Positions 1 to 64,000 of a stretch of 64,000 nucleotides of DNA are shown in pieces (positions within the stretch are counted from its first letter, which is position 1; the number at the start of each line of letters is the position of its first letter). Made by a program: the position numbers and the translations under genes. The notes under the pieces are model-generated. The model was not told where the DNA came from. It saw nothing but the letters and a program-made list of their open reading frames with translations, and made no database searches. Origin of the DNA: a virus; the IMG/VR virus record IMGVR_UViG_3300042559_001567, positions 1 to 64,000 of that record, one strand, 5' to 3'.

Positions 1-228
1 GTGGCAGATGGATTTTTATCAATACCTGGTGTTGGTGAAAATATTGATTCAGAATTATTAAGAAACGTATGTTCAAATTGTATCTATCATAGTTTAGATT
101 CGGCGGCATTATGGGCTACCCCTGCTGGAGTTGGTATTGCAATCGGAACTGCAGTAGCACCTATTATAGCAGATTTGATATGTACTAGAACTTGTCCTAA
201 TGGATTCAGTAAAGCATTGGGTGCGTAA
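1..228 (+). CDS. Small Cys-containing hydrophobic protein, possibly partial
   Basis: The frame is open from base 1 (a GTG codon) to a TAA at 226-228, giving at least 75 residues. The true start may lie outside the window. It has a hydrophobic Gly/Ala/Ile stretch at about residues 40-60 flanked by Cys residues (24, 27, 61, 65). It is the first of a run of small, mostly membrane-type genes on the same strand. I do not recognise the family. The Cys pairs could bind metal or form disulfides; a holin-like or envelope role is only a guess from its neighbours. Confidence 0.5.
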   Translation: MADGFLSIPGVGENIDSELLRNVCSNCIYHSLDSAALWATPAGVGIAIGTAVAPIIADLICTRTCPNGFSKALGA

Positions 229-266
229 TATTAATAAAATAAACTAAAAAACTAAAAACAAATACA

Positions 267-578
267 ATGTCAGAAGAAGTAGAACAATCAGAAGGAACTT
301 GGTCGGGTTTAAAAAAGACAATAATTGGGGTTGCAGGAACATTAGTGACCGCGGCGGGAGTATGGTTATCAACACTTTTAGGTGGTGGTGATAAAGCAGA
401 ACCGGCACCACAACAAGCGGCACCAGTAATAAACATTACAAATTCACAAACTCAACAACAATCGGCGGGTGGTGGTAAGACTGTAATTATTAAAGAAAAA
501 GAAACAGTTAAAGAAAAACCAGCTCCTGTAAAAAAGAAAGAAGGTGATGAGTTTAAAGAAGAGGCTCCTAAATGGTAA
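267..578 (+). CDS. Single-span membrane protein with charged tail
   Basis: A 103-residue protein with one clear membrane segment at about residues 18-39, followed by an Ala/Pro and Gln/Asn-rich linker and a strongly charged Lys/Glu tail ending KW. The leader is A-rich with no Shine-Dalgarno. The layout (short cytoplasmic end, one span, long hydrophilic tail) would suit an envelope-spanning or spanin/holin-like role, but no family is recognised. It lies between two other small membrane-type genes. Confidence 0.6.
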   Translation: MSEEVEQSEGTWSGLKKTIIGVAGTLVTAAGVWLSTLLGGGDKAEPAPQQAAPVINITNSQTQQQSAGGGKTVIIKEKETVKEKPAPVKKKEGDEFKEEAPKW

Positions 579-587
579 AAATTTAAA

Positions 588-743
588 ATGGAACAGGGAT
601 TAAGTTTTATAGCGGTAATCGTATTATGTATGATAGCTATGTTTGTATTTAATTCCCAATCGATGTTTTTAACATTTTTTATTGGGGGTTGTAGTTATTT
701 ATTAATAAGAGGTAGAAAAAAGGGATGGTCTTGGAAAAGATAA
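588..743 (+). CDS. 51-residue two-span membrane protein
   Basis: ATG at 588 to TAA at 741-743 gives 51 residues. Two hydrophobic segments (about residues 4-21 and 24-41) are followed by a basic, Trp-containing tail (RGRKKGWSWKR). It sits 9 nt after the preceding stop and just before the next gene. The size and topology match small holin-like or inner-membrane peptides, but function is unknown. The hydrophobicity pattern and tight packing support it as a real gene. Confidence 0.55.
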   Translation: MEQGLSFIAVIVLCMIAMFVFNSQSMFLTFFIGGCSYLLIRGRKKGWSWKR

Positions 744-757
744 AAAATAATAATAAT

Positions 758-1003
758 ATGAATAATATAAAATACTACATACTAAGATATTGGGTTTCTA
801 TAATTTTTTTAGGATTAGCGATCTATTTTTACGAACCAATACAATCAATAACACATTGTTCACCAAACACATTAAGTAGTGATACTCCTAAAACCATTTT
901 GGGTTTGGGTGAAATGACTTTAATGTGGATACTAATGGCAATAGCTCACGGTGCTAATTCCTGTTATTGTGATATAAAATCTCTTTTAAAAAAAAATAAA
1001 TAA
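758..1003 (+). CDS. Two-span membrane protein
   Basis: I chose ATG 758 over the in-frame ATG at 725, because 725 would overlap the preceding gene and the product from 758 starts cleanly (MNNIKYYILRYW). The 81-residue product has membrane segments at about 8-26 and 47-65, a short loop with a Cys, and a Lys-rich end. It is separated from the next gene by 2 nt. No family recognised; possibly a holin-like or envelope protein. Confidence 0.6.
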   Translation: MNNIKYYILRYWVSIIFLGLAIYFYEPIQSITHCSPNTLSSDTPKTILGLGEMTLMWILMAIAHGANSCYCDIKSLLKKNK

Positions 1004-1005
1004 AA

Positions 1006-1635
1006 ATGGCAGAAAACAAACAACCACCAAGTGGTTTTAAAGATTTATTAAGTAATATGATGGCCAGAAGATGGTACATCACCGCATTGGTATTGGGTGG
1101 ATTCATGTTTATTATAGGAGGAATGTTCTTTGCTATATTAAATAAATCAGCAATAGAAGGAGAATGGAAAGAACTTCTTCTATTATTGTTAGGAGCTTTC
1201 ATCGGTTCTTATGGTAAAATAATTGACTATTGGTTTAGTGATACCGATAAGGATAAGATGTTAGTTCAGAAAATGGATGAAGAAGATGGCACATCATTAA
1301 GCAATACCGCCGATTTACCACCAACTCCACCAAACAACACTCCAATCATACCAGAGGAGTTTCAAACCGCTATTGAAAACTCAAAAATAGAAAAGGTAAA
1401 TGATACGTTTGAACAAGTACCAACCGTTCAACCAAGAACTGGTGTTGAAGTTGATGAAGATGGTGATGGTACAATGGATGGTATAGATTTTGATGGTGAT
1501 GGTAAAATTGATATGTATTTTGCACATAGACAATGTGAACACGTTTGGGGTGACTTGGATGGTGACGGAATCGAGGAATGTTTAAAGTGTGGTAAAATAA
1601 AAGATGAAAATGCAGAAATGCATATGGAAGGATAA
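1006..1635 (+). CDS. Membrane protein with Asp-rich Ca-type loops and a Cys/His cluster
   Basis: A 209-residue protein. Two membrane spans (about 23-45 and 57-75) are followed by a Pro/Thr linker and a C-terminal domain with three calcium-loop-like motifs: DEDGDGTMD (150-158), DFDGDGKID (161-169) and DLDGDGIE (183-190). Woven into the last one is a Cys/His set (C177, H179, C192, C195) typical of a small zinc knuckle. The loops resemble EF-hand or thrombospondin-3 loops. The combination suggests a membrane-anchored metal-binding domain; which side it faces is unknown. Confidence 0.65.
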   Translation: MAENKQPPSGFKDLLSNMMARRWYITALVLGGFMFIIGGMFFAILNKSAIEGEWKELLLLLLGAFIGSYGKIIDYWFSDTDKDKMLVQKMDEEDGTSLSNTADLPPTPPNNTPIIPEEFQTAIENSKIEKVNDTFEQVPTVQPRTGVEVDEDGDGTMDGIDFDGDGKIDMYFAHRQCEHVWGDLDGDGIEECLKCGKIKDENAEMHMEG

Positions 1636-1660
1636 TAAATAAAATTAAAACAAGACAAAA

Positions 1661-1909
1661 ATGAATTTTAAACAATGGGTAATCGAACTCTTCAAAGATG
1701 AAAGAGGTTCAATATCGGTAAAACCGGTAATAGCAATGATAGGTGCTTTATTCCTATGTATAACGATGATTTTAAATTCGTTCTCTCATGCGGATTTTGC
1801 CCCGTCACCTGAATTGGTGAATGCAGTGATGTTAATCACGGGAATTGGAATGGGTGCTGACACTTTGGATAAGTTCTCTCACAAAAAGAAAGATGAGATG
1901 GAAGGTTAA
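1661..1909 (+). CDS. Small two-span membrane protein, holin-like
   Basis: An 82-residue protein with an amphipathic N terminus (about 1-15), two hydrophobic segments (about 22-41 and 51-67) and a charged C terminus. This is typical holin topology and size, but the sequence does not identify a holin family and no endolysin gene is visible nearby. It is the last gene before a strong terminator. Confidence 0.6.
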   Translation: MNFKQWVIELFKDERGSISVKPVIAMIGALFLCITMILNSFSHADFAPSPELVNAVMLITGIGMGADTLDKFSHKKKDEMEG

Positions 1910-1913
1910 TATT

Positions 1914-1938
1914 AAGGAGGGATAAAACCCTCCTTTTT
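1914..1938 (+). terminator. Rho-independent terminator
   Basis: An 8-bp stem AAGGAGGG / CCCTCCTT with a 6-nt loop is followed by a T-run. It closes the small-membrane-protein block. The AAGGAGG is a stem arm, not a ribosome binding site, as no start follows at a useful distance. Confidence 0.85.
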
Positions 1939-1969
1939 AATAAAAATTTATTTAAAAAATTAATTAAAA

Positions 1970-2137
1970 ATGGAAGAAAATAATGAAATTGTTACTGTTA
2001 TTGAAGAAATAATTACGGAACCTGAAATTGTTTCAGTTGTTGAGGAAGTTATTCCTGAACCGGAAATTGTTGTTGTAGAAGAAATTATAAATAACACACC
2101 TAAAAGAAAATCCCACCCAAAAAATTGGAAGGGTTAA
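1970..2137 (+). CDS. 55-residue acidic repeat protein
   Basis: ATG at 1970 to TAA at 2135-2137. The product is built from near-repeats of a Val/Ile/Glu pattern (IEEIITEPEIVSVVEEVIPEPEIVVVEE), then a basic tail containing KRKSHPKNWKG. It is probably extended or beta-forming; function unknown. It lies between a terminator and the exported-protein genes. The regular amphipathic repeat and A-rich leader support translation. Confidence 0.5.
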   Translation: MEENNEIVTVIEEIITEPEIVSVVEEVIPEPEIVVVEEIINNTPKRKSHPKNWKG

Positions 2138-2147
2138 GATAAAATGT

Positions 2148-2870
2148 ATGAAAAAATTATTAACATTATTAAGCGTTTTTTTACTAAGCGTTGTTGTTGT
2201 TAACGGACAAACAATAGGTAAAACTAAAACAGAAGACTACAAGGCGGACTTCGAAAAGAAAAGAGATATTAGTGATTATATGGATTACGACGGTCCACAA
2301 ATTCCAATTCAAATATTAAAGGCAGGAATTTCTGATGAGATGTATGAAATGTATCCTGAACTAAAAGAAAAACGTGTTGGTTTGGGGGTTGCTAATATTT
2401 CAATGGAATATCTTGAAAACTTAAACAGATTCAAATTTACTGAGGATAAAACAGAAATTAAGAATCGTATGGTAAAGCAATTCCAAGCATCCCAATCTGG
2501 TATTTCCGAGAATAAATTAGATGGTCGTGGTAAAATAAATTTGGCAAAGTATTTTGTCACTATTGAGTGTTATGATTACTCGGTGTCGGAAGATGAAACC
2601 ATCAACCTTAAAAATGGTATACAAGACAATATGGTGACTCGTATAGGTCTTCAGGTTAGATTTACAGATGCTGAAACAGGTGTTGTATTTGGTGGATCGG
2701 GTTTAGGTGAGGCAACCACAAAAAGAGAGTTAACCCTTTTATCTGATGCAACTGTAGACCCAATAAAATTTAATCAATCAACAATTTCCATAGCAACTAA
2801 AAAGGCTTTAGATATTGCATGTGCTAACATCCTTGATAGAATGATTAAAAAAGGAATATTCACAAAATAG
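2148..2870 (+). CDS. Exported CsgG/HfaB-like protein
   Basis: A 240-residue protein with a classic signal peptide (hydrophobic residues 4-18, cleavage near VNGQ at 18-21). The body follows the order seen in CsgG-family secretion-channel proteins: a Val-Gly-hydrophobic strand, a 'NRFKF' segment where CsgG has its conserved GRF-type strand, an 'AKYFVTIECYDYS' strand, 'RIGLQVRFTDAETGVVF', and a C-terminal helix of Ala/Ile/Leu. CsgG forms an outer-membrane export pore for curli in bacteria. Unlike CsgG it lacks a lipobox Cys, so it may be soluble in the periplasm or assemble differently. It leads a cluster of three exported proteins. Assignment is from pattern only. Confidence 0.55.
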   Translation: MKKLLTLLSVFLLSVVVVNGQTIGKTKTEDYKADFEKKRDISDYMDYDGPQIPIQILKAGISDEMYEMYPELKEKRVGLGVANISMEYLENLNRFKFTEDKTEIKNRMVKQFQASQSGISENKLDGRGKINLAKYFVTIECYDYSVSEDETINLKNGIQDNMVTRIGLQVRFTDAETGVVFGGSGLGEATTKRELTLLSDATVDPIKFNQSTISIATKKALDIACANILDRMIKKGIFTK

Positions 2871-2893
2871 TTTAATTACATTAAGAATTATTT

Positions 2894-2922
2894 AAAAGGA
2901 GGTGTAATAACCTCCTTTTTTT
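2894..2922 (+). terminator. Rho-independent terminator
   Basis: A 10-bp stem AAAAGGAGGT / ACCTCCTTTT with a 6-nt loop and T-run follows the CsgG-like gene. The AAAGGAGGTG arm mimics a perfect Shine-Dalgarno but has no start codon nearby. Confidence 0.85.
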
Positions 2923-2923
2923 A

Positions 2924-2931
2924 TATTTATA
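2924..2931 (+). promoter_or_regulatory. Late-promoter-like element TATTTATA
   Basis: Exact TATTTATA, 16 nt before ATG 2948 and directly after a terminator, so a new transcript must start here. Confidence 0.55.
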
Positions 2932-2947
2932 ATAAAAGAATAACCAT

Positions 2948-3781
2948 ATGAAAACGTTATTAATATTATTATTACTTATCCCAACTATCGTGTTAGGACA
3001 AGTCTCATCATGGAGAAGTAATCCACCTACACCTCAAAGGTCAACACCATCAATACAACCACCAACTCCACAAAGAAATGATGTTAGTAATTGGAGAAAT
3101 CAACCACCATCAAATGGATATGATAGACCTCTAAGAACAAGACCAGGTTCAAACATAATTGTAAGAGACCCATGGTTAATGAATAATTTTGGATGGGGAT
3201 GGAATAGATGGGATATGTGGGGAGCACCTGCATTTGGTTGGAACTTTTGGAACCCAGGCTTTTACTTAAACGATTGGGGTTATAGACAACCTGCAAGAGT
3301 GTATGTTTATGATAATGGAAAATTGGACACCATTAAAGGTAAGAGACCAATCGTCAGCTTTGGTATTCAGAAAACAGGTGGTAATCAGATTGGTGGATTT
3401 TTTACAATAGGGACTAAAGCATATTTTATTGCTGAATATAACTCAACATTTGAAAGAGATAATTCAACATTCTTTCCTTATGGTAATATAACACAAGTCG
3501 ATTTTCCAATGGTAAGTGATTTGATAGAACAAAGAAATTTCTATGTTGGTGTTGGTAAGAGGATTAAAAGAACGGGTATTCACCTTATGATTGGTAGTGT
3601 GACGGAAGATGTGAAGTGGAGAGGTAAAGATGATATTGGATATATTACTTTCCCAAAATATAAAGATAGATTCGCAACTGTTAAAGTTGGAATATTACAC
3701 GATTTCAAAAATATAACAATAAAGTATGACTATGACCCGGTAATTCGTAACGGTACCTTTGGTTTAGGTATCAATTTTTAA
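2948..3781 (+). CDS. Exported Trp-rich protein with barrel-like C terminus
   Basis: 277 residues with a signal peptide (residues 1-17, ending LGQ). A Pro/Ser/Thr/Gln-rich segment (about 20-70) and an unusual Trp/Gly/Asn-rich stretch (about 75-117) follow. The C-terminal 140 residues show alternating hydrophobic/polar strands and end in GLGINF, with the terminal Phe typical of outer-membrane beta-barrels. It is probably placed at or in the host outer membrane. It lies between the CsgG-like gene and another barrel protein, with 1 nt before the next start. No family recognised. Confidence 0.6.
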   Translation: MKTLLILLLLIPTIVLGQVSSWRSNPPTPQRSTPSIQPPTPQRNDVSNWRNQPPSNGYDRPLRTRPGSNIIVRDPWLMNNFGWGWNRWDMWGAPAFGWNFWNPGFYLNDWGYRQPARVYVYDNGKLDTIKGKRPIVSFGIQKTGGNQIGGFFTIGTKAYFIAEYNSTFERDNSTFFPYGNITQVDFPMVSDLIEQRNFYVGVGKRIKRTGIHLMIGSVTEDVKWRGKDDIGYITFPKYKDRFATVKVGILHDFKNITIKYDYDPVIRNGTFGLGINF

Positions 3782-3782
3782 A

Positions 3783-5240
3783 ATGAAAAAATATATTATC
3801 TCTCTCCTAATATTGTTTTTTTGTGGTAAATCTTTTGGACAAACGTACACTCAAACATTTATTGATAAATGTAGTGGTGAAAAAAAGATAGCAACAACAA
3901 CCATCATAAATGGTAATGCTACTGTGTCTTTTTACAATCAAGTAAGAACATTTTCTCCTATGGAAGTACAAACGGGAGTTGTACAGACTTGGTTATTTAC
4001 AACTAAAGCAACATATGAGGCATTAACTTGTCCTGTAATTAATAATCCAATTGTTCAACAAACGGTAGCAAATGCGGCTGCACAAACCGCAAGTAATGCT
4101 GCAGCATCGGCAGCATCTGCAGCCGCTAGTTCTGCTGCAAGTGGTGCGGCAAGTAGTGCTGCATCATCATCGGCAAGTTCTGCTGCTAGTTCAAGTGCAA
4201 GTTCAGCTGCCGCAAGTTCCGCCGCGTCAACACCACCACCCACTACTCCACCACCAACAAGTAGTAGTTCATCAACACCTCCACCACCAAGTAGTGGAAG
4301 TTCATCATCTTCATCAAGTGGTTCGTCATCAAGTGGTGGATCATCCTCATCTTCTGAAACTAAAACAGAAACAAAAACCGAAACTAAATCGGAGACTAAG
4401 TCAGAATCAAAAACCGAAAGTAAATCTGAATCAAAAGAAGAATCTAAATCTGAAAGTAAATCCGAAGAAAAGAAAGAGGAATCTAAATCGGAAGAGAAAA
4501 AAGAAGAAAAGAAAGAGGAATCTAAAGAAGAAAAGAAGGAAGAGGAAAAGAAAAAAGAAGAGAAGAAAAAAGAAAAGGCGGTCGCAACAAATCCTATGTT
4601 ATTATCTTCTGATTTATCAACAATAGAATCACCTGACGGTAGATGGTTACAATCGGCCACTATTGGGGTATCTAAATCATCCTTGATGGGGGATAAAAGT
4701 TATTCCGCAAATACGGTTATTATGAGTGACCTAAAAACATTTATTGTTAGTGGTGGATACACTAAGATGGATTTCTCAGAAGGTAAATTAAAAGCAATAC
4801 ACTCATATTCTACCGCATTTGCTTATTTGAATGGGAACTACATGAATTTATTAGGTTATACATATATTAAACCAACACCAAAGCATGGTGTATTTGGTTA
4901 TAATTTAGGATTGATAAATTTATTTCTTAAAAATGAAAAAGATAACTATGATTATAACATGTCGTCATCGGTAGTCGCTTTTTGGACTAAACCATATCAA
5001 TATAGTAAAAAGTTGACGGTGTCTCCACAAATATTTACAATGTTTGCACCATTATCTTGGAACACTGTTGCAGGAACGTCCACCGTTAATCGACATATGG
5101 GATTCTTATTAGGTAGTTCGTTTGATTACAAGTTGAGTAAACGATTTGGGTTTAGTTTTAACTACAAATTGAGTGGAAACACATCTCCAGGTTCACCTTG
5201 GTTAAGTAATTTCTTAATAGGGTCAAGAATGGTACTATAA
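3783..5240 (+). CDS. Exported protein: low-complexity linker plus outer-membrane barrel
   Basis: 485 residues. A signal peptide (1-19, ending FGQ) is followed by a small globular part containing a Cys pair. Then come about 190 residues of low complexity: Ala/Ser blocks, Pro/Thr/Ser blocks, Ser/Gly, then Thr/Ser-Lys-Glu and Lys-Glu repeats. The final about 210 residues have repeated amphipathic strands with aromatic girdles and a hydrophobic last residue, as in outer-membrane beta-barrels. The charged linker could span the periplasm or bind peptidoglycan. A role in envelope disruption, receptor masking or export is inference only. Confidence 0.6.
   Translation: MKKYIISLLILFFCGKSFGQTYTQTFIDKCSGEKKIATTTIINGNATVSFYNQVRTFSPMEVQTGVVQTWLFTTKATYEALTCPVINNPIVQQTVANAAAQTASNAAASAASAAASSAASGAASSAASSSASSAASSSASSAAASSAASTPPPTTPPPTSSSSSTPPPPSSGSSSSSSSGSSSSGGSSSSSETKTETKTETKSETKSESKTESKSESKEESKSESKSEEKKEESKSEEKKEEKKEESKEEKKEEEKKKEEKKKEKAVATNPMLLSSDLSTIESPDGRWLQSATIGVSKSSLMGDKSYSANTVIMSDLKTFIVSGGYTKMDFSEGKLKAIHSYSTAFAYLNGNYMNLLGYTYIKPTPKHGVFGYNLGLINLFLKNEKDNYDYNMSSSVVAFWTKPYQYSKKLTVSPQIFTMFAPLSWNTVAGTSTVNRHMGFLLGSSFDYKLSKRFGFSFNYKLSGNTSPGSPWLSNFLIGSRMVL
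4060..4580 (+). repeat. Coding low-complexity tract (Ala/Ser, Pro/Ser, Ser/Gly, Lys/Glu)
   Basis: Short degenerate repeats of GCA/AGT-type codons give way to CCA/TCA and then GAA/AAA/TCT-type repeats. The region is open in several other frames, which produces long spurious ORFs on both strands; only the frame with the signal peptide and barrel is believable. Confidence 0.8.
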
Positions 5241-5273
5241 AAAAAATCCCCGATGATTAAAACCAACGGGGAT
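5240..5273 (-). terminator. Terminator of the minus-strand RNA-repair operon
   Basis: A stem ATCCCCG / CGGGGAT with a 14-nt loop. Read on the minus strand it is followed by a run of T (the A-run at 5240-5246), so it ends transcription from 5311 leftward. It lies directly between convergent operons. Confidence 0.7.
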
Positions 5274-5310
5274 GTGACAAAAATGAAAATGTACCTCTCT
5301 CCTGATACAA

Positions 5311-5661
5311 TTAAATTATAGACAATTCTTTTTTATTTGTCAATACTTCATATAAATTTTTTATTTCTGAACATTTTTCATAATCCTCAATACTTTCAAA
5401 ATACGGTAATACGTCTCTTGTTAAAACAATTGTGTCAGTTCTATTAAATTTAAACTCGGTATCCCATTCCAAACCTTGTATAATCGCTTGAATATAAAGT
5501 GTTAATACTCTTTTTTTATTGTCTTTGAAACCATAAAAAACCTCCAAAATATTTTCATAAATTGATTTTTTATTAATATCATAAAAATCAGTGAAATCTT
5601 CATATTTCCCCTTTATGTACATTTTTTTATATGGTGTTCTTGTTTTTTTTGTGTAAGCCAT
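5311..5661 (-). CDS. Unknown 116-residue protein
   Basis: A basic N terminus (MAYTKKTRTPYKKMY) followed by a mixed, probably helical body of 116 residues. No known motif. It is the last gene of the minus-strand block with the RNA-repair genes but has its own late-promoter-like element, so it may be expressed separately. Confidence 0.55.
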   Translation of the reverse strand: MAYTKKTRTPYKKMYIKGKYEDFTDFYDINKKSIYENILEVFYGFKDNKKRVLTLYIQAIIQGLEWDTEFKFNRTDTIVLTRDVLPYFESIEDYEKCSEIKNLYEVLTNKKELSII

Positions 5662-5684
5662 TGTCTAATATTTGGTTAGTGTAA

Positions 5685-5692
5685 TATAAATA
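5685..5692 (-). promoter_or_regulatory. Late-promoter-like element TATTTATA
   Basis: Reads TATTTATA on the minus strand, 23 nt upstream of the start at 5661. Confidence 0.45.
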
Positions 5693-5712
5693 ATTTTTTT
5701 TTAAAATAAAAA

Positions 5713-6198
5713 TTAATTTTCCTTACTTCTATCCCATTTTGCTTTTCTGGCTTCTGGAGAAAGTATCATTGGCTCGTCTATTGTGTGTTCAATTTTAACC
5801 CTAATACAGGTTTGGGGTAAACCACAGTTCATTAAATAATTATTAATATATCCCATCATATTAGCACTACCGATTGGATTTGCGGAATGAACATAAATTT
5901 GGGGAAGGGGTATCTTTTTGGACATACTTTCAGCCACTAAAAATTTACAACAATCATATCCTGTTTTTTCATTAACTATGTTGTCATAATTTAAAACATA
6001 ATTATTTTTTACATTTGTATAGTACTCAATCATAGACTCATCACCTAAATCATGGTCTAACGAAATAACATCAAAATTTTCTAACCCATATAATCTAATG
6101 GTAGAAACAAAATGTTCATAATTTCTTATAATAACCCAATCAGTTCCAATTGGTGTTCTAACGTCGTCTAAGTATAATCTTTTTTTCTCAGTTTTCAT
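5713..6198 (-). CDS. Cyclic-phosphate-processing receiver-like protein
   Basis: 161 residues with the signature of the receiver-fold domain associated with RNA repair: LDDVR (10-14), SLDHDLG (46-52), TGYD (79-82), HSANPIG (104-110) and NMM (113-115). In the family these acidic and His residues are predicted to act on 2',3'-cyclic phosphate RNA ends. The gene overlaps the upstream RNA ligase gene by 11 nt, which fits a shared role: processing broken 3' ends so the ligase can seal them. This is not a classical two-component response regulator; it lacks the usual phosphorylation context. The end-processing activity is inferred from family and neighbours. Confidence 0.7.
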   Translation of the reverse strand: MKTEKKRLYLDDVRTPIGTDWVIIRNYEHFVSTIRLYGLENFDVISLDHDLGDESMIEYYTNVKNNYVLNYDNIVNEKTGYDCCKFLVAESMSKKIPLPQIYVHSANPIGSANMMGYINNYLMNCGLPQTCIRVKIEHTIDEPMILSPEARKAKWDRSKEN

Positions 6199-7396
6199 CT
6201 TTCTTAAATGGTTTTGAATATTCTGGTTTAACTATTTTCCAAATTATGTCATCGACTTTTTCATTATTTCCATTCCACATTGCGAACATAATCGCATGTA
6301 AAACTTTTTGTTGTTTCATAACAAATTCGGCAAATTCTTTTTTAGATGGCTCAGGGCCCCTGTCATTAAATTTTCCATATCTAAAACCATCATGTAATTT
6401 ACCTGCACGTTCTCTTAGTTGAAAACAAGCATATCTTAAATCTCGAACAGTTTCTTTAACCCATTGATTAAATTCGTCCGGAACTTTTTCAAGTAGTTCA
6501 TCAAATGGTTTATTATCTTTCAAATATTCCCATATATCTCTATTTGATACGTTGGTTAAAATTTTGTGAAGTCTAACATATTCTTCTCCTTTAATTTTCA
6601 TACGGAAACCATTATTGAAACGAATGACATAACCTTCCTTGTCTTTAGATATTTCTTCTTTCAATAAGTCATATCCTTCGCCCCAAGTTTTGTACGTTGT
6701 TACAACTTCAAAACCTTGTTCTTGCATAAAAAATATTGAACTATTGGGTAACTCCTCACCACTATCGGTATCTATAACACCAAGAAGAACTAACTTTTCT
6801 TCATTACCATAATTAACAACGATACGATTTTCGGGATAAATAATCTCAAACAAATAGGTTCTTTTTTTACTTAAAGAACTTACATCATATTTGTTATCAA
6901 GAATTTCTTTTCCCTTAATTGCTTGTGGTGATGTGAATGACCCACGAGTTGCCATTATCCATTCACCCTTAGTCTTTGGTGTTGGTTCATAATATGAATT
7001 ATCATAATCAGGTAAGTTGTTCGGGTCAAAAAACCTTTCCATGCCCGTTTCGTAATTATTATTAAACCATATGTTGTATCTCCTTTCATCACTCAATTCG
7101 TATTCGTAATAAAAGAGAATACCTAAAGAACCATCCATTTTTTCATAGACAACATAATCTTCATTTGGGATGTCTTCTGATTTATGTTCTTCGTAGTTGA
7201 AGAATTTCTTAAACGGTCTTGCAACAATTTTTCCTTTTGAGTTGGTTACCAATCCACGACATTGCAAAGTAATCTCATCCCATAATCTTTCATACTGAAC
7301 TTTTGGTGAATAATTCCAAATAGTTAAATCAAGAGTTGGGTGAGTTTGTTTATGTAACAAACCATCAGTATGGTATTTCTGTAAAATTTCCAACAT
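6188..7396 (-). CDS. RNA ligase, T4 Rnl1 type
   Basis: A 402-residue nucleotidyltransferase that seals RNA 3'-OH to 5'-phosphate using ATP. Visible motifs: RGLV upstream (48-51), motif I KMDGS with the adenylated lysine K86, the motif IIIa/III region around YLFEIIYP (181-188), motif IV EGYVIRF (254-260) and motif V MKIKGEEYVRLHK (266-278). The C-terminal 120 residues are helical as in Rnl1, and the length is close to the T4 enzyme. In T4, Rnl1 works with polynucleotide kinase to repair tRNA cut by host anticodon nucleases. Here a P-loop kinase-like gene is two genes upstream and a cyclic-phosphate-processing gene overlaps downstream. Confidence 0.88.
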   Translation of the reverse strand: MLEILQKYHTDGLLHKQTHPTLDLTIWNYSPKVQYERLWDEITLQCRGLVTNSKGKIVARPFKKFFNYEEHKSEDIPNEDYVVYEKMDGSLGILFYYEYELSDERRYNIWFNNNYETGMERFFDPNNLPDYDNSYYEPTPKTKGEWIMATRGSFTSPQAIKGKEILDNKYDVSSLSKKRTYLFEIIYPENRIVVNYGNEEKLVLLGVIDTDSGEELPNSSIFFMQEQGFEVVTTYKTWGEGYDLLKEEISKDKEGYVIRFNNGFRMKIKGEEYVRLHKILTNVSNRDIWEYLKDNKPFDELLEKVPDEFNQWVKETVRDLRYACFQLRERAGKLHDGFRYGKFNDRGPEPSKKEFAEFVMKQQKVLHAIMFAMWNGNNEKVDDIIWKIVKPEYSKPFKKDEN

Positions 7397-7641
7397 TATC
7401 TAATAGGTTTATAAAATCCAACATTGTAAGTCCATTTTAACCAATTAAAAGACAAGTACACCGCACATATTTTATTTTCAAGTAATGTTTTATGTGATTC
7501 TGGTTCACATGTTTCAAAATAGATATATGCAAAAGGTAATGGGTATACAGCCCATTGATTTTTAAATAAGTGTGAACTAAATTTCATTTTTGTTTTTTTT
7601 TGTGAGATTATTTTAAAATAAGATTCAATAAATTGACTCAT
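7396..7641 (-). CDS. Unknown 81-residue protein in the RNA-repair operon
   Basis: A short protein rich in aromatic residues (Tyr, Phe, Trp), sitting exactly between kinase and ligase genes. Its start abuts the kinase stop and its own stop overlaps the ligase start by 1 nt. The tight coupling suggests it is part of the repair operon. No motif recognised. Confidence 0.55.
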   Translation of the reverse strand: MSQFIESYFKIISQKKTKMKFSSHLFKNQWAVYPLPFAYIYFETCEPESHKTLLENKICAVYLSFNWLKWTYNVGFYKPIR

Positions 7642-8070
7642 CTATAATTTAATTTCAAACCTATTCTTCATTTGTTGAAGTTTATCTTTTGGGACTCCGT
7701 GGATATTTTCATTACCATGCCTATTCTCTACAATTATTGTATGAACCCTATAATTGTACCTTTCAGCCATTTTAAAATATTCATCCATTTCCCACTCCTG
7801 TGTAAATGTATTTGCAACCACAATTCTCACTTTTTGTTGTCTCATTCTTTCGGAACATCTAAATTGACAATAATTGTGTGCTTCTTTTAATTTTGTTGGG
7901 TCGAAATTATATTCACCATTTTCATCCTCAAAAAAATCATCTGCAGACAATATTTCTTGTGGGTTGTTATTTGGTTGTTGTAATATAACATTGGCAAATG
8001 TTGTTTTACCCGAACCAGGAATACCTCTGAGAAGTATTAAATCGCCTTGTTTTTCTGTATTTGTATCCAT
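7642..8070 (-). CDS. P-loop polynucleotide-kinase-like protein
   Basis: 142 residues with Walker A GIPGSGKT (16-23), a SADDFF segment (42-47) in the position of the acceptor-binding Asp of zeta-toxin/kinase-like P-loop proteins, and a later Arg-rich lid (around residues 73-82). It resembles the kinase half of T4 Pnkp or AAA_33/N4BP2-type kinases and likely phosphorylates 5'-OH RNA ends. It has no phosphatase domain; the receiver-like gene downstream may supply 3'-end processing. It is first in the operon, with a TCTCTCTCC stretch just before its ATG. Confidence 0.72.
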   Translation of the reverse strand: MDTNTEKQGDLILLRGIPGSGKTTFANVILQQPNNNPQEILSADDFFEDENGEYNFDPTKLKEAHNYCQFRCSERMRQQKVRIVVANTFTQEWEMDEYFKMAERYNYRVHTIIVENRHGNENIHGVPKDKLQQMKNRFEIKL

Positions 8071-8087
8071 TGGAGAGAGATTTAAAA

Positions 8088-8118
8088 ATTAAAAATAAGG
8101 TCGGATTGGTTACCGACC
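8088..8118 (-). terminator. Terminator after the small lipoprotein gene
   Basis: Stem GGTCGG / CCGACC with an 8-nt loop. On the minus strand it is followed by TTATTTTTAATTTTT. It separates the lipoprotein from the RNA-repair operon. Confidence 0.75.
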
Positions 8119-8125
8119 CCAATTT

Positions 8126-8305
8126 TTATTTTACGGATGAACCGTCTGCAGGAATTTGTGCAGTTGTTGAATCTGTCGCAGATACTGCGGCAGTGTCTAC
8201 TTGAACCGCAGTTGAGTCAGTTGTTTCAGTTGCGGTTGACCCTGAACCACATGCAGTTAGTGTAAGTGCTACACCAAGTGCTAAGATAAATGTATATTTT
8301 TTCAT
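8126..8305 (-). CDS. Small lipoprotein
   Basis: I chose the start at 8305 because the product then begins MKKYTFILALGVALTLTACG, a complete type II signal peptide with lipobox LTAC (Cys19). The longer frame to 8362 would run through the promoter and a terminator. The mature part is about 40 residues of Thr/Ala/Ser/Asp, low complexity and likely exposed or disordered. Phage lipoproteins of this size can block superinfection or act at lysis; which applies here is unknown. It has its own host-like promoter and terminator. Confidence 0.7.
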   Translation of the reverse strand: MKKYTFILALGVALTLTACGSGSTATETTDSTAVQVDTAAVSATDSTTAQIPADGSSVK

Positions 8306-8311
8306 ATAATG

Positions 8312-8343
8312 TAAATATACGAAAATCCGTTGATAAAACCAAA
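8312..8343 (-). promoter_or_regulatory. Host-like promoter (TTTG-N20-TATATTTA)
   Basis: On the minus strand TTTG (8343-8340) is followed after 20 nt by TATATTTA (8319-8312). This matches the Bacteroidota housekeeping promoter pattern (TTTG, about 19-21 nt, TAnnTTTG) except for the last base. The lipoprotein start is 6 nt downstream of the -7 box. Confidence 0.6.
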
Positions 8344-8348
8344 TTTTA

Positions 8349-8378
8349 ATAAAAAACCCCAACGAGATGTCGGGGTTT
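8349..8378 (-). terminator. Terminator after the ClpC-like gene
   Basis: Stem AAACCCC / GGGGTTT with an 11-nt loop, followed on the minus strand by TTTTTTATT. The 110 bases between it and the ClpC-like stop hold a second small inverted repeat (GTGGG/CCCAC near 8389-8405) but no gene. Confidence 0.75.
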
Positions 8379-8493
8379 AAGGTCTTTGGGTGGGTTCAAC
8401 CCCACTTACTTATGAAAATAAAACGAAAAGGTAATCGACAAAGAGAACCTCCAAGAATATAAATATATATAACTTTAATAAAAAGTCAACTAT

Positions 8494-10512
8494 TTATAAC
8501 AATTTTTTTGAAATTGTTAATTTTTCATCTTTATATTTAAGAGTTATTGGTTCGTTTTCCTTTATATTTCCTCTTAGTATTTCTTCACTTAAAAAATCTT
8601 CACAAAGATTTTGAATGATTCGTTTTAAAGGACGAGCACCATATTCTTCTTGACTGTTTAATTCAAAAATTCTATTTGTAACGGTTTTATCAAAAGTTAC
8701 TAAGAAATTTTTATCTAACAATCTACTGTTTAATTTACCAACCTCTATTTGAATTATTTTCTTAAGAGTTTCTTCGTTAAGTGCATTGAATAATATTACG
8801 TCATCAATACGATTTAAAAATTCAGGATTGAATTGTTGTTTTAATGCCTTTTGTATCATTGATTTTCTTACCTCATACTTTTGAGTTTCGCTCGATGATG
8901 TATTAAAACCAACACCTCCACCAAATTCAGAAACTCTTTTAGCTCCTAAATTGGATGTCATGATAACCAAACAATTTGTGAAGTTTATTTTTCGACCAAA
9001 TGAATCTGTTAAATGTCCTTCATCTAAAATTTGTAATAATAGATTAAAAACGTCTTTATGTGCTTTTTCAATCTCATCAAATAAAATAACAGAGAATGGG
9101 TTGTTTTTAACCTTTTCAGTTAATTGACCACCTTCATCGTATCCAACGTAACCCGGAGGAGAACCGATTAATTTAGAAACATTGTGTCTATCCATAAACT
9201 CACTCATATCAACACGAATGATTTTTTCAGGGTCACCAAATAAAAGATTGGCTAATGATTTCGCTAAATGTGTTTTACCAACACCCGTAGATCCTAAAAA
9301 GATAAATGAACCTATAGGTTTATTTGCATCTTTGATTCCAACACGATTCCTTCTAATTGCTTTTGATATTGTTGTAATTGCTTCTTCTTGTCCAATTACT
9401 TTATCAGTCAATAAGGTTTCCATTTTTAACAGTTTTTCTGTTTCCTTACTATCAAGTTTAGTAATTGGTACACCAGTCATTTCGGAAACTATGGTATAAA
9501 CATCATCAACGGACACAGGAATTTTATTCCCCTTTTGTTTTTCTGACCATTTTACCTTTTCGTTTTCAAGTTTATCAAAAATTTTCTTTTCTTCATCTCT
9601 TAATTTTGCCGCTTGTTCATAATTTTGAGATTTAACAACTTGTATTTTTCTTTCTTTTATCTCATCAATCAATTTTTTTAATTTTTCAATTGATTCGGGT
9701 ACTCTACTCGATACTCTTTTTTCTGAACCTAATTCGTCTATTACATCAATCGCCTTATCAGGAAATTGTCTATCTGTAATGTATCTACCAGAAAGTTTAA
9801 CAATTGTTTCTATTACATTTTCCTCATAAGATACCCTATGAAATGTTTCATATGACTCTTTTAAATTTTTAAGAATCTCAACTGTTTCTGCCATCGTAGG
9901 TTCTTTCAAAATTACCTTCTGAAATCTTCTAACTAATGCGGAATCTTTTTCGATGTGTTTTTTAAATTCATCAAAAGTAGTTGCACCAATACATTGAATT
10001 TCACCACGAGCCAAAGCCGGTTTCATAATATTTGCAGCATCCATCGCACCACTCGCATTACCTGCACCCACCATTGTGTGTAATTCATCAATAAACACGA
10101 TTACATTTGGTGATTCTTGTAATTCGTTTAAAATTGCTTTAATACGTTCTTCAAATTGTCCACGATATTTTGTACCAGCAACAAGTGAAGTTAAATCTAA
10201 AGACATAATTCGCTTATCTAATAAATTTGTTGGACAATCTCCTTTAACAATCATTAAAGCAAGTTTTTCAACAAGTGCGGACTTACCAACACCGGCATCA
10301 CCAACAATAACCGCATTATTTTTCTTTTTACGTGAAAGAATTTGAGCTATTCTTTTCACTTCTTTATCCCTACCAACAACGGGATCAATTTTACCTTCTT
10401 CTGCGAGTTTAATTAAATCTCTTGAGAAGTTATCTAAAATTGGTGTGGTTGAACCTTTGCGTCCCTTTTTAGGGGTTGAGGTTGGTCCGTCCTCAAAGAA
10501 ATCTACTGCCAT
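8494..10512 (-). CDS. ClpC-like AAA+ unfoldase lacking the N-terminal domain
   Basis: A 672-residue Hsp100 protein with two AAA+ modules. D1 has Walker A GDAGVGKS (71-78) and Walker B VFIDE (139-143). A UVR-like helix pair (about 290-318) between the modules is typical of ClpC. D2 has Walker A GSTGVGKT (407-414), Walker B ILFDE (476-480) and SPPGYVGYDEGG (451-462). VGF (534-536) lies where ClpC carries the ClpP-docking loop. The usual N-terminal substrate/adaptor domain is missing; the protein begins with a short linker. It could pair with host ClpP and redirect proteolysis, or act as a chaperone in assembly. It is divergent from Hsp20. Confidence 0.9.
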   Translation of the reverse strand: MAVDFFEDGPTSTPKKGRKGSTTPILDNFSRDLIKLAEEGKIDPVVGRDKEVKRIAQILSRKKKNNAVIVGDAGVGKSALVEKLALMIVKGDCPTNLLDKRIMSLDLTSLVAGTKYRGQFEERIKAILNELQESPNVIVFIDELHTMVGAGNASGAMDAANIMKPALARGEIQCIGATTFDEFKKHIEKDSALVRRFQKVILKEPTMAETVEILKNLKESYETFHRVSYEENVIETIVKLSGRYITDRQFPDKAIDVIDELGSEKRVSSRVPESIEKLKKLIDEIKERKIQVVKSQNYEQAAKLRDEEKKIFDKLENEKVKWSEKQKGNKIPVSVDDVYTIVSEMTGVPITKLDSKETEKLLKMETLLTDKVIGQEEAITTISKAIRRNRVGIKDANKPIGSFIFLGSTGVGKTHLAKSLANLLFGDPEKIIRVDMSEFMDRHNVSKLIGSPPGYVGYDEGGQLTEKVKNNPFSVILFDEIEKAHKDVFNLLLQILDEGHLTDSFGRKINFTNCLVIMTSNLGAKRVSEFGGGVGFNTSSSETQKYEVRKSMIQKALKQQFNPEFLNRIDDVILFNALNEETLKKIIQIEVGKLNSRLLDKNFLVTFDKTVTNRIFELNSQEEYGARPLKRIIQNLCEDFLSEEILRGNIKENEPITLKYKDEKLTISKKLL

Positions 10513-10534
10513 GTGTTATTAAGTTTTGTTGGTA

Positions 10535-10542
10535 CAAACATA
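10535..10542 (-). promoter_or_regulatory. Host-like -7 element TATGTTTG for the ClpC-like gene
   Basis: Exact TAnnTTTG on the minus strand, 22 nt upstream of the start at 10512. No clear TTTG at the right distance upstream, so this is a half-match. Confidence 0.4.
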
Positions 10543-10569
10543 ACACATTTAATTCTAAAAAAAAAATAA

Positions 10570-10625
10570 ATGTCAAAATGTCTAAAAAAATGTCTAACCA
10601 ATGTCTAAATGTCAGTTTTAGACAT
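10570..10625. promoter_or_regulatory. Iterated ATGTC(TAA) operator-like repeats
   Basis: Between the divergent ClpC-like and Hsp20 genes: ATGTC at 10570, ATGTCTAA at 10578, 10590 and 10601, ATGTC at 10609, and the inverted copy TTAGACAT at 10618-10625. Five direct copies and one inverted copy in 56 bp look like binding sites for a regulator controlling both chaperone genes. Confidence 0.55.
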
Positions 10626-10655
10626 TTGGTTTACAATTTGTAAAACATATGTTAA
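10625..10655 (+). promoter_or_regulatory. Host-like promoter for Hsp20 (TTTG-N19-TATGTTAA)
   Basis: TTTG at 10625-10628 and TATGTTAA at 10648-10655 with 19-nt spacing. The TTTG overlaps the inverted repeat copy, so a bound regulator would block it. The start codon is 13 nt downstream. Confidence 0.5.
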
Positions 10656-10668
10656 AAATATAAAAACT

Positions 10669-11025
10669 ATGATAACATTATTTAAAGACCCATTCTTCAC
10701 AGGATTTGATACTAACAGATTTTTATCTACTCCTGAAACTAACATTAGTAAAAGTGAAACTGAGTATTCGGTTTCGATAAGTGTACCTGGTTTAACCAAA
10801 GACGATTTAAAAATCTCAACAAAAGAAGGTATATTAAAAATCATTTACGAAAAAGAAGAAAGTGATAAAACACATCATTTTATTGGAAGTTTTGTAAAAT
10901 CTTATAATATACCTGACGATGTAAAGGAAAAAGACATTGTCGGTAAGGTTGAAAACGGAGTTCTTGAACTTACTTTACCTATTGATAGGAAAAAATCACT
11001 TGAAAGGTTAATTTCACTTAATTAA
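10669..11025 (+). CDS. Small heat-shock protein (Hsp20/alpha-crystallin)
   Basis: I chose ATG 10669 (MITLFKDPFFTGFD), because the upstream in-frame ATG at 10609 lies inside the operator repeats and promoter. The 118-residue product holds an alpha-crystallin domain: ETEYSVSISVPGLTKDDLKI, then a strand with GILKI, a short loop, FVKSYNIPDDV and ENGVLELTLP. The N-terminal arm is short and the C-terminal extension minimal. Such proteins hold unfolded clients for Hsp100/Hsp70. T4-like phages often carry one, and here it is paired divergently with a ClpC-like ATPase. Confidence 0.9.
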   Translation: MITLFKDPFFTGFDTNRFLSTPETNISKSETEYSVSISVPGLTKDDLKISTKEGILKIIYEKEESDKTHHFIGSFVKSYNIPDDVKEKDIVGKVENGVLELTLPIDRKKSLERLISLN

Positions 11026-11030
11026 ATCTA

Positions 11031-11056
11031 ACCCCCGTTATCGGGGGTTTTTATTT
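11031..11056 (+). terminator. Terminator after Hsp20
   Basis: Stem ACCCCCG / CGGGGGT with loop TTAT and a following TTTTATTTT. Confidence 0.85.
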
Positions 11057-11059
11057 TGA

Positions 11060-11067
11060 TATTTATT
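11060..11067 (+). promoter_or_regulatory. Late-promoter-like element TATTTATT
   Basis: Directly after the Hsp20 terminator and 31 nt before ATG 11099. Confidence 0.45.
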
Positions 11068-11098
11068 GTGTATATTATAGTACTAAATCAATTATATT

Positions 11099-11344
11099 AT
11101 GGCAATAATTTCAGAAACAATTAATGGAAAGATGATTGACGTTATTATCAATTCATCTAATTTAAAATCAGCTTCATTTAATACAGAAAATGAGGATTTG
11201 ACTGTCACTTTTAATAATGGTGCTATTTATGAGTATAATAAAGTTCCTTGGGCAAAGTTCACTAAGTTTAGACTTGCTGAATCACAAGGAAAATACTTCA
11301 ACGAGAATATCGCCAGAAGTCATAAGTACACAAAAAAAGGATGA
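11099..11344 (+). CDS. KTSC-domain protein
   Basis: 81 residues matching the KTSC domain: SSNLKSASFNTENEDLTVTF near the start, then NGAIYEYNKVPWAKFTKF and a C-terminal AESQGKYFNENI. KTSC domains are small modules found in lysyl-tRNA-synthetase-linked and many phage proteins; their role is unclear, possibly RNA or nucleotide binding. The stop overlaps the next start (ATGA), so it is co-translated with the nucleotidyltransferase-like gene. Confidence 0.75.
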   Translation: MAIISETINGKMIDVIINSSNLKSASFNTENEDLTVTFNNGAIYEYNKVPWAKFTKFRLAESQGKYFNENIARSHKYTKKG

Positions 11345-12087
11345 GTTTATTTGAAGAACTGATTGAGGATAAAGACGAAGATAAAAAAATTATCAAGTCC
11401 TTTAAACCAAAGGATTCACTATCGGAACAAATTTTTGAAGGTTCTGATGGTGAGTTCTCTATGCGAGATGATATCAGAAAAAATTTATTAAAGATATCAA
11501 ATGACTTTATTGAAAGTCTTGGTATTGAGTTTTTTATTCATGACATAGTTCTTACAGGTTCTTTAGCTAACTACAATTGGTCAAACTATTCTGACGTGGA
11601 TTTACATGTTTTAATTGATTTTAAAGAGACTGATTACAATTTAGATTTACTAAAGGAGTTTTTTGATGCTAAGAAAAATGTGTGGAATGAAAAGCATAAT
11701 ATCACAATTAAAGGATATGATGTTGAATTATATGTTCAGGATATTGATGAAGAACATGTATCTTCAGGAGTATATTCCATTTTAAATGATAAATGGATTG
11801 TTGAACCAGATAAGGTTAAATCCAACATTGATGATAATATGATTCTTCAAAAATCCGAAGAATACATGAAAAAAATCGATTTACTCATTAAGAAGGAAGG
11901 ACCTATTGAATCGATTGAGGGGTTAAGGAAGAAGTTAAAAGAATTTAGACAAAGTGGTTTAGAATCCGGCGGAGAGTATTCTTATGAAAACTTAACCTTT
12001 AAATTACTTAGACGAAATGGGTATATTGAAAAATTATTAAAACTAAAAACAACACTTGTAGATAAGAAATTATCTATAACACAATAA
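11341..12087 (+). CDS. Nucleotidyltransferase-fold protein
   Basis: 248 residues with the pol-beta-type NTase signature: LTGSLANYNW (71-80) and SDVDLHV (84-90) carrying two catalytic Asp, and a third acidic residue probably in the DVELYV strand (about 126-131). The helical C-terminal part may bind substrate. Proteins of this type transfer NMPs to proteins, RNA or antibiotics; the substrate here is unknown. Overlap with the KTSC gene suggests they act together. Confidence 0.7.
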   Translation: MSLFEELIEDKDEDKKIIKSFKPKDSLSEQIFEGSDGEFSMRDDIRKNLLKISNDFIESLGIEFFIHDIVLTGSLANYNWSNYSDVDLHVLIDFKETDYNLDLLKEFFDAKKNVWNEKHNITIKGYDVELYVQDIDEEHVSSGVYSILNDKWIVEPDKVKSNIDDNMILQKSEEYMKKIDLLIKKEGPIESIEGLRKKLKEFRQSGLESGGEYSYENLTFKLLRRNGYIEKLLKLKTTLVDKKLSITQ

Positions 12088-12116
12088 AGAACCTTATTTT
12101 TTTCCCTATATCAATG

Positions 12117-12124
12117 TATTTATA
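12117..12124 (+). promoter_or_regulatory. Late-promoter-like element TATTTATA
   Basis: 33 nt before ATG 12158, giving an A-rich leader. Confidence 0.5.
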
Positions 12125-12157
12125 GGATAAGAATAAGCATATCTAACAATTAATAAA

Positions 12158-13165
12158 ATGGCAGATTTAAAACCACTTGGTAGTGAAAAACTTAACGGAG
12201 ATGACAAATTAAAGAGAATTCTCGAGTTAACCTACTACAACAATAACCAATCATCAACTAAAAAATCCGAAATAGTGAAGGAGTCAACTAATGGGGGTGT
12301 TTATGGTATCGTTAAAGAAAAAGACGGATACTATGTAAAAAGGGGATTAAACGAAAGTTCTCTTGACTACATTGGTGGTATGTTTATGAAAAATAAAAAT
12401 AAATTTTCGTCTTATGCTGAGGCATTTAAAAGATTAGACCTTTTAAAGGGTCAAGAAGATTTACAAGAAGCAACAAAATATGTTTTAAAGCAAACAAAAC
12501 CACAAGAAGAGTCTCCTTTAGCGGAACCTTCTATGGATGCACCTGCAGCACCCGTAGCACCTGACGCTGGTATGGGTGTTCCACCTGCGGCCGAAGAGCC
12601 AATGGGGGATGTACCAGCAGAAGAACCAATGGGTGAATTACCTCCATCAGGTGGTGAAGAAATGGGTGGTGAAGGGAAACGCTCAGATTATATGGCGGAA
12701 GCTCAGAAGTTTGCTGGTAAATTAGGTCAAGAACTAAGAGATTTACAGGATAAAATGGAAAGTGATGACATCAAATACATTTTAAACATGATTATTTCTG
12801 CTGTTGATTTGGATAAATTAGACGATGAAGATATTGAGGACATTGCTAAGAAATTTGAAAGAGAGGAAGAAGAGATGGGTGGAGAAGAACCAATTACAGA
12901 ACCATCTGCAGAAGATGAGGTACCTGCTGAAGAACCAGTAACTGGTGATGAGGACTTAGGTGAAACTATGGATTTATTAAATAGTTTTATAGAATCACCA
13001 ATTGGTGAGGAAGATACAAACGAATTAGATTTAAGTAAATTTGCTGACATTGAAGCAAGTGAGGGACAATCTTATGAGGACGATGTTCAAGAACTTGATT
13101 TAGACGAAATTAAAAACGATATTAATCAGGCAATTAGCGAAAAATTAAGTAAATACTTTAAATAA
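12158..13165 (+). CDS. Acidic late protein, probably virion-associated
   Basis: 335 residues. An N-terminal helical part (1-35) leads to a small folded segment (about 45-105, GVYGIVKEKDGYYVKRG...), then a Pro/Ala/Glu-Met-rich linker (115-165), a helical acidic core (about 170-230) and a very acidic C-terminal half. Acidity and location at the head of the capsid gene block suggest a structural or core role, but no family is recognised. One nt separates it from the next gene. Confidence 0.55.
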   Translation: MADLKPLGSEKLNGDDKLKRILELTYYNNNQSSTKKSEIVKESTNGGVYGIVKEKDGYYVKRGLNESSLDYIGGMFMKNKNKFSSYAEAFKRLDLLKGQEDLQEATKYVLKQTKPQEESPLAEPSMDAPAAPVAPDAGMGVPPAAEEPMGDVPAEEPMGELPPSGGEEMGGEGKRSDYMAEAQKFAGKLGQELRDLQDKMESDDIKYILNMIISAVDLDKLDDEDIEDIAKKFEREEEEMGGEEPITEPSAEDEVPAEEPVTGDEDLGETMDLLNSFIESPIGEEDTNELDLSKFADIEASEGQSYEDDVQELDLDEIKNDINQAISEKLSKYFK

Positions 13166-13166
13166 A

Positions 13167-13568
13167 ATGCATCTTATCTATGTTAATGAAATAGGTTCTG
13201 ATTATAAAGGACAAAAACAGTACGAATTTATCTTTAGTAAAAGTACTGAAATTGACATGGATGAGTGGTTTATTATACCAGCATCCGCATCCTCACAACC
13301 TAAATCTCCAGAAATGGAATACGTTGATTTAGTTGGGTTATTAAAAAATACAGACTTACAATTAGAATTAGTTCAAGACTCCGATTATTTCGGAGTTATT
13401 GATGCTGTAGATGGGGTGGTTGCGATGGCTTGGGAAAAATTTGATATGGATTCGGATAGTGAAAGGTTAACCTTTAAATTTGGGGAGTCGATTGATAGTG
13501 TAACAAAAAAATTAAAAATAAGAAGTTATCTTCTTATAAAAGAGGAAATTAAATTCAAAGAAATATGA
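13167..13568 (+). CDS. Unknown 133-residue protein
   Basis: An acidic, beta-rich-looking protein with no recognised motif. The start lies 1 nt after the preceding stop and the end overlaps the next start by 4 nt (ATGA), so it is part of the late run leading to the terminase. Confidence 0.55.
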   Translation: MHLIYVNEIGSDYKGQKQYEFIFSKSTEIDMDEWFIIPASASSQPKSPEMEYVDLVGLLKNTDLQLELVQDSDYFGVIDAVDGVVAMAWEKFDMDSDSERLTFKFGESIDSVTKKLKIRSYLLIKEEIKFKEI

Positions 13569-14512
13569 AAAGGTCAGAATTAGTTGATAAATTAATCAAA
13601 GAAGGTATGTCAGAAAAGACATTAGTAAAATTTACTGATAAACAACTTAACAACTTAGCTGAAAGAATGATAGGTGAAGCTATCACAACTACCGCAGATG
13701 CATTATCTAAAAGTGCCGCATTACAAAATTTAGCAAAAAAACAAGACATTAAACTTGTTGGTGAAGAAGGAGAAGTTTCTGAAGAATTAAAAGGTAATCA
13801 AAAGAAATTAGATAAGAACCACAATGGTAAAATTGATGGTCAAGATTTTAAAATATTAAGAGGTCAGAAAAAAGAAGTTAAAGAGGGTAAGAAATGTGAT
13901 AGTTGTGGAGAATCTATAAAGGATTGTAAATGTGACCATACACATATGGATGAATCTAAAGAAATAAAAAAATGGATTAATACATTGGCGGAAGAAAGTT
14001 TTCATAGTTTTACATCAAAAAATGAAATTATGGAATTAATCAATGTTAAATTAAACGAATCAGAAGTACATGAGTACGGTCCAAATGTTAAAACTGGACA
14101 CAATGGTTTACCAGAATTTATGACATATGATGCAATTGTGAGTAATGGACCAAAAATTGCACCGAGTAAACCTAAAGTTGATCCAGGTACAAAACCTAAC
14201 AAACCTAAAACACCATTTCAACCTGGACCAAAGGTAAACCCTAATCCTAAAGCATTAAGTGAGGACGATTCTAAAATCACTCCAAGTAAACCTAAGCGTG
14301 ATAACCCTTACTTACCTGACAAACCTAAAACTCCATTCCAACCAAAATCAAAAGTAAATTCTAAATCGTTGGATGAGAACAACCCTAAAATTGCACCGAG
14401 TAAACCAAAGGTTAATCCTGGTACTAAACCAAATAAACCTAAAACTCCGTTTCAACCCGGACCTAAAGTTAATCCTAACCCTAAAGCAACAACTAAGGGA
14501 GATAAAAAATAA
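13565..14512 (+). CDS. Late protein with Ca-type loop, Cys cluster and proline-rich repeats
   Basis: 315 residues in four parts: helical N terminus (1-60); an EF-hand-like loop DKNHNGKIDGQD (83-94); a Cys/His cluster (C111, C114, C121, C123, H125, H127) that could bind zinc; and a helix. The final about 125 residues are three related units of about 35 residues built on P-S-K-P-K and TPFQPGPKVNPNPK. The tail is likely extended and basic. Function unknown; probably virion or packaging related because of its position before the terminase. Confidence 0.55.
   Translation: MKRSELVDKLIKEGMSEKTLVKFTDKQLNNLAERMIGEAITTTADALSKSAALQNLAKKQDIKLVGEEGEVSEELKGNQKKLDKNHNGKIDGQDFKILRGQKKEVKEGKKCDSCGESIKDCKCDHTHMDESKEIKKWINTLAEESFHSFTSKNEIMELINVKLNESEVHEYGPNVKTGHNGLPEFMTYDAIVSNGPKIAPSKPKVDPGTKPNKPKTPFQPGPKVNPNPKALSEDDSKITPSKPKRDNPYLPDKPKTPFQPKSKVNSKSLDENNPKIAPSKPKVNPGTKPNKPKTPFQPGPKVNPNPKATTKGDKK
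14148..14500 (+). repeat. Three coding Pro/Lys repeats of about 35 residues
   Basis: The units centred on 14160-14260, 14280-14370 and 14390-14490 encode near-identical Pro-Lys-rich segments. The first and third are almost the same, pointing to recent duplication. Confidence 0.75.
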
Positions 14513-14521
14513 TTTACAAAT

Positions 14522-16021
14522 ATGAAATTATCTAAGAAAATTTTGTTATCTTTAATTAACGAAAATTTAAGTGAGATGGCAATGGATTTTGATACTGCTG
14601 ATAGACCAAATCCCGATTTACAATCTAAATTGGCTTCAGGAGATACACCCTTAAAAAAAATACCTTTTCCTAAAACAGGAAACGAACCTAACCAAAATTT
14701 CCAAGAACTTTTGGCTTCCGAAAGATATAGACAAATTGTAAATAATGTTAGACAATATACAAACTATCAAGGTACATTAAACGGTACTGAAATGGGTCCA
14801 TTATTAACAATGATGTATACTGCACATAACAACATCATAAGACTTGAAAATACACATAAAGAGGCTTTAGAACAATTAGCAATTGAAATTGTAAAAGAAG
14901 AAATGGGTATTGGTGAGGAGGTTGAGTTTGATGCAAAAATCGTTGGTATGAATCAAATCGATACGAGTGATTTCAATAGAGAACAAGGTCCTGAACAAAA
15001 TCCAGATGAAGTTGATGTTGAAGATGAGGAAGACGATGAGGAAAATAACCAAGAACAACCTCAAGTTAATCCCGAAAATCAAGAAGTTGAAGAAGAATTA
15101 TATATTGATTTAAAACAATTAGATTTAGAGAGAGCGAAATTAACTTTAATTAATAGTATTATCCAAGGAGCGTCAAAAAGAGGTCATTATATGTACCAAC
15201 TTGTTGGTGAGAAACTTAGAGAAATTACAGGTTCTGATGAATTATATAATGACTATGGAGTGATGATGTCGGTTAACGATGCAAACTATTGGCAATTTAG
15301 TCCTGCAATGATTAAAGGGGCTTCTGATAGTGTTGCTGGTAAAGTTAAAATGGAATTTCCTGGTGATGATGAGACAGGTGAAACCGGTGATGAGGGAGAA
15401 GAAGGTGGTGAAGAACAAGAAGAACAAAAAGTTAAAGTGATTGCGAGAGGAATTAATTTTCCAGTTTTAATACATGAATTAATAAAAGGTGTTTTTGAAA
15501 TATTAGGTAGTCACGGACAACCGGGAGAATACACAAATCCACAAGATAGGGCAATGTATCAACAAGCTCAAAAGTTAGAAAGTACATTAGAAAAAGAAAT
15601 GTGGACATTACTTTTGGGACCTGCAATTTGGGATAGAATTAGAGGACAGTTTCCAGACGAGGTAATTTTGGAAAATGGTAAGCAATTACAGAATTACATG
15701 TTAATGCACATCTTCCAACTACCAGCTAAACAGTTCTTAGTTTTAATGAAAGAAGTTGTTAGTAATAGTGAAAACGGAAAACGTTTAATGACAGATTTAA
15801 TGGCGTCAATTCAACAAATGTTTAACCAACAAGATTATGAAGAATCTTTAAATCAATTTAACGACGAATTGGAAACAATGTCAGACGAGACTGAACCGGA
15901 CGATTTAAAAGATTTTATATTAGGTATACCAGGTATTTCGTTATCAAATGACGATGACGATGACGATGATGACGATTTTGACATTTATAAAGAATTGGGG
16001 TTAGACAGACCTAAAGATTAA
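14522..16021 (+). CDS. Large acidic late protein upstream of terminase
   Basis: 499 residues with an N-terminal helix, a helical core containing two acidic insertions (about 155-195 and 280-300), and a C terminus with nine consecutive Asp before FDIYKELGLDRP. It precedes the terminase large subunit, where T4-like phages carry neck or small terminase genes, but it is much larger than gp16 and I see no small-terminase signature. Probably structural. Confidence 0.5.
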   Translation: MKLSKKILLSLINENLSEMAMDFDTADRPNPDLQSKLASGDTPLKKIPFPKTGNEPNQNFQELLASERYRQIVNNVRQYTNYQGTLNGTEMGPLLTMMYTAHNNIIRLENTHKEALEQLAIEIVKEEMGIGEEVEFDAKIVGMNQIDTSDFNREQGPEQNPDEVDVEDEEDDEENNQEQPQVNPENQEVEEELYIDLKQLDLERAKLTLINSIIQGASKRGHYMYQLVGEKLREITGSDELYNDYGVMMSVNDANYWQFSPAMIKGASDSVAGKVKMEFPGDDETGETGDEGEEGGEEQEEQKVKVIARGINFPVLIHELIKGVFEILGSHGQPGEYTNPQDRAMYQQAQKLESTLEKEMWTLLLGPAIWDRIRGQFPDEVILENGKQLQNYMLMHIFQLPAKQFLVLMKEVVSNSENGKRLMTDLMASIQQMFNQQDYEESLNQFNDELETMSDETEPDDLKDFILGIPGISLSNDDDDDDDDDFDIYKELGLDRPKD

Positions 16022-16024
16022 TAG

Positions 16025-16050
16025 AAAGGGAGTTTAACTCCCTTTTTTTG
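16025..16050 (+). terminator. Terminator before the terminase gene
   Basis: Stem AAAGGGAG / CTCCCTTT, loop TTTAA, then a T-run. Confidence 0.85.
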
Positions 16051-16058
16051 TATTTATA
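16051..16058 (+). promoter_or_regulatory. Late-promoter-like element TATTTATA, leaderless geometry
   Basis: Follows the terminator T-run at once and ends only 3 nt before the terminase ATG (16062). Confidence 0.6.
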
Positions 16059-16061
16059 TAT

Positions 16062-17837
16062 ATGAATTCCAAAATAGAACAACTAAAGGAGTATGCGAAA
16101 ATTATAAAGGATGCACCATATGCGTTAAAAACATATTTGCAAACCTATGACAATACTCAAAAAAAATATGTTCCATTAGAGTTGTTTCCTGACCAAATTC
16201 AATTAATTCAGGATTATGAAAATTATAATGAAAACATAACTAGAAAATATAGACAGGCTGGTGTTACTACGGTAACTGCCGCTTGGATTTCTAAGAAATT
16301 ACAAACCGCAAAGGAAAATGAACCAGAAAGGGTTCTTCTTATTGCAAACAAACGTGACACTGCGGTGGAAATGGCCAATAAAGTTAGAAATTTTATTGAG
16401 CAATGGCCTGAATGGATTAATGTTGGGTTCTCACCCGATAAGAACTCAGAAAGTAGATTTAGATTAAACAATGGGTGTGAGGTTAAGGCGGTAGCAACAT
16501 CTGCAGATGCCTTACGTGGTTATACACCAACTATACTTGTATTTGATGAGGCGGCTTATATTGAAGCGGGTGAGGATTTTTGGGCGGCATCTATGGCGTC
16601 CCTATCAACGGGTGGTAAGATTATTCTTATCTCAACCCCAAATGGTTATGACCCTATCTATTACGGTGTTTATGACCAAGCATTACGTGGAATCAATGAT
16701 TTCCATATAACAGATTTAAGGTGGTTTAAAGACCCTCGTTATACCAAAGATTTACATTGGGTTAAGTGTCAAGACATTTGTCATTACATGTTGAATAGAG
16801 AACAATATAATGATGATGAAGTTGTAATGAAGGATTTTAATCCAGAGAATTATAATGAATATATTGAACAAGGATATAAACCGTTCTCTTCTTGGTTTGA
16901 ATCAATGTCTAAGAAATTTAAATATGATAGACGTAAGATTGCTCAGGAATTGGAATGCGATTTCTTAGGTTCGGGTGATGGTGTTATTCCGGGTGATATT
17001 CAAGAGAACATTGCTAAGAATATGATACGTGTACCTAAAGAAAAATATATGCAGGGTACATTTTGGCATTGGAAGGAACCTGTTCAGGGACATCGTTACA
17101 TTATGGGTGTAGATGTTAGTAGAGGTGATAGTGAAGACTTCTCCTCAATTAATATTATCGACTTTGATGAAAGGGAACAGGTTGCAGAATACATTGGAAA
17201 AATACCTCCTGATGATTTGGCTGCAGTTGCATATAAATGGGGTGTTTTGTATGAGGCATATATTGTTATTGATATTACAGGGGGTATGGGTGTTGCAACG
17301 TCTAGGAAGTTACAAGAGATGCAATATAAAAATCTATACATCGATGGGATAAACACTCAAAATATATGGGAGTGGAATAAAAAGGCCATGGATAAAATCC
17401 CCGGTATAAATTTTAACAATAAAAGAACTCAAATAGTTGCTGCTTTCGAGGAACAATTAAGAAAGGGGTTTTTAGTTAGGTCAAGTAGGTTATTAAATGA
17501 ACTTAATACGTTTGTTTATATAAATGGTAGACCCGACCACATGAAAGGTGCTCACGATGATGCAATTATGAGTATGTCAATGGCGTTATATGCTGCCGAT
17601 ATGTGTTTCAATCAATTACAAAAGAACGAAAACGCAAATAAAGCAATGTTGGAGTCTTGGACGATGTCAGAAAGATCGTATGAACCCAATAAATCGTTTT
17701 ATTCTTACGGTACTGCATTTGACCAAATTGGTTCTATGGGGATTGATAATCAAAATTTATATCACCCAAATAATAATATGAATGTATCAAAGGACGCATA
17801 TAGAGAACATATGTGGTTATTTGGTAAATCAAAATAA
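16062..17837 (+). CDS. Terminase large subunit (T4 gp17-like)
   Basis: A 591-residue DNA-packaging motor. The ATPase has a deviant Walker A, RKYRQAGVTT (61-70), lacking the Lys before TT, with basic residues at the loop start instead. Walker B is LVFDEA (159-164) and the coupling motif ISTPNG (190-195). The RNase-H-like nuclease shows D351 in MGVDVSRGD, a VIDITGG strand, and D492/D499/D500 in the C-terminal DHMKGAHDD. Length and order match gp17. It is followed directly by portal. Confidence 0.93.
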   Translation: MNSKIEQLKEYAKIIKDAPYALKTYLQTYDNTQKKYVPLELFPDQIQLIQDYENYNENITRKYRQAGVTTVTAAWISKKLQTAKENEPERVLLIANKRDTAVEMANKVRNFIEQWPEWINVGFSPDKNSESRFRLNNGCEVKAVATSADALRGYTPTILVFDEAAYIEAGEDFWAASMASLSTGGKIILISTPNGYDPIYYGVYDQALRGINDFHITDLRWFKDPRYTKDLHWVKCQDICHYMLNREQYNDDEVVMKDFNPENYNEYIEQGYKPFSSWFESMSKKFKYDRRKIAQELECDFLGSGDGVIPGDIQENIAKNMIRVPKEKYMQGTFWHWKEPVQGHRYIMGVDVSRGDSEDFSSINIIDFDEREQVAEYIGKIPPDDLAAVAYKWGVLYEAYIVIDITGGMGVATSRKLQEMQYKNLYIDGINTQNIWEWNKKAMDKIPGINFNNKRTQIVAAFEEQLRKGFLVRSSRLLNELNTFVYINGRPDHMKGAHDDAIMSMSMALYAADMCFNQLQKNENANKAMLESWTMSERSYEPNKSFYSYGTAFDQIGSMGIDNQNLYHPNNNMNVSKDAYREHMWLFGKSK

Positions 17838-17879
17838 GATTCCATTTATCAATAATTTAGTTTATATTGTAAAGAAAAG

Positions 17880-17887
17880 TATTTATA
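17880..17887 (+). promoter_or_regulatory. Late-promoter-like element TATTTATA, leaderless geometry
   Basis: Ends 3 nt before the portal ATG (17891). Confidence 0.55.
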
Positions 17888-17890
17888 TAC

Positions 17891-19726
17891 ATGGCAGAAC
17901 AGAATCTTACCGTCTTTCAGAGATTAACAAAGGTGTTTGGTTACCCAAATCAAGCAAAACAAAAAAATGTTGCACCACCTTCGTTTAATTTCAACAAAGA
18001 TGAAATATTAAAAACGGATAGTAGAGAAGAATATGAAAAGGCAATGTTACAAGCTCAACAGAGTCAATACATTGCAGATAAGTGGACTAAATTAGACCAA
18101 TCACTTTACAATCAATCTGTTTATTACGAACCAAATAGGTTATCAGCATATTACGATTATGAATCTATGGAGTTTACTCCCGAAATATCTGCGGCGTTAG
18201 ACATTTATGCTGAAGAATCAACAACAATGTCTGAGAAAGGACAAATATTAACAATATTTTCAGATTCAGATAGAGTTAAAAATATATTAGATGATTTATT
18301 TAATAACAAATTAGATGTTAACACTAACTTACAAATGTGGACAAGAGGTCTTTGTAAGTATGGTGACGATTTTGTTTATTTAAAAATAGACCCTGAGAAG
18401 GGAGTTGTTGGTTGTCAACAGTTACCAAATATTGAAATTGAAAGAATTGAGGGTGCGGCATCTAAAACACCGAACTCATATACTGATATTAAAGTTCCAA
18501 CAAGAGAGTTAAGATTTACTTGGAAGAATAAAGATTTAGAATTTCAAGCATGGGAGATTGCACACTTTAGATTATTAGGTGATGATAGAAAACTTCCTTA
18601 TGGAACTTCTATGTTAGACAAGATTAGAAGAATTTGGAAACAATTACTTCTTGCGGAAGATGCAATGTTAATTTACAGAACATCAAGAGCACCTGAAAGA
18701 CGTGTATTCAAAGTATTCGTTGGTAACATGGATGATAAGGATATTGAACCTTATGTACAACGTGTTGCTAATAAATTTAAAAGAGACCAAGTTTCAGATC
18801 CACGTAATGGTAATGTAGATATGAGATATAATCAAATGGCGGTAGACCAAGATTATTTCATTCCTGTTCGTGATCCAGCACAAAGCAATCCAATTGAAAC
18901 ATTGCCGGGGGCTCAAAATTTAGGTGAAATTGCAGATATCGAATATATTCAAAAGAAGTTATTAGCGGCGTTACGTATTCCAAAGGCATTCTTAGGATTT
19001 GAAGAAGTTGTTGGTGAAGGTAAGAGTTTAGCATTAATGGATATTCGTTTTGCGAGAACGATTAATAGAATTCAAAAATCTATTATTCAAGAATTAAATA
19101 AAATTGCATTAGTACATTTATATCTTTTAGGTTTAGAAGATGAGTTAGATAATTTTTCTTTATCGTTAACTAATCCTTCAGCACAATCTGATTTATTAAA
19201 AATAGAACAGTGGAAAGAAAAGATTACACTTTATAAAGACGCAACATCTGACCAATCACAAGTCGGTATTTTACCAGTATCTCACACGTGGGCTAAAAAG
19301 AATATTCTTGGTATGAGTGACTCAGAGGTTATTTTAGATTTACAACAACAAAGACTTGAAAGAGCAATGGGATTTGAATTGACAAATACACAAAACATAA
19401 TTAAACGTTCTGGCGTATTTGACGACGTGGATTCTAAGTATGGTATTTCTGAAGAAGAAAGACAAAAATTAGAAGCTGCAGGTGCAATGGGTGGTGATAC
19501 TGCTGGTGCAGGAGCAATGGATATGGGTGGAGCACCCGCAACCCCTCCATCGGGAGGTGAGGGAGAAGCTCCATTGAGTGAATCTTTTACTAAATCTAAA
19601 AAATCAAAGATATTAAGTATGTTGGGAGAAGAAAAAGAAGGAAAAAATGTTTTATTTGATATGGAAAGAGCTCAACAGAATATTTATGAAATAGAAAATA
19701 AATTGAACGATATTATAAACGATTAA
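17891..19726 (+). CDS. Portal protein (T4 gp20-like)
   Basis: 611 residues. T4-type portal features: LDIYAEESTT early, a stem/clip region with ILDDLFNNKLDVNTNLQMW, FRLLGDDRKLPYGTS, and the wing/crown part with PGAQNLGEIADIEYIQKKLL and the ALRIPKAFLGF motif. It forms the dodecameric vertex through which DNA is packaged. The C terminus adds a Gly/Ala/Met linker and a charged helix. It lies between terminase and head-assembly genes; the frame opens at ATG 17891 though a longer shifted ORF overlaps. Confidence 0.92.
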   Translation: MAEQNLTVFQRLTKVFGYPNQAKQKNVAPPSFNFNKDEILKTDSREEYEKAMLQAQQSQYIADKWTKLDQSLYNQSVYYEPNRLSAYYDYESMEFTPEISAALDIYAEESTTMSEKGQILTIFSDSDRVKNILDDLFNNKLDVNTNLQMWTRGLCKYGDDFVYLKIDPEKGVVGCQQLPNIEIERIEGAASKTPNSYTDIKVPTRELRFTWKNKDLEFQAWEIAHFRLLGDDRKLPYGTSMLDKIRRIWKQLLLAEDAMLIYRTSRAPERRVFKVFVGNMDDKDIEPYVQRVANKFKRDQVSDPRNGNVDMRYNQMAVDQDYFIPVRDPAQSNPIETLPGAQNLGEIADIEYIQKKLLAALRIPKAFLGFEEVVGEGKSLALMDIRFARTINRIQKSIIQELNKIALVHLYLLGLEDELDNFSLSLTNPSAQSDLLKIEQWKEKITLYKDATSDQSQVGILPVSHTWAKKNILGMSDSEVILDLQQQRLERAMGFELTNTQNIIKRSGVFDDVDSKYGISEEERQKLEAAGAMGGDTAGAGAMDMGGAPATPPSGGEGEAPLSESFTKSKKSKILSMLGEEKEGKNVLFDMERAQQNIYEIENKLNDIIND

Positions 19727-19728
19727 AA

Positions 19729-20475
19729 ATGAACAAATTCGGGGTTATAAAAACCAAAATGTTGACGAAATTAACTGAATCTTACGCTAAAGAGAATAAG
19801 AAAGAAGTTAAAGATTTATTAAACACAATCAAAGAAAACAAAGACTTTAAAGAAATGTATTTGTTTTATGAAGAAATTGAAAACAAATACATTGAAGATA
19901 AAGAAACTGCGAAGTTATATGTTGAAGGATTAAATACATATTTTGGTCAACCAATAGGTAATTGGAGTAGTTTAAATATGTTTTGTGAATCTTTAAATAC
20001 TAAGTTGGGTGAGATTGAAATCGAAACCAAAGAATTATACGAATCTTTAGATATGTTATCAGAAAAAGATTCATTATCAAATATTGAAAAGAAAGTTATT
20101 GCAAAAAAGAAATTAGTAGAACATTTAACAACTAAAAAGGAAATCAAAGAATCTAAAGATTCAACTATTGTTCCTAACGAAACATTACTACAAGCGGTAT
20201 TAGCAAACAATTTTAACGTATTATATTCTAACACATTATCAGAATCACAAAAAGAAGAATTAAAAAATATCTTATCAATTTCTTATGATGATTTAGTAAC
20301 TAAAAGTAATGAATTACAAGAATCAATTATTAATCAGGTATCTACACTTTTAAGTGAATCAAACGACTCTGATTTAACCACTAAACTAAATAAAGTAAAA
20401 GATGAAGTTAGTCAAATGACAACATCTAAGTACAACTACTACAGATTAACAGAATTAAAAAATGGTCTTAACTAA
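19729..20475 (+). CDS. Helical head-region protein
   Basis: 248 residues, Lys/Glu/Asn-rich and almost entirely helical by composition, no motif recognised. It starts 2 nt after the portal stop, in the place where T4 has small prohead core genes (gp67/68), so a scaffold/core role is plausible. Its stop codon lies inside a bidirectional terminator shared with the convergent bS21 gene. Confidence 0.55.
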   Translation: MNKFGVIKTKMLTKLTESYAKENKKEVKDLLNTIKENKDFKEMYLFYEEIENKYIEDKETAKLYVEGLNTYFGQPIGNWSSLNMFCESLNTKLGEIEIETKELYESLDMLSEKDSLSNIEKKVIAKKKLVEHLTTKKEIKESKDSTIVPNETLLQAVLANNFNVLYSNTLSESQKEELKNILSISYDDLVTKSNELQESIINQVSTLLSESNDSDLTTKLNKVKDEVSQMTTSKYNYYRLTELKNGLN

Positions 20476-20488
20476 GACCATTTTTTAT
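20457..20488. terminator. Bidirectional terminator embedding both stop codons
   Basis: A perfect 14-bp inverted repeat (20457-20470 and 20473-20486; AATGGTCTTA at the core) with A-runs and T-runs on both sides. The plus-strand stop TAA (20473-20475) and the minus-strand stop (20468-20470) are both inside it. Confidence 0.85.
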
Positions 20489-20659
20489 TTGTTGAACATA
20501 CACAGCTTTTAAAACTTCTTTTCTTCTAGTAACTGAAGGTTTTTCAAATTGTTGTCTTTCCCTCAATTTTTGAATTTGCTTAGTTTTTTGAACCTTTTGT
20601 TTATAGGTTCTAAGTGCACTTTCAATACTTTTTTCTTTTGTTAAATCGATAATAATCAT
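20468..20659 (-). CDS. rpsU: Ribosomal protein bS21 homologue
   Basis: 63 residues matching bS21: IESALRTYKQKVQKT, then LRERQQFEKPSVTRR with the conserved F-x-KPS-x-RR block, then KAVYVQQIKN. Length and the short C terminus match bS21 of Bacteroidota rather than the longer gammaproteobacterial form. In host ribosomes bS21 sits next to the anti-Shine-Dalgarno of 16S rRNA and affects start selection; phage copies could replace it and favour phage mRNAs. It is on the opposite strand within the head module and has its own TATATTTG element. Confidence 0.9.
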   Translation of the reverse strand: MIIIDLTKEKSIESALRTYKQKVQKTKQIQKLRERQQFEKPSVTRRKEVLKAVYVQQIKNGLS

Positions 20660-20677
20660 AATATAATAAGTATACTA

Positions 20678-20685
20678 CAAATATA
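20678..20685 (-). promoter_or_regulatory. Host-like -7 element TATATTTG for bS21
   Basis: Exact TAnnTTTG on the minus strand, 18 nt upstream of the bS21 ATG. No convincing TTTG box further upstream. Confidence 0.45.
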
Positions 20686-20766
20686 TAAAATTATTTTTGG
20701 TTTTGTAAGTTTTTTTTCTTATTTTTTAGATAACACCATAAAATAATATATAATAATGAGAAATTA

Positions 20767-21192
20767 ATGAAAACAGGTAAGTATATCCCATTAGGGACTT
20801 ACAACAATGTAAAAATCGGTTATGGTACCGTAGATTTTAAAAATCTTAAAACCGTTTATTTGAAATTGAATGCATGGGTACAACCAGAAAATGATACTGA
20901 AGATTATAATCAAACCATTTCAAAGACAAGAAGAAAAATAAAAGAATCAATATACAATCTTAAAGATTCAAATTTTAAAGACCAATGTATTGTTGATTTA
21001 GATATAAGAACAAAAGGTATTAAGTTAGAAAAAAGGTCATTCATGAACCTCGAAATAACTTTATATGTTGAGAAACAATTTGATGTTAAATCAAAAGAAA
21101 TTAAAAATACAATTAAAAATTTATTGGTAGATGTTGTTAATGACGGTTTAATTGATAAAAAACTGTTCAATTTTCACAAAAGCAAGAAATAA
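20767..21192 (+). CDS. Unknown 141-residue protein in the head module
   Basis: A basic Lys-rich protein of mixed alpha/beta look (VDLDIRTKGIKLEKRSFMNLEITLYVEK in the middle). No recognised domain. It lies between portal and protease genes; A-rich leader. Could be a decoration or core protein. Confidence 0.5.
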   Translation: MKTGKYIPLGTYNNVKIGYGTVDFKNLKTVYLKLNAWVQPENDTEDYNQTISKTRRKIKESIYNLKDSNFKDQCIVDLDIRTKGIKLEKRSFMNLEITLYVEKQFDVKSKEIKNTIKNLLVDVVNDGLIDKKLFNFHKSKK

Positions 21193-21206
21193 CTTGGTTC
21201 TTGATG

Positions 21207-21214
21207 TATTTATA
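21207..21214 (+). promoter_or_regulatory. Late-promoter-like element TATTTATA
   Basis: 16 nt before the prohead protease ATG (21231). Confidence 0.5.
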
Positions 21215-21230
21215 GTAATAAAATCTATAA

Positions 21231-21914
21231 ATGAAGATATTAGGACCAAAAGAGACGGGGCACGGAATTTTAATAGAGTACGATGCTGGTCACGTTTCAC
21301 CAGAGGATAACAAACAAATTATTAAAGAGGCGAAGGATATGGACTTTTCACAAGACCTTATCCTTTATGCCGTTTTGCAAAAATACGACACTGCAAATAA
21401 GAATGGAAGGATTTATCCTGAGATGTTACTTAAGAGAGAAAACGAGAAATATCAATCACTTATCAAAAAGGGTGGAGCACTTAATGAATTAAACCATCCC
21501 TCATCTTCACTTATCGACTTAGATAGAGTATCCCATTCAATTCTTGAAACATGGTGGGACGGTAAAATCCTAATGGGTAAAATTAAATTATTCACTTCTC
21601 CAGGTTGGAGAAAGATGGGTATTGTATCTACTAGAGGAGACCAAGCTGCAATGTTAATTATGAACGGAGCAACTTTAGGTATATCTTCTCGTGGTGTTGG
21701 TTCACTTAAAAATGTAAAAGGACAAAATATTGTTCAGGAGGACTTCGAGTTAGTGTGTTTTGATTTAGTATCATCACCATCAACTCCAGGTGCGTATGTT
21801 TTTGCGGACCAATCTGAAAGAGACCAATATCAAGAGTCTGAAGAGAAAAAACCCCAAGTTGAGGATAGAATGAAAAAATTAATGGGAAATTTAGATACTT
21901 TTTTATCTAAATAA
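21231..21914 (+). CDS. Prohead protease (T4 gp21-like)
   Basis: A 227-residue serine protease of the herpesvirus-assemblin-like fold. Visible: NGRIYP (58-63), the catalytic His in NELNHP (H89), the catalytic Ser in GISSRGVG (150-157), and the DFELVCFDLVSSPSTPGAYV region (171-190). It cleaves scaffold and capsid N termini during head maturation. It is encoded just before scaffold and major capsid genes, as in T4. Confidence 0.9.
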   Translation: MKILGPKETGHGILIEYDAGHVSPEDNKQIIKEAKDMDFSQDLILYAVLQKYDTANKNGRIYPEMLLKRENEKYQSLIKKGGALNELNHPSSSLIDLDRVSHSILETWWDGKILMGKIKLFTSPGWRKMGIVSTRGDQAAMLIMNGATLGISSRGVGSLKNVKGQNIVQEDFELVCFDLVSSPSTPGAYVFADQSERDQYQESEEKKPQVEDRMKKLMGNLDTFLSK

Positions 21915-21968
21915 TAAATTTTATAGGGGTAGTTATATCGAAAAAGAGAATTTTTCATAAAAACGTAC

Positions 21969-21976
21969 TATTTATA
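21969..21976 (+). promoter_or_regulatory. Late-promoter-like element TATTTATA
   Basis: 23 nt before the scaffold ATG (22000); likely also drives the capsid gene. Confidence 0.55.
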
Positions 21977-21999
21977 AGATAATAAAACAAAATTTCACA

Positions 22000-23175
22000 A
22001 TGACTGAAAAATCAATTTTAGAACAAGCGTTACTTCAAGTACAAACACTTGAAGAAGCCGTAAAGCAAAATGCAAAGGGTATACTTGCTTCAACTATGAA
22101 ACAAGAACTGAATGACTTGCTTAAAGAATCATTGGAAGAAGAGGAAGAAACTGAAAACCCTATGATTGCCGCTGAGCAACCTGAGGACGAAGTTAATCCT
22201 GACGAAGAGGCAGATGATATGTCAGACGATGAAGCAACAGCAGATGATGCTGAAGCTGATGATGCTGAAAATGACGCAACAGACCTCGATAACGAAGATC
22301 CTATGAAAGGTATCGACTCATTAGACTCAGAAATGGGTGATGATGAATTACCTACAGATTCAGAATCAGAAGACGAAGAAGCATCTATGGATGATTTTTC
22401 TGCAGATGATGAAGATGTAATGGACATGACAGGTGCTTCAGATGATGAAGTACTAAAAGTTTTTAAGGCTATGAAACCAGAAGATGGTATTGTAGTTAAA
22501 AAAGACGGTAACAATGTCGAAATGTCTACAGGTGATGACGACTATATTATCAAACTTGATGGTGATGATGAATCAGAAATGGAAGCTCCAGCAATGGAAC
22601 CTGAAATGGACGAAGAAATTATGTACGAAATTGAGTTAGATGAAGAAGACGAAGATTCTGAAGAAATTGAGGTTTCTGAAGAGGAAGAAGAATCTAAAGA
22701 AGGAGAGTTTGGCGAAGCTGCAAGAACATATGGAGCTGACGTTAGAGCACCTCAGGGTAAAAAATACAAAGCTGGTCGTCACGAAATGAATGAAGAAGTT
22801 GAAAACTTAAAAAAGCAAAATTCTGAGTATAAGAAGGCGTTAATCCTTTTTAAAGAAAAACTTAATGAAGTTGCTGTTTTCAATGCGAACTTAGCTTATG
22901 CCACTCGTTTATTCACAGAACATTCTACAACAAAACAGGAGAAATTGAATATATTAAAGAGATTTGATTCAGTTTCTACTATGAATGAGGCTAAAAATCT
23001 ATTCAATACAATAAAAACTGAATTAGGTACAAAAATAACAGTTACCGAATCAGTAGTTGAAAAAATCTCAAACACTCCATCAACATCAACATCTCAAGAA
23101 GTATTATCAGAAGCTAAAGCATATGAGAATCCACAATTCAAGAGAATGAAGGATTTGATGAGTAAAATAAAATAA
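22000..23175 (+). CDS. Prohead core scaffold (T4 gp22-like)
   Basis: 391 residues. A short N-terminal helix, then about 200 residues of extremely acidic Asp/Glu/Ala/Ser/Met sequence, then a Lys/Glu helical C-terminal domain (about 265-391). It is assigned by position between protease and capsid genes and by composition: core scaffolds are acidic, helical and removed by the protease. A direct sequence match to gp22 is not evident. Confidence 0.75.
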   Translation: MTEKSILEQALLQVQTLEEAVKQNAKGILASTMKQELNDLLKESLEEEEETENPMIAAEQPEDEVNPDEEADDMSDDEATADDAEADDAENDATDLDNEDPMKGIDSLDSEMGDDELPTDSESEDEEASMDDFSADDEDVMDMTGASDDEVLKVFKAMKPEDGIVVKKDGNNVEMSTGDDDYIIKLDGDDESEMEAPAMEPEMDEEIMYEIELDEEDEDSEEIEVSEEEEESKEGEFGEAARTYGADVRAPQGKKYKAGRHEMNEEVENLKKQNSEYKKALILFKEKLNEVAVFNANLAYATRLFTEHSTTKQEKLNILKRFDSVSTMNEAKNLFNTIKTELGTKITVTESVVEKISNTPSTSTSQEVLSEAKAYENPQFKRMKDLMSKIK

Positions 23176-23209
23176 TAAATAAAAAAACCAAAAAACAAAT
23201 ATTCAAAAA

Positions 23210-24964
23210 ATGGGAGCATTATTAGAATCAGGTATGGTAGGTAACATCGGTCTTAAGCACCTTCGTGTTATCAAAGAAGATACCATCAAAAAATGGGATG
23301 ACTTAGGCTTTTTAGAAGGTCTTAACGGTCACCAAAAAGATAACATCGCGCAATTGTATGAAAACCAAGCGTCTTACTTAATCAATGAAGCAGCAACAGC
23401 TGATGCATCTGGTTCTTTCGAGACTGTAGTTTTCCCAATTATCCGTCGTGTATTCTCTAAATTATTAGCAAACGACATCGTTTCAGTACAAGCAATGAAC
23501 TTACCAATTGGTAAATTGTTCTTCTTCGTACCTAAAATTCAAGAAAGAAACGCAAGTAACGGTCACTATTCTCCTTACGGTATCCCAGGTGGTGCTGGTG
23601 GATCAAGTGCTTCTACTGGTTATACAGGTATTAACTTGTACGATCGTTTCTACGAGAACAGTGATGCAAACGATCAAGGTTTGTTTGATTACTCTAAAGG
23701 AGAGTTTTCAACAGTTTCTTTAACAGGTACATCACTTCACGAATTTGCTGCAGGTGAAGCAGGTAACGGAGTAACTTACACTTCAGGTTCAACTGTAACT
23801 TCATTAGGTTCAGTAATCTTGAAATTAACTGGTTTCTCTAAACCAGGTCAAGGTAAATTAGCAGGTCCAGACGGTAACGAAATGGATACTGAAGAATTTT
23901 TAGCTTCATTATCTTTAACATGTCCTCGTATTGCTGGTTTAAGTGGTAGAACATCATTACCATTTAACGTAGTAACTCAGAAATATGGTAAAGGTATTGT
24001 AGAATACGGTTCAAGAACCGCAGGTGCAAATGGTCTTAAATTTAATGACATTTGTGATGAAGATGGTGCAATCTACTTAAACGTTGATTTACAATCTTAT
24101 TCATCTACTGCAGGTTATTCTAATTTTTCTGTAACAGGTACAACATCTTTAGATGGTACTGACTTTACAGCGGAATACCGTCGTTATGCAACTTTAGAAT
24201 TTGAAGATGCAATCGGTGAAGTTTCTTTTGATTTAGAATCAGTAACAGTTTCTGTAACTGAAAGAAAATTAAGAGCTAGCTGGTCTCCTGAATTGGCTCA
24301 AGACGTTAGTGCATTCCACAACATCGATGCTGAGGCAGAATTGACAGCTTTATTATCAGAGCAAATCGCTGCTGAAGTTGACCGTGAAATCTTACGTGAC
24401 TTACGTAAAGGTGCAGCATGGAAAGCTAAGTGGGATTATAACGAATGGAAATACGGTGGAACTGGTGGAGCAACTCTACAAGGTTACACACAGAAAGATT
24501 GGAACCAAACTTTAGTAACTAAAGTTAACCAAATTTCTGCTCAAATCCACAAGACTACATTAAGAGGTGGTGCTAACTGGATTGTTGTTTCTTCAGAAGT
24601 TTCTGCAGTATTCGATGATTTAGAGTATTTCCACGTATCTAATGCAGCTCCTGAGCAAGATTCATACAACATGGGTATCGAGAAAATCGGTTCTCTTGCT
24701 GGAAGATATCAAGTATATCGTGACCCTTACTTCCCAGCTGGAAAAATCTTGATTGGACATAAAGGAAAATCATTATTGGACGCAGGATATGTATACGCAC
24801 CATACGTGCCATTACAATTAACTCCAACAATGTACAATCCATTCAACATGACTCCTATCAAAGGTATCATGACACGTTACGCAAAGAAAATGGTGAACAA
24901 CCGTTACTTTGGTGTAATCGATGTACAAGGTATTGTAACATTCAATATGGATACATTAAGATAA
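23210..24964 (+). CDS. Major capsid protein (T4 gp23-like)
   Basis: 584 residues with an HK97-type T4 capsid pattern: LLESGMVGNIGLKHLRVIKE at the start, ATADASGSFETVVFPIIRRVFSKL (about 62-85, near the expected protease cleavage zone), PIGKLFFFVPKI, and the C-terminal block with LSPELAQDVSAFHNIDAEAEL-like sequence, the ILRDLRKGA helix and PLQLTPTMYNPFNMTPIKGIMTRYAKKMVNNRYFG. Codon use is more C-ending (TTC, AAC, CGT) than in neighbours, as expected for the most highly expressed gene. A strong terminator follows. Confidence 0.95.
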   Translation: MGALLESGMVGNIGLKHLRVIKEDTIKKWDDLGFLEGLNGHQKDNIAQLYENQASYLINEAATADASGSFETVVFPIIRRVFSKLLANDIVSVQAMNLPIGKLFFFVPKIQERNASNGHYSPYGIPGGAGGSSASTGYTGINLYDRFYENSDANDQGLFDYSKGEFSTVSLTGTSLHEFAAGEAGNGVTYTSGSTVTSLGSVILKLTGFSKPGQGKLAGPDGNEMDTEEFLASLSLTCPRIAGLSGRTSLPFNVVTQKYGKGIVEYGSRTAGANGLKFNDICDEDGAIYLNVDLQSYSSTAGYSNFSVTGTTSLDGTDFTAEYRRYATLEFEDAIGEVSFDLESVTVSVTERKLRASWSPELAQDVSAFHNIDAEAELTALLSEQIAAEVDREILRDLRKGAAWKAKWDYNEWKYGGTGGATLQGYTQKDWNQTLVTKVNQISAQIHKTTLRGGANWIVVSSEVSAVFDDLEYFHVSNAAPEQDSYNMGIEKIGSLAGRYQVYRDPYFPAGKILIGHKGKSLLDAGYVYAPYVPLQLTPTMYNPFNMTPIKGIMTRYAKKMVNNRYFGVIDVQGIVTFNMDTLR

Positions 24965-24988
24965 TCTTAGGATTTATCATATTAAAAG

Positions 24989-25014
24989 ACCCTCGAGAAA
25001 TCGGGGGTTTTTTA
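24989..25014 (+). terminator. Terminator after the major capsid gene
   Basis: Stem ACCCTCGA / TCGGGGGT (one G-T pair), tetraloop GAAA, then TTTTTATTT. Confidence 0.88.
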
Positions 25015-25026
25015 TTTAAACTGAAA

Positions 25027-25034
25027 TATTTATA
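25027..25034 (+). promoter_or_regulatory. Late-promoter-like element TATTTATA
   Basis: 18 nt before ATG 25053, directly after the capsid terminator. Confidence 0.55.
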
Positions 25035-25052
25035 TCTATAAACAATTAAAAA

Positions 25053-25373
25053 ATGAACAAAAAACTTGCAAAATTACAAAACATAATTGAGGCTAACCAA
25101 AGATTAAACAAAACATTATTAAATGAACAACACCAACCTAAAAATTTTAGTGTGGGTCAAGTAGTTAATACTAAGAGAGATGTTGATGGCCAAATGTATA
25201 CAATAAAAATTACAGCGGCAGAACCAAATTTTATGGTTGGTACTATAACAGGTCCAGGAACATACGGTGGGGCATCGTTAAAAAATGGACAATCGGGTCT
25301 TGAATTATATTCAGACGCTCCCGGTGTACTAAGTGGTAATTCACAATTAGGTAAATTTACAGTAGTAAGATAA
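25053..25373 (+). CDS. Small beta-domain protein behind the capsid gene
   Basis: 106 residues: a helical start (1-25), then a compact Gly/Thr/Val-rich part with several predicted strands (FSVGQVVNTKRDVDGQMYTIKI...). It has its own late element and terminator, so it is made alone and late; a head decoration role is possible but not shown by the sequence. Confidence 0.55.
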   Translation: MNKKLAKLQNIIEANQRLNKTLLNEQHQPKNFSVGQVVNTKRDVDGQMYTIKITAAEPNFMVGTITGPGTYGGASLKNGQSGLELYSDAPGVLSGNSQLGKFTVVR

Positions 25374-25377
25374 TTTA

Positions 25378-25403
25378 AACCCCCAATTATGGGGGTTTTT
25401 TAT
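25378..25403 (+). terminator. Terminator
   Basis: Stem AACCCCC / GGGGGTT, loop AATTAT, then TTTTATTTTT. Confidence 0.85.
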
Positions 25404-25404
25404 T

Positions 25405-25436
25405 TTTGGCATATTCCAGAATATTATTTATATTTG
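25405..25436 (+). promoter_or_regulatory. Host-like promoter TTTG-N20-TATATTTG, leaderless geometry
   Basis: TTTG at 25405-25408 and an exact TATATTTG at 25429-25436, 20 nt apart. The box ends 4 nt before ATG 25441, so the transcript should begin at or within a base or two of the start codon. Confidence 0.65.
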
Positions 25437-25440
25437 CATT

Positions 25441-25737
25441 ATGGAATACGAGAATCTTAGATTAGATGTTCTTATTAAACTCATTGATGAAAGGGGTATT
25501 TCTTGTAAAAGCAAGAAGGATGAGATTATAAAATACCTTAAATTGGACGATGAGGATAAATATATCAGAGAAACCACTTATATGAAGGATGGTAATGGAT
25601 ATGCTGTGGGTATTGATATTAAAAATAGAGACCATTTACTACAAATGAGTAAATTAATCGAGAAAAAAGAAGGGAAACATTTAAATAGGTACGAGGATAA
25701 TCGTATTATGTTTTGGTCACCACAAAAATTAATATAA
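25441..25737 (+). CDS. SAP-like domain protein
   Basis: 98 residues. The N-terminal 35 residues (LRLDVLIKLIDERGISCKSK then KDEIIKYLK) match the helix-turn-helix SAP pattern that binds nucleic acid. The rest is a small mixed domain. The stop overlaps the dCMP deaminase start (TAATG), so the two are translationally coupled. Confidence 0.6.
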   Translation: MEYENLRLDVLIKLIDERGISCKSKKDEIIKYLKLDDEDKYIRETTYMKDGNGYAVGIDIKNRDHLLQMSKLIEKKEGKHLNRYEDNRIMFWSPQKLI

Positions 25738-26177
25738 TGAATTGGACGGAATATTTTTTAGAAATTGCAGAGGTTGTAAAACTTAAATCTAAGGACCAAT
25801 CTACACAGATAGGTGCTGTTGTCGTTGGGGAGGGTAGAAACGTCCTTTCTACGGGTTATAATTCCTTTCCAAGGGGTTTAGACGATTCTAAACCTGAACG
25901 TCAGGAAAGACCCGAGAAATACTTCTGGATGGAACATGCGGAACGTAATGCGATTTATAATGCTGCGTTAGAGGGTGTGTCCCTTAAAAACTCAACAATC
26001 TATTTAACATCGGGATTACCTTGTATGGATTGTGCTAGAGGAATTGTTAATTCTGGTATAAAGACGGTATATTGTAAGGAAGTCTGCACTACTAAAAATA
26101 AAGAAAAGTGGGATGAATCCCAAAGTAAGGCCAAACAACTTTTAAATGAGTGTGGGGTTAATATAATTTATTATTAA
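25737..26177 (+). CDS. Deoxycytidylate (dCMP) deaminase
   Basis: I chose ATG 25737 (MNWTEYFLEIAEVVKLKSKD), which overlaps the upstream stop by one base; a longer in-frame start at 25713 would lie inside the SAP gene. The 146-residue product has the zinc-site motifs HAE (H67-E69) and PCMDC (95-99) and GAVVVGEGRNVLSTGYN typical of dCMP deaminase. It converts dCMP to dUMP, feeding dTTP synthesis; dUTPase is encoded elsewhere in the window. Confidence 0.92.
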   Translation: MNWTEYFLEIAEVVKLKSKDQSTQIGAVVVGEGRNVLSTGYNSFPRGLDDSKPERQERPEKYFWMEHAERNAIYNAALEGVSLKNSTIYLTSGLPCMDCARGIVNSGIKTVYCKEVCTTKNKEKWDESQSKAKQLLNECGVNIIYY

Positions 26178-27059
26178 TTACCAAGTTTTACAAGCCCAAT
26201 ATCTTGGTTTCCAACGAGGTCCAGGATTTTCACAATTATGTCTAGCTCTAAAAGATTTACGTCTCTGAGGATTATTTTTCTTAATAACCATTCTTTTTCC
26301 TTTCGCAGATTTACCTCCGAAACCGAAATTTACTTTAACGACCTTACCCTTGTCATTCTTGACATACACTTTAAACTTTTTAATATCACCTTGCATGATT
26401 TTGCCAAGTTGAACCTTACGTCCTTGATACTCGGCCTCATTTAACATATTGGTTGATTCAAAATTTGTATTTTGAACAGAACCCGACTCATCTTCATAAA
26501 TTAAAACAGGAGTTTCTTCGTTATATTCAAAAAGTCTTTCAAATTGATCCTCAGATATTTGAATAATTGTTCTTTTTTCTACACTTTCAGATAATCTATC
26601 AGATTCTTTATATCTAAGGGGATTAGACATTTTTTCTGATTGACTAAACAATCTTTTTTTTCTTGTAAACGCAAAACTTCTACTTCTTTCGTCAACATTT
26701 TGTTGTTCATCGAATTTTGTCATTGTTGGTTTATTACCTTTCCCAATTTTTGGGTCTTTCTTTTCTGCGTTTCTTTTTTGAGATGTCATTGCTTTCTTTT
26801 CTTTTTTATCATAAGAAGAAGCTACTTTAGGGGTGTCTTTTGATACTTTTTTAGAGGGTCTACATTTTGGGTAACCCTTTCTTCCCTTTTCACCATCGGC
26901 GTCACTACGACCACATGGAGGATGTTTACCGTCAATTTTACGACTTACATCAACCCATTTTTCTTTAAACCATCTACCTAAGTCTTCTTCTAAGACTTCA
27001 CCATTTTTAATAGATAATTTAATATATCGTAAATCTTCTTCGTTTATGTGTATTTTCAT
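26178..27059 (-). CDS. Basic protein with DUF5872-like and FRARHNC motifs
   Basis: 293 residues. The N-terminal region (about 27-78) has LGRWFKEKWVDVSR, then a PPCGRSDAD...YPKCRP Cys pair as in DUF5872 proteins. A Lys-rich linker follows, then a middle acidic part (about 165-215). The C-terminal domain ends with RRKSFRARHNCENPGPRW and RYWACKTW. These Cys/His/Trp-rich basic ends recur in phage late proteins and suggest DNA or zinc binding. Function unknown; it is directly followed by a similar small basic protein. Confidence 0.6.
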   Translation of the reverse strand: MKIHINEEDLRYIKLSIKNGEVLEEDLGRWFKEKWVDVSRKIDGKHPPCGRSDADGEKGRKGYPKCRPSKKVSKDTPKVASSYDKKEKKAMTSQKRNAEKKDPKIGKGNKPTMTKFDEQQNVDERSRSFAFTRKKRLFSQSEKMSNPLRYKESDRLSESVEKRTIIQISEDQFERLFEYNEETPVLIYEDESGSVQNTNFESTNMLNEAEYQGRKVQLGKIMQGDIKKFKVYVKNDKGKVVKVNFGFGGKSAKGKRMVIKKNNPQRRKSFRARHNCENPGPRWKPRYWACKTW

Positions 27060-27062
27060 AAT

Positions 27063-27521
27063 TTACTTTTTACCACTACAGTATGAACCGGAGCATTGTT
27101 TTTTACCATCTAATCCTTTAATTTTACCCTTACAGACTTGTACTGCGTACCCATTTGCATATGCCGATGGATAAACTTTAAATTTAGATTTGGCTGCGGA
27201 CATTCCTCTTGAACAAAGTTTGTTTCTTTTTTTCTCTGATTCTGACAGATTTTTTTGTTCAAAATAACCATCAATGAAGTTAGCAACCTCCTCAATATCA
27301 TCCGCAGATGTTGTTATATGGTCACCAGCCCAAGCATGTTCTCCTGTGACTAATTTAGGGAAATCGGTTTGGTGTTTAAATGACAGTATTGTTTCAATAT
27401 CATTCTTTATTTTAACAAGGTTACTTAAAACCATGTACGTTCCGTCCTCAGATATGTGAGATTCTTGTTGTTCTTTAACCACCTTACTTAAATGTTTTTT
27501 AATTAATTCACTTATGTTCAT
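27063..27521 (-). CDS. Late protein with Cys-rich basic C terminus
   Basis: 152 residues: helical N-terminal two thirds, then a C-terminal module with four Cys (KLCSRGMSAAKSKFKVYPSA, then QVCKGKIKG, QCSGSYCSGKK). Similar short modules (C, YPSAYAN, VCKGK, CSGSY) recur in T4-like phage proteins of unknown role. It may bind DNA or metal in the virion. A late element lies 3 nt upstream of its start. Confidence 0.6.
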   Translation of the reverse strand: MNISELIKKHLSKVVKEQQESHISEDGTYMVLSNLVKIKNDIETILSFKHQTDFPKLVTGEHAWAGDHITTSADDIEEVANFIDGYFEQKNLSESEKKRNKLCSRGMSAAKSKFKVYPSAYANGYAVQVCKGKIKGLDGKKQCSGSYCSGKK

Positions 27522-27524
27522 AAT

Positions 27525-27532
27525 AATAAATA
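27525..27532 (-). promoter_or_regulatory. Late-promoter-like element TATTTATT, leaderless geometry
   Basis: Ends 3 nt before the minus-strand ATG at 27521. Confidence 0.5.
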
Positions 27533-27535
27533 TTT

Positions 27536-28906
27536 TTATTTTTCAGATAAAATTTCAAATTTTATATGTTCTTTATAGAAGATTTCTTCTGTATGAGTTT
27601 TTCCTTTTATTTCTATAAAATATTCCCTCGGAATATAAATAGACGTGTCTAATGTAAAAGAATTTTCATTTGTGGTATCTGTCAAAGTCCAATCATGAAT
27701 AATAACATCGGTAACCCCCTCCTTTATAAACATTCTATAATAAACCTCGTCAAATAACACCGTTTTAGGATTGTCAATTGATTTAAAACTTATTACAACT
27801 TTTCTTTTTTCTCCTCTTTTTATCTTATCGGATTGTTTTATACCAAAATATTGTATTGCATATCTTTGTAATTCTGTTTGATTTGCACCAATAGTATATA
27901 ATGAGGTGTATGGTTTAGGTACGAATTTTTGAGTGACATCTGAAATGTCAACACCATCTAAGGTTAAATTTTTCCACTTATCAAAAAAGAATTTTTTACC
28001 GTCACACAAAACACCATCAATTCCAAATGTAACTTTGTAAACTCCCTTTTTGACTTTTGTTGCTGTAAAATTGGACAATCCACTAATAACGGTATTTGTA
28101 CTATCCAATATATCCACCATTGGAAGTTCATCTAAATCATAAAAATTAGAACCTTTTGTAACATACAAATATAAATTTTGGTCAACCCCACCGATAAAAT
28201 TTTGTCTATCATCTTCTATTCTATCATCAAATGTTGATTCCATATAAGGTTCAAAGAACGTTTGGGTGTATTTCGTAAAAAACGCTACAGAGTTATCAAC
28301 CTCGGGACTTAAATCTTGATATAACACCGAAAACGCAATTCCCAATCCGTGATTTGTATCTCCCGATAATATACCATTAACATATCCTGTTATATCGACA
28401 TTAATATCCTCATTACCATTGTCAAAATGCATTGAAGTTACTATAATTGGGTCTGTTGCATATACACCTTGACTTGTCCATTCATTTAAAGTGGTTCTAT
28501 TAAACCAGTTAGATGGTCTCTCATCAAATGTGTGGTTACCAGTTGTAAAATCATAACCAGAGTCTTGGTAATCAAAACCAACACCCTCGTCCCAAAATTC
28601 TGTTATTTTAAAGATTATTAAATCAAAAGAAGTTGCTCTATCTCTTGAGGTACTTCTGTTTTTACCTTTTAGTCCCTCGTCACCAAAAATCGTGTTTGTT
28701 AGATGTAATGTGTGGTTAGTGGTGTTGGTTACAACCAATTCACCCGAGTTTACTTTATTCTGTAAACTGTCTAAATCTAATTTAAATATAAATTTAGAAA
28801 ATCCAGAACCATAAAATATCTCAGTTGTTGGATTTTTAGAGGTATTAACAGCAGAATCCTTTATGATTGTGTTGTTTTTCTCAAAATATGAACGAAAATA
28901 TGACAT
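27536..28906 (-). CDS. Virion structural protein, baseplate or fibre type
   Basis: 456 residues, beta-rich. The N-terminal about 200 residues (FRSYFEKNNTIIKDSAVN, FGSGFSKFIFKLDLDSL-like) resemble DNRLRE/carbohydrate-binding jelly-roll modules; the C-terminal half has Ig-like strands. It lies next to the baseplate hub-like gene. Probably a baseplate-attached adhesin or wedge protein; no T4 counterpart is recognised. Confidence 0.6.
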   Translation of the reverse strand: MSYFRSYFEKNNTIIKDSAVNTSKNPTTEIFYGSGFSKFIFKLDLDSLQNKVNSGELVVTNTTNHTLHLTNTIFGDEGLKGKNRSTSRDRATSFDLIIFKITEFWDEGVGFDYQDSGYDFTTGNHTFDERPSNWFNRTTLNEWTSQGVYATDPIIVTSMHFDNGNEDINVDITGYVNGILSGDTNHGLGIAFSVLYQDLSPEVDNSVAFFTKYTQTFFEPYMESTFDDRIEDDRQNFIGGVDQNLYLYVTKGSNFYDLDELPMVDILDSTNTVISGLSNFTATKVKKGVYKVTFGIDGVLCDGKKFFFDKWKNLTLDGVDISDVTQKFVPKPYTSLYTIGANQTELQRYAIQYFGIKQSDKIKRGEKRKVVISFKSIDNPKTVLFDEVYYRMFIKEGVTDVIIHDWTLTDTTNENSFTLDTSIYIPREYFIEIKGKTHTEEIFYKEHIKFEILSEK

Positions 28907-28917
28907 CTCTTTTTATT

Positions 28918-28925
28918 TATAAATA
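28918..28925 (-). promoter_or_regulatory. Late-promoter-like element TATTTATA
   Basis: 11 nt upstream of the minus-strand ATG at 28906. Confidence 0.5.
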
Positions 28926-28930
28926 TCAAA

Positions 28931-30442
28931 TTAGTTGATTCTAATCGATTTATTTAAAATGTCATTTTCAAAAGAGGAATATAACCCCATTAATCTTTCG
29001 TAATTTGGGTCTCCTTTCACTAAAGGACCCATTAAATTATGTTTATGTCCGTTTAATAAATCTATAATTGCTCTTAACAATTCTAATAAATTTTCACCTC
29101 TAACAGTTGAGTATGTGTTTGGTCCAATATCCTTTAAATAATTTTCTTGGGTTAATTCATATTTGTCTAAATTGGTAAAATCAATTGTTTTACCTGAATC
29201 GTTAGTATCTGTAGATATAAGATATATGTTATCCGATTTCAAAGACGCAAAAGTCTGTTCCCCCGGAATGTTTGAATCTTTAAGAACGTTTTCTTTTTTT
29301 GTAACTGGAGTTACCGGCGGTGAAACCTTTGTTCTTGAAAATACCAAACCATTAATTGGACCACATCCTTTATTAATGGTTATTTTATTGAATATAGTTT
29401 TTCTTTCAGTTTTTTGGGTTGTGTCGGATAAAACTCTATTTTTACATTCACTTGTTGGTCTAAAATAAAAAGGATGTAAATCTCCTTCTGAGTATGATGT
29501 ATTAAATTCATTAAGACTCTTTAAGTGTAATGTTTTTAAGACATCTCTTATTGTACAATAAGTTTCTTCGGTATCTTCGGTTGTAAAGGTAAGAGTTGCT
29601 CCCGTTGTTGTCCCATCTAAATTTAATAACTTATAATGGTCTTGAATTAAATCAACATCGGATAGTTTTGGGTTATCCGTTCTATATAAACCACCGAACG
29701 GCTTTGTTAATTTATAAACATATAAACTAACGGTTCTTGTTGTACCGCTAAATTTATCTATTGAATATTCTATAAGATGTGATAAGTCAGATATTGCAAC
29801 GGTGTTCGTGGTTATTTTTTCTTCCTTAAATTCTTTTCTTTTACCAAATTTTTTAAGGTATAGTGTTGATACTTTATTGGACATTAATGGTTGATTTACC
29901 ATTATTGTTTTTTGACCCGTCGATGCATAGTCTTTGGCGATTAATTTACCACCTCTAAGTTGTACACCATTTTCTGTAAAAATAACATCAGAACCGTATT
30001 TTCCATAAACACCAAAGTCTGTTGTTTTTGCGAACGCAGCAACTGATTTAGGATTTTTATATCCATCTGCTTTAGTGGAATCCATAACCGCAGGTCCGTG
30101 TTTTGCTGAAACTCCATATGTTGTATTTTCAACCTGTGCGGAATGTGTTTGTGAATTATAGTCAAACATTGTTGTAAAAGGACCGGCAATATATTCTGTA
30201 TTTACAGTATCTTTATCAGGATTGTAATTTATAATTTTAACCGCTTGACCTTTTTCTGGAATAAAATTAATATTTGTTGGTAGGAATGGATATGCTAAAA
30301 ATAAATCATTATCATCCCATTTTGTGTATTCTAAAGCCTTTTCTTGTTGACTAACCCAAGAACTATATCTAACGCATCTAATTGCACCTAAACCAGCCGG
30401 ATCAAAATTATCAACACAAATACCAATATCTATTATTTTCAT
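28931..30442 (-). CDS. Baseplate hub protein with gp5-type OB fold
   Basis: 503 residues. The N terminus (IGICVDNFDPAGLGAIRCVR, then PFLPTNINFIPEKGQAVKII and GPF) looks like the OB-fold of T4 gp5 / VgrG-type hub proteins. No lysozyme motif follows, unlike T4 gp5. The middle and C terminus are beta-rich, with a short needle-like stretch unlikely. It probably sits at the centre of the baseplate. The stop region overlaps no gene; the start overlaps the next small gene by 4 nt. Confidence 0.65.
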   Translation of the reverse strand: MKIIDIGICVDNFDPAGLGAIRCVRYSSWVSQQEKALEYTKWDDNDLFLAYPFLPTNINFIPEKGQAVKIINYNPDKDTVNTEYIAGPFTTMFDYNSQTHSAQVENTTYGVSAKHGPAVMDSTKADGYKNPKSVAAFAKTTDFGVYGKYGSDVIFTENGVQLRGGKLIAKDYASTGQKTIMVNQPLMSNKVSTLYLKKFGKRKEFKEEKITTNTVAISDLSHLIEYSIDKFSGTTRTVSLYVYKLTKPFGGLYRTDNPKLSDVDLIQDHYKLLNLDGTTTGATLTFTTEDTEETYCTIRDVLKTLHLKSLNEFNTSYSEGDLHPFYFRPTSECKNRVLSDTTQKTERKTIFNKITINKGCGPINGLVFSRTKVSPPVTPVTKKENVLKDSNIPGEQTFASLKSDNIYLISTDTNDSGKTIDFTNLDKYELTQENYLKDIGPNTYSTVRGENLLELLRAIIDLLNGHKHNLMGPLVKGDPNYERLMGLYSSFENDILNKSIRIN

Positions 30443-30639
30443 TTCTTAATTCTTTTCTCTATTTCATTATTTACATTATTATATAAAATTTCAATAGATT
30501 CTAAATGTCTTGTTAAATCTATAATTAAATTTTTTGTTTTTTCGTGTTCACCATATAATTCATTAACCACAACAAATAAATCTTTATTTGATTTATTTTT
30601 AGGGTCTTTTGCTATTTCAATTAAATTTTCTTTTTCCAT
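30439..30639 (-). CDS. Small coiled-coil protein
   Basis: 66 residues, nearly all helical and Lys/Glu/Asn-rich, encoded between two baseplate-type genes with overlapping or adjacent ends. Probably an assembly partner of the hub; no family recognised. Confidence 0.5.
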   Translation of the reverse strand: MEKENLIEIAKDPKNKSNKDLFVVVNELYGEHEKTKNLIIDLTRHLESIEILYNNVNNEIEKRIKK

Positions 30640-30640
30640 G

Positions 30641-32548
30641 TTAAAACATTTTTCCTGAACTTGTTATAATACCCGGTGGAATTATAATTGGTAATCCAAA
30701 CGGTGTTGGTATAATAACCTCTTGTGTTGATACTTGTATAAAACTGTTTGCGTCGTGTTCTTCGGTTTGACCATCAATTACAGATTTAACTAATGCAGTT
30801 AAATTATTTGATTCTCCAAAAATTGGACCTGTACTAATTCCAGAAGATTCTAATTTTTCAGTAATATTTAATAACGCTCTATCCGTACTAAAACCAGGTA
30901 AATAATGAGACAACCCTAACAAAAATCCTGGCACTTGAGCACCTCCAGTAAGACCTCCAGTAATACTAGAAATACCACCCTTTAAGGCTAAATCTATTGA
31001 TTGAGATATAATTTTAAATAATGAATCACAATTATCTAACCCCAATTCTAATAATTTTGTTAATAGTGCAATTAACGATGTTATAATAAGATAATAACGT
31101 TTTGCTTTATTTTTTAATATTTTTAATGCTAATCTTTGTAAGAAATTTAATAAATCTATTTTAACTCGTTTCCAAAACTCAGATAAAAATTTCCAAAGTA
31201 GATTTCTAATAATTTCATTAAATAATTTACTCAATTTTTTCATTATTTCTTTTGCGGATTCAACCAATCCCCCAACACCAGCAACAACTGATTTGTATAT
31301 AATAACAATTGGTAGCATATATTTCGGTGCCAATACGGAACCTATTAATGCCTTTGGTAAATTTAAAATAAAAGTGTTTAATAATGATAAATGAAAATTA
31401 TCTGGCGGTATAGACGAGTCTGATGTCTCATGTGCTGCAGCCGCGGCATTTAACAATGCATTATTAACAGCATCGTTTAAATTTTTCTTATTTGATAAGT
31501 AAACAAAATCTTCAAAGTGAGAGGTGTCAGCCACAGATTCAAAATTGTTACAATCTTTAAATCTCAATACTTTTTTATATCTCGCACTTTCATCATCCAA
31601 ATCAATACCCTCAACATTATCAAAATCAAAATAAAATTCAATGTCTTCATCATTTTCATTAAATTCAGTGGTTGGATTTTGATTTGTACCTGTAGATGTT
31701 GGGTTGTTACATAATGCACATAATTTTGCCAATAATCTATTTAATTCATTAAAACCTTTATCAAATAAAGGAGGTTCGGTACCATCTCCTTGTAATGTCA
31801 TTAACATTGCTGTTTTTGTAACACCACTGATGTCTAAAAACTCTATATTAGTGTAGTATGTTGTTAAAAATTCATCAACTTTGGTTACACTAAAATTATC
31901 AAATGTATATTTTTGAGTTGATGCATTCCAATTAATGTCAAATATTGGGTCGGGGTCCTTTGTATAAAATGTTTGTGGTGAAGTAAAACCACTATAAAGT
32001 AATTGGTTCATTTTAACTAACCCTCTATCTTTATTATCTTCGTAAACAATTTTACCACTATTACTAACGGGTGAAACTGTTAATACATTCATAAAATCAA
32101 ATTCAGAAGGTGATATGGTCACACTACTAATTAAAGATTTATTTGTACCACAAATACCGTCTCCGGCAAATAAAACCTTTTTAACACTATCCATAACAAT
32201 CTGTTTTGAACTTTTTAAAGTTTCATTTATAGAATCGTTTGTGTGTTGTCTAAGTCTTTGTTTGTTTGTACTTTTTTCGTTAATCTCTATCTTATTGTTT
32301 GTTCCTAAAAACCCCTCAACGGTATCGATTAATTCACCAAAAATATCCTTGTTGTTCTCTTTTTTCTTTTTTCTTTTTTCAGCAAAATCTGAAAGTTTTT
32401 TACCAAAAAGGGCATCAGTTGTTGGTAAGTCCTTTAAGAATTTATCACTTTTCTCATTGAAACTTTTCTCACCGTCGTCGGCAATTCTCTTAACCGCATC
32501 AATTTTGGCCTTTATTTTGGACTTCTGTTCTTTTATTTTAGATGCCAT
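30641..32548 (-). CDS. Large baseplate-region structural protein
   Basis: 635 residues. A Lys-rich helical N terminus (1-125) leads into a beta-rich middle and then a hydrophobic helical part (about 390-530) with segments long enough to cross a membrane. The last 50 residues are Pro/Gly/Ile-rich (PTPFGLPIIIPPGII). Such hydrophobic segments in a tail protein could insert in the host membrane during DNA entry. Position between the sigma factor and hub genes suggests baseplate, not confirmed by motif. Confidence 0.5.
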   Translation of the reverse strand: MASKIKEQKSKIKAKIDAVKRIADDGEKSFNEKSDKFLKDLPTTDALFGKKLSDFAEKRKKKKENNKDIFGELIDTVEGFLGTNNKIEINEKSTNKQRLRQHTNDSINETLKSSKQIVMDSVKKVLFAGDGICGTNKSLISSVTISPSEFDFMNVLTVSPVSNSGKIVYEDNKDRGLVKMNQLLYSGFTSPQTFYTKDPDPIFDINWNASTQKYTFDNFSVTKVDEFLTTYYTNIEFLDISGVTKTAMLMTLQGDGTEPPLFDKGFNELNRLLAKLCALCNNPTSTGTNQNPTTEFNENDEDIEFYFDFDNVEGIDLDDESARYKKVLRFKDCNNFESVADTSHFEDFVYLSNKKNLNDAVNNALLNAAAAAHETSDSSIPPDNFHLSLLNTFILNLPKALIGSVLAPKYMLPIVIIYKSVVAGVGGLVESAKEIMKKLSKLFNEIIRNLLWKFLSEFWKRVKIDLLNFLQRLALKILKNKAKRYYLIITSLIALLTKLLELGLDNCDSLFKIISQSIDLALKGGISSITGGLTGGAQVPGFLLGLSHYLPGFSTDRALLNITEKLESSGISTGPIFGESNNLTALVKSVIDGQTEEHDANSFIQVSTQEVIIPTPFGLPIIIPPGIITSSGKMF

Positions 32549-32928
32549 TATAATCTATAGTTAGTTTCGTTTTTATTGTCACCGTCATTAACCAACTTAT
32601 CCAATAAATCTCTATCCTCCTCAGATAATGTTAATTTACCCATAGGTCCACCTTTACCACTACCCGTTCCTTGGGTCTGTTTAAGGAGTGCACTTTGTAA
32701 TTTTACAAGGGATATTTTCTTTTCGGTAAGGTCATTTAAAACCTTTTGTTGTTCTTTGATTACGGGACCAATAACACTCATATCTTCAGCATCTTTCATA
32801 AAAGAAAGCATTTTTTTCATAATAATTGAGGCGGTGTTTCGGTTCTCAACTACATCATTATATATCTCCTGCATTAAAGCCAATGCAGAATCAACATCTA
32901 ATGATATTAAATTTCTTTGTGTTCTCAT
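32548..32928 (-). CDS. Unknown helical 126-residue protein
   Basis: Helical N-terminal 90 residues (LDVDSALALMQEIYNDVVEN...), then a Gly-rich hinge (GTGSGKGGPMGK) and an acidic end. The start overlaps none; the stop overlaps the next start by 1 nt. It lies between the late sigma factor and the large baseplate-region gene. Confidence 0.5.
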   Translation of the reverse strand: MRTQRNLISLDVDSALALMQEIYNDVVENRNTASIIMKKMLSFMKDAEDMSVIGPVIKEQQKVLNDLTEKKISLVKLQSALLKQTQGTGSGKGGPMGKLTLSEEDRDLLDKLVNDGDNKNETNYRL

Positions 32929-32931
32929 ACC

Positions 32932-32939
32932 TATAAATA
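32932..32939 (-). promoter_or_regulatory. Late-promoter-like element TATTTATA, leaderless geometry
   Basis: Ends 3 nt before the minus-strand ATG at 32928; lies over the 5' part of the intergenic gap after the sigma factor gene. Confidence 0.5.
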
Positions 32940-32942
32940 GAT

Positions 32943-33641
32943 TTATTCTAAAAATCCACCCAAAATCCCGTCGTACATCTTTTTGAATTTTTTTAGAGAT
33001 ATTCTAATTTCTTTGGTGGAAAGGGATGTCATTTCTCGTAATGATAATAAAATTAGGTTTTTGTTAAATTTATTACCGTCACCAACTTGGAATATTCTAT
33101 CAAAATTATTAAAAATTTCAAGTAACGCATAACCTAATTTCTGTTCGTTATCTGTTAGGTCTTCTTTTTCCATAAACTCCTCTAAGGATATTGTTAGTTT
33201 AATAATAACATCCCGATAGTCTACGATATACTCATCAATAACATAGGATAAATCCGTTCTATCCTCAATGTCAGATGATATATCATCATAAGAAACTTGT
33301 CTATTCTGTTCTTTTGTGTCTTTCTGTATTGCCCCCATTAGGTAGTTTTTACAGATTGTCCCAAAATAGGAGTATGCTTTATGATTTTTTGTGTGATCAA
33401 ATTTGTGAATTTTAGTAATTAAAAACGACATTGTATCGTTATGAATTTCCTCAAATTCTAAATCTTTTCTGTAAAGTTTATAACGTCGAATAATTGATTC
33501 GACCATTATAATTAGGGGTTCTCGTAAATATTCGTTGAATATCTTGTTTTTTTCTGCATCGTCACTACTTTCAAGGTAACTGACTACCGCCTTCTCTTGA
33601 TCCTCCCCAAAATAAATTTTTTGGGTACGTTTTCTCGGCAT
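32943..33641 (-). CDS. Late-transcription sigma factor (T4 gp55-like)
   Basis: 232 residues with a sigma-70 region 2 core: a helix around 40-57 (LREPLIIMVESIIRRY), FEEIHNDTMSFLITKIHKFD (63-82), then HKAYSYFGTICKNYLMGAIQK (87-107) and a polar tail. Regions 3-4 are weak: only a short C-terminal helical part with LSLREMTSLSTKEI that could be a region-4-like helix-turn-helix. T4 gp55 is a similar minimal sigma that reads TATAAATA with a sliding clamp coactivator. Here it could read the TATTTATA element. It overlaps the glycosyltransferase gene upstream by 1 nt. Confidence 0.8.
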   Translation of the reverse strand: MPRKRTQKIYFGEDQEKAVVSYLESSDDAEKNKIFNEYLREPLIIMVESIIRRYKLYRKDLEFEEIHNDTMSFLITKIHKFDHTKNHKAYSYFGTICKNYLMGAIQKDTKEQNRQVSYDDISSDIEDRTDLSYVIDEYIVDYRDVIIKLTISLEEFMEKEDLTDNEQKLGYALLEIFNNFDRIFQVGDGNKFNKNLILLSLREMTSLSTKEIRISLKKFKKMYDGILGGFLE

Positions 33642-34420
33642 TAAGCTGGTTGATAATTTACATCTCGTTTATTTTTAAAGAAAAATTCTTTCTTTGCTGT
33701 GTCCAACCAAAATTTAACTTCGTTTTCAGATAGAATCATTTTTTCCTCATTTTTATATTTCCAAAATAATGAATCTTCTCTTAGATTTACGTGTTGATAT
33801 CCCGCCTTAGGAACTGTCATTATTCTAACACCATTGTGTGTTAATCTTAATAAGAATTCATAAACAAATGTTAATTTAATATTTTCTTTAAATTTACCAT
33901 TGTCTTTAATGACTTGTGTTTTAAATAATCCACCGCTTGTTTGATAATTTTGGAAATCTAATAAAACTTCGTTATCGATAAATCCTTGCATATCGGTAAA
34001 ACCATATGCCCAAGCAGATTCATTAGTATAATTAATAAATTTACCCTCTACATTAATATCTTTAACTATTGGTAAAAATACAGAAACATCTGTAAAGACT
34101 TTACTATATTCGTTCATTGATTTTAACCAAACTGGTTTAAATTCGTCATCAATTTCTAAAATTGTAAACCATTCAGTATCACAATTGTCAATACCTAAAT
34201 TTACTTGTGAACAAAAATCGGTCTCACCTTTATTTGTAACAATCGTTATTTCTAATTTATTTGATAAATCTTTTAAATCTTTTTTTAATGATGTTGGACA
34301 AACAATAGAAACTTTTACATCATTATGAAAATCTTCGACTGATGATAGTGCGTTATTTAACATTTCCTTATAATCATCAGATAAGGTATGAATTGGTAAA
34401 ATTACTGTTATATTTTTCAT
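33641..34420 (-). CDS. Glycosyltransferase, GT-A (family 2-like)
   Basis: 259 residues. It starts ITVILPIHTLSDDY like GT2 enzymes, has a nucleotide-binding Rossmann half and an acidic LEIDDEF (about 88-94) in the place of the metal-binding DXD. It probably transfers a sugar from a nucleotide donor. It overlaps the next glycosyltransferase by 4 nt and the sigma factor by 1 nt, so the three are coupled. Target (phage DNA, fibre or host surface) is unknown. Confidence 0.7.
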   Translation of the reverse strand: MKNITVILPIHTLSDDYKEMLNNALSSVEDFHNDVKVSIVCPTSLKKDLKDLSNKLEITIVTNKGETDFCSQVNLGIDNCDTEWFTILEIDDEFKPVWLKSMNEYSKVFTDVSVFLPIVKDINVEGKFINYTNESAWAYGFTDMQGFIDNEVLLDFQNYQTSGGLFKTQVIKDNGKFKENIKLTFVYEFLLRLTHNGVRIMTVPKAGYQHVNLREDSLFWKYKNEEKMILSENEVKFWLDTAKKEFFFKNKRDVNYQPA

Positions 34421-35484
34421 GCTGTAGTTTCTTCTTCTTTTAATTTATTAAGTGCATTCTCGATAGATTCCACTCTTTTATTTATTAGTGATTTGAAAAT
34501 TGATAGTACATTGTTTTTTGTTATATCAAGACTATATGGTAATAAAGTATCCTTCATTTTTTCCTTAACCTCATCACTTAATTCAACTCCTTCAACCCAC
34601 GCCAATACATAAGTTGCTAATATTTCTACCAACTTATTGATATCATATGTCCACATTCCATTTTCGTCTAACCATTCAGGTTCAATATTTGGTATTTTAC
34701 CAACAACAGGAACTCCACATTTCATCGACTCCAATGGGAACGTACCAAACGTAGAGTCATCGTCAACCCAAACAGAAACCATACATTCTTTTAATGCGGT
34801 TGCAAATTCATCATAAGATAATTGAACCATATCTTTAAATGTTATCCAACGTAATTGTGGGTATTTTAAATAAAATTCAGATATGATTCTTCTATGAATT
34901 AATCTATCTCTTGAACTAATTGCAATATATGGTTTTAATGGTAATGATATTGGTTTGAAATTTTCACCTATAATTGGAGGGATAACAAAAACTAAAGATT
35001 CTGGAAATATATCTAAAATATATTTCTTAGTTTCTTCTGTTGTTGTAATAACTCTATCAAAACCATAATCACTCCAACGACTACCAATTGGTAGATTTTC
35101 AAAAATATAATCTTTTTGTTGTATTAACATTACCTTTACACATTTAACGCTAGATAATTGTTCTAATGCGTTTGAATAATATTCAGGTACTACAAGTACG
35201 TCATCTATTTTTATTTCTATTTTATCTTCTTTGATTGTAACAACACTTAATTCGTCATATGTGCTACCTAACCAATTACTAACTCCAGTATAGCTTTTAT
35301 CCTCTACTAATATTTTAACATTGTAATCGTTTTGTTTCAATATCAATGCCATATCGTAGATATGCTTTACAGATGCTCTTGCGTTATTTCTTGTATCATA
35401 TGTTAAAAAATATATGACATTTTCTTTTGTTGCGAGTCTTCCTAATGAGGACTCTAATTTTTCAATGTTTTCTTTATTATTCAT
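34417..35484 (-). CDS. Glycosyltransferase, GT-B (family 4-like)
   Basis: 355 residues with a two-domain GT-B look: N-terminal VIYFLTYDTRNNARASVKHI and C-terminal donor domain with AISSRDRLIHRR and the GT4-type acid/Glu motif FGTFPLESMKCGVPVV (about 244-259). Overlaps the downstream GT2-like gene by 4 nt and the upstream small gene by 8 nt. Confidence 0.75.
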   Translation of the reverse strand: MNNKENIEKLESSLGRLATKENVIYFLTYDTRNNARASVKHIYDMALILKQNDYNVKILVEDKSYTGVSNWLGSTYDELSVVTIKEDKIEIKIDDVLVVPEYYSNALEQLSSVKCVKVMLIQQKDYIFENLPIGSRWSDYGFDRVITTTEETKKYILDIFPESLVFVIPPIIGENFKPISLPLKPYIAISSRDRLIHRRIISEFYLKYPQLRWITFKDMVQLSYDEFATALKECMVSVWVDDDSTFGTFPLESMKCGVPVVGKIPNIEPEWLDENGMWTYDINKLVEILATYVLAWVEGVELSDEVKEKMKDTLLPYSLDITKNNVLSIFKSLINKRVESIENALNKLKEEETTA

Positions 35485-35770
35485 CGTCTTCGTTTAATTC
35501 TTCGATTAAGATTTTATATTTTATTAGGGTGTTAAATGCTATTTTAAATGATGTGGTGGTTGAGTTTTGTGCAAACGCACCCATCTCTTCATCAACATCA
35601 TCTACCTCACCTAAGATTCTTTCTAAACACATTTTAATAATTTCATATTTGAAAATGTTTATTTCTAAAGTATCTTCTTCTTCTTCAGTTTTTATTTTGT
35701 TTCCTGTTCTACATTTTTCTGTGATTCCGTCAAGGTCAATGTAGTAGTATTTTCCGAAAATTTCGACCAT
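35477..35770 (-). CDS. Unknown 97-residue acidic protein
   Basis: Starts MVEIFGKYYYIDLDGITEKC; helical acidic body. Its first 79 bases overlap the end of the HAD-like gene in another frame, and no later ATG keeps the conserved-looking start, so either true overlapping coding is used or the start is further in. No family recognised. Confidence 0.5.
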   Translation of the reverse strand: MVEIFGKYYYIDLDGITEKCRTGNKIKTEEEEDTLEINIFKYEIIKMCLERILGEVDDVDEEMGAFAQNSTTTSFKIAFNTLIKYKILIEELNEDDE

Positions 35771-36342
35771 GGTTCTTGTATTTCAGTTAATTTAGTTATT
35801 TCTTTATTATAAGTAAAGTGTCCGTTATATTTGCTATTGAATTTTATTCCTGTTTTATTTTCAGGACACGAATCTAAAATTTGTTTATTATCAGTTATCC
35901 AAGCATCACATAAGTCCCACGTATTTTTAATATCCTCAGTTTTAATAAATTTTATATTATTACCAAGAAAACCATTTTTTGATAGAAAAAATAAAGTAGC
36001 GGGCTTTGCTTTACCCAATTCATTTAAACCAACCAACGTAAAATTATGTTCTTTATTTTCGAACAACAATTTATGTAAATCGGTAAATGTTGTTGAATAA
36101 CTTAAACCAGCGTGACCAAATATCTCAATAGGATATTCCATAAAAAGAAAAAATTCGAATTCGTCTTGTGATTGAAACCTATAATGATTAAACAAATCAT
36201 CATTTTTAATTGGCTCAACAACACCGTATTCGAACTTATTTTCGTTCTCAAAATCAGATGCTAGATATGCATCATTATAGTGGTAGTCAAATTTTTGTAT
36301 TGTGTTTCTTAAAACACCATCGATACTAATGAATATTTCCAT
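35692..36342 (-). CDS. HAD-like protein with degenerate motif I
   Basis: 216 residues. It begins MEIFISIDGVLRNT, where HAD phosphatases have DxDGxL; the nucleophile Asp position is Ser here. Later pieces fit the HAD order: VGLNELGKAKPATLFFLSK (motif II/III-like, K about 114) and WDLCDAWITDN (motif IV-like). It may be a non-catalytic or altered HAD fold. First gene of the block with the glycosyltransferases and sigma factor. Confidence 0.5.
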   Translation of the reverse strand: MEIFISIDGVLRNTIQKFDYHYNDAYLASDFENENKFEYGVVEPIKNDDLFNHYRFQSQDEFEFFLFMEYPIEIFGHAGLSYSTTFTDLHKLLFENKEHNFTLVGLNELGKAKPATLFFLSKNGFLGNNIKFIKTEDIKNTWDLCDAWITDNKQILDSCPENKTGIKFNSKYNGHFTYNKEITKLTEIQEPWSKFSENTTTLTLTESQKNVEQETK

Positions 36343-36379
36343 ATAAGAAATATAACATTATCGAGATTATAAGTAAACC

Positions 36380-37111
36380 CTATTCGTATCTATTTAGTAT
36401 TTCACCGATGATTGGATTTCGTACAATATCCTCCATACCAAATTCAAATATTCCAATCCCCTTTACATCTTGTAATCTTTTCTTTGCATCAAATAAACCA
36501 GATTTTGTTTTATCTCTAAATTTATCCGATTGCTCAAGATCACCTGAAATAAAGAATTTTGAATTGTATCCAATACGAGTTAATAACAACTTAATTTGAG
36601 ATGGTGTAGCGTTTTGGGCTTCTTCAAACACTAATATTGTATTATCTACGTTCCACCCTCTCATGTACGCAAGTGCCGCCACTTCAATATAACCCATATC
36701 TTTTAAAGTTTCACGAGCCTCTTTACCGATAATCTTATTTAAAAGGTAATATGATGGATAAATGTATGGGTCTAATTTCTCTTCTAAACCTCCCGGAAGG
36801 GACCCTAATTTCTCCTCAGCTTCAACTGCGGGTCTAACTATAATTATCTTCTCATACTTGTTAGAATCGTCGTATAATAGGTCTACGGCTCGTTTCATCG
36901 CTATGTAGGACTTACCCACACCCGCAGGACCGAAACATAATGTAATTTGATTTTCTCCAAGAATGTCCCAATAGGTTTCTTGATTCTTAGTTAGGAACTT
37001 TTCTTTTGGTCTTTTTATTATTTGTCTAATCTTATCTTTATGAGATATTTTCTTATCTTCAACTACAACGGGAACTGAGTAGTTTTTCCCAACCTTAGGT
37101 TTTAATGCCAA
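36380..37111 (-). CDS. PhoH-like P-loop ATPase
   Basis: 243 residues with the PhoH core: Walker A GPAGVGKS (61-68), IVRPAVEAEEKLGSLPGG (91-108), Walker B ILVFEEAQN (159-167), ATPSQIKLLLTRIG, and ISGDLEQ. PhoH proteins are common in phages of aquatic bacteria; roles proposed include RNA helicase/nuclease-type functions, none certain. It has a 47-nt leader with a late-type element upstream. Confidence 0.9.
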   Translation of the reverse strand: MALKPKVGKNYSVPVVVEDKKISHKDKIRQIIKRPKEKFLTKNQETYWDILGENQITLCFGPAGVGKSYIAMKRAVDLLYDDSNKYEKIIIVRPAVEAEEKLGSLPGGLEEKLDPYIYPSYYLLNKIIGKEARETLKDMGYIEVAALAYMRGWNVDNTILVFEEAQNATPSQIKLLLTRIGYNSKFFISGDLEQSDKFRDKTKSGLFDAKKRLQDVKGIGIFEFGMEDIVRNPIIGEILNRYE

Positions 37112-37145
37112 AACTTTTAAATTTTAAATTTCAATTGTTATTTTA

Positions 37146-37153
37146 TATAAATA
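37146..37153 (-). promoter_or_regulatory. Late-promoter-like element TATTTATA
   Basis: 34 nt upstream of the phoH-like ATG (37111). Confidence 0.45.
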
Positions 37154-37158
37154 TCTCA

Positions 37159-37758
37159 CTATTGACCTGTGGACCCAAATCCACCCGTTCCTCTTTCAGT
37201 ATCGGATAATTCATCTGATTCGACCATTTTAACTTGTGGGTAGGGTAATATAATAATCTGAGCACCCCTATCTCCTACTTTGTATTTAATTGAGTCTAAT
37301 CCGTTCGTTTTCTTGAATGTTGCCTGTATTTCACCTCGATACCCACTGTCAATTACACCCACACAGTTTGATAAAATCAAATCTTGGTTACGTACTGATG
37401 AACGCGGAAATACTAAACCAACGAAATTTTTTGGAATTTCCATTGAGATTCCAAATCCATAGGAAACACTAAAAGATGTGTTTTCAATTTCTCTTGTAAT
37501 TGTTAAATCCATACCAGCATCACCAACTTTAGAATAAGATGGTATAACGGCATTATCACTCAATTTTTTAACTTTAACAATTAATGAATTATTATATATC
37601 GGTGTTTCTTGAGTTTCATTTTTAATGTCGGTATTAATTTTATTTAAAACACCATTTAATTCATTAATAAAATTAAAATCCAAATCATCATCATTAGATA
37701 ATTCTGTTTCAAACTCTTTTAATTTTTTTATATAGTCCTCAATTTCTTTTTTATTCAT
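37159..37758 (-). CDS. dut: dUTPase with N-terminal extension
   Basis: 199 residues. All five trimeric dUTPase motifs are present: GDAGMDL (79-85), PRSS (118-121), GVIDSGYRGE (134-143), GDRGAQIII (162-170) and RGTGGFGSTG (189-198). It hydrolyses dUTP to dUMP, keeping uracil out of DNA and feeding dTMP synthesis. The family is usually about 140-150 residues; here a 58-residue acidic helical extension precedes the domain. It overlaps the upstream small gene by 8 nt. Confidence 0.93.
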   Translation of the reverse strand: MNKKEIEDYIKKLKEFETELSNDDDLDFNFINELNGVLNKINTDIKNETQETPIYNNSLIVKVKKLSDNAVIPSYSKVGDAGMDLTITREIENTSFSVSYGFGISMEIPKNFVGLVFPRSSVRNQDLILSNCVGVIDSGYRGEIQATFKKTNGLDSIKYKVGDRGAQIIILPYPQVKMVESDELSDTERGTGGFGSTGQ

Positions 37759-37972
37759 TTTTTAGTTTTTTTTCTAATATCCATTTATCTAATTTCTTAA
37801 CTCTCTCTTTTAAGTCATTATCTTGTGGTCTTAAACAACACTCGACAAATACATCCGTTACACGTTGTAATTCCTCAAATGTAACTTGAACACCAACTGT
37901 ATTAAGGTATTCTAAAGCCATTTTACTTTGCGATTGTCGCATTATCTGTATATCTCTACCGTAGAAATCCAT
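37751..37972 (-). CDS. Unknown 73-residue helical protein
   Basis: A helical protein with a Cys pair (CC) and a charged C terminus, start overlapping none and stop overlapping the dUTPase start. No motif recognised; possibly a regulator or adaptor co-expressed with dUTPase. Confidence 0.5.
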   Translation of the reverse strand: MDFYGRDIQIMRQSQSKMALEYLNTVGVQVTFEELQRVTDVFVECCLRPQDNDLKERVKKLDKWILEKKLKNE

Positions 37973-37994
37973 AATTCAGTTGGTGTGTTTGTTA

Positions 37995-38228
37995 TTAAGC
38001 CTTGTAATATTCCGGCGTGTTCTTTTTGTCGATAACACATTCAATTGCCATTTTTGCAACTGAAATACTTTCGCTTGTTCGAACATCTCCGGCTCTATAT
38101 TTTGACGCAACAATTGTCGCTTCTTCAACAGTTTCCGCTTCGATAATGTACTTTAATTTTTGAAGACGGGCGTTTCCGTTTCTGTCCATTTGTTCGGTTT
38201 CATAACCGATAGTTACTAAGTAATGCAT
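37995..38228 (-). CDS. Small DUF4494-like protein
   Basis: 77 residues: LVTIGYETEQMDRNGNARLQ, then KLKYIIEAETVEEATIVASKY and a C-terminal strand. The pattern (strand, KYLVEA-type strand, helix of EEA) resembles DUF4494 proteins common in Bacteroidota genomes and mobile elements. Function unknown. The resemblance supports the host assignment but is from memory of the family pattern. Confidence 0.5.
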   Translation of the reverse strand: MHYLVTIGYETEQMDRNGNARLQKLKYIIEAETVEEATIVASKYRAGDVRTSESISVAKMAIECVIDKKNTPEYYKA

Positions 38229-38239
38229 ACGTGTTTGTT

Positions 38240-39463
38240 TTATTTATTTATAATTGATTTGAAAAATTCTACTCTATCTTGACACACTTTTTTTAGTGAG
38301 TATGTGTCTTTAACTGTTTCATATAAACGGTTTCCTAAGTCTTCAATCATATTTGGATTTTCAACTAATCGTTTCATATGTCTCGCCCAATCTTTGTGAT
38401 TCTTTTTTGTACCTACCAATAATGCGTTTCCTTTATCATTAAAATTACCTTCGTTTACCGCAGACAATAAATCCAAAGTGAATGGGTCTGTATCACTTGC
38501 AATCAAAGCCTTTTTATAAAAACCAGCTTCAATGACTTTTAATTGTGATTTATTTGCATTAAACACAGATTCAACTAACGGAGCCAAAGATACGTCAAAA
38601 GTGTTATAGTTTGTTGCATATGTGTTTATTTCTTTTGTCCATCTTCTTCTATATGGTTCATTTTCATCATCATATGGAATTTCCATAAACGTATTAAGAT
38701 ATGATTTATATTCTTCACTTAAAACTTTATAATCATCTGTAAAGAACTTTTCATATTTGAACCAAACAGTTTCATGTGGTTTAATTGGTCTATTTCTACG
38801 ATTACCTTTATCGTCAATTTCCATTACATTACCTCTTAAATCAAATCCACATAAAACAAATTGTACTTTATCTTTAAATAAATTATGTGTCGCGGAAATA
38901 CCACTTGCCATTAACTCAATATCGTGTAAATGTGATGACCCACCTAACCAACCGAATCTAACTTTATCTGATTTAATTGGATTTAGTTTAAACTGAGGTT
39001 CTTCATTGTTCACGGCATTTGGAAAAATAACAATGTTTTTAACACCTAATCTTTCTTTAATTGTTTTAGCAAAGATGGAAGTTGTTGTGGAAACATAATC
39101 GGCAATTTTAAGTAACTCGATTTTTTTCTCACCCATTTTAGAAATTTTTATTTGTTGGTACATTGGATGTCTTTGGTCAACAAACCATAAATCATCAATG
39201 TCCATTACAACTTTAATTCCTTGTTTCTTTAACCATAAAACTCTATTAACGTTATCTTCGTGAGTTGTTTGGTGTATAAAACTATGAAACACAACAATGT
39301 CATAATTTAAAAACGCTTCATCATTATTTTCAACATTATATGAAATGTCAACATGAAATTCATCCATGTGATTATCACCAATATATTTGTATGGATCCAT
39401 TATCCTAAATTTACCCACACCATGGGCATCGGACGGAATAGCTAAAATTCTCAATTTTGACAT
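38240..39463 (-). CDS. Glycosyltransferase, GT-B type
   Basis: 407 residues. The N-terminal domain opens LRILAIPSDAHGVGKFRI and contains VMDIDDLWFVDQRHP (about 86-100), a pattern seen in GT4-like phage/bacterial enzymes. The C-terminal donor domain has FGWLGGSSHLHDI, then FDVSLAPLVESVFNANKSQLKVIEAG with the catalytic-type Glu in IEAG. Third glycosyltransferase of the window, with a separate promoter. Confidence 0.75.
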   Translation of the reverse strand: MSKLRILAIPSDAHGVGKFRIMDPYKYIGDNHMDEFHVDISYNVENNDEAFLNYDIVVFHSFIHQTTHEDNVNRVLWLKKQGIKVVMDIDDLWFVDQRHPMYQQIKISKMGEKKIELLKIADYVSTTTSIFAKTIKERLGVKNIVIFPNAVNNEEPQFKLNPIKSDKVRFGWLGGSSHLHDIELMASGISATHNLFKDKVQFVLCGFDLRGNVMEIDDKGNRRNRPIKPHETVWFKYEKFFTDDYKVLSEEYKSYLNTFMEIPYDDENEPYRRRWTKEINTYATNYNTFDVSLAPLVESVFNANKSQLKVIEAGFYKKALIASDTDPFTLDLLSAVNEGNFNDKGNALLVGTKKNHKDWARHMKRLVENPNMIEDLGNRLYETVKDTYSLKKVCQDRVEFFKSIINK

Positions 39464-39482
39464 TATGTTACTTTATATGTCT

Positions 39483-39513
39483 AAAATATAACTAAAAAAA
39501 TTGGAAAAACAAA
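39483..39513 (-). promoter_or_regulatory. Host-like promoter (TTTG-N19-TATATTTT)
   Basis: On the minus strand TTTG (39513-39510), 19 nt, then TATATTTT (39490-39483), one base off TAnnTTTG; 19 nt from the glycosyltransferase start. Confidence 0.5.
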
Positions 39514-39514
39514 A

Positions 39515-40099
39515 TTACTTGGCTTTATTTACGCCAGTAATTTTACCCTTAAAAATAGAATCACCAACTTTTAATACTAAATTTTCATTTATAGTTGATG
39601 TTGTTTGGGCGGTTAGAATTTGATTTAATTTTTCATCCAATACTTTACGTATGGTGTTTTCAATAAGAACCGCAATTGCACCCATATCAATATTACCACC
39701 TGAAGATTGTTGTCTTTGTGGTTGTACTTGTTGTTTTTTAGTTGCAACACCTTCTTGTTCCATTAATCGTTTTGCTCCCTTAATAAAATCCATATCAAGA
39801 GTATCGTTTAATGAAATTTGGTTCATTTGTTGTATTGGACTTTCAATCATAGCCCTTTTAATTGCGTCGGGTAATTTAGAATTTTGTATTTTATCAATTG
39901 AAGGGGAACCTATTGGTCTTGTTGGAGTTGATTGATATTCAGTATTGTTCATTACATCTTCAGGAGAAGATAATAACATAGATTCATTAACGTGACCTCT
40001 TTCATAATCTCCTCCATCTACTTTATTCATAACTTTTTTGGCCTGAACTAATTTTTTCATTAAATCGTTTTGTGATATACTTCCTTTACCTTGTGACAT
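39515..40099 (-). CDS. Unknown late-type 194-residue protein
   Basis: Polar, Gln/Asn/Ser-rich protein with a helical N terminus, a disordered middle (PTRPIGSPS, QPQRQQSSGG) and a helical/beta C-terminal part (about 135-194). Typical of phage structural or internal proteins, but not recognised. Confidence 0.5.
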   Translation of the reverse strand: MSQGKGSISQNDLMKKLVQAKKVMNKVDGGDYERGHVNESMLLSSPEDVMNNTEYQSTPTRPIGSPSIDKIQNSKLPDAIKRAMIESPIQQMNQISLNDTLDMDFIKGAKRLMEQEGVATKKQQVQPQRQQSSGGNIDMGAIAVLIENTIRKVLDEKLNQILTAQTTSTINENLVLKVGDSIFKGKITGVNKAK

Positions 40100-40134
40100 G
40101 ATAATAATATTTTCTTTTTTAATTATAACTATTT

Positions 40135-40857
40135 TTATAGTAACATTAAACTCTTAATTCTTTTTAAATTTTCTTGAAGATTGTTATCCTCCTCAGGGTT
40201 TTGAGTTGGTTTATCTTCTGGTTTTGGTTGTGGTAAGTCCTCTGGTTTTGGTTCTTCCTTAGGAGGTTCCTGTGCTTTTGTTGGTTTTACTTCTGGTTTT
40301 GGTTGAGGTAATTCTGTTGGTTTTGGTTCCGGTGTTTTAACTTGTGGTTGGGGTTTTTCAACATTAACATCAGGTTTTTCAATAGGTGGTTTAACTGTGG
40401 TTTTTGGTTCAACTTTTGGTTGTGGTTTTTCGACTTTTTTGGTTTTGGGTTGTTTAGTCCAATCAGTTGTTACATATGTAACACTTAATCCATTGTCATC
40501 ACCTTCTTTATAACCCGGTCTCTTCTCGTTAAAAATTTCATCGGTCACATTAGTTCCACTCATCCTACTCAACATAAACGTTCTCCATCCATGTTTTGCA
40601 AACCCCTTTTTTGAGGTTGATGGGGGTTGAACATATGCTCTCATAACCAAATTACCTTTTTTACTTAATCCTAATGCAACGACTTCTGCCTTTACTCTAT
40701 AACCCGGTTTCACACTATCTTTTTTAGGTTTTCTTGGTCCAGAATAATAAAACGTAATTTTTTTCCTATTTTTGATGGCATCAACAATAGGTTTCGTTTT
40801 AGTTGTTTTAAGTATAGATTGTTCTTCGATTATGTCAAAGATTGTATTATTTAACAT
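40135..40857 (-). CDS. WYL-like domain protein with Pro-rich tail
   Basis: 240 residues. The first about 125 residues look like a WYL Sm-like domain: IVDAIKNRKKITFYYSG, then VALGLSKKGNLVMRAYVQ and HGWRTFMLSRMSG. The rest is a Pro-Lys-Glu/Gln-rich linker (about 140-225) and a short helix. WYL domains usually bind nucleotides or regulate transcription/CRISPR; here there is no HTH, so it may be a structural use of the fold. Confidence 0.6.
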   Translation of the reverse strand: MLNNTIFDIIEEQSILKTTKTKPIVDAIKNRKKITFYYSGPRKPKKDSVKPGYRVKAEVVALGLSKKGNLVMRAYVQPPSTSKKGFAKHGWRTFMLSRMSGTNVTDEIFNEKRPGYKEGDDNGLSVTYVTTDWTKQPKTKKVEKPQPKVEPKTTVKPPIEKPDVNVEKPQPQVKTPEPKPTELPQPKPEVKPTKAQEPPKEEPKPEDLPQPKPEDKPTQNPEEDNNLQENLKRIKSLMLL

Positions 40858-40860
40858 AAA

Positions 40861-41238
40861 TTAAAAATCAGGGTAACCTTTTGATTCATTGTATTTATTT
40901 CTAGCAACAACGTCAGTTCTTGTTTTAATATCGGTTAATGAACCAACTTGTCCGTTAACATCACCTTTACCAAATTCATCCCCATCAGATAGGGCGTCCT
41001 TATTAACAGATGAATATTCATTACCGTTGTTGTATCTATTTCGTCCTAAATTATCGATTCTGTTTTGTATATCAATGGAGGAACCAACTTGTCCATTAAC
41101 GTCACCCTTACCCTTTTCGTCTCCATCAGACAAGGCGTTCTTATTAACTGAAGAATAACCGTTACTACTATTGTAACTATTCTTACTAATAACTTCTTTT
41201 CTAAGTTTTTCTGCTAAAATTTCTAATTGTGTTGCCAT
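40861..41238 (-). CDS. Protein with two near-identical Asp/Gly-rich repeats
   Basis: 125 residues. After a helical start (1-16), two about 43-residue repeats share YSSVNK(N/D)ALSDGDE(K/F)GKGDVNGQVGS. The DGDE-G-GDVNG pattern could bind Ca. Probably a virion or late protein; unknown family. Lies 3 nt from the next gene. Confidence 0.55.
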   Translation of the reverse strand: MATQLEILAEKLRKEVISKNSYNSSNGYSSVNKNALSDGDEKGKGDVNGQVGSSIDIQNRIDNLGRNRYNNGNEYSSVNKDALSDGDEFGKGDVNGQVGSLTDIKTRTDVVARNKYNESKGYPDF

Positions 41239-41239
41239 A

Positions 41240-41737
41240 TTAATATGATATTAATTTTTTAAATTTTTGAATTTGTTCAAACAATCCAAGAGATGATATT
41301 GGACTTATTGTATTTTTATGTGAATTACTTTTTAATAAATTGGTTGGTATTTTAAAAGTTTCATCTTTAGTATGTGATTTAAGATGACTATTCTTTCTTT
41401 CTCCACCTATACTACCAATTTCATCAGCTCTTTTTCTTGCGTCTTTGACATTACTAACTAAATCTCTTTCTCCCTGTAAATGTTGTTTAGACCACTTATC
41501 CATTAAATCTCCGCCGGATAAATCATATTTAACCCTATCTACCGACTTATCCATTTTTTGGAAATCGTGGATAATTCTTTTAAGTTGACCATATTTTACA
41601 GTTTTATCTGTTAAAAGTTTTTGTGCTCTTTGTACACCATGTACGTGTTGTCCACCCAAACTCTTAATAGTGTGATTAATTTTGTCCAATATGTTTTGAG
41701 GTATGTTGAATACCCTATCTTTTAAATCTTTATTCAT
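41240..41737 (-). CDS. Unknown basic 165-residue protein
   Basis: Basic, helical, His/Lys-rich protein (GGQHVHGVQRAQKLL; SGGDLMDKWSKQHLQGERDL). No recognised motif. Overlaps the upstream gene by 8 nt, so part of the same minus-strand run. Confidence 0.5.
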   Translation of the reverse strand: MNKDLKDRVFNIPQNILDKINHTIKSLGGQHVHGVQRAQKLLTDKTVKYGQLKRIIHDFQKMDKSVDRVKYDLSGGDLMDKWSKQHLQGERDLVSNVKDARKRADEIGSIGGERKNSHLKSHTKDETFKIPTNLLKSNSHKNTISPISSLGLFEQIQKFKKLISY

Positions 41738-42473
41738 TATCTTTTAAATGTTTCATAATATCATTAATTGATAATTTATGACTATTCATTGTATTTTTCA
41801 ATGATTTTAATTGTTTTAAAACAATTGGGTTAATTTCTTTTTCTTCTGTTTGTTCGTCTTTTGAAACGATTTCATTGTCTTTTGCCCTTTTAGATAAAAC
41901 ACTTTCGATATATTCCTCCATGAATTTTTTAGGATTCTCAACCAATCTTACCTTATCCGCGGGTAATTTTTTATCATAACCCATTTGAGCTAACCTATCT
42001 TCAGCTTCAGGTTCATCTAAACCTAATTCACCTTTAAAATGGTCTTCAGCATCCTCATAATCAGCATCTTTTGCCATCGTGTCGTCAAATCCTAACGCTT
42101 TACTCATATCCGATTCAGCCCAATATCTCATTGTTGATCCACCAACATTAGCCATTCTACCCATAGAACCATGAGCCGCCTTTGCAACATCATCACTTGT
42201 TTTCTTTTGTGTGACACCTTTCGTATTAAAATCAGTTGGTTTTTTGCCTGTAGCAATATTTCCGTATTTGTCTACAATTTCATCGACCTCTGTCTCTACC
42301 TTATCAGGTATTTCGTCATAATTTGTTTTATCAGAGAATTCCTTAGCCCATTTACTCCATTTCTTCTTTTCTTTCTTAGGTTTACCCTTTTCATTCGCCT
42401 TAGCGTAGAAGAACCTTTGTTGTGCTTTTGATGCAAATTTCTCCTCAATTACCTGTTTTATAAAATTATTCAT
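41730..42473 (-). CDS. Phage late protein with KAQQRFF-type N terminus
   Basis: 247 residues. The N-terminal segment FASKAQQRFFYAKANEKG ... KWSKWAKEFSDKTNY follows the 'SKAQQR.F' then 'W.....K.FSDKT' pattern seen in small phage proteins of unknown function. Acidic middle, helical end. First gene of the minus-strand block that runs to 39515. Confidence 0.5.
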   Translation of the reverse strand: MNNFIKQVIEEKFASKAQQRFFYAKANEKGKPKKEKKKWSKWAKEFSDKTNYDEIPDKVETEVDEIVDKYGNIATGKKPTDFNTKGVTQKKTSDDVAKAAHGSMGRMANVGGSTMRYWAESDMSKALGFDDTMAKDADYEDAEDHFKGELGLDEPEAEDRLAQMGYDKKLPADKVRLVENPKKFMEEYIESVLSKRAKDNEIVSKDEQTEEKEINPIVLKQLKSLKNTMNSHKLSINDIMKHLKDNE

Positions 42474-42488
42474 CTAAATCGGTTTTAT

Positions 42489-42496
42489 TATAAATA
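42489..42496 (-). promoter_or_regulatory. Late-promoter-like element TATTTATA
   Basis: 15 nt upstream of the minus-strand ATG at 42473; paired back to back with the plus-strand element at 42514. Confidence 0.5.
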
Positions 42497-42513
42497 TCAA
42501 ATCTTATGAAAGA

Positions 42514-42521
42514 TATTTATA
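42514..42521 (+). promoter_or_regulatory. Late-promoter-like element TATTTATA, near-leaderless
   Basis: Ends 5 nt before ATG 42527 and decides the start of that gene. Confidence 0.5.
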
Positions 42522-42526
42522 GAAAC

Positions 42527-43681
42527 ATGAATAGACAGAATATTTTAAATTTTTATGGGTTAAAATTAGATTTAAGGTTGGATTCTTCCGAATTATATGA
42601 TTTTGAATTATCAAAAGACGTGAATTATGATTCCGACGTTTTAGATTTAACAAATGAAATTATATATACAGGATTAACAATAGATTCTTCATGTTATACC
42701 AATTTTACAACTCCGTGGTCAATACCAATTAACGAGAGATATACAGGTCATACATGTAATTTCAACATTAGAAGACGTACTGAAAAGGGTTGGACTTTGG
42801 ATTTTGTTTTTAATAAGGAGAATATACCTTGGTCGGGTGGTACTACATTTTACTATTGGGGTATTAGTGGGGAAACGGTACAATCTAACTATGCTGACAA
42901 CAACCTTTCCTTTTCGTTTACGGATGACCGTAGAATAAAATGGGAATCTTATAGGTATTCTGGTTTATGTGATTCAAGTTCGGGTTATACTGAGAGTTAT
43001 TATATATCTTCAGGACAAACCCCTGTTTTATGTAGTGGTGGTACTTCAATGGATTTTAATATAACCATTACTTTCGACAGATATAAACACTACGAAGGTT
43101 GTGAGATTGAAAACGACGGTGGGTGGAACGATTTAATAAGAGGTCCATACCCTATTTCTTATACTGGGTCATCAACCGGAACTACAACAACTCAAATAAC
43201 AACTGGCTATACCATAACAAACTCAATAGATGTATTATCGGGGGCAACACCAACATATGAATTTATTGAGAAATTAAATAGAGAGTGGGCTTCAGAAAAA
43301 CAGAGAAGGTTGGGTACGTTAAAGATATTTTTAAATGGAAATTTAATTTATAAAGTAAAAGATTGGGAGGAAATAATACCTTCACTAAGAGAATCTGAAA
43401 ATAAAATTGTACAAATATGGGGTGGAGGAACCAGTGGTATACAATCATTACATACAGGGAATACACAATTTAATGTTTATCAAATAAAATATTTTGAAGA
43501 ACCATTAAATTTCCCGAGAGTAAGACACCATTATCTGACCGAAATAAAACCAAATTTTGACATTGTTGAATGTTATGAAGATTGTTTAGACACATTAAGT
43601 GGTGTATTTTCAAACGCATTACTGACAGAGGATGGTGAAGACATAATAACTGAAAATAATAATGATATCATACTATTTTAA
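42527..43681 (+). CDS. Beta-rich appendage/fibre protein
   Basis: I chose ATG 42527; an in-frame ATG at 42506 would place the late-type element inside the coding region. About 384 residues, rich in Thr/Ser/Gly/Trp/Tyr with repeated strands (NFYGLKLDLRLDSSELYDFEL; WGGGTSGIQSL), like lectin/jelly-roll parts of tail appendages. Leads a plus-strand set of fibre-like genes. Confidence 0.55.
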   Translation: MNRQNILNFYGLKLDLRLDSSELYDFELSKDVNYDSDVLDLTNEIIYTGLTIDSSCYTNFTTPWSIPINERYTGHTCNFNIRRRTEKGWTLDFVFNKENIPWSGGTTFYYWGISGETVQSNYADNNLSFSFTDDRRIKWESYRYSGLCDSSSGYTESYYISSGQTPVLCSGGTSMDFNITITFDRYKHYEGCEIENDGGWNDLIRGPYPISYTGSSTGTTTTQITTGYTITNSIDVLSGATPTYEFIEKLNREWASEKQRRLGTLKIFLNGNLIYKVKDWEEIIPSLRESENKIVQIWGGGTSGIQSLHTGNTQFNVYQIKYFEEPLNFPRVRHHYLTEIKPNFDIVECYEDCLDTLSGVFSNALLTEDGEDIITENNNDIILF

Positions 43682-43683
43682 AC

Positions 43684-43691
43684 TATTTATT
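43684..43691 (+). promoter_or_regulatory. Late-promoter-like element TATTTATT, leaderless geometry
   Basis: Ends 3 nt before ATG 43695. Confidence 0.45.
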
Positions 43692-43694
43692 TAA

Positions 43695-44027
43695 ATGGCA
43701 GGAAAAAAAATAACAGAACTATCTAGTTCAATTGCTCCAAGTTTAACCGGAGTTACCGCGGTTGCATTTGGTGGTACAACATATAAATCGACATTATCCA
43801 CACTTAGACAAACGTTAGTTGATAGTGGTTCACATTATTTTACCGGTAGTCAATATATTAGTGGTAGTTTATCGTTAACAGGTTCATTAAATGTTACTGG
43901 CAGTGCAAATGTAAACGGAAGTAATATTATGTCATCAAATACCGTTAATAAACTCGAAACTATTACATCATCATCATATGCATCGATAACACCAGTTAGT
44001 GGTACATTGTATATTATAATAAATTAA
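43695..44027 (+). CDS. Small fibre/appendage protein
   Basis: 110 residues. N-terminal [33 protein letters not shown] resembles the attachment domain found in many phage fibre proteins; then short beta repeats [22 protein letters not shown] typical of a fibre shaft. One nt before the next gene, which likely continues the same appendage. Confidence 0.6.
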
Positions 44028-44028
44028 A

Positions 44029-45192
44029 ATGAGTTTATTTACAAACGCATCAGATATTAAGTTTAATGGTAACACACCATCTTTTGTTTATTTAAATGGA
44101 AACATAATTTGGTCTTCGGTTGTAACTCCAATACTTACTCAAAGTATTACACCAACTAATACTATGACACCAACCGGAACGGCAACCCCCACACCAACTC
44201 AAACACCAACTAATACTGTTACACCAACTCAAACACCAACTAATACTGTTACACCTACCGGAACACCAACTCCAACTCAAACACCTACTATTACTTTAAC
44301 ACAAACAAATACAGTAACACCGACCAACACACCCACACCAAGTATTACTCCAACAATTAGTTTAACACCAACTAATACGGTAACACCTACAAATACCATT
44401 ACTCAAACACCAACTCAAACACCAAGTGAAACTCCAACGATGACTCCGTCGGAAACACCAACTCAAACACCAAGTGAAACTCCAACGATGACTCCGTCGG
44501 AAACACCAACACAAACGCCAACACAAACGATAACTCAAACACCAACAAATAGTCAAACTCCAACGGTAACTCCTTCTGAAACGCCCACAATGACCCCATC
44601 AGAAACACCAACCATGACACCAACTAATACAGTAACACCAACACCTAGTATTACACCTACCATTACTTTAACACCAACGATGACTCCGTCGGAAACACCA
44701 ACAATGACACCAACAATGACACCAACAATGACTATGACGCCAAGTCCAACATCACCAATGGTAGTTACTAGTGAATGGTATTTAACGGGCGATGAGGGTT
44801 TATTTTTTGGACAGACGAGTGCAACTTTCGATGGTAATGGTGAATCACTTTTCACATATAATCCTACAGGACAGCCTAGTGATATAGTTGTTACATATAA
44901 TCCTAATTTTATTAGTAATACATTTGTTATACTTCGTTTTAACACCAAAAATAGTGCGGGTGTTGATTATTTATCATTATTTCAAAGCATTAAAGATAAT
45001 GGAGGTACAGTGTCATTAACACAAGGTTCGAACACCGCAAGATATTCACTTGCTCCGGGTTTTAACTATATATTTAATCAACCAACATATAATACATTTA
45101 TTATATCTGAGACAGGCGGAGTAACACAAACACAAGATTCACCTAATCCATTTGTAAAGAATTTACCAATAACAATAACATTTAGAGGATAA
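44029..45192 (+). CDS. Thr/Pro-repeat fibre protein with C-terminal domain
   Basis: 387 residues: a short N-terminal domain (1-30), about 215 residues of TPTxTPT/TPSETPT repeats, then a 135-residue folded domain (about 250-387). The repeat would form a stiff, extended, possibly glycosylated rod. The C-terminal domain may bind a surface. Phage glycosyltransferases in the window could decorate the Thr/Ser. Inferred role: adhesion appendage. Confidence 0.65.
44148..44755 (+). repeat. Thr/Pro minisatellite inside a fibre gene
   Basis: About 600 bp of short near-repeats of ACACCAACT/ACTCCAACG type with longer blocks duplicated (for example the [16 protein letters not shown] unit occurs at about 44422-44465 and 44470-44513). 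Length change by slippage or recombination is likely. Confidence 0.85.
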
Positions 45193-45210
45193 ATAATATT
45201 AAAAAAACAA

Positions 45211-45218
45211 TATTTATA
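45211..45218 (+). promoter_or_regulatory. Late-promoter-like element TATTTATA, leaderless geometry
   Basis: Ends 4 nt before ATG 45223. Confidence 0.5.
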
Positions 45219-45222
45219 ACAT

Positions 45223-45591
45223 ATGGAATTCTTTATAAGACAAGGGGCATCTGACCCAATATTAAAAATGAGGATGATTGATGACGGTAAAAACGACAAA
45301 TCATCATTTAATGATATGCTCGAAAGTGCAGACATCACATTTGAAATGTCTGACGTTAAAACAGGGGAACCCGTAATATTGAATAGTGATTGTTTAGTGA
45401 CAACGAGAACAAAATTATATAACCAAACAACCGAGGAATATTATATTACACATAGATTTACTGAAACCCAAACTTCAGAAATGGGTAAATTTGAGGGTAA
45501 AATAACTATACAATTTTTAGACACAAACGGAAACCCAACAACAAAATTGATATTACCCGTTAAAGAAAAATTATACATCAACATTTTTTAA
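45223..45591 (+). CDS. Small beta-rich appendage/baseplate-type protein
   Basis: 122 residues: MEFFIRQGASDPILKMRMIDDG, then ITFEMSDVKTGEPVI, YYITHRFTETQTSEMGKFEG and ITIQFLDTNG. This strand order resembles the Ig-like N-terminal part of phage baseplate upper/fibre-adaptor proteins. Likely joins fibres to the tail; a moderate guess. Confidence 0.5.
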   Translation: MEFFIRQGASDPILKMRMIDDGKNDKSSFNDMLESADITFEMSDVKTGEPVILNSDCLVTTRTKLYNQTTEEYYITHRFTETQTSEMGKFEGKITIQFLDTNGNPTTKLILPVKEKLYINIF

Positions 45592-45607
45592 TACCGATTT
45601 TAATTCT

Positions 45608-45650
45608 TATATTTACAGATGAAAACAAGGCAAACTACTGATTTTCAGTA
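45608..45650 (+). promoter_or_regulatory. Promoter-like box and hairpin in the DNA polymerase leader
   Basis: TATATTTA at 45608-45615 (host-like -7, no clear -33) is followed by a perfect hairpin TACTGA-TTT-TCAGTA (45636-45650) 32 nt before the polymerase ATG. A leader hairpin could be a translational operator, as T4 polymerase has on its own mRNA. Confidence 0.4.
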
Positions 45651-45682
45651 AGCTAATACGTCACATTTAAAAAAATTATAAG

Positions 45683-48586
45683 ATGAAAGAAGTTATCTCT
45701 CAGGAAGTTATAGAAAACTTCCTTAACGGTGGCGACCCCGAAGAGTTCATTGTCGGAGTCGAATACGACTACCCCACCAACACAATTTACAAAATTATTC
45801 AGGACCCCGAAAAGGGAAAGATTGTAAAATCAGATTCATTTACCCCGTTTATGTGGGTTGGTGATTTATCAGGTTTAGGTTTTTACAATAATTCAAAATC
45901 CATACAAAAAAAACGTATGGGTGAATTTGGTATTCTAATTGAAAAATTAGATACTCATGGAGATGAACGACTTGAGTCGGGTATGAAATATTTGGTAAAA
46001 AGTCTTAAATCGTATACCGATTTAATTTCATTTTTCAGAATGGGTGGTATTAATCCGTGGGATGAAAAATATAGACAACATTTTACGGTTTTATCACCGG
46101 TAGAACAATATCTTGTTCAAACGAAAAAAAGATTATTCAAAGGTATTGATGATTATGGTGGTGTTAATCGATTTGTATTTGATATTGAAACCACAGGTCT
46201 TGACCCTGAAACTTGTGTTATTATATTAATTGGGGTTAAAGATAATCGTGGTTTAAACGTAACAATTCCCGCCTTTGGGGAAGACGGAGAAAAAAAATGT
46301 ATTGAAAGATTTTTCCAATATATAAGGGACTTAAAACCAACAATCATTGCTGGTTACAACTCCGCATTTTTTGATTGGCCATTCATATTAAAACGTGCGG
46401 AAATTCTTGGTGTTGATGTTGATGGAATGACTCAAATTTTCACGTCCCAAGGAATGAAAGAAAAAGAGGGAATGTTAAAATTGGCAAATGAAGTTGAGCC
46501 ATATAAACAACATATTATTTGGGGTTTTAATATCATTGATATTGCACATTCAGTACGACGTGCTCAAGCAATCAATTCTGAAATTAAATCATGGGGTTTG
46601 AAATACATTACCACATATTTGGAAAAAGAAAAACCTAATCGTGTGTATGTTGAAGGTAGTAAAATATCAAAAATATATCTAGATAATGAAAGTTATTATG
46701 TAAATCCAAAAACAGGTGGATATAAACAAATAGGTGAGCCAGGTACCGAAGATTTATTACGAAAATATCCTGGCAAGTTTGAGATATGGCCAGGTAGGAA
46801 AATTGTTGAGCAATATCTTGATGATGACCTTTATGAGACAATGGTTGTAGACGATTCATTTTCTCAATCAACATTTTTATTGTCAAAACTTGTACCAACA
46901 ACTTATGAAAGGATTGCAACAATGGGTACGGCAACATTATGGAAAATCATTATGTTAGCTTGGTCTTATGAAAATAATTTAGCAGTACCATCTAAAGATG
47001 AGAAACGAGCCTTTACTGGTGGATTATCTCGTTTATTAAATGTTGGTTATGCAAAGAATATTGTTAAATTTGACTACTCATCGCTCTACCCATCAATTCA
47101 ATTAGTGTATGATGTATTTCCCGCGTGTGATGTCATGGGAGTACAAAAATCGATGTTGAAATATTTCCGTAACATTCGTATTAAATATAAGCATCTTGCC
47201 AGTGAATTAAAAGATAGCGACCCTGTTGCTGCTGAAATGTACGACCGTAAACAATTACCAATTAAGATTTTTATTAATGCATATTTTGGTTCATTATCTG
47301 CACCACACGTATTCCCTTGGGGGGAAATGGATTCAGGTGAAACTATTACTTGCATTGGTCGTCAGTGTTTACGTATGATGATTATGTTCTATATGCAAAA
47401 GGGTTATAAACCTCTTGTAATGGACACGGACGGTGTGAACTTTGAAACACCTGATAGTGCATTAGACGCTGTGTATGTTGGTAAAGGTTTAAATGAATTA
47501 GTAATAGAAGGTAAAGAATATAAAGGTATTGAAGCTCACACCGCAGAGTTCAATGACATATTCATGAGAGGTGAAATGGGTTTAGATATTGACTACACCG
47601 CACCATCTTGCATTAACGTATCTCGTAAGAATTATATTATTAAATTAATTAAGAAAGGCAAGGAGAAAATTAAATTAACAGGTAACACAATTAAATCAAA
47701 AAAATTACAAACATATATTGTTGAATTTTTGGATGAAGGTTTTAAATATTTGTTAAATGGTGACGGACATTCTTTTGTGGAACTATATTACAATTACGTA
47801 GAAAAAATATATAATAAAGAAATACCATTATCTAAAATTGCAAATAAAGCTCGTGTTAAACAATCTATTAATGAATATAAAAAACACGTACAAAAAACAA
47901 CTAAATCAGGTTCTTTAATGTCTCGTCAAGCACACATGGAATTAATAATTCAAAATGATTATCCTGCCGGTTTAGGTGATACAATATACTATGTTAATAA
48001 TGGTATAAAAAAATCATCTGGAGATGTGGAAAGAAAAACTAGATGGACAAAAAAGGAAATGATTGAGTATTTTGAAAGTATTGGTAGTGAAATGCCGAAA
48101 GACCACGCAGTTATAAATGTTAATTGTTACATGATTGATGAAAAGGAAATTACAAATAATCCCGATTTAAAAGGTGATTATAACGTTCCTCGTTATCTTA
48201 GTAATTTTAACAAACGTGTTGAGCCTTTATTGGTTGCATTTAACCCAAACATTAGAGAAGATATTCTTATTGAAGACCCAAAGGATAGACAATACTTTAC
48301 TAAATTACAATGTGAACTTGTTAATGGTTATCCATTAAAAGAAAGTGGACAAGATAAGTTTGATGAGGTAATGACACTTTCAGATAGTGAAGTTATTTTT
48401 TGGAATAGAGTGGGTAGAGATCCTTATTTTATGTATGTTGAAGATAGTCTAAAATTAGTTGACCAAAATTGGGTGGAACATAATAGAAAAGTGGTATCAC
48501 TACAAGCTGAAAGTACAATCAGTAATGAGGATGAAATCATTGAAAATGATGGACACGATTACGCTTACCACGCAATAGAAGTTTAG
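45683..48586 (+). CDS. DNA polymerase, family B (T4 gp43-like)
   Basis: 967 residues. Exonuclease: Exo I FDIET (D167, E169), Exo II YNSAFFD (225-231). Polymerase: motif A DYSSLYPS (464-471), motif B KIFINAYFG (about 528-536), motif C DTDG (581-584). Somewhat longer than T4 gp43 (898). It replicates the phage genome with proofreading. Convergent with the neck-like gene, overlapping it by 4 nt. The first 40 codons are GC-richer (GGCGACCCC, GACTACCCCACC) than the rest. Confidence 0.95.
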   Translation: MKEVISQEVIENFLNGGDPEEFIVGVEYDYPTNTIYKIIQDPEKGKIVKSDSFTPFMWVGDLSGLGFYNNSKSIQKKRMGEFGILIEKLDTHGDERLESGMKYLVKSLKSYTDLISFFRMGGINPWDEKYRQHFTVLSPVEQYLVQTKKRLFKGIDDYGGVNRFVFDIETTGLDPETCVIILIGVKDNRGLNVTIPAFGEDGEKKCIERFFQYIRDLKPTIIAGYNSAFFDWPFILKRAEILGVDVDGMTQIFTSQGMKEKEGMLKLANEVEPYKQHIIWGFNIIDIAHSVRRAQAINSEIKSWGLKYITTYLEKEKPNRVYVEGSKISKIYLDNESYYVNPKTGGYKQIGEPGTEDLLRKYPGKFEIWPGRKIVEQYLDDDLYETMVVDDSFSQSTFLLSKLVPTTYERIATMGTATLWKIIMLAWSYENNLAVPSKDEKRAFTGGLSRLLNVGYAKNIVKFDYSSLYPSIQLVYDVFPACDVMGVQKSMLKYFRNIRIKYKHLASELKDSDPVAAEMYDRKQLPIKIFINAYFGSLSAPHVFPWGEMDSGETITCIGRQCLRMMIMFYMQKGYKPLVMDTDGVNFETPDSALDAVYVGKGLNELVIEGKEYKGIEAHTAEFNDIFMRGEMGLDIDYTAPSCINVSRKNYIIKLIKKGKEKIKLTGNTIKSKKLQTYIVEFLDEGFKYLLNGDGHSFVELYYNYVEKIYNKEIPLSKIANKARVKQSINEYKKHVQKTTKSGSLMSRQAHMELIIQNDYPAGLGDTIYYVNNGIKKSSGDVERKTRWTKKEMIEYFESIGSEMPKDHAVINVNCYMIDEKEITNNPDLKGDYNVPRYLSNFNKRVEPLLVAFNPNIREDILIEDPKDRQYFTKLQCELVNGYPLKESGQDKFDEVMTLSDSEVIFWNRVGRDPYFMYVEDSLKLVDQNWVEHNRKVVSLQAESTISNEDEIIENDGHDYAYHAIEV

Positions 48587-49698
48587 ATTACATTAAACGG
48601 ACTTGGCATTGCTCTAAACTTAAGTGCTTTATTTAAATTCTCCGCTTCTGAACCTTTTCTTTCAAGAATTTTTTCAGGGCGGAGTCTTTCTAATCTAGCC
48701 ATAAGTTCCTCAACCAATTTCATTCTTTCGTCTTTACCTTCAGTCAATAAAGAACTATAATCTAATTTAACAGCACTGTCAGGAACTTGTAAATCACCTG
48801 AGAATTTACCCCAAATACGACCTAATCCTTCTTTAGAATAACCTATTAGGTATTTTCTTACCCAATTTTGAGATGGTTTATTTAACTTATCCCAAGTAAG
48901 TTCTTCGGTCATAACATCAGAAGGTAATTTAATAACATCTTTGTTTTTTTGTAGACAAGTGTCTCTATCCATGGTATCATAATACCAATACCATACTTGA
49001 TAGTTTTTATTAGCGTTATTACCAAAATCGTATTTTCCACCAGGCACGTTGTATAAGTGAATATATTTTTTACCTTCAGGTCCCGCAGTAATCCTATATG
49101 TTAAATCCCCACCAATTATTCTATTTTTAATACTTCTATCTTGCATTCTTAAAAGAAGGTCAAAAGCTGGTAACATAAAGTATGAACCTGAAGACCCAAC
49201 CTGAGCAAATCCTCCCACACCACCAAAACCAACACCTCCAAGACCACCGAAACCACCTAAAAACGGGTCAACGATTGAATCGGTTAACTCGGCTCTTGTA
49301 AACCATAATAGTTCGTTTATTTCACGACCAGCAGGTATTTCATATGTTTGTGTACCACCTGTAAGGGTAAAAAAATCTTTTTTAAGTTCGTTATCACCAC
49401 CGGCCTGTAAACCAACTATTTTGGAATATGAATAAGTGTATTGTGTCTCATAATCTAAACTTCTTGTAGTAAACGCTCTAGAAAGGGATTGTGTATCAAC
49501 ATCTAATCCGGCCAATGCGGACCATTGAGATTCAATCAACCAATCACTAACGTATTGTTCATATTCAGACAAGGAAAACTCTAAAAAAGTATCCATTTGT
49601 TCTTCAGTAAGTTCAATGCCACGAACGGGCATCCCCAATAGGTGAAAAACCTGTGTATATAATTTGTCCTTTTCAGATTGTGAAATAATTGTAGCCAT
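48583..49698 (-). CDS. Neck protein candidate (T4 gp13-like)
   Basis: 371 residues. The start has a helical LYTQVFHLLGMPVRGIELTEEQMDTFLEFSLSEY pattern and a strand segment TYEIPAGREINELLWF, an order seen in gp13-type neck proteins of T4-like phages. A Gly/Phe-rich stretch (about 145-168) is inserted. The late promoter element and structural look support a head-tail connector role. Confidence 0.5.
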   Translation of the reverse strand: MATIISQSEKDKLYTQVFHLLGMPVRGIELTEEQMDTFLEFSLSEYEQYVSDWLIESQWSALAGLDVDTQSLSRAFTTRSLDYETQYTYSYSKIVGLQAGGDNELKKDFFTLTGGTQTYEIPAGREINELLWFTRAELTDSIVDPFLGGFGGLGGVGFGGVGGFAQVGSSGSYFMLPAFDLLLRMQDRSIKNRIIGGDLTYRITAGPEGKKYIHLYNVPGGKYDFGNNANKNYQVWYWYYDTMDRDTCLQKNKDVIKLPSDVMTEELTWDKLNKPSQNWVRKYLIGYSKEGLGRIWGKFSGDLQVPDSAVKLDYSSLLTEGKDERMKLVEELMARLERLRPEKILERKGSEAENLNKALKFRAMPSPFNVI

Positions 49699-49713
49699 AA
49701 TTTGGTATATTTC

Positions 49714-49721
49714 AATAAATA
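49714..49721 (-). promoter_or_regulatory. Late-promoter-like element TATTTATT
   Basis: 15 nt upstream of the neck-like ATG (49698). Confidence 0.45.
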
Positions 49722-49737
49722 GTTTATTTTTGGTATT

Positions 49738-49947
49738 ATGACTACAACGAATAAACTAAATGAACTATTAATCCTTTGTGGAATAAATAATATTGTTTTT
49801 ACATATCAAAAAGAGGAAGGCGGGAACTACGTCAACTTTAATGAACCTGAAAAAACAATAGTTGTTAACGTATCGGATTATGAAGATAAGGAGTTGGATT
49901 CTTTATTGGATAAAAAAATTGGTGAGTTAAAAGAGTTGTTTAAGTAA
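49738..49947 (+). CDS. Unknown 69-residue acidic protein
   Basis: A small acidic protein with a helical start and end (LLDKKIGELKELFK). It is divergent from the neck-like gene and its last 21 nt overlap the end of the helicase gene on the other strand. No motif. Confidence 0.45.
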   Translation: MTTTNKLNELLILCGINNIVFTYQKEEGGNYVNFNEPEKTIVVNVSDYEDKELDSLLDKKIGELKELFK

Positions 49948-51678
49948 GTCCTTACTAAAGGATTCTGAATATTCTCCGTCACCCATTACTTGGTCAATAA
50001 TCCCCTTTTTCTTTTGTAATATATTGTAAATTATTTTTTCTACCGTGTTTTCAAAAACGGGATAATAAACTAATACACTATTTTGTTGACCATAACGATA
50101 TGCTCTATCTTCTCCTTGTGAGTGGTCAGCAGGTACAAATGATAAGTCATTCATAATAACAACTTCAGCAGAGGTTAATGTTATACCAACACCCGCAGCT
50201 TTAATATTACCAATGAAGACTTTGATTTTATCTTCGGTTTGGAATCTATCAACATTTTCTTGTCTCTTATCTTTATTCATTCTTCCATCAAGTGTTACTG
50301 AAACTTTCTTATATTTCTCATGTAACATATCTAATGACATTGTAAAGTTTGTAAATACAATTACCTTTTTACCTTGTTCTAAACACTTGTCAATCAACTC
50401 ACAAGTATAAGGGATTTTTTCGTAAGCAATAAGTTGTCTAATTTTCATTAAACGATTTAACGTAACTGTGATTGTTTCATCATTTTTCTTATCGGTACTA
50501 ATACGAGTAAATTCTTCTAATTCCTCATCATACATTTTACTAGTCAATTCAACAAACACTGGTGTAACAATTTTTTCAGGTAAGTCAAGAATGTCAGTCT
50601 TCATTCTTCGTAAAACAAGATTTTTCGTTCGTTCACGAAGTTCATCTAAATTACTTGCACCACTTGTATTCCAAACCTTACGATTACCGACATTGAATTG
50701 GTAACCTTTACAATATCTGCGAACATAGGATTGCCAATTTAATGCTAATGGTGATTCTACAATCTTTAATAAATTGAAATAATTAATTGGTCTTGATGTC
50801 ATCGGTGTACCAGTTAATAACCAAACTTTTGGGATTGTTTCTAAAACATCATTTAATAAACGAGTTCTGTTTGCTGTGGCATTTGATATATAGTGAGCCT
50901 CATCTACGATTGCCAAGTCAAAATTGGCATTAACCAATAATTTATAATCGTCGCTATCTTCACTCTTGTCTGTAGTGTGGTAGTTTTTAATAATATCATA
51001 ATTAATAATGTAGAAATCAAAAGTAGAACCCCATTTACGTCCTTCGACAATTAAAACTTTTCTATCTGAATAGTTTTTTATTTCCCTTTCCCAATTTATT
51101 TTTAATGATGCGGGACATACTATAAGTATCTTTCTTGCTTTACTTTCTAAAGACGCAATAACCGCAGATGTTGTTTTACCAAGACCCATATCATCCGCTA
51201 AAATAAATTTATCGTTCGCTAATAATTTTTCAATTGCAATCTTTTGATGGTCCATCGGGGGTCTTGAATTGTATTTGGTATAATCAATTACCCTATCTAA
51301 TTTTTTTTCTTCTTGAACAACCGCCGCTTTTGGTAACCACATTGCACTTAATTGGTCAATTTCTAAAACCTTACCCCATATATGAAACGCCTTATCTGAT
51401 TCACATAATAATTTTTCACACCAAATTTTGGTCGGTGGAGTTGTTAATAACCTATCCTCCATTATCTTTTCACCGAAAGTACTAACAATGTTAATATGTT
51501 TTCTGGCAATTTTTGGAGTTACTTCATGATATTTCTGTACATATTCAGATTGGGGTCTCGTTAACTTAAAATTCTTAACATCTTTAAATTTTCTTTTCCA
51601 ATCTAATAATTGATTATTAGAACCTTCATATGTTGAAAGTATATTTCTAGCCTCAATTTCGGGAATCTTTGTTTCCAT
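49927..51678 (-). CDS. SNF2-type DNA helicase/translocase
   Basis: 583 residues of superfamily 2. DMGLGKT (163-169), DEAHY (259-263), LTGTPMTSRP, KVIVFTNF in the second lobe, and GVGITLTSAEVVIMNDLSFVPADHSQGEDRAYRYGQ as motifs V/VI. The N-terminal 130 residues are a separate small domain. SNF2 proteins translocate on dsDNA; in phages such proteins may serve replication/recombination like T4 UvsW. Late-type element 7 nt upstream. Confidence 0.88.
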   Translation of the reverse strand: METKIPEIEARNILSTYEGSNNQLLDWKRKFKDVKNFKLTRPQSEYVQKYHEVTPKIARKHINIVSTFGEKIMEDRLLTTPPTKIWCEKLLCESDKAFHIWGKVLEIDQLSAMWLPKAAVVQEEKKLDRVIDYTKYNSRPPMDHQKIAIEKLLANDKFILADDMGLGKTTSAVIASLESKARKILIVCPASLKINWEREIKNYSDRKVLIVEGRKWGSTFDFYIINYDIIKNYHTTDKSEDSDDYKLLVNANFDLAIVDEAHYISNATANRTRLLNDVLETIPKVWLLTGTPMTSRPINYFNLLKIVESPLALNWQSYVRRYCKGYQFNVGNRKVWNTSGASNLDELRERTKNLVLRRMKTDILDLPEKIVTPVFVELTSKMYDEELEEFTRISTDKKNDETITVTLNRLMKIRQLIAYEKIPYTCELIDKCLEQGKKVIVFTNFTMSLDMLHEKYKKVSVTLDGRMNKDKRQENVDRFQTEDKIKVFIGNIKAAGVGITLTSAEVVIMNDLSFVPADHSQGEDRAYRYGQQNSVLVYYPVFENTVEKIIYNILQKKKGIIDQVMGDGEYSESFSKDLLKQLF

Positions 51679-51685
51679 ATTAAAA

Positions 51686-51693
51686 TATAAATA
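51686..51693 (-). promoter_or_regulatory. Late-promoter-like element TATTTATA
   Basis: 7 nt upstream of the helicase ATG (51678); back to back with the plus-strand element at 51714. Confidence 0.45.
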
Positions 51694-51713
51694 ATTAGAA
51701 CGTAAGATTAAAC

Positions 51714-51721
51714 TATTTATT
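51714..51721 (+). promoter_or_regulatory. Late-promoter-like element TATTTATT, near-leaderless
   Basis: Ends 5 nt before ATG 51727. Confidence 0.45.
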
Positions 51722-51726
51722 AGGAT

Positions 51727-52239
51727 ATGAACAATAAATTACCAATTACCAGATTGTCTAAATTCTTCTCTCAAGACGACTTTGATATCAATATTCAAAT
51801 GGGTAGGGAATATCTTCATGGGGATTTAAACATGAAATTAGTCCTTTATCGTGTCGATAGGAGTAAAACAGACAATGACGCGGTCTATGCTGAAGCGGGT
51901 GCGGATGAGATAAAGTACTTTCCACCTGTTGAGATTAATGCATTGGTTAAAATTGAAGAACCGAAGAATGTTACATATAAATCTGGTATGGTTAGATATA
52001 ATGAGCCGGGAAATTTAACATTGTCGGTTTATATAACACATTTGGAAGAATTGAATGTGGATATTAAGTACGGTGATTATATTGGTTATCCCGATTCGGA
52101 GGAGAAATTGAGGTTTTATACTGTCTCAAATGATGGTAAGGTAACCTCAGATAATAAACACAAAATGTTTGGATTCAAACCACATTATAGAACTATAGTT
52201 TGCGTACCAACACAACAAAACGAATTTAGAGGAGTATAA
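51727..52239 (+). CDS. Neck/tail-completion candidate
   Basis: 170 residues, beta-rich with an Asp/Lys polar N terminus (ITRLSKFFSQDDFDINIQMG) and a middle strand set including IKYGDYIGYPDSEEKLRFYTV. It precedes another tail-completion candidate and the sheath, where T4-like phages place gp14/gp15. Assigned by position only. Confidence 0.45.
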   Translation: MNNKLPITRLSKFFSQDDFDINIQMGREYLHGDLNMKLVLYRVDRSKTDNDAVYAEAGADEIKYFPPVEINALVKIEEPKNVTYKSGMVRYNEPGNLTLSVYITHLEELNVDIKYGDYIGYPDSEEKLRFYTVSNDGKVTSDNKHKMFGFKPHYRTIVCVPTQQNEFRGV

Positions 52240-52240
52240 C

Positions 52241-53497
52241 ATGGGAATACCTAAAAGAAAAAACAACATTGATGTTTATGGTGGTGCGAAAGAATCGTTC
52301 CAAGGTGAACGAGTTATGGAGAGAAGACAGGAATTATTGGATAGGATTACCAAGTCAGATTCCTATTTACCTGATTCTATACTTCATGATGATTTGGATG
52401 GTGGAATGTTAGATTTTATAAAAACAAATTTTGTTGTTGTATCTGATGGGAATCAAATCCCAATCATACCAAAAATACTTACAATACAAAGATGGGGTGA
52501 ATTTGCAAACAATTGGGAGTTTTCTGATGACGATGGTAATGTTAAAGTACCATTTATTGCAATTATTAGAAAACCTGACGTTCAGCCAGGTACGAATCCT
52601 GTAACACAAAGAACAATACCTGATAGAAGAACATTCCATTATGCATCTGTCCCAACATGGAACGGAACACAAATTGGTGCCGACATATATAAAATGCCAC
52701 AACCAGTTGCTGTGGATATAACTTTTGAGGTTACAATAGTGTGTCATAAATTTAGGGATTTAAATAAATTTAATAAAATTGTTTTACAAAAGTTCTCTTC
52801 AAGACAGGCTTACACATCTGTAAAAGGACATTACATACCAATAGTTTTAGAGGGTATTGAAGATAATAGTCCTATAGATACAGTTGATGGTCGTAGATTT
52901 TATATTCAAAATTATAAATTTGTAATGTTGGGTATTTTAATAGATAGTGAGGAATTTGAGGTTAAGCCGGCAATTAGTAGATTTTTTCTATTAAATGAAT
53001 TTATAAATCAAAAACCAGGCAGTAAAAAATTTATTAATAAGTTAATTGATGTAACTGTGGCCACTTTTCCTGCTGATGGAATTCAAACACAATTTAGTGT
53101 TGGTGAAAGTATAGGAACGTTATTCAACGCATCGGTAAACGGTCTTGTACAAGAGAGGGATACGGATTATTTTCACGTCGCATACACATCAAAAATTACA
53201 TTTTCTGAACCACCACCTGAAGGTAGTTCGATTGCCATAACATATTATAAGGGTAGAAATAGTGTAATTATCGACACTTATGGTTCCTTATTACAAGTTA
53301 CAACGGAATATTTTACATATAATGGATCAACATTAGAATTTACATTACATAACTCCATCAATAGTATCATAACTGTAGACATAAACGGTCTATTACAAGA
53401 GGAAGGTTCAGGTTTTGATATAACTAGTGACCAAAGAATAACGTTGAGTGGTGCACCTGTAATTGGGTCAAGAATAGGGGTTACGTATCTTTATTAA
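52241..53497 (+). CDS. Tail-completion candidate with C-terminal beta repeats
   Basis: 418 residues. The first about 265 (VDITFEVTIVCHKFRDLNKFN, LEGIEDNSPIDTVDGRRFYI) look like a tail-terminator or neck protein. The last about 150 hold two copies of a small beta module (ATFPADGIQTQFSV...ITYYKG and YFTYNGSTLEFTL...IGVTYLY) of the kind used in phage fibres/decoration. Position before sheath fits gp15-type function; not certain. Confidence 0.5.
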   Translation: MGIPKRKNNIDVYGGAKESFQGERVMERRQELLDRITKSDSYLPDSILHDDLDGGMLDFIKTNFVVVSDGNQIPIIPKILTIQRWGEFANNWEFSDDDGNVKVPFIAIIRKPDVQPGTNPVTQRTIPDRRTFHYASVPTWNGTQIGADIYKMPQPVAVDITFEVTIVCHKFRDLNKFNKIVLQKFSSRQAYTSVKGHYIPIVLEGIEDNSPIDTVDGRRFYIQNYKFVMLGILIDSEEFEVKPAISRFFLLNEFINQKPGSKKFINKLIDVTVATFPADGIQTQFSVGESIGTLFNASVNGLVQERDTDYFHVAYTSKITFSEPPPEGSSIAITYYKGRNSVIIDTYGSLLQVTTEYFTYNGSTLEFTLHNSINSIITVDINGLLQEEGSGFDITSDQRITLSGAPVIGSRIGVTYLY

Positions 53498-53652
53498 TCA
53501 TCACCATACATGTCCTTCTTTTTTGGTTTACACAAGTCTTCTATAAATTTTTCTAAGACTTTGTAAATTTTTAATCCGTTCTTTTCACAATGGACTTTTA
53601 ACATCTCGTGGTGTTTTTCACTGATTTTTACATTTTTCTGTTTGTTTTCCAT
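53494..53652 (-). CDS. Ribbon-helix-helix-like small regulator
   Basis: A 52-residue protein on the minus strand (start 53652, stop 53494). Pattern: NVKISEKHHEMLKVHCEKNG then KIYKVLEKFIEDL, i.e. short strand, helix, turn, helix, as in Arc/CopG DNA-binding proteins. The stop overlaps the end of the upstream plus-strand gene by 4 nt. An inverted repeat AAAGATA/TATCTTT lies just upstream. Likely a repressor or plasmid-like regulator. Confidence 0.6.
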   Translation of the reverse strand: MENKQKNVKISEKHHEMLKVHCEKNGLKIYKVLEKFIEDLCKPKKKDMYGDD

Positions 53653-53674
53653 AATGAAAGATAGTTTTAGATAT

Positions 53675-53700
53675 AAAAAGATAATTTACTATCTTTTTTA
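53675..53700. promoter_or_regulatory. Inverted repeat AAAAAGATA / TATCTTTTT
   Basis: A 9-bp perfect inverted repeat with a 6-nt spacer upstream of the RHH-like gene, followed by a T-run on the plus strand. It may be an autoregulatory operator, a terminator for the plus-strand operon, or both. Confidence 0.5.
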
Positions 53701-53734
53701 AGAAAAGTACGGAAATCTTTGGTAAAAACAAAGA

Positions 53735-53742
53735 TATTTATA
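53735..53742 (+). promoter_or_regulatory. Late-promoter-like element TATTTATA
   Basis: 37 nt before the tail-sheath ATG (53780). Confidence 0.55.
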
Positions 53743-53779
53743 GAATAACTAATAAAAATAATTAACCAAACAACAATCG

Positions 53780-56659
53780 ATGGCAAATTCAAACAGAGTA
53801 TTCGTTTCTCCAGGTGTCTACACATCTGAGAAGGATCTAACATTCGTGGCTCAAAGTGTCGGAGTAACAACATTGGGATTAGTAGGTGAAACCTTAAAAG
53901 GTCCAGCTTTCGAACCAATTTTAATAGGAGACTTCGACGAATTCAAAACATACTTTGGCGGTACCTCTCCAGAAAAATATGGAGACGGATCTAATAACCC
54001 AAAATATGAGTTACCTTACGTAGCTAAATCTTATTTACAAGAGTCAAACCAATTATTCGTAACAAGAGTACTTGGATTGACTGGATATAAAGCAGGTAAA
54101 ACATTCGCAATAAAAACATTAGGTGGTATTTCACCAACAGGTGCTACTTGGGATTCAAGTTATAGTACGTCTGGAAGTACTACTATGTCTGCAACAACCG
54201 CAACAATTACCGGAAGTACAATATATGGTGAGTTATCGGGTAAAACTTCAACAGAAGGAGTATCTATAACAAGTTATATAGTATCAAATTTTAGTGGTTT
54301 TACAACTACAGATGACGGTAAATGGTTTACAATTGGTTTAATGCCTTCAGGTGTAACATTACCTAGTACGACATTACAAGTTGTATCGCCTTTAACAGGT
54401 AAACTATACAGTGAAACACCTAATAATAAAGAATGGTACAATACTTTCTTTAATTCAGGTGCAACAATTAATCAACTTTATTCATATAAATTTGCTTGGA
54501 ATTCAGGTACTACTAGATTTGATGTTGTAAAATACACATTTGGTGCTGAGGTTAATACCGATTATGATAGTATATCTGTGGCAACATTAAGATCAAGAGG
54601 TCGTTATGCTTCAGAGATATTAACTTATGAAGTTACGGGCACCACACAAGTTTCATTGGCCGAAGTTACAGATATTGAATTAAATCCATTAGGTGAATTT
54701 CAAATTAATGTTACAGGAACAACAGGAGGTGCAAAATCATTTAATTGTACTTTAGATACAACGTCAACAAAATACATTAAAAAAGTATTAGGTTCTGATG
54801 TATTTGACAAGTCATATGAAGATTTTCCTCTTTATGTTTATGAATCTTATCCTAATTTAGTTAAATCCGCTTATGAAAGAGGATTGATTAGAGGTTTAAG
54901 TACAACTAAAGTTTTTAATGATGAAGGTTCTAACTTTTTAGGTCAATGGTCAACATCTTTATCTCCAATGGTGGTTTCAGAAGTTCGTGGTGGAAAAGTT
55001 TCAGATTTATTTGAAGTAATAACAATTTCAGACGGTGAAGGTTCTAACTACCAAGTTAAAATAACAATCCAAAACATTAATTTAGATTCAGGTGAATTTG
55101 ACATTGTTGTTCGTGATTTTAACGATACTGATGACAATATGGTTGTTCTTGAAAAATATTCAAGATGTTCTATGAATCCTGACATGCCAGGTTTTGTTGG
55201 TAGAAAAATAGGTACCGCCGATGGTGAGTACGAATTACGTTCAAAATATATAATGTTATCTTTAGCTGATAATCATCCATCGGATGCGTTCCCTGCAGGA
55301 TTTAAAGGATTTGTTAATAATGCAAACTTTAGTGGAACAACATTAGGTAGTGTAATTTATAAAACTGAATATATCGATGCTGGTGATGTAGTAACATATA
55401 ACGCAGACGGTACTGAAAATATTGAGTCAGGTGATAAGGTAAAGAAAGTAATGTTAGGATTATCATCACAAGTCGGATTTGATAAGGATTTATTTAAATA
55501 TAAAGGTACAAGTGGTACAACTGAAACTTTCGGATTCCACTTATCTGTTAATGCTACCGATATTACAGGAACTACATACCAATGTACACCTTACGATTTA
55601 GAAGGTATAACAAAAGGAGCGTTAGAAAATATTGCATATCGTAAATTTACATTTGCAACATGTGGAGGTACAGATGGTTGGGATATCTATAGAACATCAA
55701 GAACCAACACCGACGGTTATATATTTGGTAAAACAACTTACAACAATAATAAAACAACTGGTGCGTATAGTGGGGTGTTTAACGCTGATAATGGAAACTC
55801 TGACTATTATGCTTATTTAGACGCTATAAACACATTTGCTAACCCTGAAGCGGTTGATATTAACGTATTTGCAACTCCAGGTATTAACTTCCGTGACCAT
55901 AGTTCTTTAGTTAATCAAGCAATTGATATGATTGAGAATGATAGAGCAGATTCATTATACATTATGAACTCTCCTAACATTACGGGAACAACCGCAGCTG
56001 CTGACGTTGTTGGTGAATTAGATACAGTATCTATTGATTCTAACTATTCTGCAACATATTGGCCTTGGATTCAAGTAAGAGATACGGATAATGCAACTCA
56101 ACTATATATCCCACCAACAGGTGAGGTATTGAAGAATATCGCATTAACCGACAACGTTTCTTATCCTTGGTTCGCAGTCGCGGGTTATTCAAGAGGTTTG
56201 GTAAATGCCATTAAAGCAACCAAAAAATTAACTTTAGACGAAAGAGATGAATTATATAAGAATAGAATCAACCCAATTGCAACTTTCTCTGATACAGGTA
56301 CAATTATTTGGGGTAACAAAACACTTCAAGTAAGAGAATCTGCATTGGATAGAATCAACGTAAGAAGATTATTATTGAGAGCAAGAAAATTAATTTCAGC
56401 AGTTGCGGTAAGATTGTTATTTGAACAAAATGACGAGCAAGTAAGACAAGAGTTCTTAAGATTGGTTAACCCTATCTTGGATTCAATTAAAAAGGAAAGA
56501 GGTTTGTACGAATTCAAAGTTACTGTTTCTAGTGACCCAGAAGATATTGATGCAAACACATTGAGAGGTAAAATTTATATTAAACCTACTCGTTCTCTTG
56601 AATTTATTGATGTTGAATTTGTAATCACTCCAACAGGAGCCTCATTTGAGAATATCTAA
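53780..56659 (+). CDS. Tail sheath protein (T4 gp18-like), enlarged
   Basis: 959 residues. The N terminus has RVFVSPGVYTSEKDLTFVAQ, then VGVTTLGLVGETLKGPAF. The C-terminal polymerising domain has NVRRLLLRARKLISAVAVRLLFEQND, FLRLVNPILDSIKKERGLYEF and TRSLEFIDVEFVITPTG. The contractile sheath powers genome injection. T4 gp18 is 659 residues; the additional about 300 residues are Thr/Ser/Gly-rich and probably form outward-facing insert domains (about 100-600). Confidence 0.95.
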   Translation: MANSNRVFVSPGVYTSEKDLTFVAQSVGVTTLGLVGETLKGPAFEPILIGDFDEFKTYFGGTSPEKYGDGSNNPKYELPYVAKSYLQESNQLFVTRVLGLTGYKAGKTFAIKTLGGISPTGATWDSSYSTSGSTTMSATTATITGSTIYGELSGKTSTEGVSITSYIVSNFSGFTTTDDGKWFTIGLMPSGVTLPSTTLQVVSPLTGKLYSETPNNKEWYNTFFNSGATINQLYSYKFAWNSGTTRFDVVKYTFGAEVNTDYDSISVATLRSRGRYASEILTYEVTGTTQVSLAEVTDIELNPLGEFQINVTGTTGGAKSFNCTLDTTSTKYIKKVLGSDVFDKSYEDFPLYVYESYPNLVKSAYERGLIRGLSTTKVFNDEGSNFLGQWSTSLSPMVVSEVRGGKVSDLFEVITISDGEGSNYQVKITIQNINLDSGEFDIVVRDFNDTDDNMVVLEKYSRCSMNPDMPGFVGRKIGTADGEYELRSKYIMLSLADNHPSDAFPAGFKGFVNNANFSGTTLGSVIYKTEYIDAGDVVTYNADGTENIESGDKVKKVMLGLSSQVGFDKDLFKYKGTSGTTETFGFHLSVNATDITGTTYQCTPYDLEGITKGALENIAYRKFTFATCGGTDGWDIYRTSRTNTDGYIFGKTTYNNNKTTGAYSGVFNADNGNSDYYAYLDAINTFANPEAVDINVFATPGINFRDHSSLVNQAIDMIENDRADSLYIMNSPNITGTTAAADVVGELDTVSIDSNYSATYWPWIQVRDTDNATQLYIPPTGEVLKNIALTDNVSYPWFAVAGYSRGLVNAIKATKKLTLDERDELYKNRINPIATFSDTGTIIWGNKTLQVRESALDRINVRRLLLRARKLISAVAVRLLFEQNDEQVRQEFLRLVNPILDSIKKERGLYEFKVTVSSDPEDIDANTLRGKIYIKPTRSLEFIDVEFVITPTGASFENI

Positions 56660-56682
56660 TCTAAAAGGAGATATAAAAATAG

Positions 56683-56711
56683 GAAGGGGGTCTTTGGACC
56701 TCCTTCTTTAT
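56683..56711 (+). terminator. Terminator after the sheath gene
   Basis: A 10-bp stem GAAGGGGGTC / GACCTCCTTC (one G-T pair), loop TTTG, then TTTATTT. The AAGGAGATATA just upstream mimics a ribosome site but no ATG follows. Confidence 0.85.
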
Positions 56712-56713
56712 TT

Positions 56714-56734
56714 GTGGAACGTTCCACGTGGAAC
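56714..56734. promoter_or_regulatory. parS-like palindrome with a third half-site
   Basis: Three abutting heptamers GTGGAAC, GTTCCAC, GTGGAAC. The last two form GTTCCACGTGGAAC (56721-56734), the core of the bacterial ParB-binding parS site (consensus TGTTNCACGTGNAACA). The first two form a second perfect palindrome. No ParA/ParB gene is seen in the window. Confidence 0.6.
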
Positions 56735-56767
56735 CTTTTGTATAATGATTGGATTGTTTTACTGCAC

Positions 56768-56875
56768 CCAGTATATACTAGTATAATCTAGAACTGGTTA
56801 TACTAGTATTTATTTAATATTGAATAAATTATTAAAAAATAGATATATTATTTATTACTGGAACTAGAATACTGG
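56768..56875. repeat. Nested palindromes around TATACTAGTATA
   Basis: TATACTAGTATA (56774-56785, perfect) and TATACTAGTATT (56799-56810), enclosed by CCAGTAT (56768-56774) and its inverse ATACTGG (56869-56875), with extra CTAG/AACTGG pieces between. Could form a cruciform or serve as multiple protein-binding sites or an origin. Confidence 0.6.
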
Positions 56876-56954
56876 AGGGTTTGTAAAAAACTACGAAAAA
56901 TAATTGATAAAATCAAGTACCTAACCAAAAATAAATTTATTTCCAAATAACACA

Positions 56955-56962
56955 TATTTATA
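56955..56962 (+). promoter_or_regulatory. Late-promoter-like element TATTTATA
   Basis: 37 nt before the tail-tube ATG (57000), with the same spacing as at the sheath gene. Confidence 0.55.
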
Positions 56963-56999
56963 AGAAGTATAAAATAACAAAAAATTTAACAAATACAAA

Positions 57000-57488
57000 A
57001 TGGCAGATTTACTAATGAAAATGCCGGTTCCTTACGAACCGAAAAGACAGAACAGATTTATTCTTAGATTCCCTTCATCTTTGGGAATTAACGAATGGTA
57101 TGTATCTTCAACAAAAAGACCTTCAGCTAAAATTAACTCAACAGAGATTCCTTTCTTGAATACTTCAACTTATGTTGCTGGTAGATTCACTTGGGAAGAA
57201 ATGAGTGTTACTTTTAAAGACCCGATTGGTCCTTCAGCTTCTCAAGCGTTAATGGAATGGTTCCGTTTACATGCGGAATCAGTAACAGGTAGAATGGGAT
57301 ATGCTGCCGGATACAAAAAAGACATTGAACTTGAAATGCTTGACCCAACAGGAGTTGTTGTTGAAAAATGGATTATCCAAGGTTGTTTCTTAACAAGTTT
57401 AAACTTTGGTGATTTAGATTACAACAACGATGCTTTAGCTCAAATTACTTGTAACTTGAGAATGGACCGTTGTATCCAAGTATACTAA
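57000..57488 (+). CDS. Tail tube protein (T4 gp19-like)
   Basis: 162 residues (T4 gp19: 163). Pattern: PVPYEPKRQNRFILRFPSSLG, then PFLNTSTYVAGRFTWEEMSVTF, ALMEWFRLHAESVTGRMGYAAGYKKDIELEMLDPTG, and a C-terminal FLTSLNFGDLDYNNDALAQI. It forms the inner tube. Own late element and terminator; C-ending codons suggest high expression. Confidence 0.95.
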   Translation: MADLLMKMPVPYEPKRQNRFILRFPSSLGINEWYVSSTKRPSAKINSTEIPFLNTSTYVAGRFTWEEMSVTFKDPIGPSASQALMEWFRLHAESVTGRMGYAAGYKKDIELEMLDPTGVVVEKWIIQGCFLTSLNFGDLDYNNDALAQITCNLRMDRCIQVY

Positions 57489-57506
57489 TAGTTTCTATTT
57501 AATATT

Positions 57507-57560
57507 AAAACCGATAATCAAATTAGTAAATCTGTCTAATGGGTTGTCGGTTTTTTTTAT
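57507..57560 (+). terminator. Terminator with large loop
   Basis: Stem AAAACCGA (57507-57514) / TCGGTTTT (57547-57554) with a 32-nt loop and a following T-run. Confidence 0.65.
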
Positions 57561-57602
57561 GCAAAAACTTTACTTTAATCTACTTATAGTTTAAATTGTA
57601 CT

Positions 57603-58352
57603 ATGGAAGAATTTAGAATTGACCCCAACATTGCTTATGACGTAGTTGAATTACCAAGTAGAGGTATTCATTATACAAATAACAAAAAATCGGTAAGAAT
57701 CGCATACTTAACCGCCGCAGATGAGAATATCTTATCATCCCCAAGTTTAATTGCAACTAATAAAGTTGTTGACGAATTACTAAAAAGAAAAATTTTAGAT
57801 AAAGATTTACCTATCGATGATTTGGTTGAGGAGGATAGACAAGCGATTTTAATATTCTTAAGAAATACCTCATTTGGTAGTGATTATAAAGTTACATCAA
57901 CAGACCCAAAAACAGGAGAACAGTTTGATTTTGAATTAGATTTATCAACAGTAAAAACAAAAGACTTTAAATTAGTTGCAGATTCAAATGGTGAATATTC
58001 TTATTTCATGGAAAAATCAAAATTAGATATCACATTTAATTTTTTAAATAAGAAACAAGAAAAGGAAATAGACGCAATTAGAGATAGTTGGAACGGTAAC
58101 GGAGTGGCTCCAATTATCACTAAACAACTTGAAATGATGATTAAATCGGTCGCGGGCAATAAAGACCTAATGAATATTAGAAACTTTGTTGAGAACATGC
58201 CGATTAAGGACTCACAAGATTTTAGAAAATTTATCAACGAAAATAAACCGGGGTTAGACTTAACCCAAACAGCAATCACCCCGTCAGGAGACACAATCCA
58301 AGTTGAAATTGGATTCGGGGTTGAGTTTTTTCGTCCTTTCTACGGATTATAA
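57603..58352 (+). CDS. Baseplate hub/assembly protein (T4 gp26-type)
   Basis: 249 residues following the T4 gp26/gp51-type baseplate pattern: VVELPSRGIHYTNNKKSVRI, then LTAADENILSSPSLI, DRQAILIFLRNTSFGSDY and a zinc-ribbon-less middle. In contractile phages the gene before the tape measure often encodes a tail-assembly chaperone made in two forms by frameshift. Its end overlaps the next ORF in the +1 frame (see finding). Confidence 0.65.
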   Translation: MEEFRIDPNIAYDVVELPSRGIHYTNNKKSVRIAYLTAADENILSSPSLIATNKVVDELLKRKILDKDLPIDDLVEEDRQAILIFLRNTSFGSDYKVTSTDPKTGEQFDFELDLSTVKTKDFKLVADSNGEYSYFMEKSKLDITFNFLNKKQEKEIDAIRDSWNGNGVAPIITKQLEMMIKSVAGNKDLMNIRNFVENMPIKDSQDFRKFINENKPGLDLTQTAITPSGDTIQVEIGFGVEFFRPFYGL

Positions 58353-58485
58353 AAAGGGACAGTTAGACGAGATTTTATTTTTAGTTAAAAGAGGATTCTC
58401 ATATGGAGATATCCTTTCTATGCCCGTCTATATCAGACGTTATTATATACAATATTTAATATCATTAGAAAATGGAAATAATTAA
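58303..58485 (+). CDS. Short ORF overlapping the gp26-like gene, possible frameshift extension
   Basis: 60 residues if started at ATG 58303. The part that looks conserved is after residue 18: DEILFLVKRGFSYGDILSMPVYIRRYYIQYLI, similar to the C-terminal segment of tail-assembly/gp26-like proteins. The ATG lies inside the upstream gene, so this piece may be expressed by +1 frameshift at the six-T run (58326-58331) rather than from its own start. Confidence 0.5.
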   Translation: MKLDSGLSFFVLSTDYKKGQLDEILFLVKRGFSYGDILSMPVYIRRYYIQYLISLENGNN

Positions 58486-58490
58486 ACATC

Positions 58491-58498
58491 TATTTATA
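58491..58498 (+). promoter_or_regulatory. Late-promoter-like element TATTTATA, leaderless geometry
   Basis: Ends 4 nt before the tape-measure ATG (58503). Confidence 0.5.
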
Positions 58499-58502
58499 TG
58501 AT

Positions 58503-60431
58503 ATGGGATTATTAAGCAGAATACCTAGTGGAATTACAAATGAAAGCGCTTTCAAAATTGCGTTTGCCGACGCGTATCAAAAAGAATTTGGTAAAGCATA
58601 TAAGGGAGACAGCTCCGATGGAGCATCATTAGCAGGTACATGGAAGTTATATAATGAAAAATTAGGTACAACAAATACACCAATAACGGATACCAAACAA
58701 AATTTTGGAAATAAGGCTGTTGATTTTGTAAGAGGAACAATAGACACACAAAAAACACAATCATCACAATACGCCGAAGGTGAAATGTTTAGAATTAGTA
58801 ATATGTTAGATATTATTAATAAAAAAGGACAGGTAACTGGAGGACTAATGGGGATGGCTAGTAGATTGGTTGAAGAAGTTGGTGGTGGAATAGCAACTCA
58901 ATTAAAACAAGAAGCTCAATTAAGAACAGATATCAACGAAAAAGTTGGTATGCAAGGGGAACTTTCAAAAGGTCTAAGAGAAGAAATAATAGACGCATAT
59001 CCATCAACACTTAGATTAGGATATGGGATGCAACAACTAACTGATATGATGACAAACATGATGTCAGAATCGGGTAGATTTAATCTCATATCAAAAGAAA
59101 CAATAGGTCAAGCGGCAGCAACCGCAAGGTCTTTTGTTGGAGATTTAAGTGAAATGGGTAGAGTATTTGGTCAATTTGAAAAAGTCGGTTTAGGTGCTTC
59201 AGACGCAACCAAGGCCATTGATACTGCTGGTAAATCTTCATTATCTTTAGGTTTGAATAGTAAAAAAACAACACAAGATTTAAGAGACAATTTAGGAAAA
59301 TTAAATGAATTTGGATTTGCAAATGGTGTACAAGGATTAAATAGAATGGTTCAAAAGGCCAATGAATTTAGAATAAGTATGGATTCTGTTTATCAGATTG
59401 CGGATAAAGTGTTTAGTCCTGAAGGTGCGTTAGAATTAAGTGCAAATTTATCGGTATTGGGAGGTGCTATGGGTGACTTTGGTGACCCAATAAAATTAAT
59501 GTACATGGCAACCAATAATGTGGAAGGATTACAAGACGCATTAATTGGTGCTGCGGGTTCATTAACCACATATAATCAAGAACAAGGTAGATTTGAAATT
59601 ACAGGTGTTAACCTAAGAAAGGCCAAAGCAATGGCAAGTGAATTGGGTATATCGTATCAAGAATTGGCTAAAGGTGCAATAGCGGCTTCAGAAAGAACTG
59701 CCGCTGCGAGTGCTTTAATGACAAGTGGATTAGTAATGGAAGATAAAGAAAGGGAATTCTTAACTAACTTATCACAAATGAAAGATGGTAAAATGGTTAT
59801 TGAAGTTCCTAAATCTTTAATGAGTGAATTAGGTGGACAAACAGAAGTTATTTTAGAAGATTTAACAAATGCACAAAAAACTACATTATTAGCAAACCAA
59901 GCCGCATTTGAAAAAATGTCTACAGAAGACATTGCAAGAGGACAGTTAAGTGCTATGGAAAACATAGAAAGAGATATTGGATTCATGGCCGCTACAACAA
60001 GAGGTCGTGTAGTTAATATGGCTAAATCTGCAGCCGAAGCTGCGGGTTTAACGGGGGAAGATGCTCAGAAATTCGTCAAAGAAACTGCAGATAATGTCTC
60101 AAAGGGTACGGTTCAAATGAGTGATAACTTTAATAAGTTGGTTGGTAATTACATTAGCGAACTTAAAGGTGAAAAACCAAAATCACAAGGTACTGCTACA
60201 ACACAAACAAATGCGATGAATGTTGCGGAGGCAGAAAAGAAAGCTGCGGAAGCTAAACAAGCGGCCGCAAATACCTCATCAACAAAAGTTGTGAAAGTTG
60301 AAGTTTCAGCTAAATCATCTGAAGCATTAATGGATGGTTGGACTAGACAAATTATCAGAGATGCAAGTGTAAAAGAAGATTTTATAAACACAGGTAATGA
60401 TGAATATACAGCACCACCAAAAACTAAATAA
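58503..60431 (+). CDS. Tape measure protein
   Basis: 642 residues, long helical repeats with Ala/Gly/Met, typical of phage tape measures (LSANLSVLGGAMGDFGDPIKL; AKAMASELGISYQELAKGAIAASERTAAAS). It sets tail length and may contact the host membrane. The C-terminal about 90 residues are Ala/Lys linker then a short domain. Position after the gp26-like gene and sequence style are decisive; catalytic motifs are absent. Confidence 0.85.
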   Translation: MGLLSRIPSGITNESAFKIAFADAYQKEFGKAYKGDSSDGASLAGTWKLYNEKLGTTNTPITDTKQNFGNKAVDFVRGTIDTQKTQSSQYAEGEMFRISNMLDIINKKGQVTGGLMGMASRLVEEVGGGIATQLKQEAQLRTDINEKVGMQGELSKGLREEIIDAYPSTLRLGYGMQQLTDMMTNMMSESGRFNLISKETIGQAAATARSFVGDLSEMGRVFGQFEKVGLGASDATKAIDTAGKSSLSLGLNSKKTTQDLRDNLGKLNEFGFANGVQGLNRMVQKANEFRISMDSVYQIADKVFSPEGALELSANLSVLGGAMGDFGDPIKLMYMATNNVEGLQDALIGAAGSLTTYNQEQGRFEITGVNLRKAKAMASELGISYQELAKGAIAASERTAAASALMTSGLVMEDKEREFLTNLSQMKDGKMVIEVPKSLMSELGGQTEVILEDLTNAQKTTLLANQAAFEKMSTEDIARGQLSAMENIERDIGFMAATTRGRVVNMAKSAAEAAGLTGEDAQKFVKETADNVSKGTVQMSDNFNKLVGNYISELKGEKPKSQGTATTQTNAMNVAEAEKKAAEAKQAAANTSSTKVVKVEVSAKSSEALMDGWTRQIIRDASVKEDFINTGNDEYTAPPKTK

Positions 60432-60434
60432 ATC

Positions 60435-60442
60435 TATTTATT
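60435..60442 (+). promoter_or_regulatory. Late-promoter-like element TATTTATT
   Basis: 10 nt before ATG 60453. Confidence 0.4.
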
Positions 60443-60452
60443 ATAAAATATA

Positions 60453-63400
60453 ATGCCAAGTTACTTAGACTTTAATTCGACTAAAAAATTCAGAGATTAT
60501 ATATTAGGTAAAACACTTAATGTACCTAATGGTCCACAGACTTTTAGTAATGCATCATTTTCAGTTGATAAGTTAAGTGACATGTCTAATAAAGACAATG
60601 GAGACGTTGTTTTAAACGATTCTACAAGTAGAAAGACACAAGTTGATAACATATCTAATTTAAATGTTAATCAACCTTCTGACAATTATTTAATTGTTGA
60701 AGATTTAAATACAGTATTAATACAAAGAAGAAGTAATGGTTTAAATCTTTATCCTTATTTCCCAACAAATACACCAACGTATAATTTAGTTGGTATTATG
60801 GGTTCATCAAAATATGATAATGAATCTGAATTATTTAAATTTGCGGCTAACAATATTAAAAACAATCCTGATGGACCTGTTCTTTCAAGAATATCAAGAA
60901 ATATTGATACAGCAACAAATGGTAGATTAAGATTATTGGATGCTCTTAATGGTAATACCGCAACTGCGTTTAACATAGTTACGGGTAGAGAACCATTGGT
61001 TGACCCTAATAATAAAATTACAGTAGCAAGAACTTTACCGGGTAAAGCAATTGATTTTTTACAAACCATTTCAGGAACACAATTACCATTTAGTGAAATA
61101 CCTGGCGATTATTTATCGAATCCAGCAAATCCTGTAAATATAAGACCACAAGCAAGAACTGAAGTTGGTAAATTATTTCAAGATGTTACAGGTGTACTAG
61201 GTTCATTAATTGGTATAAAAAGAAGACCAAGGTTATCAAGAAAACCTTCGGACTTATTAATCGAATATATGGGTGACGGTCAAAAAAATAGATTATTTGA
61301 TACGTTAACATTTAACAAATATGCACCAAATTATACAACAACCGCAAGATCACAAAACACCTCAAAATTATTTAATTTTATTGACAGAGCAGCACAAGGT
61401 GTAAAAAATATTTTAGGTGTTGAAGCACCTGCGGGAATAGCATATATAGGGGACGATAGAGGTGAAGATGTAAAATATGCGATGGGTGATTTTAATGATA
61501 GACCCGTTAGAAGTCCATATTATCTTTCAATAATGTTTGATAGAGTTTCTGCCGAATTATTTCACAGAAGTAAAAACATTACTGAGGGAGGTAAAATTAC
61601 CGGTAATCTTACATGGATTAGTAAAAATTCTAAAAATAAATTAGGTTCAGGTAATAAAGAATGGGGTAGTGAATCATCAACATTTGACGATTCAAAATCC
61701 ACCGCATTTAATTTTAGAGAAGATTCTATATTAGGAACTACACAGGAAATTTTAAATTCGATGCCATCCGACGGAGGATCAATTTCACATGTTGGAAATG
61801 TAATCGACCAAACAAGTAGAGTATTTGGAGAAGGTGATTTAAGAATATCAAAAGGTTCTGCAATCAAATACACAAATAAATTTTCAGGTGAAGAAAGTGG
61901 TGTTGAATATTGTAGAGTATGGACAAAGGATAGGTCATATATGCACTATTCCGATACCATGAAAAGAACAGGTAATGTAAGAAAATTTGACGGTAGTGTA
62001 ATGGGAGGAGGAAGTACACCGTGGAATTTAAATTATGCACCAATGTCTAACGGTAATAAATCTTTTGATGGTTCAACAAATATAGTTGACAAGTATCCAT
62101 ATGGAGGAGGTTTTTACGCTAAAAAGTATATGTTCTCAATTGAGAATTTGGCTTGGAAAACATCTAATAGAGATGGTTTTAAAGTTACCGATTTACCGGC
62201 TTGTGAAAGGGGTAATAACGGAGGTCGTGTTATGTGGTTCCCACCATATGATTTAAAAATGAACGAACAGAATAGTGCAAGATGGGAGGAGAACTCTTTT
62301 TTAGGAAGACCGGAACCAATTTATACTTATCAAAATACATCAAGAAGTGGTACAATATCTTTTAAAGTTGTTGTTGATCACCCAAGTATTTTAAATTTAT
62401 TAGTTAGAGAACACTTCAAAGGAATGTCGGATGAAGAGGCGGATAATTACATTAATGCATTTTTTGCTGGATGTGAAGAAATTGATTTTTATAGTTTAAT
62501 ACAAACATATACAACTTTAGATAGTGACGATATTAATCTAATAAAACTATATTTAAATTCTTCTAAACCACCACAGGAAATTAAAAAATACAAATATACC
62601 ACAACACCAGTTACATTTCCTAAACCCGATAAAGGACAAAATGGAGGTAAAGACACAACGGTACAATTTGATAAGAGATTTTATTTTGCAAACGATTATC
62701 CTAAAAAAGATGGTTCAACAAAAGGATCAACAAATTTAACGTACACACAATTATATGAACAGTATGTTAAACAAAAAGTAACATACACTGGAAATACTGT
62801 TATCGATTTAGGTGAATTAGTGGTAGGAACAACCGAAAATCATAAAAAAGATAGATTGGTTATTTTTGGTAAAGAATCTATTGATTCTGCAACAAGTGGA
62901 GCCACAATTAGTAAAGAAGCACAAAAAATTGCAACAGGGTTTGATGAATTAACAAGTGGGTATACAGAATACAATACAAAATTAGCTGCATTAAAATCTG
63001 ATATTACAGGTAAGACGGTTAGCGAAGTTACTTTTTCAATTTCATCATCAACTTCAGAAGTTGCAGATAGTACATATAATTTTTATTTAGGTGTTAGAAG
63101 AGGACATAGTATTTTTCAAGATATATTCAAAGGAATATCAAATGGTAAAACACCTGAACTAAAATGGTTTAACGATACCGTTTTAAAACCATATGAAAAA
63201 ACAGGAACCAATCAAAAACCAGGAGAATTTGTAAAAGAATTTACATTTAAGGATTTTGGTTATGACGTAGATGGTAAGTTTATTTTTAAATTTAATACAA
63301 ATGGTGAAGATACCACTTTAAAAAACACAGGTGGTAAAGATAATTTAAATTGTAATCAAAAAATATTAACAAGACAAGGTCTTAAAGATACATCACCTAT

Positions 63401-64000
63401 TGCATTTTATTGTAGACAAGCTAGAGTTAAATTTGATTATAAGAAGAAACCTGAACAACCACAGGAAATTACAGTACCAAATATACCGGTTCCAATAACA
63501 ACAATTGAACCAGATGGTACAACGACTGTACCGAATAGGAAACCTACTATAGATGTGATGAAGAGAATCATTATGAAAACATTATCGGAGTGTCATTACT
63601 TTAAAAAGTTAGAAGAAGATTCACCAGTTGCATTTACCTCATTAAAAGAAAAATTAAGATATTTCCATCCGGGTTTCCATTCAACAACACCCGAAGGATT
63701 AAATAGTAGATTAACATTCTTATTGCAATGTGTAAGACCTGGAGATACAATCCCAATTAAAGGAGTTTCGGACCCATTAGATGTGGGAGCAAGAAATACT
63801 TCATTTGGTCCACCACCTATTTGTGTTTTAAGAATTGGTGATTTTTACCATTCTAAAGTTATTATTAGAGATGTTGGAATTACATATGAAGATAGTACTT
63901 GGGATTTAAATCCAGAAGGAATTGGTGTACAACCAATGATTGCTAATGTAAGTTTACAAGTTTCATTTATTGGAGGACAAGGTTTAGAAAAACCTGTTGA
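60453..64000 (+). CDS. Giant tail/baseplate protein (partial, runs off the window)
   Basis: The frame is open from ATG 60453 (MPSYLDFNSTKKFRDYIL) to the window end, at least 1,182 residues with no stop. It is beta-rich, with several modules (middle: RSPYYLSIMFDRVSAELFHR; GRVMWFPPYDLKMNEQ; end: FHPGFHSTTPEGLNSRL then VRPGDTIPI, and IGDFYHSKVIIRDVGITYED). The last 100 residues resemble tube-initiator/baseplate domains that follow the tape measure in T4-like phages of Bacteroidota. No enzyme motif seen. Confidence 0.7.
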   Translation, partial: MPSYLDFNSTKKFRDYILGKTLNVPNGPQTFSNASFSVDKLSDMSNKDNGDVVLNDSTSRKTQVDNISNLNVNQPSDNYLIVEDLNTVLIQRRSNGLNLYPYFPTNTPTYNLVGIMGSSKYDNESELFKFAANNIKNNPDGPVLSRISRNIDTATNGRLRLLDALNGNTATAFNIVTGREPLVDPNNKITVARTLPGKAIDFLQTISGTQLPFSEIPGDYLSNPANPVNIRPQARTEVGKLFQDVTGVLGSLIGIKRRPRLSRKPSDLLIEYMGDGQKNRLFDTLTFNKYAPNYTTTARSQNTSKLFNFIDRAAQGVKNILGVEAPAGIAYIGDDRGEDVKYAMGDFNDRPVRSPYYLSIMFDRVSAELFHRSKNITEGGKITGNLTWISKNSKNKLGSGNKEWGSESSTFDDSKSTAFNFREDSILGTTQEILNSMPSDGGSISHVGNVIDQTSRVFGEGDLRISKGSAIKYTNKFSGEESGVEYCRVWTKDRSYMHYSDTMKRTGNVRKFDGSVMGGGSTPWNLNYAPMSNGNKSFDGSTNIVDKYPYGGGFYAKKYMFSIENLAWKTSNRDGFKVTDLPACERGNNGGRVMWFPPYDLKMNEQNSARWEENSFLGRPEPIYTYQNTSRSGTISFKVVVDHPSILNLLVREHFKGMSDEEADNYINAFFAGCEEIDFYSLIQTYTTLDSDDINLIKLYLNSSKPPQEIKKYKYTTTPVTFPKPDKGQNGGKDTTVQFDKRFYFANDYPKKDGSTKGSTNLTYTQLYEQYVKQKVTYTGNTVIDLGELVVGTTENHKKDRLVIFGKESIDSATSGATISKEAQKIATGFDELTSGYTEYNTKLAALKSDITGKTVSEVTFSISSSTSEVADSTYNFYLGVRRGHSIFQDIFKGISNGKTPELKWFNDTVLKPYEKTGTNQKPGEFVKEFTFKDFGYDVDGKFIFKFNTNGEDTTLKNTGGKDNLNCNQKILTRQGLKDTSPIAFYCRQARVKFDYKKKPEQPQEITVPNIPVPITTIEPDGTTTVPNRKPTIDVMKRIIMKTLSECHYFKKLEEDSPVAFTSLKEKLRYFHPGFHSTTPEGLNSRLTFLLQCVRPGDTIPIKGVSDPLDVGARNTSFGPPPICVLRIGDFYHSKVIIRDVGITYEDSTWDLNPEGIGVQPMIANVSLQVSFIGGQGLEKPV

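Follow-up and report, generated by a model that had tools for sequence, protein, structure and literature searches.

The window analysed here is a stretch of 64,000 nucleotides from the 116-kb virus record of a T4-like phage, and in its head module a gene for ribosomal protein bS21 lies antisense to its neighbours. The module reads forward from the terminase large subunit (TerL, 16062..17837, assigned by homology) and the portal protein (17891..19726; phrog_213, 2e-64) to a gene of unknown function encoding 248 amino acids (19729..20475), which ends in ...LKNGLN* and occurs in phages with and without bS21. It continues with a 141-aa gene (20767..21192), the prohead (head maturation) protease (21231..21914, by homology), an acidic protein with no family match (22000..23175) that is probably the scaffold, given its position between the protease and capsid genes, and the major capsid protein (MCP, 23210..24964; phrog_138, 2e-65). 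A sheath gene is located at 53780. The bS21 gene (MIIIDLTKEKSIESALRTYKQKVQKTKQIQKLRERQQFEKPSVTRRKEVLKAVYVQQIKNGLS, 63 aa, 20468..20659, reverse strand) begins with ATG. The first-pass annotation had placed it antisense between the portal and protease genes, which is correct; its exact flanks are the convergent 248-aa gene, with whose 3' end it shares an 8-nt overlap containing both stop codons (20468..20475), and the divergent 141-aa gene.

Family searches with the 141-aa protein returned no match, and its AlphaFold model (pLDDT 92) is a confident alpha/beta fold with a single structural relative, an uncharacterised myovirus protein, which is not informative. In gene order and length it resembles T4 gp68, which makes it a possible analogue. 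It seems to correspond to the gene that Chen et al. call bS21_CN. The divergent intergenic region between it and bS21 contains a block, TAACACCATAA (20731..20741, forward strand), that is near-invariant in 32 aligned close relatives; copies elsewhere in the window are not above chance. A repeated operator of the form TTATGGTGTTA was also considered and rejected, as it shows no enrichment in the window. A tRNA search of the window found none, and no near-identical DNA was found among GenBank phages.

Upstream of the head module lies a divergent pair encoding a ClpA/C-like ATPase (8494-10512, reverse strand), whose listed matches include no N-terminal Clp domain, and an Hsp20 protein (10609-11025, forward strand). 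McNutt et al. have speculated that a phage protease could help in bS21 exchange (PMC9976891). A T4-type RNA ligase 1 gene and a P-loop gene (AAA_33, kinase-like) at 6188-7396 and 7642-8070 on the reverse strand may form an RNA or tRNA repair pair.

Identity and conservation of the phage bS21

The product of the gene matches Pfam PF01165 (48 bits where the cut-off is 27; 1e-12), with residues 6-55 covering profile positions 4-53 of 55, and the NCBIfam equivalog TIGR00030 (42.9 bits against a cut-off of 28.95). Its best relatives in the PDB are the bS21 chains 9i5v and 7jil, the latter from F. johnsoniae, with residues 1-59 and 1-62 aligned, which covers almost the whole of these chains. The earlier description of a complete bS21 of Bacteroidota type is thus upheld, since the 63-aa frame, both profiles and the PDB relatives agree and the closest solved relatives are Bacteroidota ribosomes. 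The conserved KPS block that it reported is present as well, although the spelling needs correction: the residues are F-E-K-P-S-V-T-R-R, that is F-x-KPS-x-x-RR rather than F-x-KPS-x-RR. The 80 best viral loci hold 34 distinct relatives with 78-100% identity, and dN/dS against the window gene has a median of 0.14. Because of these profile and PDB matches, the viral relatives and the low dN/dS, we conclude from sequence comparison that this is a real bS21 gene under purifying selection; a chance open reading frame at 20468-20659 is ruled out by the PF01165 match together with the dN/dS value.

In F. johnsoniae, Tyr54 of bS21 stacks on A1534 and helps to tuck away the anti-Shine-Dalgarno (PMC9976891). 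The window protein resembles this RpsU (7jil, the model for anti-SD sequestration) in aligning over its full length, in its F-x-KPS block and in Tyr54, a residue shared without exception by the 33 distinct close relatives of full length; in the wider set position 54 is Y, F or H, the few motif failures or misaligned cases having been judged by eye. A position of the phage protein beside the anti-SD follows from homology, and stacking of its Tyr54 on A1534 is predicted. The two proteins are nonetheless only 42% identical. While the ribosome-facing block is kept in phage bS21, the N-terminal half is altered, and this half holds invariant differences from the F. johnsoniae protein, for example E9, E13, V23, Q24 and Q28.

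The slot in other phages and the origin of the gene

An antisense bS21 gene between two hypothetical genes, within a TerL-portal-protease-MCP block, was described by Chen et al. in 2022 in freshwater Bacteroidetes myophages; they found Tyr54 conserved and the gene transcribed late, and proposed that the phage protein takes the place of its host counterpart in ribosomes, to the advantage of phage transcripts (PMC9723584). The ribosome-substitution reading has therefore been in print since 2022, and the window adds one more member, sharing with their clades a-e the antisense slot, Tyr54, low GC (32%) and Clp and Hsp20 genes nearby. New here is that the slot has been read in 180 loci, including some that lack bS21 and some whose TerL identity is as low as about 56%.

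These loci, all with both flanks readable, came from searches of IMG/VR with bS21, the portal and the 141-aa gene. The slot holds bS21 in 153 of the 180, a sample enriched for the gene since 80 loci were fetched through bS21 itself, and the orientation is antisense in all 153. Among the 27 slots without it, 24 have a gap of 39-136 bp as against 237-503 bp where bS21 is present. Two loci in which bS21 was not detected (L192 and L203) have a gap of 354-360 bp, where another gene or a decayed bS21 may sit. The gene persists in the slot down to a TerL identity of about 56%, whereas Chen et al. had no bS21 below about 70% (PMC9723584). Both the 248-aa and the 141-aa neighbours are present in slots without bS21, so the 141-aa gene is independent of it; Chen et al., in contrast, found no counterpart of theirs in two outgroups (PMC9723584). 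On the portal tree the presence label switches nine times, at least six of the switches being forced by well supported branches, with gain and loss indistinguishable. Because of these repeated changes and the 27 slots without it, bS21 is dispensable.

The constant place of the gene among head genes could be taken to mean that this small basic protein acts outside the ribosome, binding RNA or DNA while packaged in the virion or during head assembly. The RpsU of Microcystis phage Mel-JY01 (PP395634) can be cited in favour of this, as it also lies within a T4-like head cluster, one with a related portal (45%); it flanks the protease gene on the opposite side, however, is encoded on the sense strand and is very divergent in sequence, and represents an independent acquisition or move. 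We consider a virion role highly improbable, because the head neighbours persist without bS21 and because conservation of the protein tracks its ribosome contacts, Tyr54 included. The head region of Flavobacterium phage immuto holds no bS21, and the 75-aa immuto gene at the position of the Mel-JY01 bS21 was rejected as a hidden copy, having no similarity.

In a bS21 tree that rests on 64 columns and leaves most forks unresolved, 75 of the 84 proteins from the slot cluster together close to Bacteroidota cells, and the other nine are placed with megaphage bS21. Each of the 80 best cellular relatives corresponds in name or sequence to Bacteroidota bS21; two come from MAGs that carry a Pseudomonadota label. 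The latter (L091 and L146) are Flavobacterium-type rpsU genes in MAGs labelled Limnohabitans and Rhizobium, probably through binning contamination. Since the best cellular matches to phage bS21 reach only 41-59% identity, the phage lineage is no recent copy of any sampled host gene.

It is also conceivable that the phage simply supplies a functional equivalent, which makes good a shortage of bS21 once takeover has caused host rpsU expression to fail and has no selectivity for phage mRNAs. The conserved ribosome-binding half and Tyr54 would suit such a role, a feedback loop governs synthesis of the host protein (PMC9976891), and the repeated presence and absence of the gene suggests a conditional benefit. 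The invariant differences in the N-terminal half, however, exceed what neutral equivalence needs, and we regard simple supply as fairly unlikely.

A palindrome shared by two convergent genes

The 3' ends of bS21 and the 248-aa gene meet within a perfect palindrome, TAAAAAATGGTCTTAACTAAGACCATTTTTTA (20456..20487), with a 14-bp stem, a 4-nt loop and a T-rich tail on both strands, which is predicted to be a two-way intrinsic terminator. A terminator scan called it on both strands, with two found where 0.3 were expected, and its folding z-scores are -5.8 and -6.6. The same bases encode both C-termini, KNGLN* of the 248-aa protein in the forward direction and KNGLS* of bS21 in the reverse. This shared two-way terminator encoding both convergent C-termini is new here; neither terminator nor promoter is discussed by Chen et al. 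(PMC9723584).

Chen et al. took the conserved C-terminus of phage bS21 as an adaptation to the ribosome (PMC9723584), in which case the KNGL end would have been selected for protein function there and not for a shared terminator. Some cellular Flavobacterium bS21 proteins do end in K/R-D-S/G-L at the matching place, and it is possible that the KNGL-like end is partly ancestral. Several features of the junction nevertheless make the ribosomal explanation of the motif decidedly unlikely. NGL is found in both proteins at 48 of the 76 distinct junctions that have bS21, and the synonymous third bases of Asn and Gly are mirrored between the two genes (AAT/AAT, AAC/AAC, GGT/GGT, GGA/GGA) with one exception. 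Across 13 distinct forms of the 8-nt overlap, 95.9% of cells pair, and double-sided stem changes occupy seven cells compared with 2.1 in shuffles and none when the partner is slid by 1-3 columns. These compensatory changes indicate that the hairpin is under selection. At L175 both C-termini have changed jointly (KDGLD/KDSLD), and at L184 and L287 the palindrome and the bS21 motif have been lost together while the neighbour still has KNGL. Three loci without bS21 (L190, L292 and L295) have a neighbour that ends in NGL and a hairpin of its own.

With the hairpin under selection, the conserved C-terminus of phage bS21 need not reflect ribosome binding, and the sequence favours the view that the terminator is what mainly constrains it. 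Such a terminator would end the bS21 transcript within a few bases of the stop codon, and an antisense gene could therefore sit within a sense operon.

Leader motifs and a proposed role in late translation

The bS21 leader in the window combines a host-like motif with one of phage late type. The former, TATATTTG (20678..20685, reverse strand), matches the Bacteroidota -7 element TAnnTTTG 18 nt before the ATG; a -33 TTTG at the appropriate spacing from it was looked for and not found. The latter, TACTTATT (20665..20672, reverse strand), is a variant of WATTTATW 5 nt before the ATG. The host-like element noted in the first-pass annotation is thus present, but it is confined to the subclade of the window, with TAnnTTTG in 26 of 76 distinct bS21 leaders (shuffle maximum 7), and the late-type motif is more widespread, occurring in 44 of the 76, in 34 of these 3-6 nt before the ATG.

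Within the window, WATTTATW lies upstream of 19 of the 38 genes that are preceded by enough space for a promoter (4.5 on average in shuffles, maximum 9), and the enrichment is restricted to this form, since the reverse, T4-orientation TATAAATA is at chance. The motif stands 3-8 nt before the ATG at window positions 16062, 17891, 45223, 58503, 51727, 49927 and 25441. Among distinct leaders of the relatives, WAYTTATW precedes TerL in 66/76, the portal in 80/106, the protease in 84/90 and the scaffold in 57/61, most often 3-4 nt from the ATG for TerL and the portal, and it is rare before the 141-aa gene (10/101) and MCP (1/73). If the motif acts in the manner of the T4 late -10 box, those mRNAs are predicted to be leaderless or nearly so. 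All of these are candidate promoters, proposed from motifs. A candidate reader of WATTTATW is encoded at 32943..33641 on the reverse strand, a probable phage late sigma factor that weakly resembles the family of T4 gp55-like late sigma factors (phrog_234, E 2.7e-4; Sigma70_r2 below cut-off).

It had been suggested that phage mRNAs here lack Shine-Dalgarno sequences or leaders. In the window an SD-like sequence precedes four of 70 genes, little different from the 2.1 expected by chance, which bears out the first part; leaderless or very short-leader mRNAs are compatible with late-type motifs 3-8 nt before the ATG. The bS21 leader of the window has no SD, unlike that of F. johnsoniae-type autoregulated rpsU, which carries a strong, extended SD for self-regulation. 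An SD of at least 7 nt is found in none of 153 phage bS21 leaders as opposed to 39 of 80 cellular rpsU leaders, the leaders being related and the counts not independent. A bS21 leader with host-like and late-type motifs and without an SD, unlike many host rpsU genes, is likewise new here.

In F. johnsoniae, when the C-terminal part of bS21 is missing from residue 43 onwards, ribosomes are poor at initiating on SD-less mRNAs (McNutt 2023, PMC9976891) but do so well on the SD-bearing rpsU mRNA, which gives autoregulation (PMC9976891). We lean towards a model in which, late in infection, a working phage bS21 occupies the bS21 site of host 30S subunits, maintains the competence of ribosomes for SD-less phage mRNAs and evades the rpsU feedback. 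As the phage protein keeps Tyr54, it would hold the anti-SD closed and leave ribosomes 'replete' for SD-less late mRNAs; this support for phage mRNAs follows from homology. The bypass of the feedback is something that we infer: the SD-less leader of phage bS21 would not be throttled by the host loop, while Tyr54, with the anti-SD closed, would lower host rpsU translation and help to exchange the pool. A stronger version, in which the near-leaderless late mRNA evades rpsU autoregulation while phage Tyr54, by closing the anti-SD, shuts off host rpsU translation and so tips the pool towards phage bS21, is tentative and in our view somewhat unlikely. That the host may lack an SD-regulated rpsU speaks against the model, as does the dispensability of the gene. 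The proposal is least secure where phage bS21 would prefer SD-less mRNAs of the phage to those of the host, the main idea of the first-pass annotation, by way of its changed helix 1.

Phage bS21 in ribosomes might instead block or slow host translation. Mizuno et al. (2019) showed that bS21 of Pelagibacter phage HTVC008M enters E. coli ribosomes (PMC6375957), and with a GFP template translation fell to about 5% (PMC6375957), so that incorporation may, by analogy, poison ribosomes rather than redirect them. HTVC008M bS21 is phage-encoded like that of the window but is from a phage of a proteobacterial host, and pelagiphage and E. coli are a heterologous pair. Late expression alongside structural proteins that need translation (PMC9723584) also speaks against host shut-off, which we think very unlikely.

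The mirror-coded C-termini show how a late operon can keep an antisense gene, and they call for caution in taking the conserved tail of phage bS21 as an adaptation to the ribosome. Viruses that swap ribosomal proteins provide a natural test of whether the composition of the ribosome selects mRNAs, and for this test the locus predicts which mRNAs would be concerned (SD-less late ones with short leaders), when (from the late motif) and how the counter-loop of an SD-bearing rpsU would be avoided.
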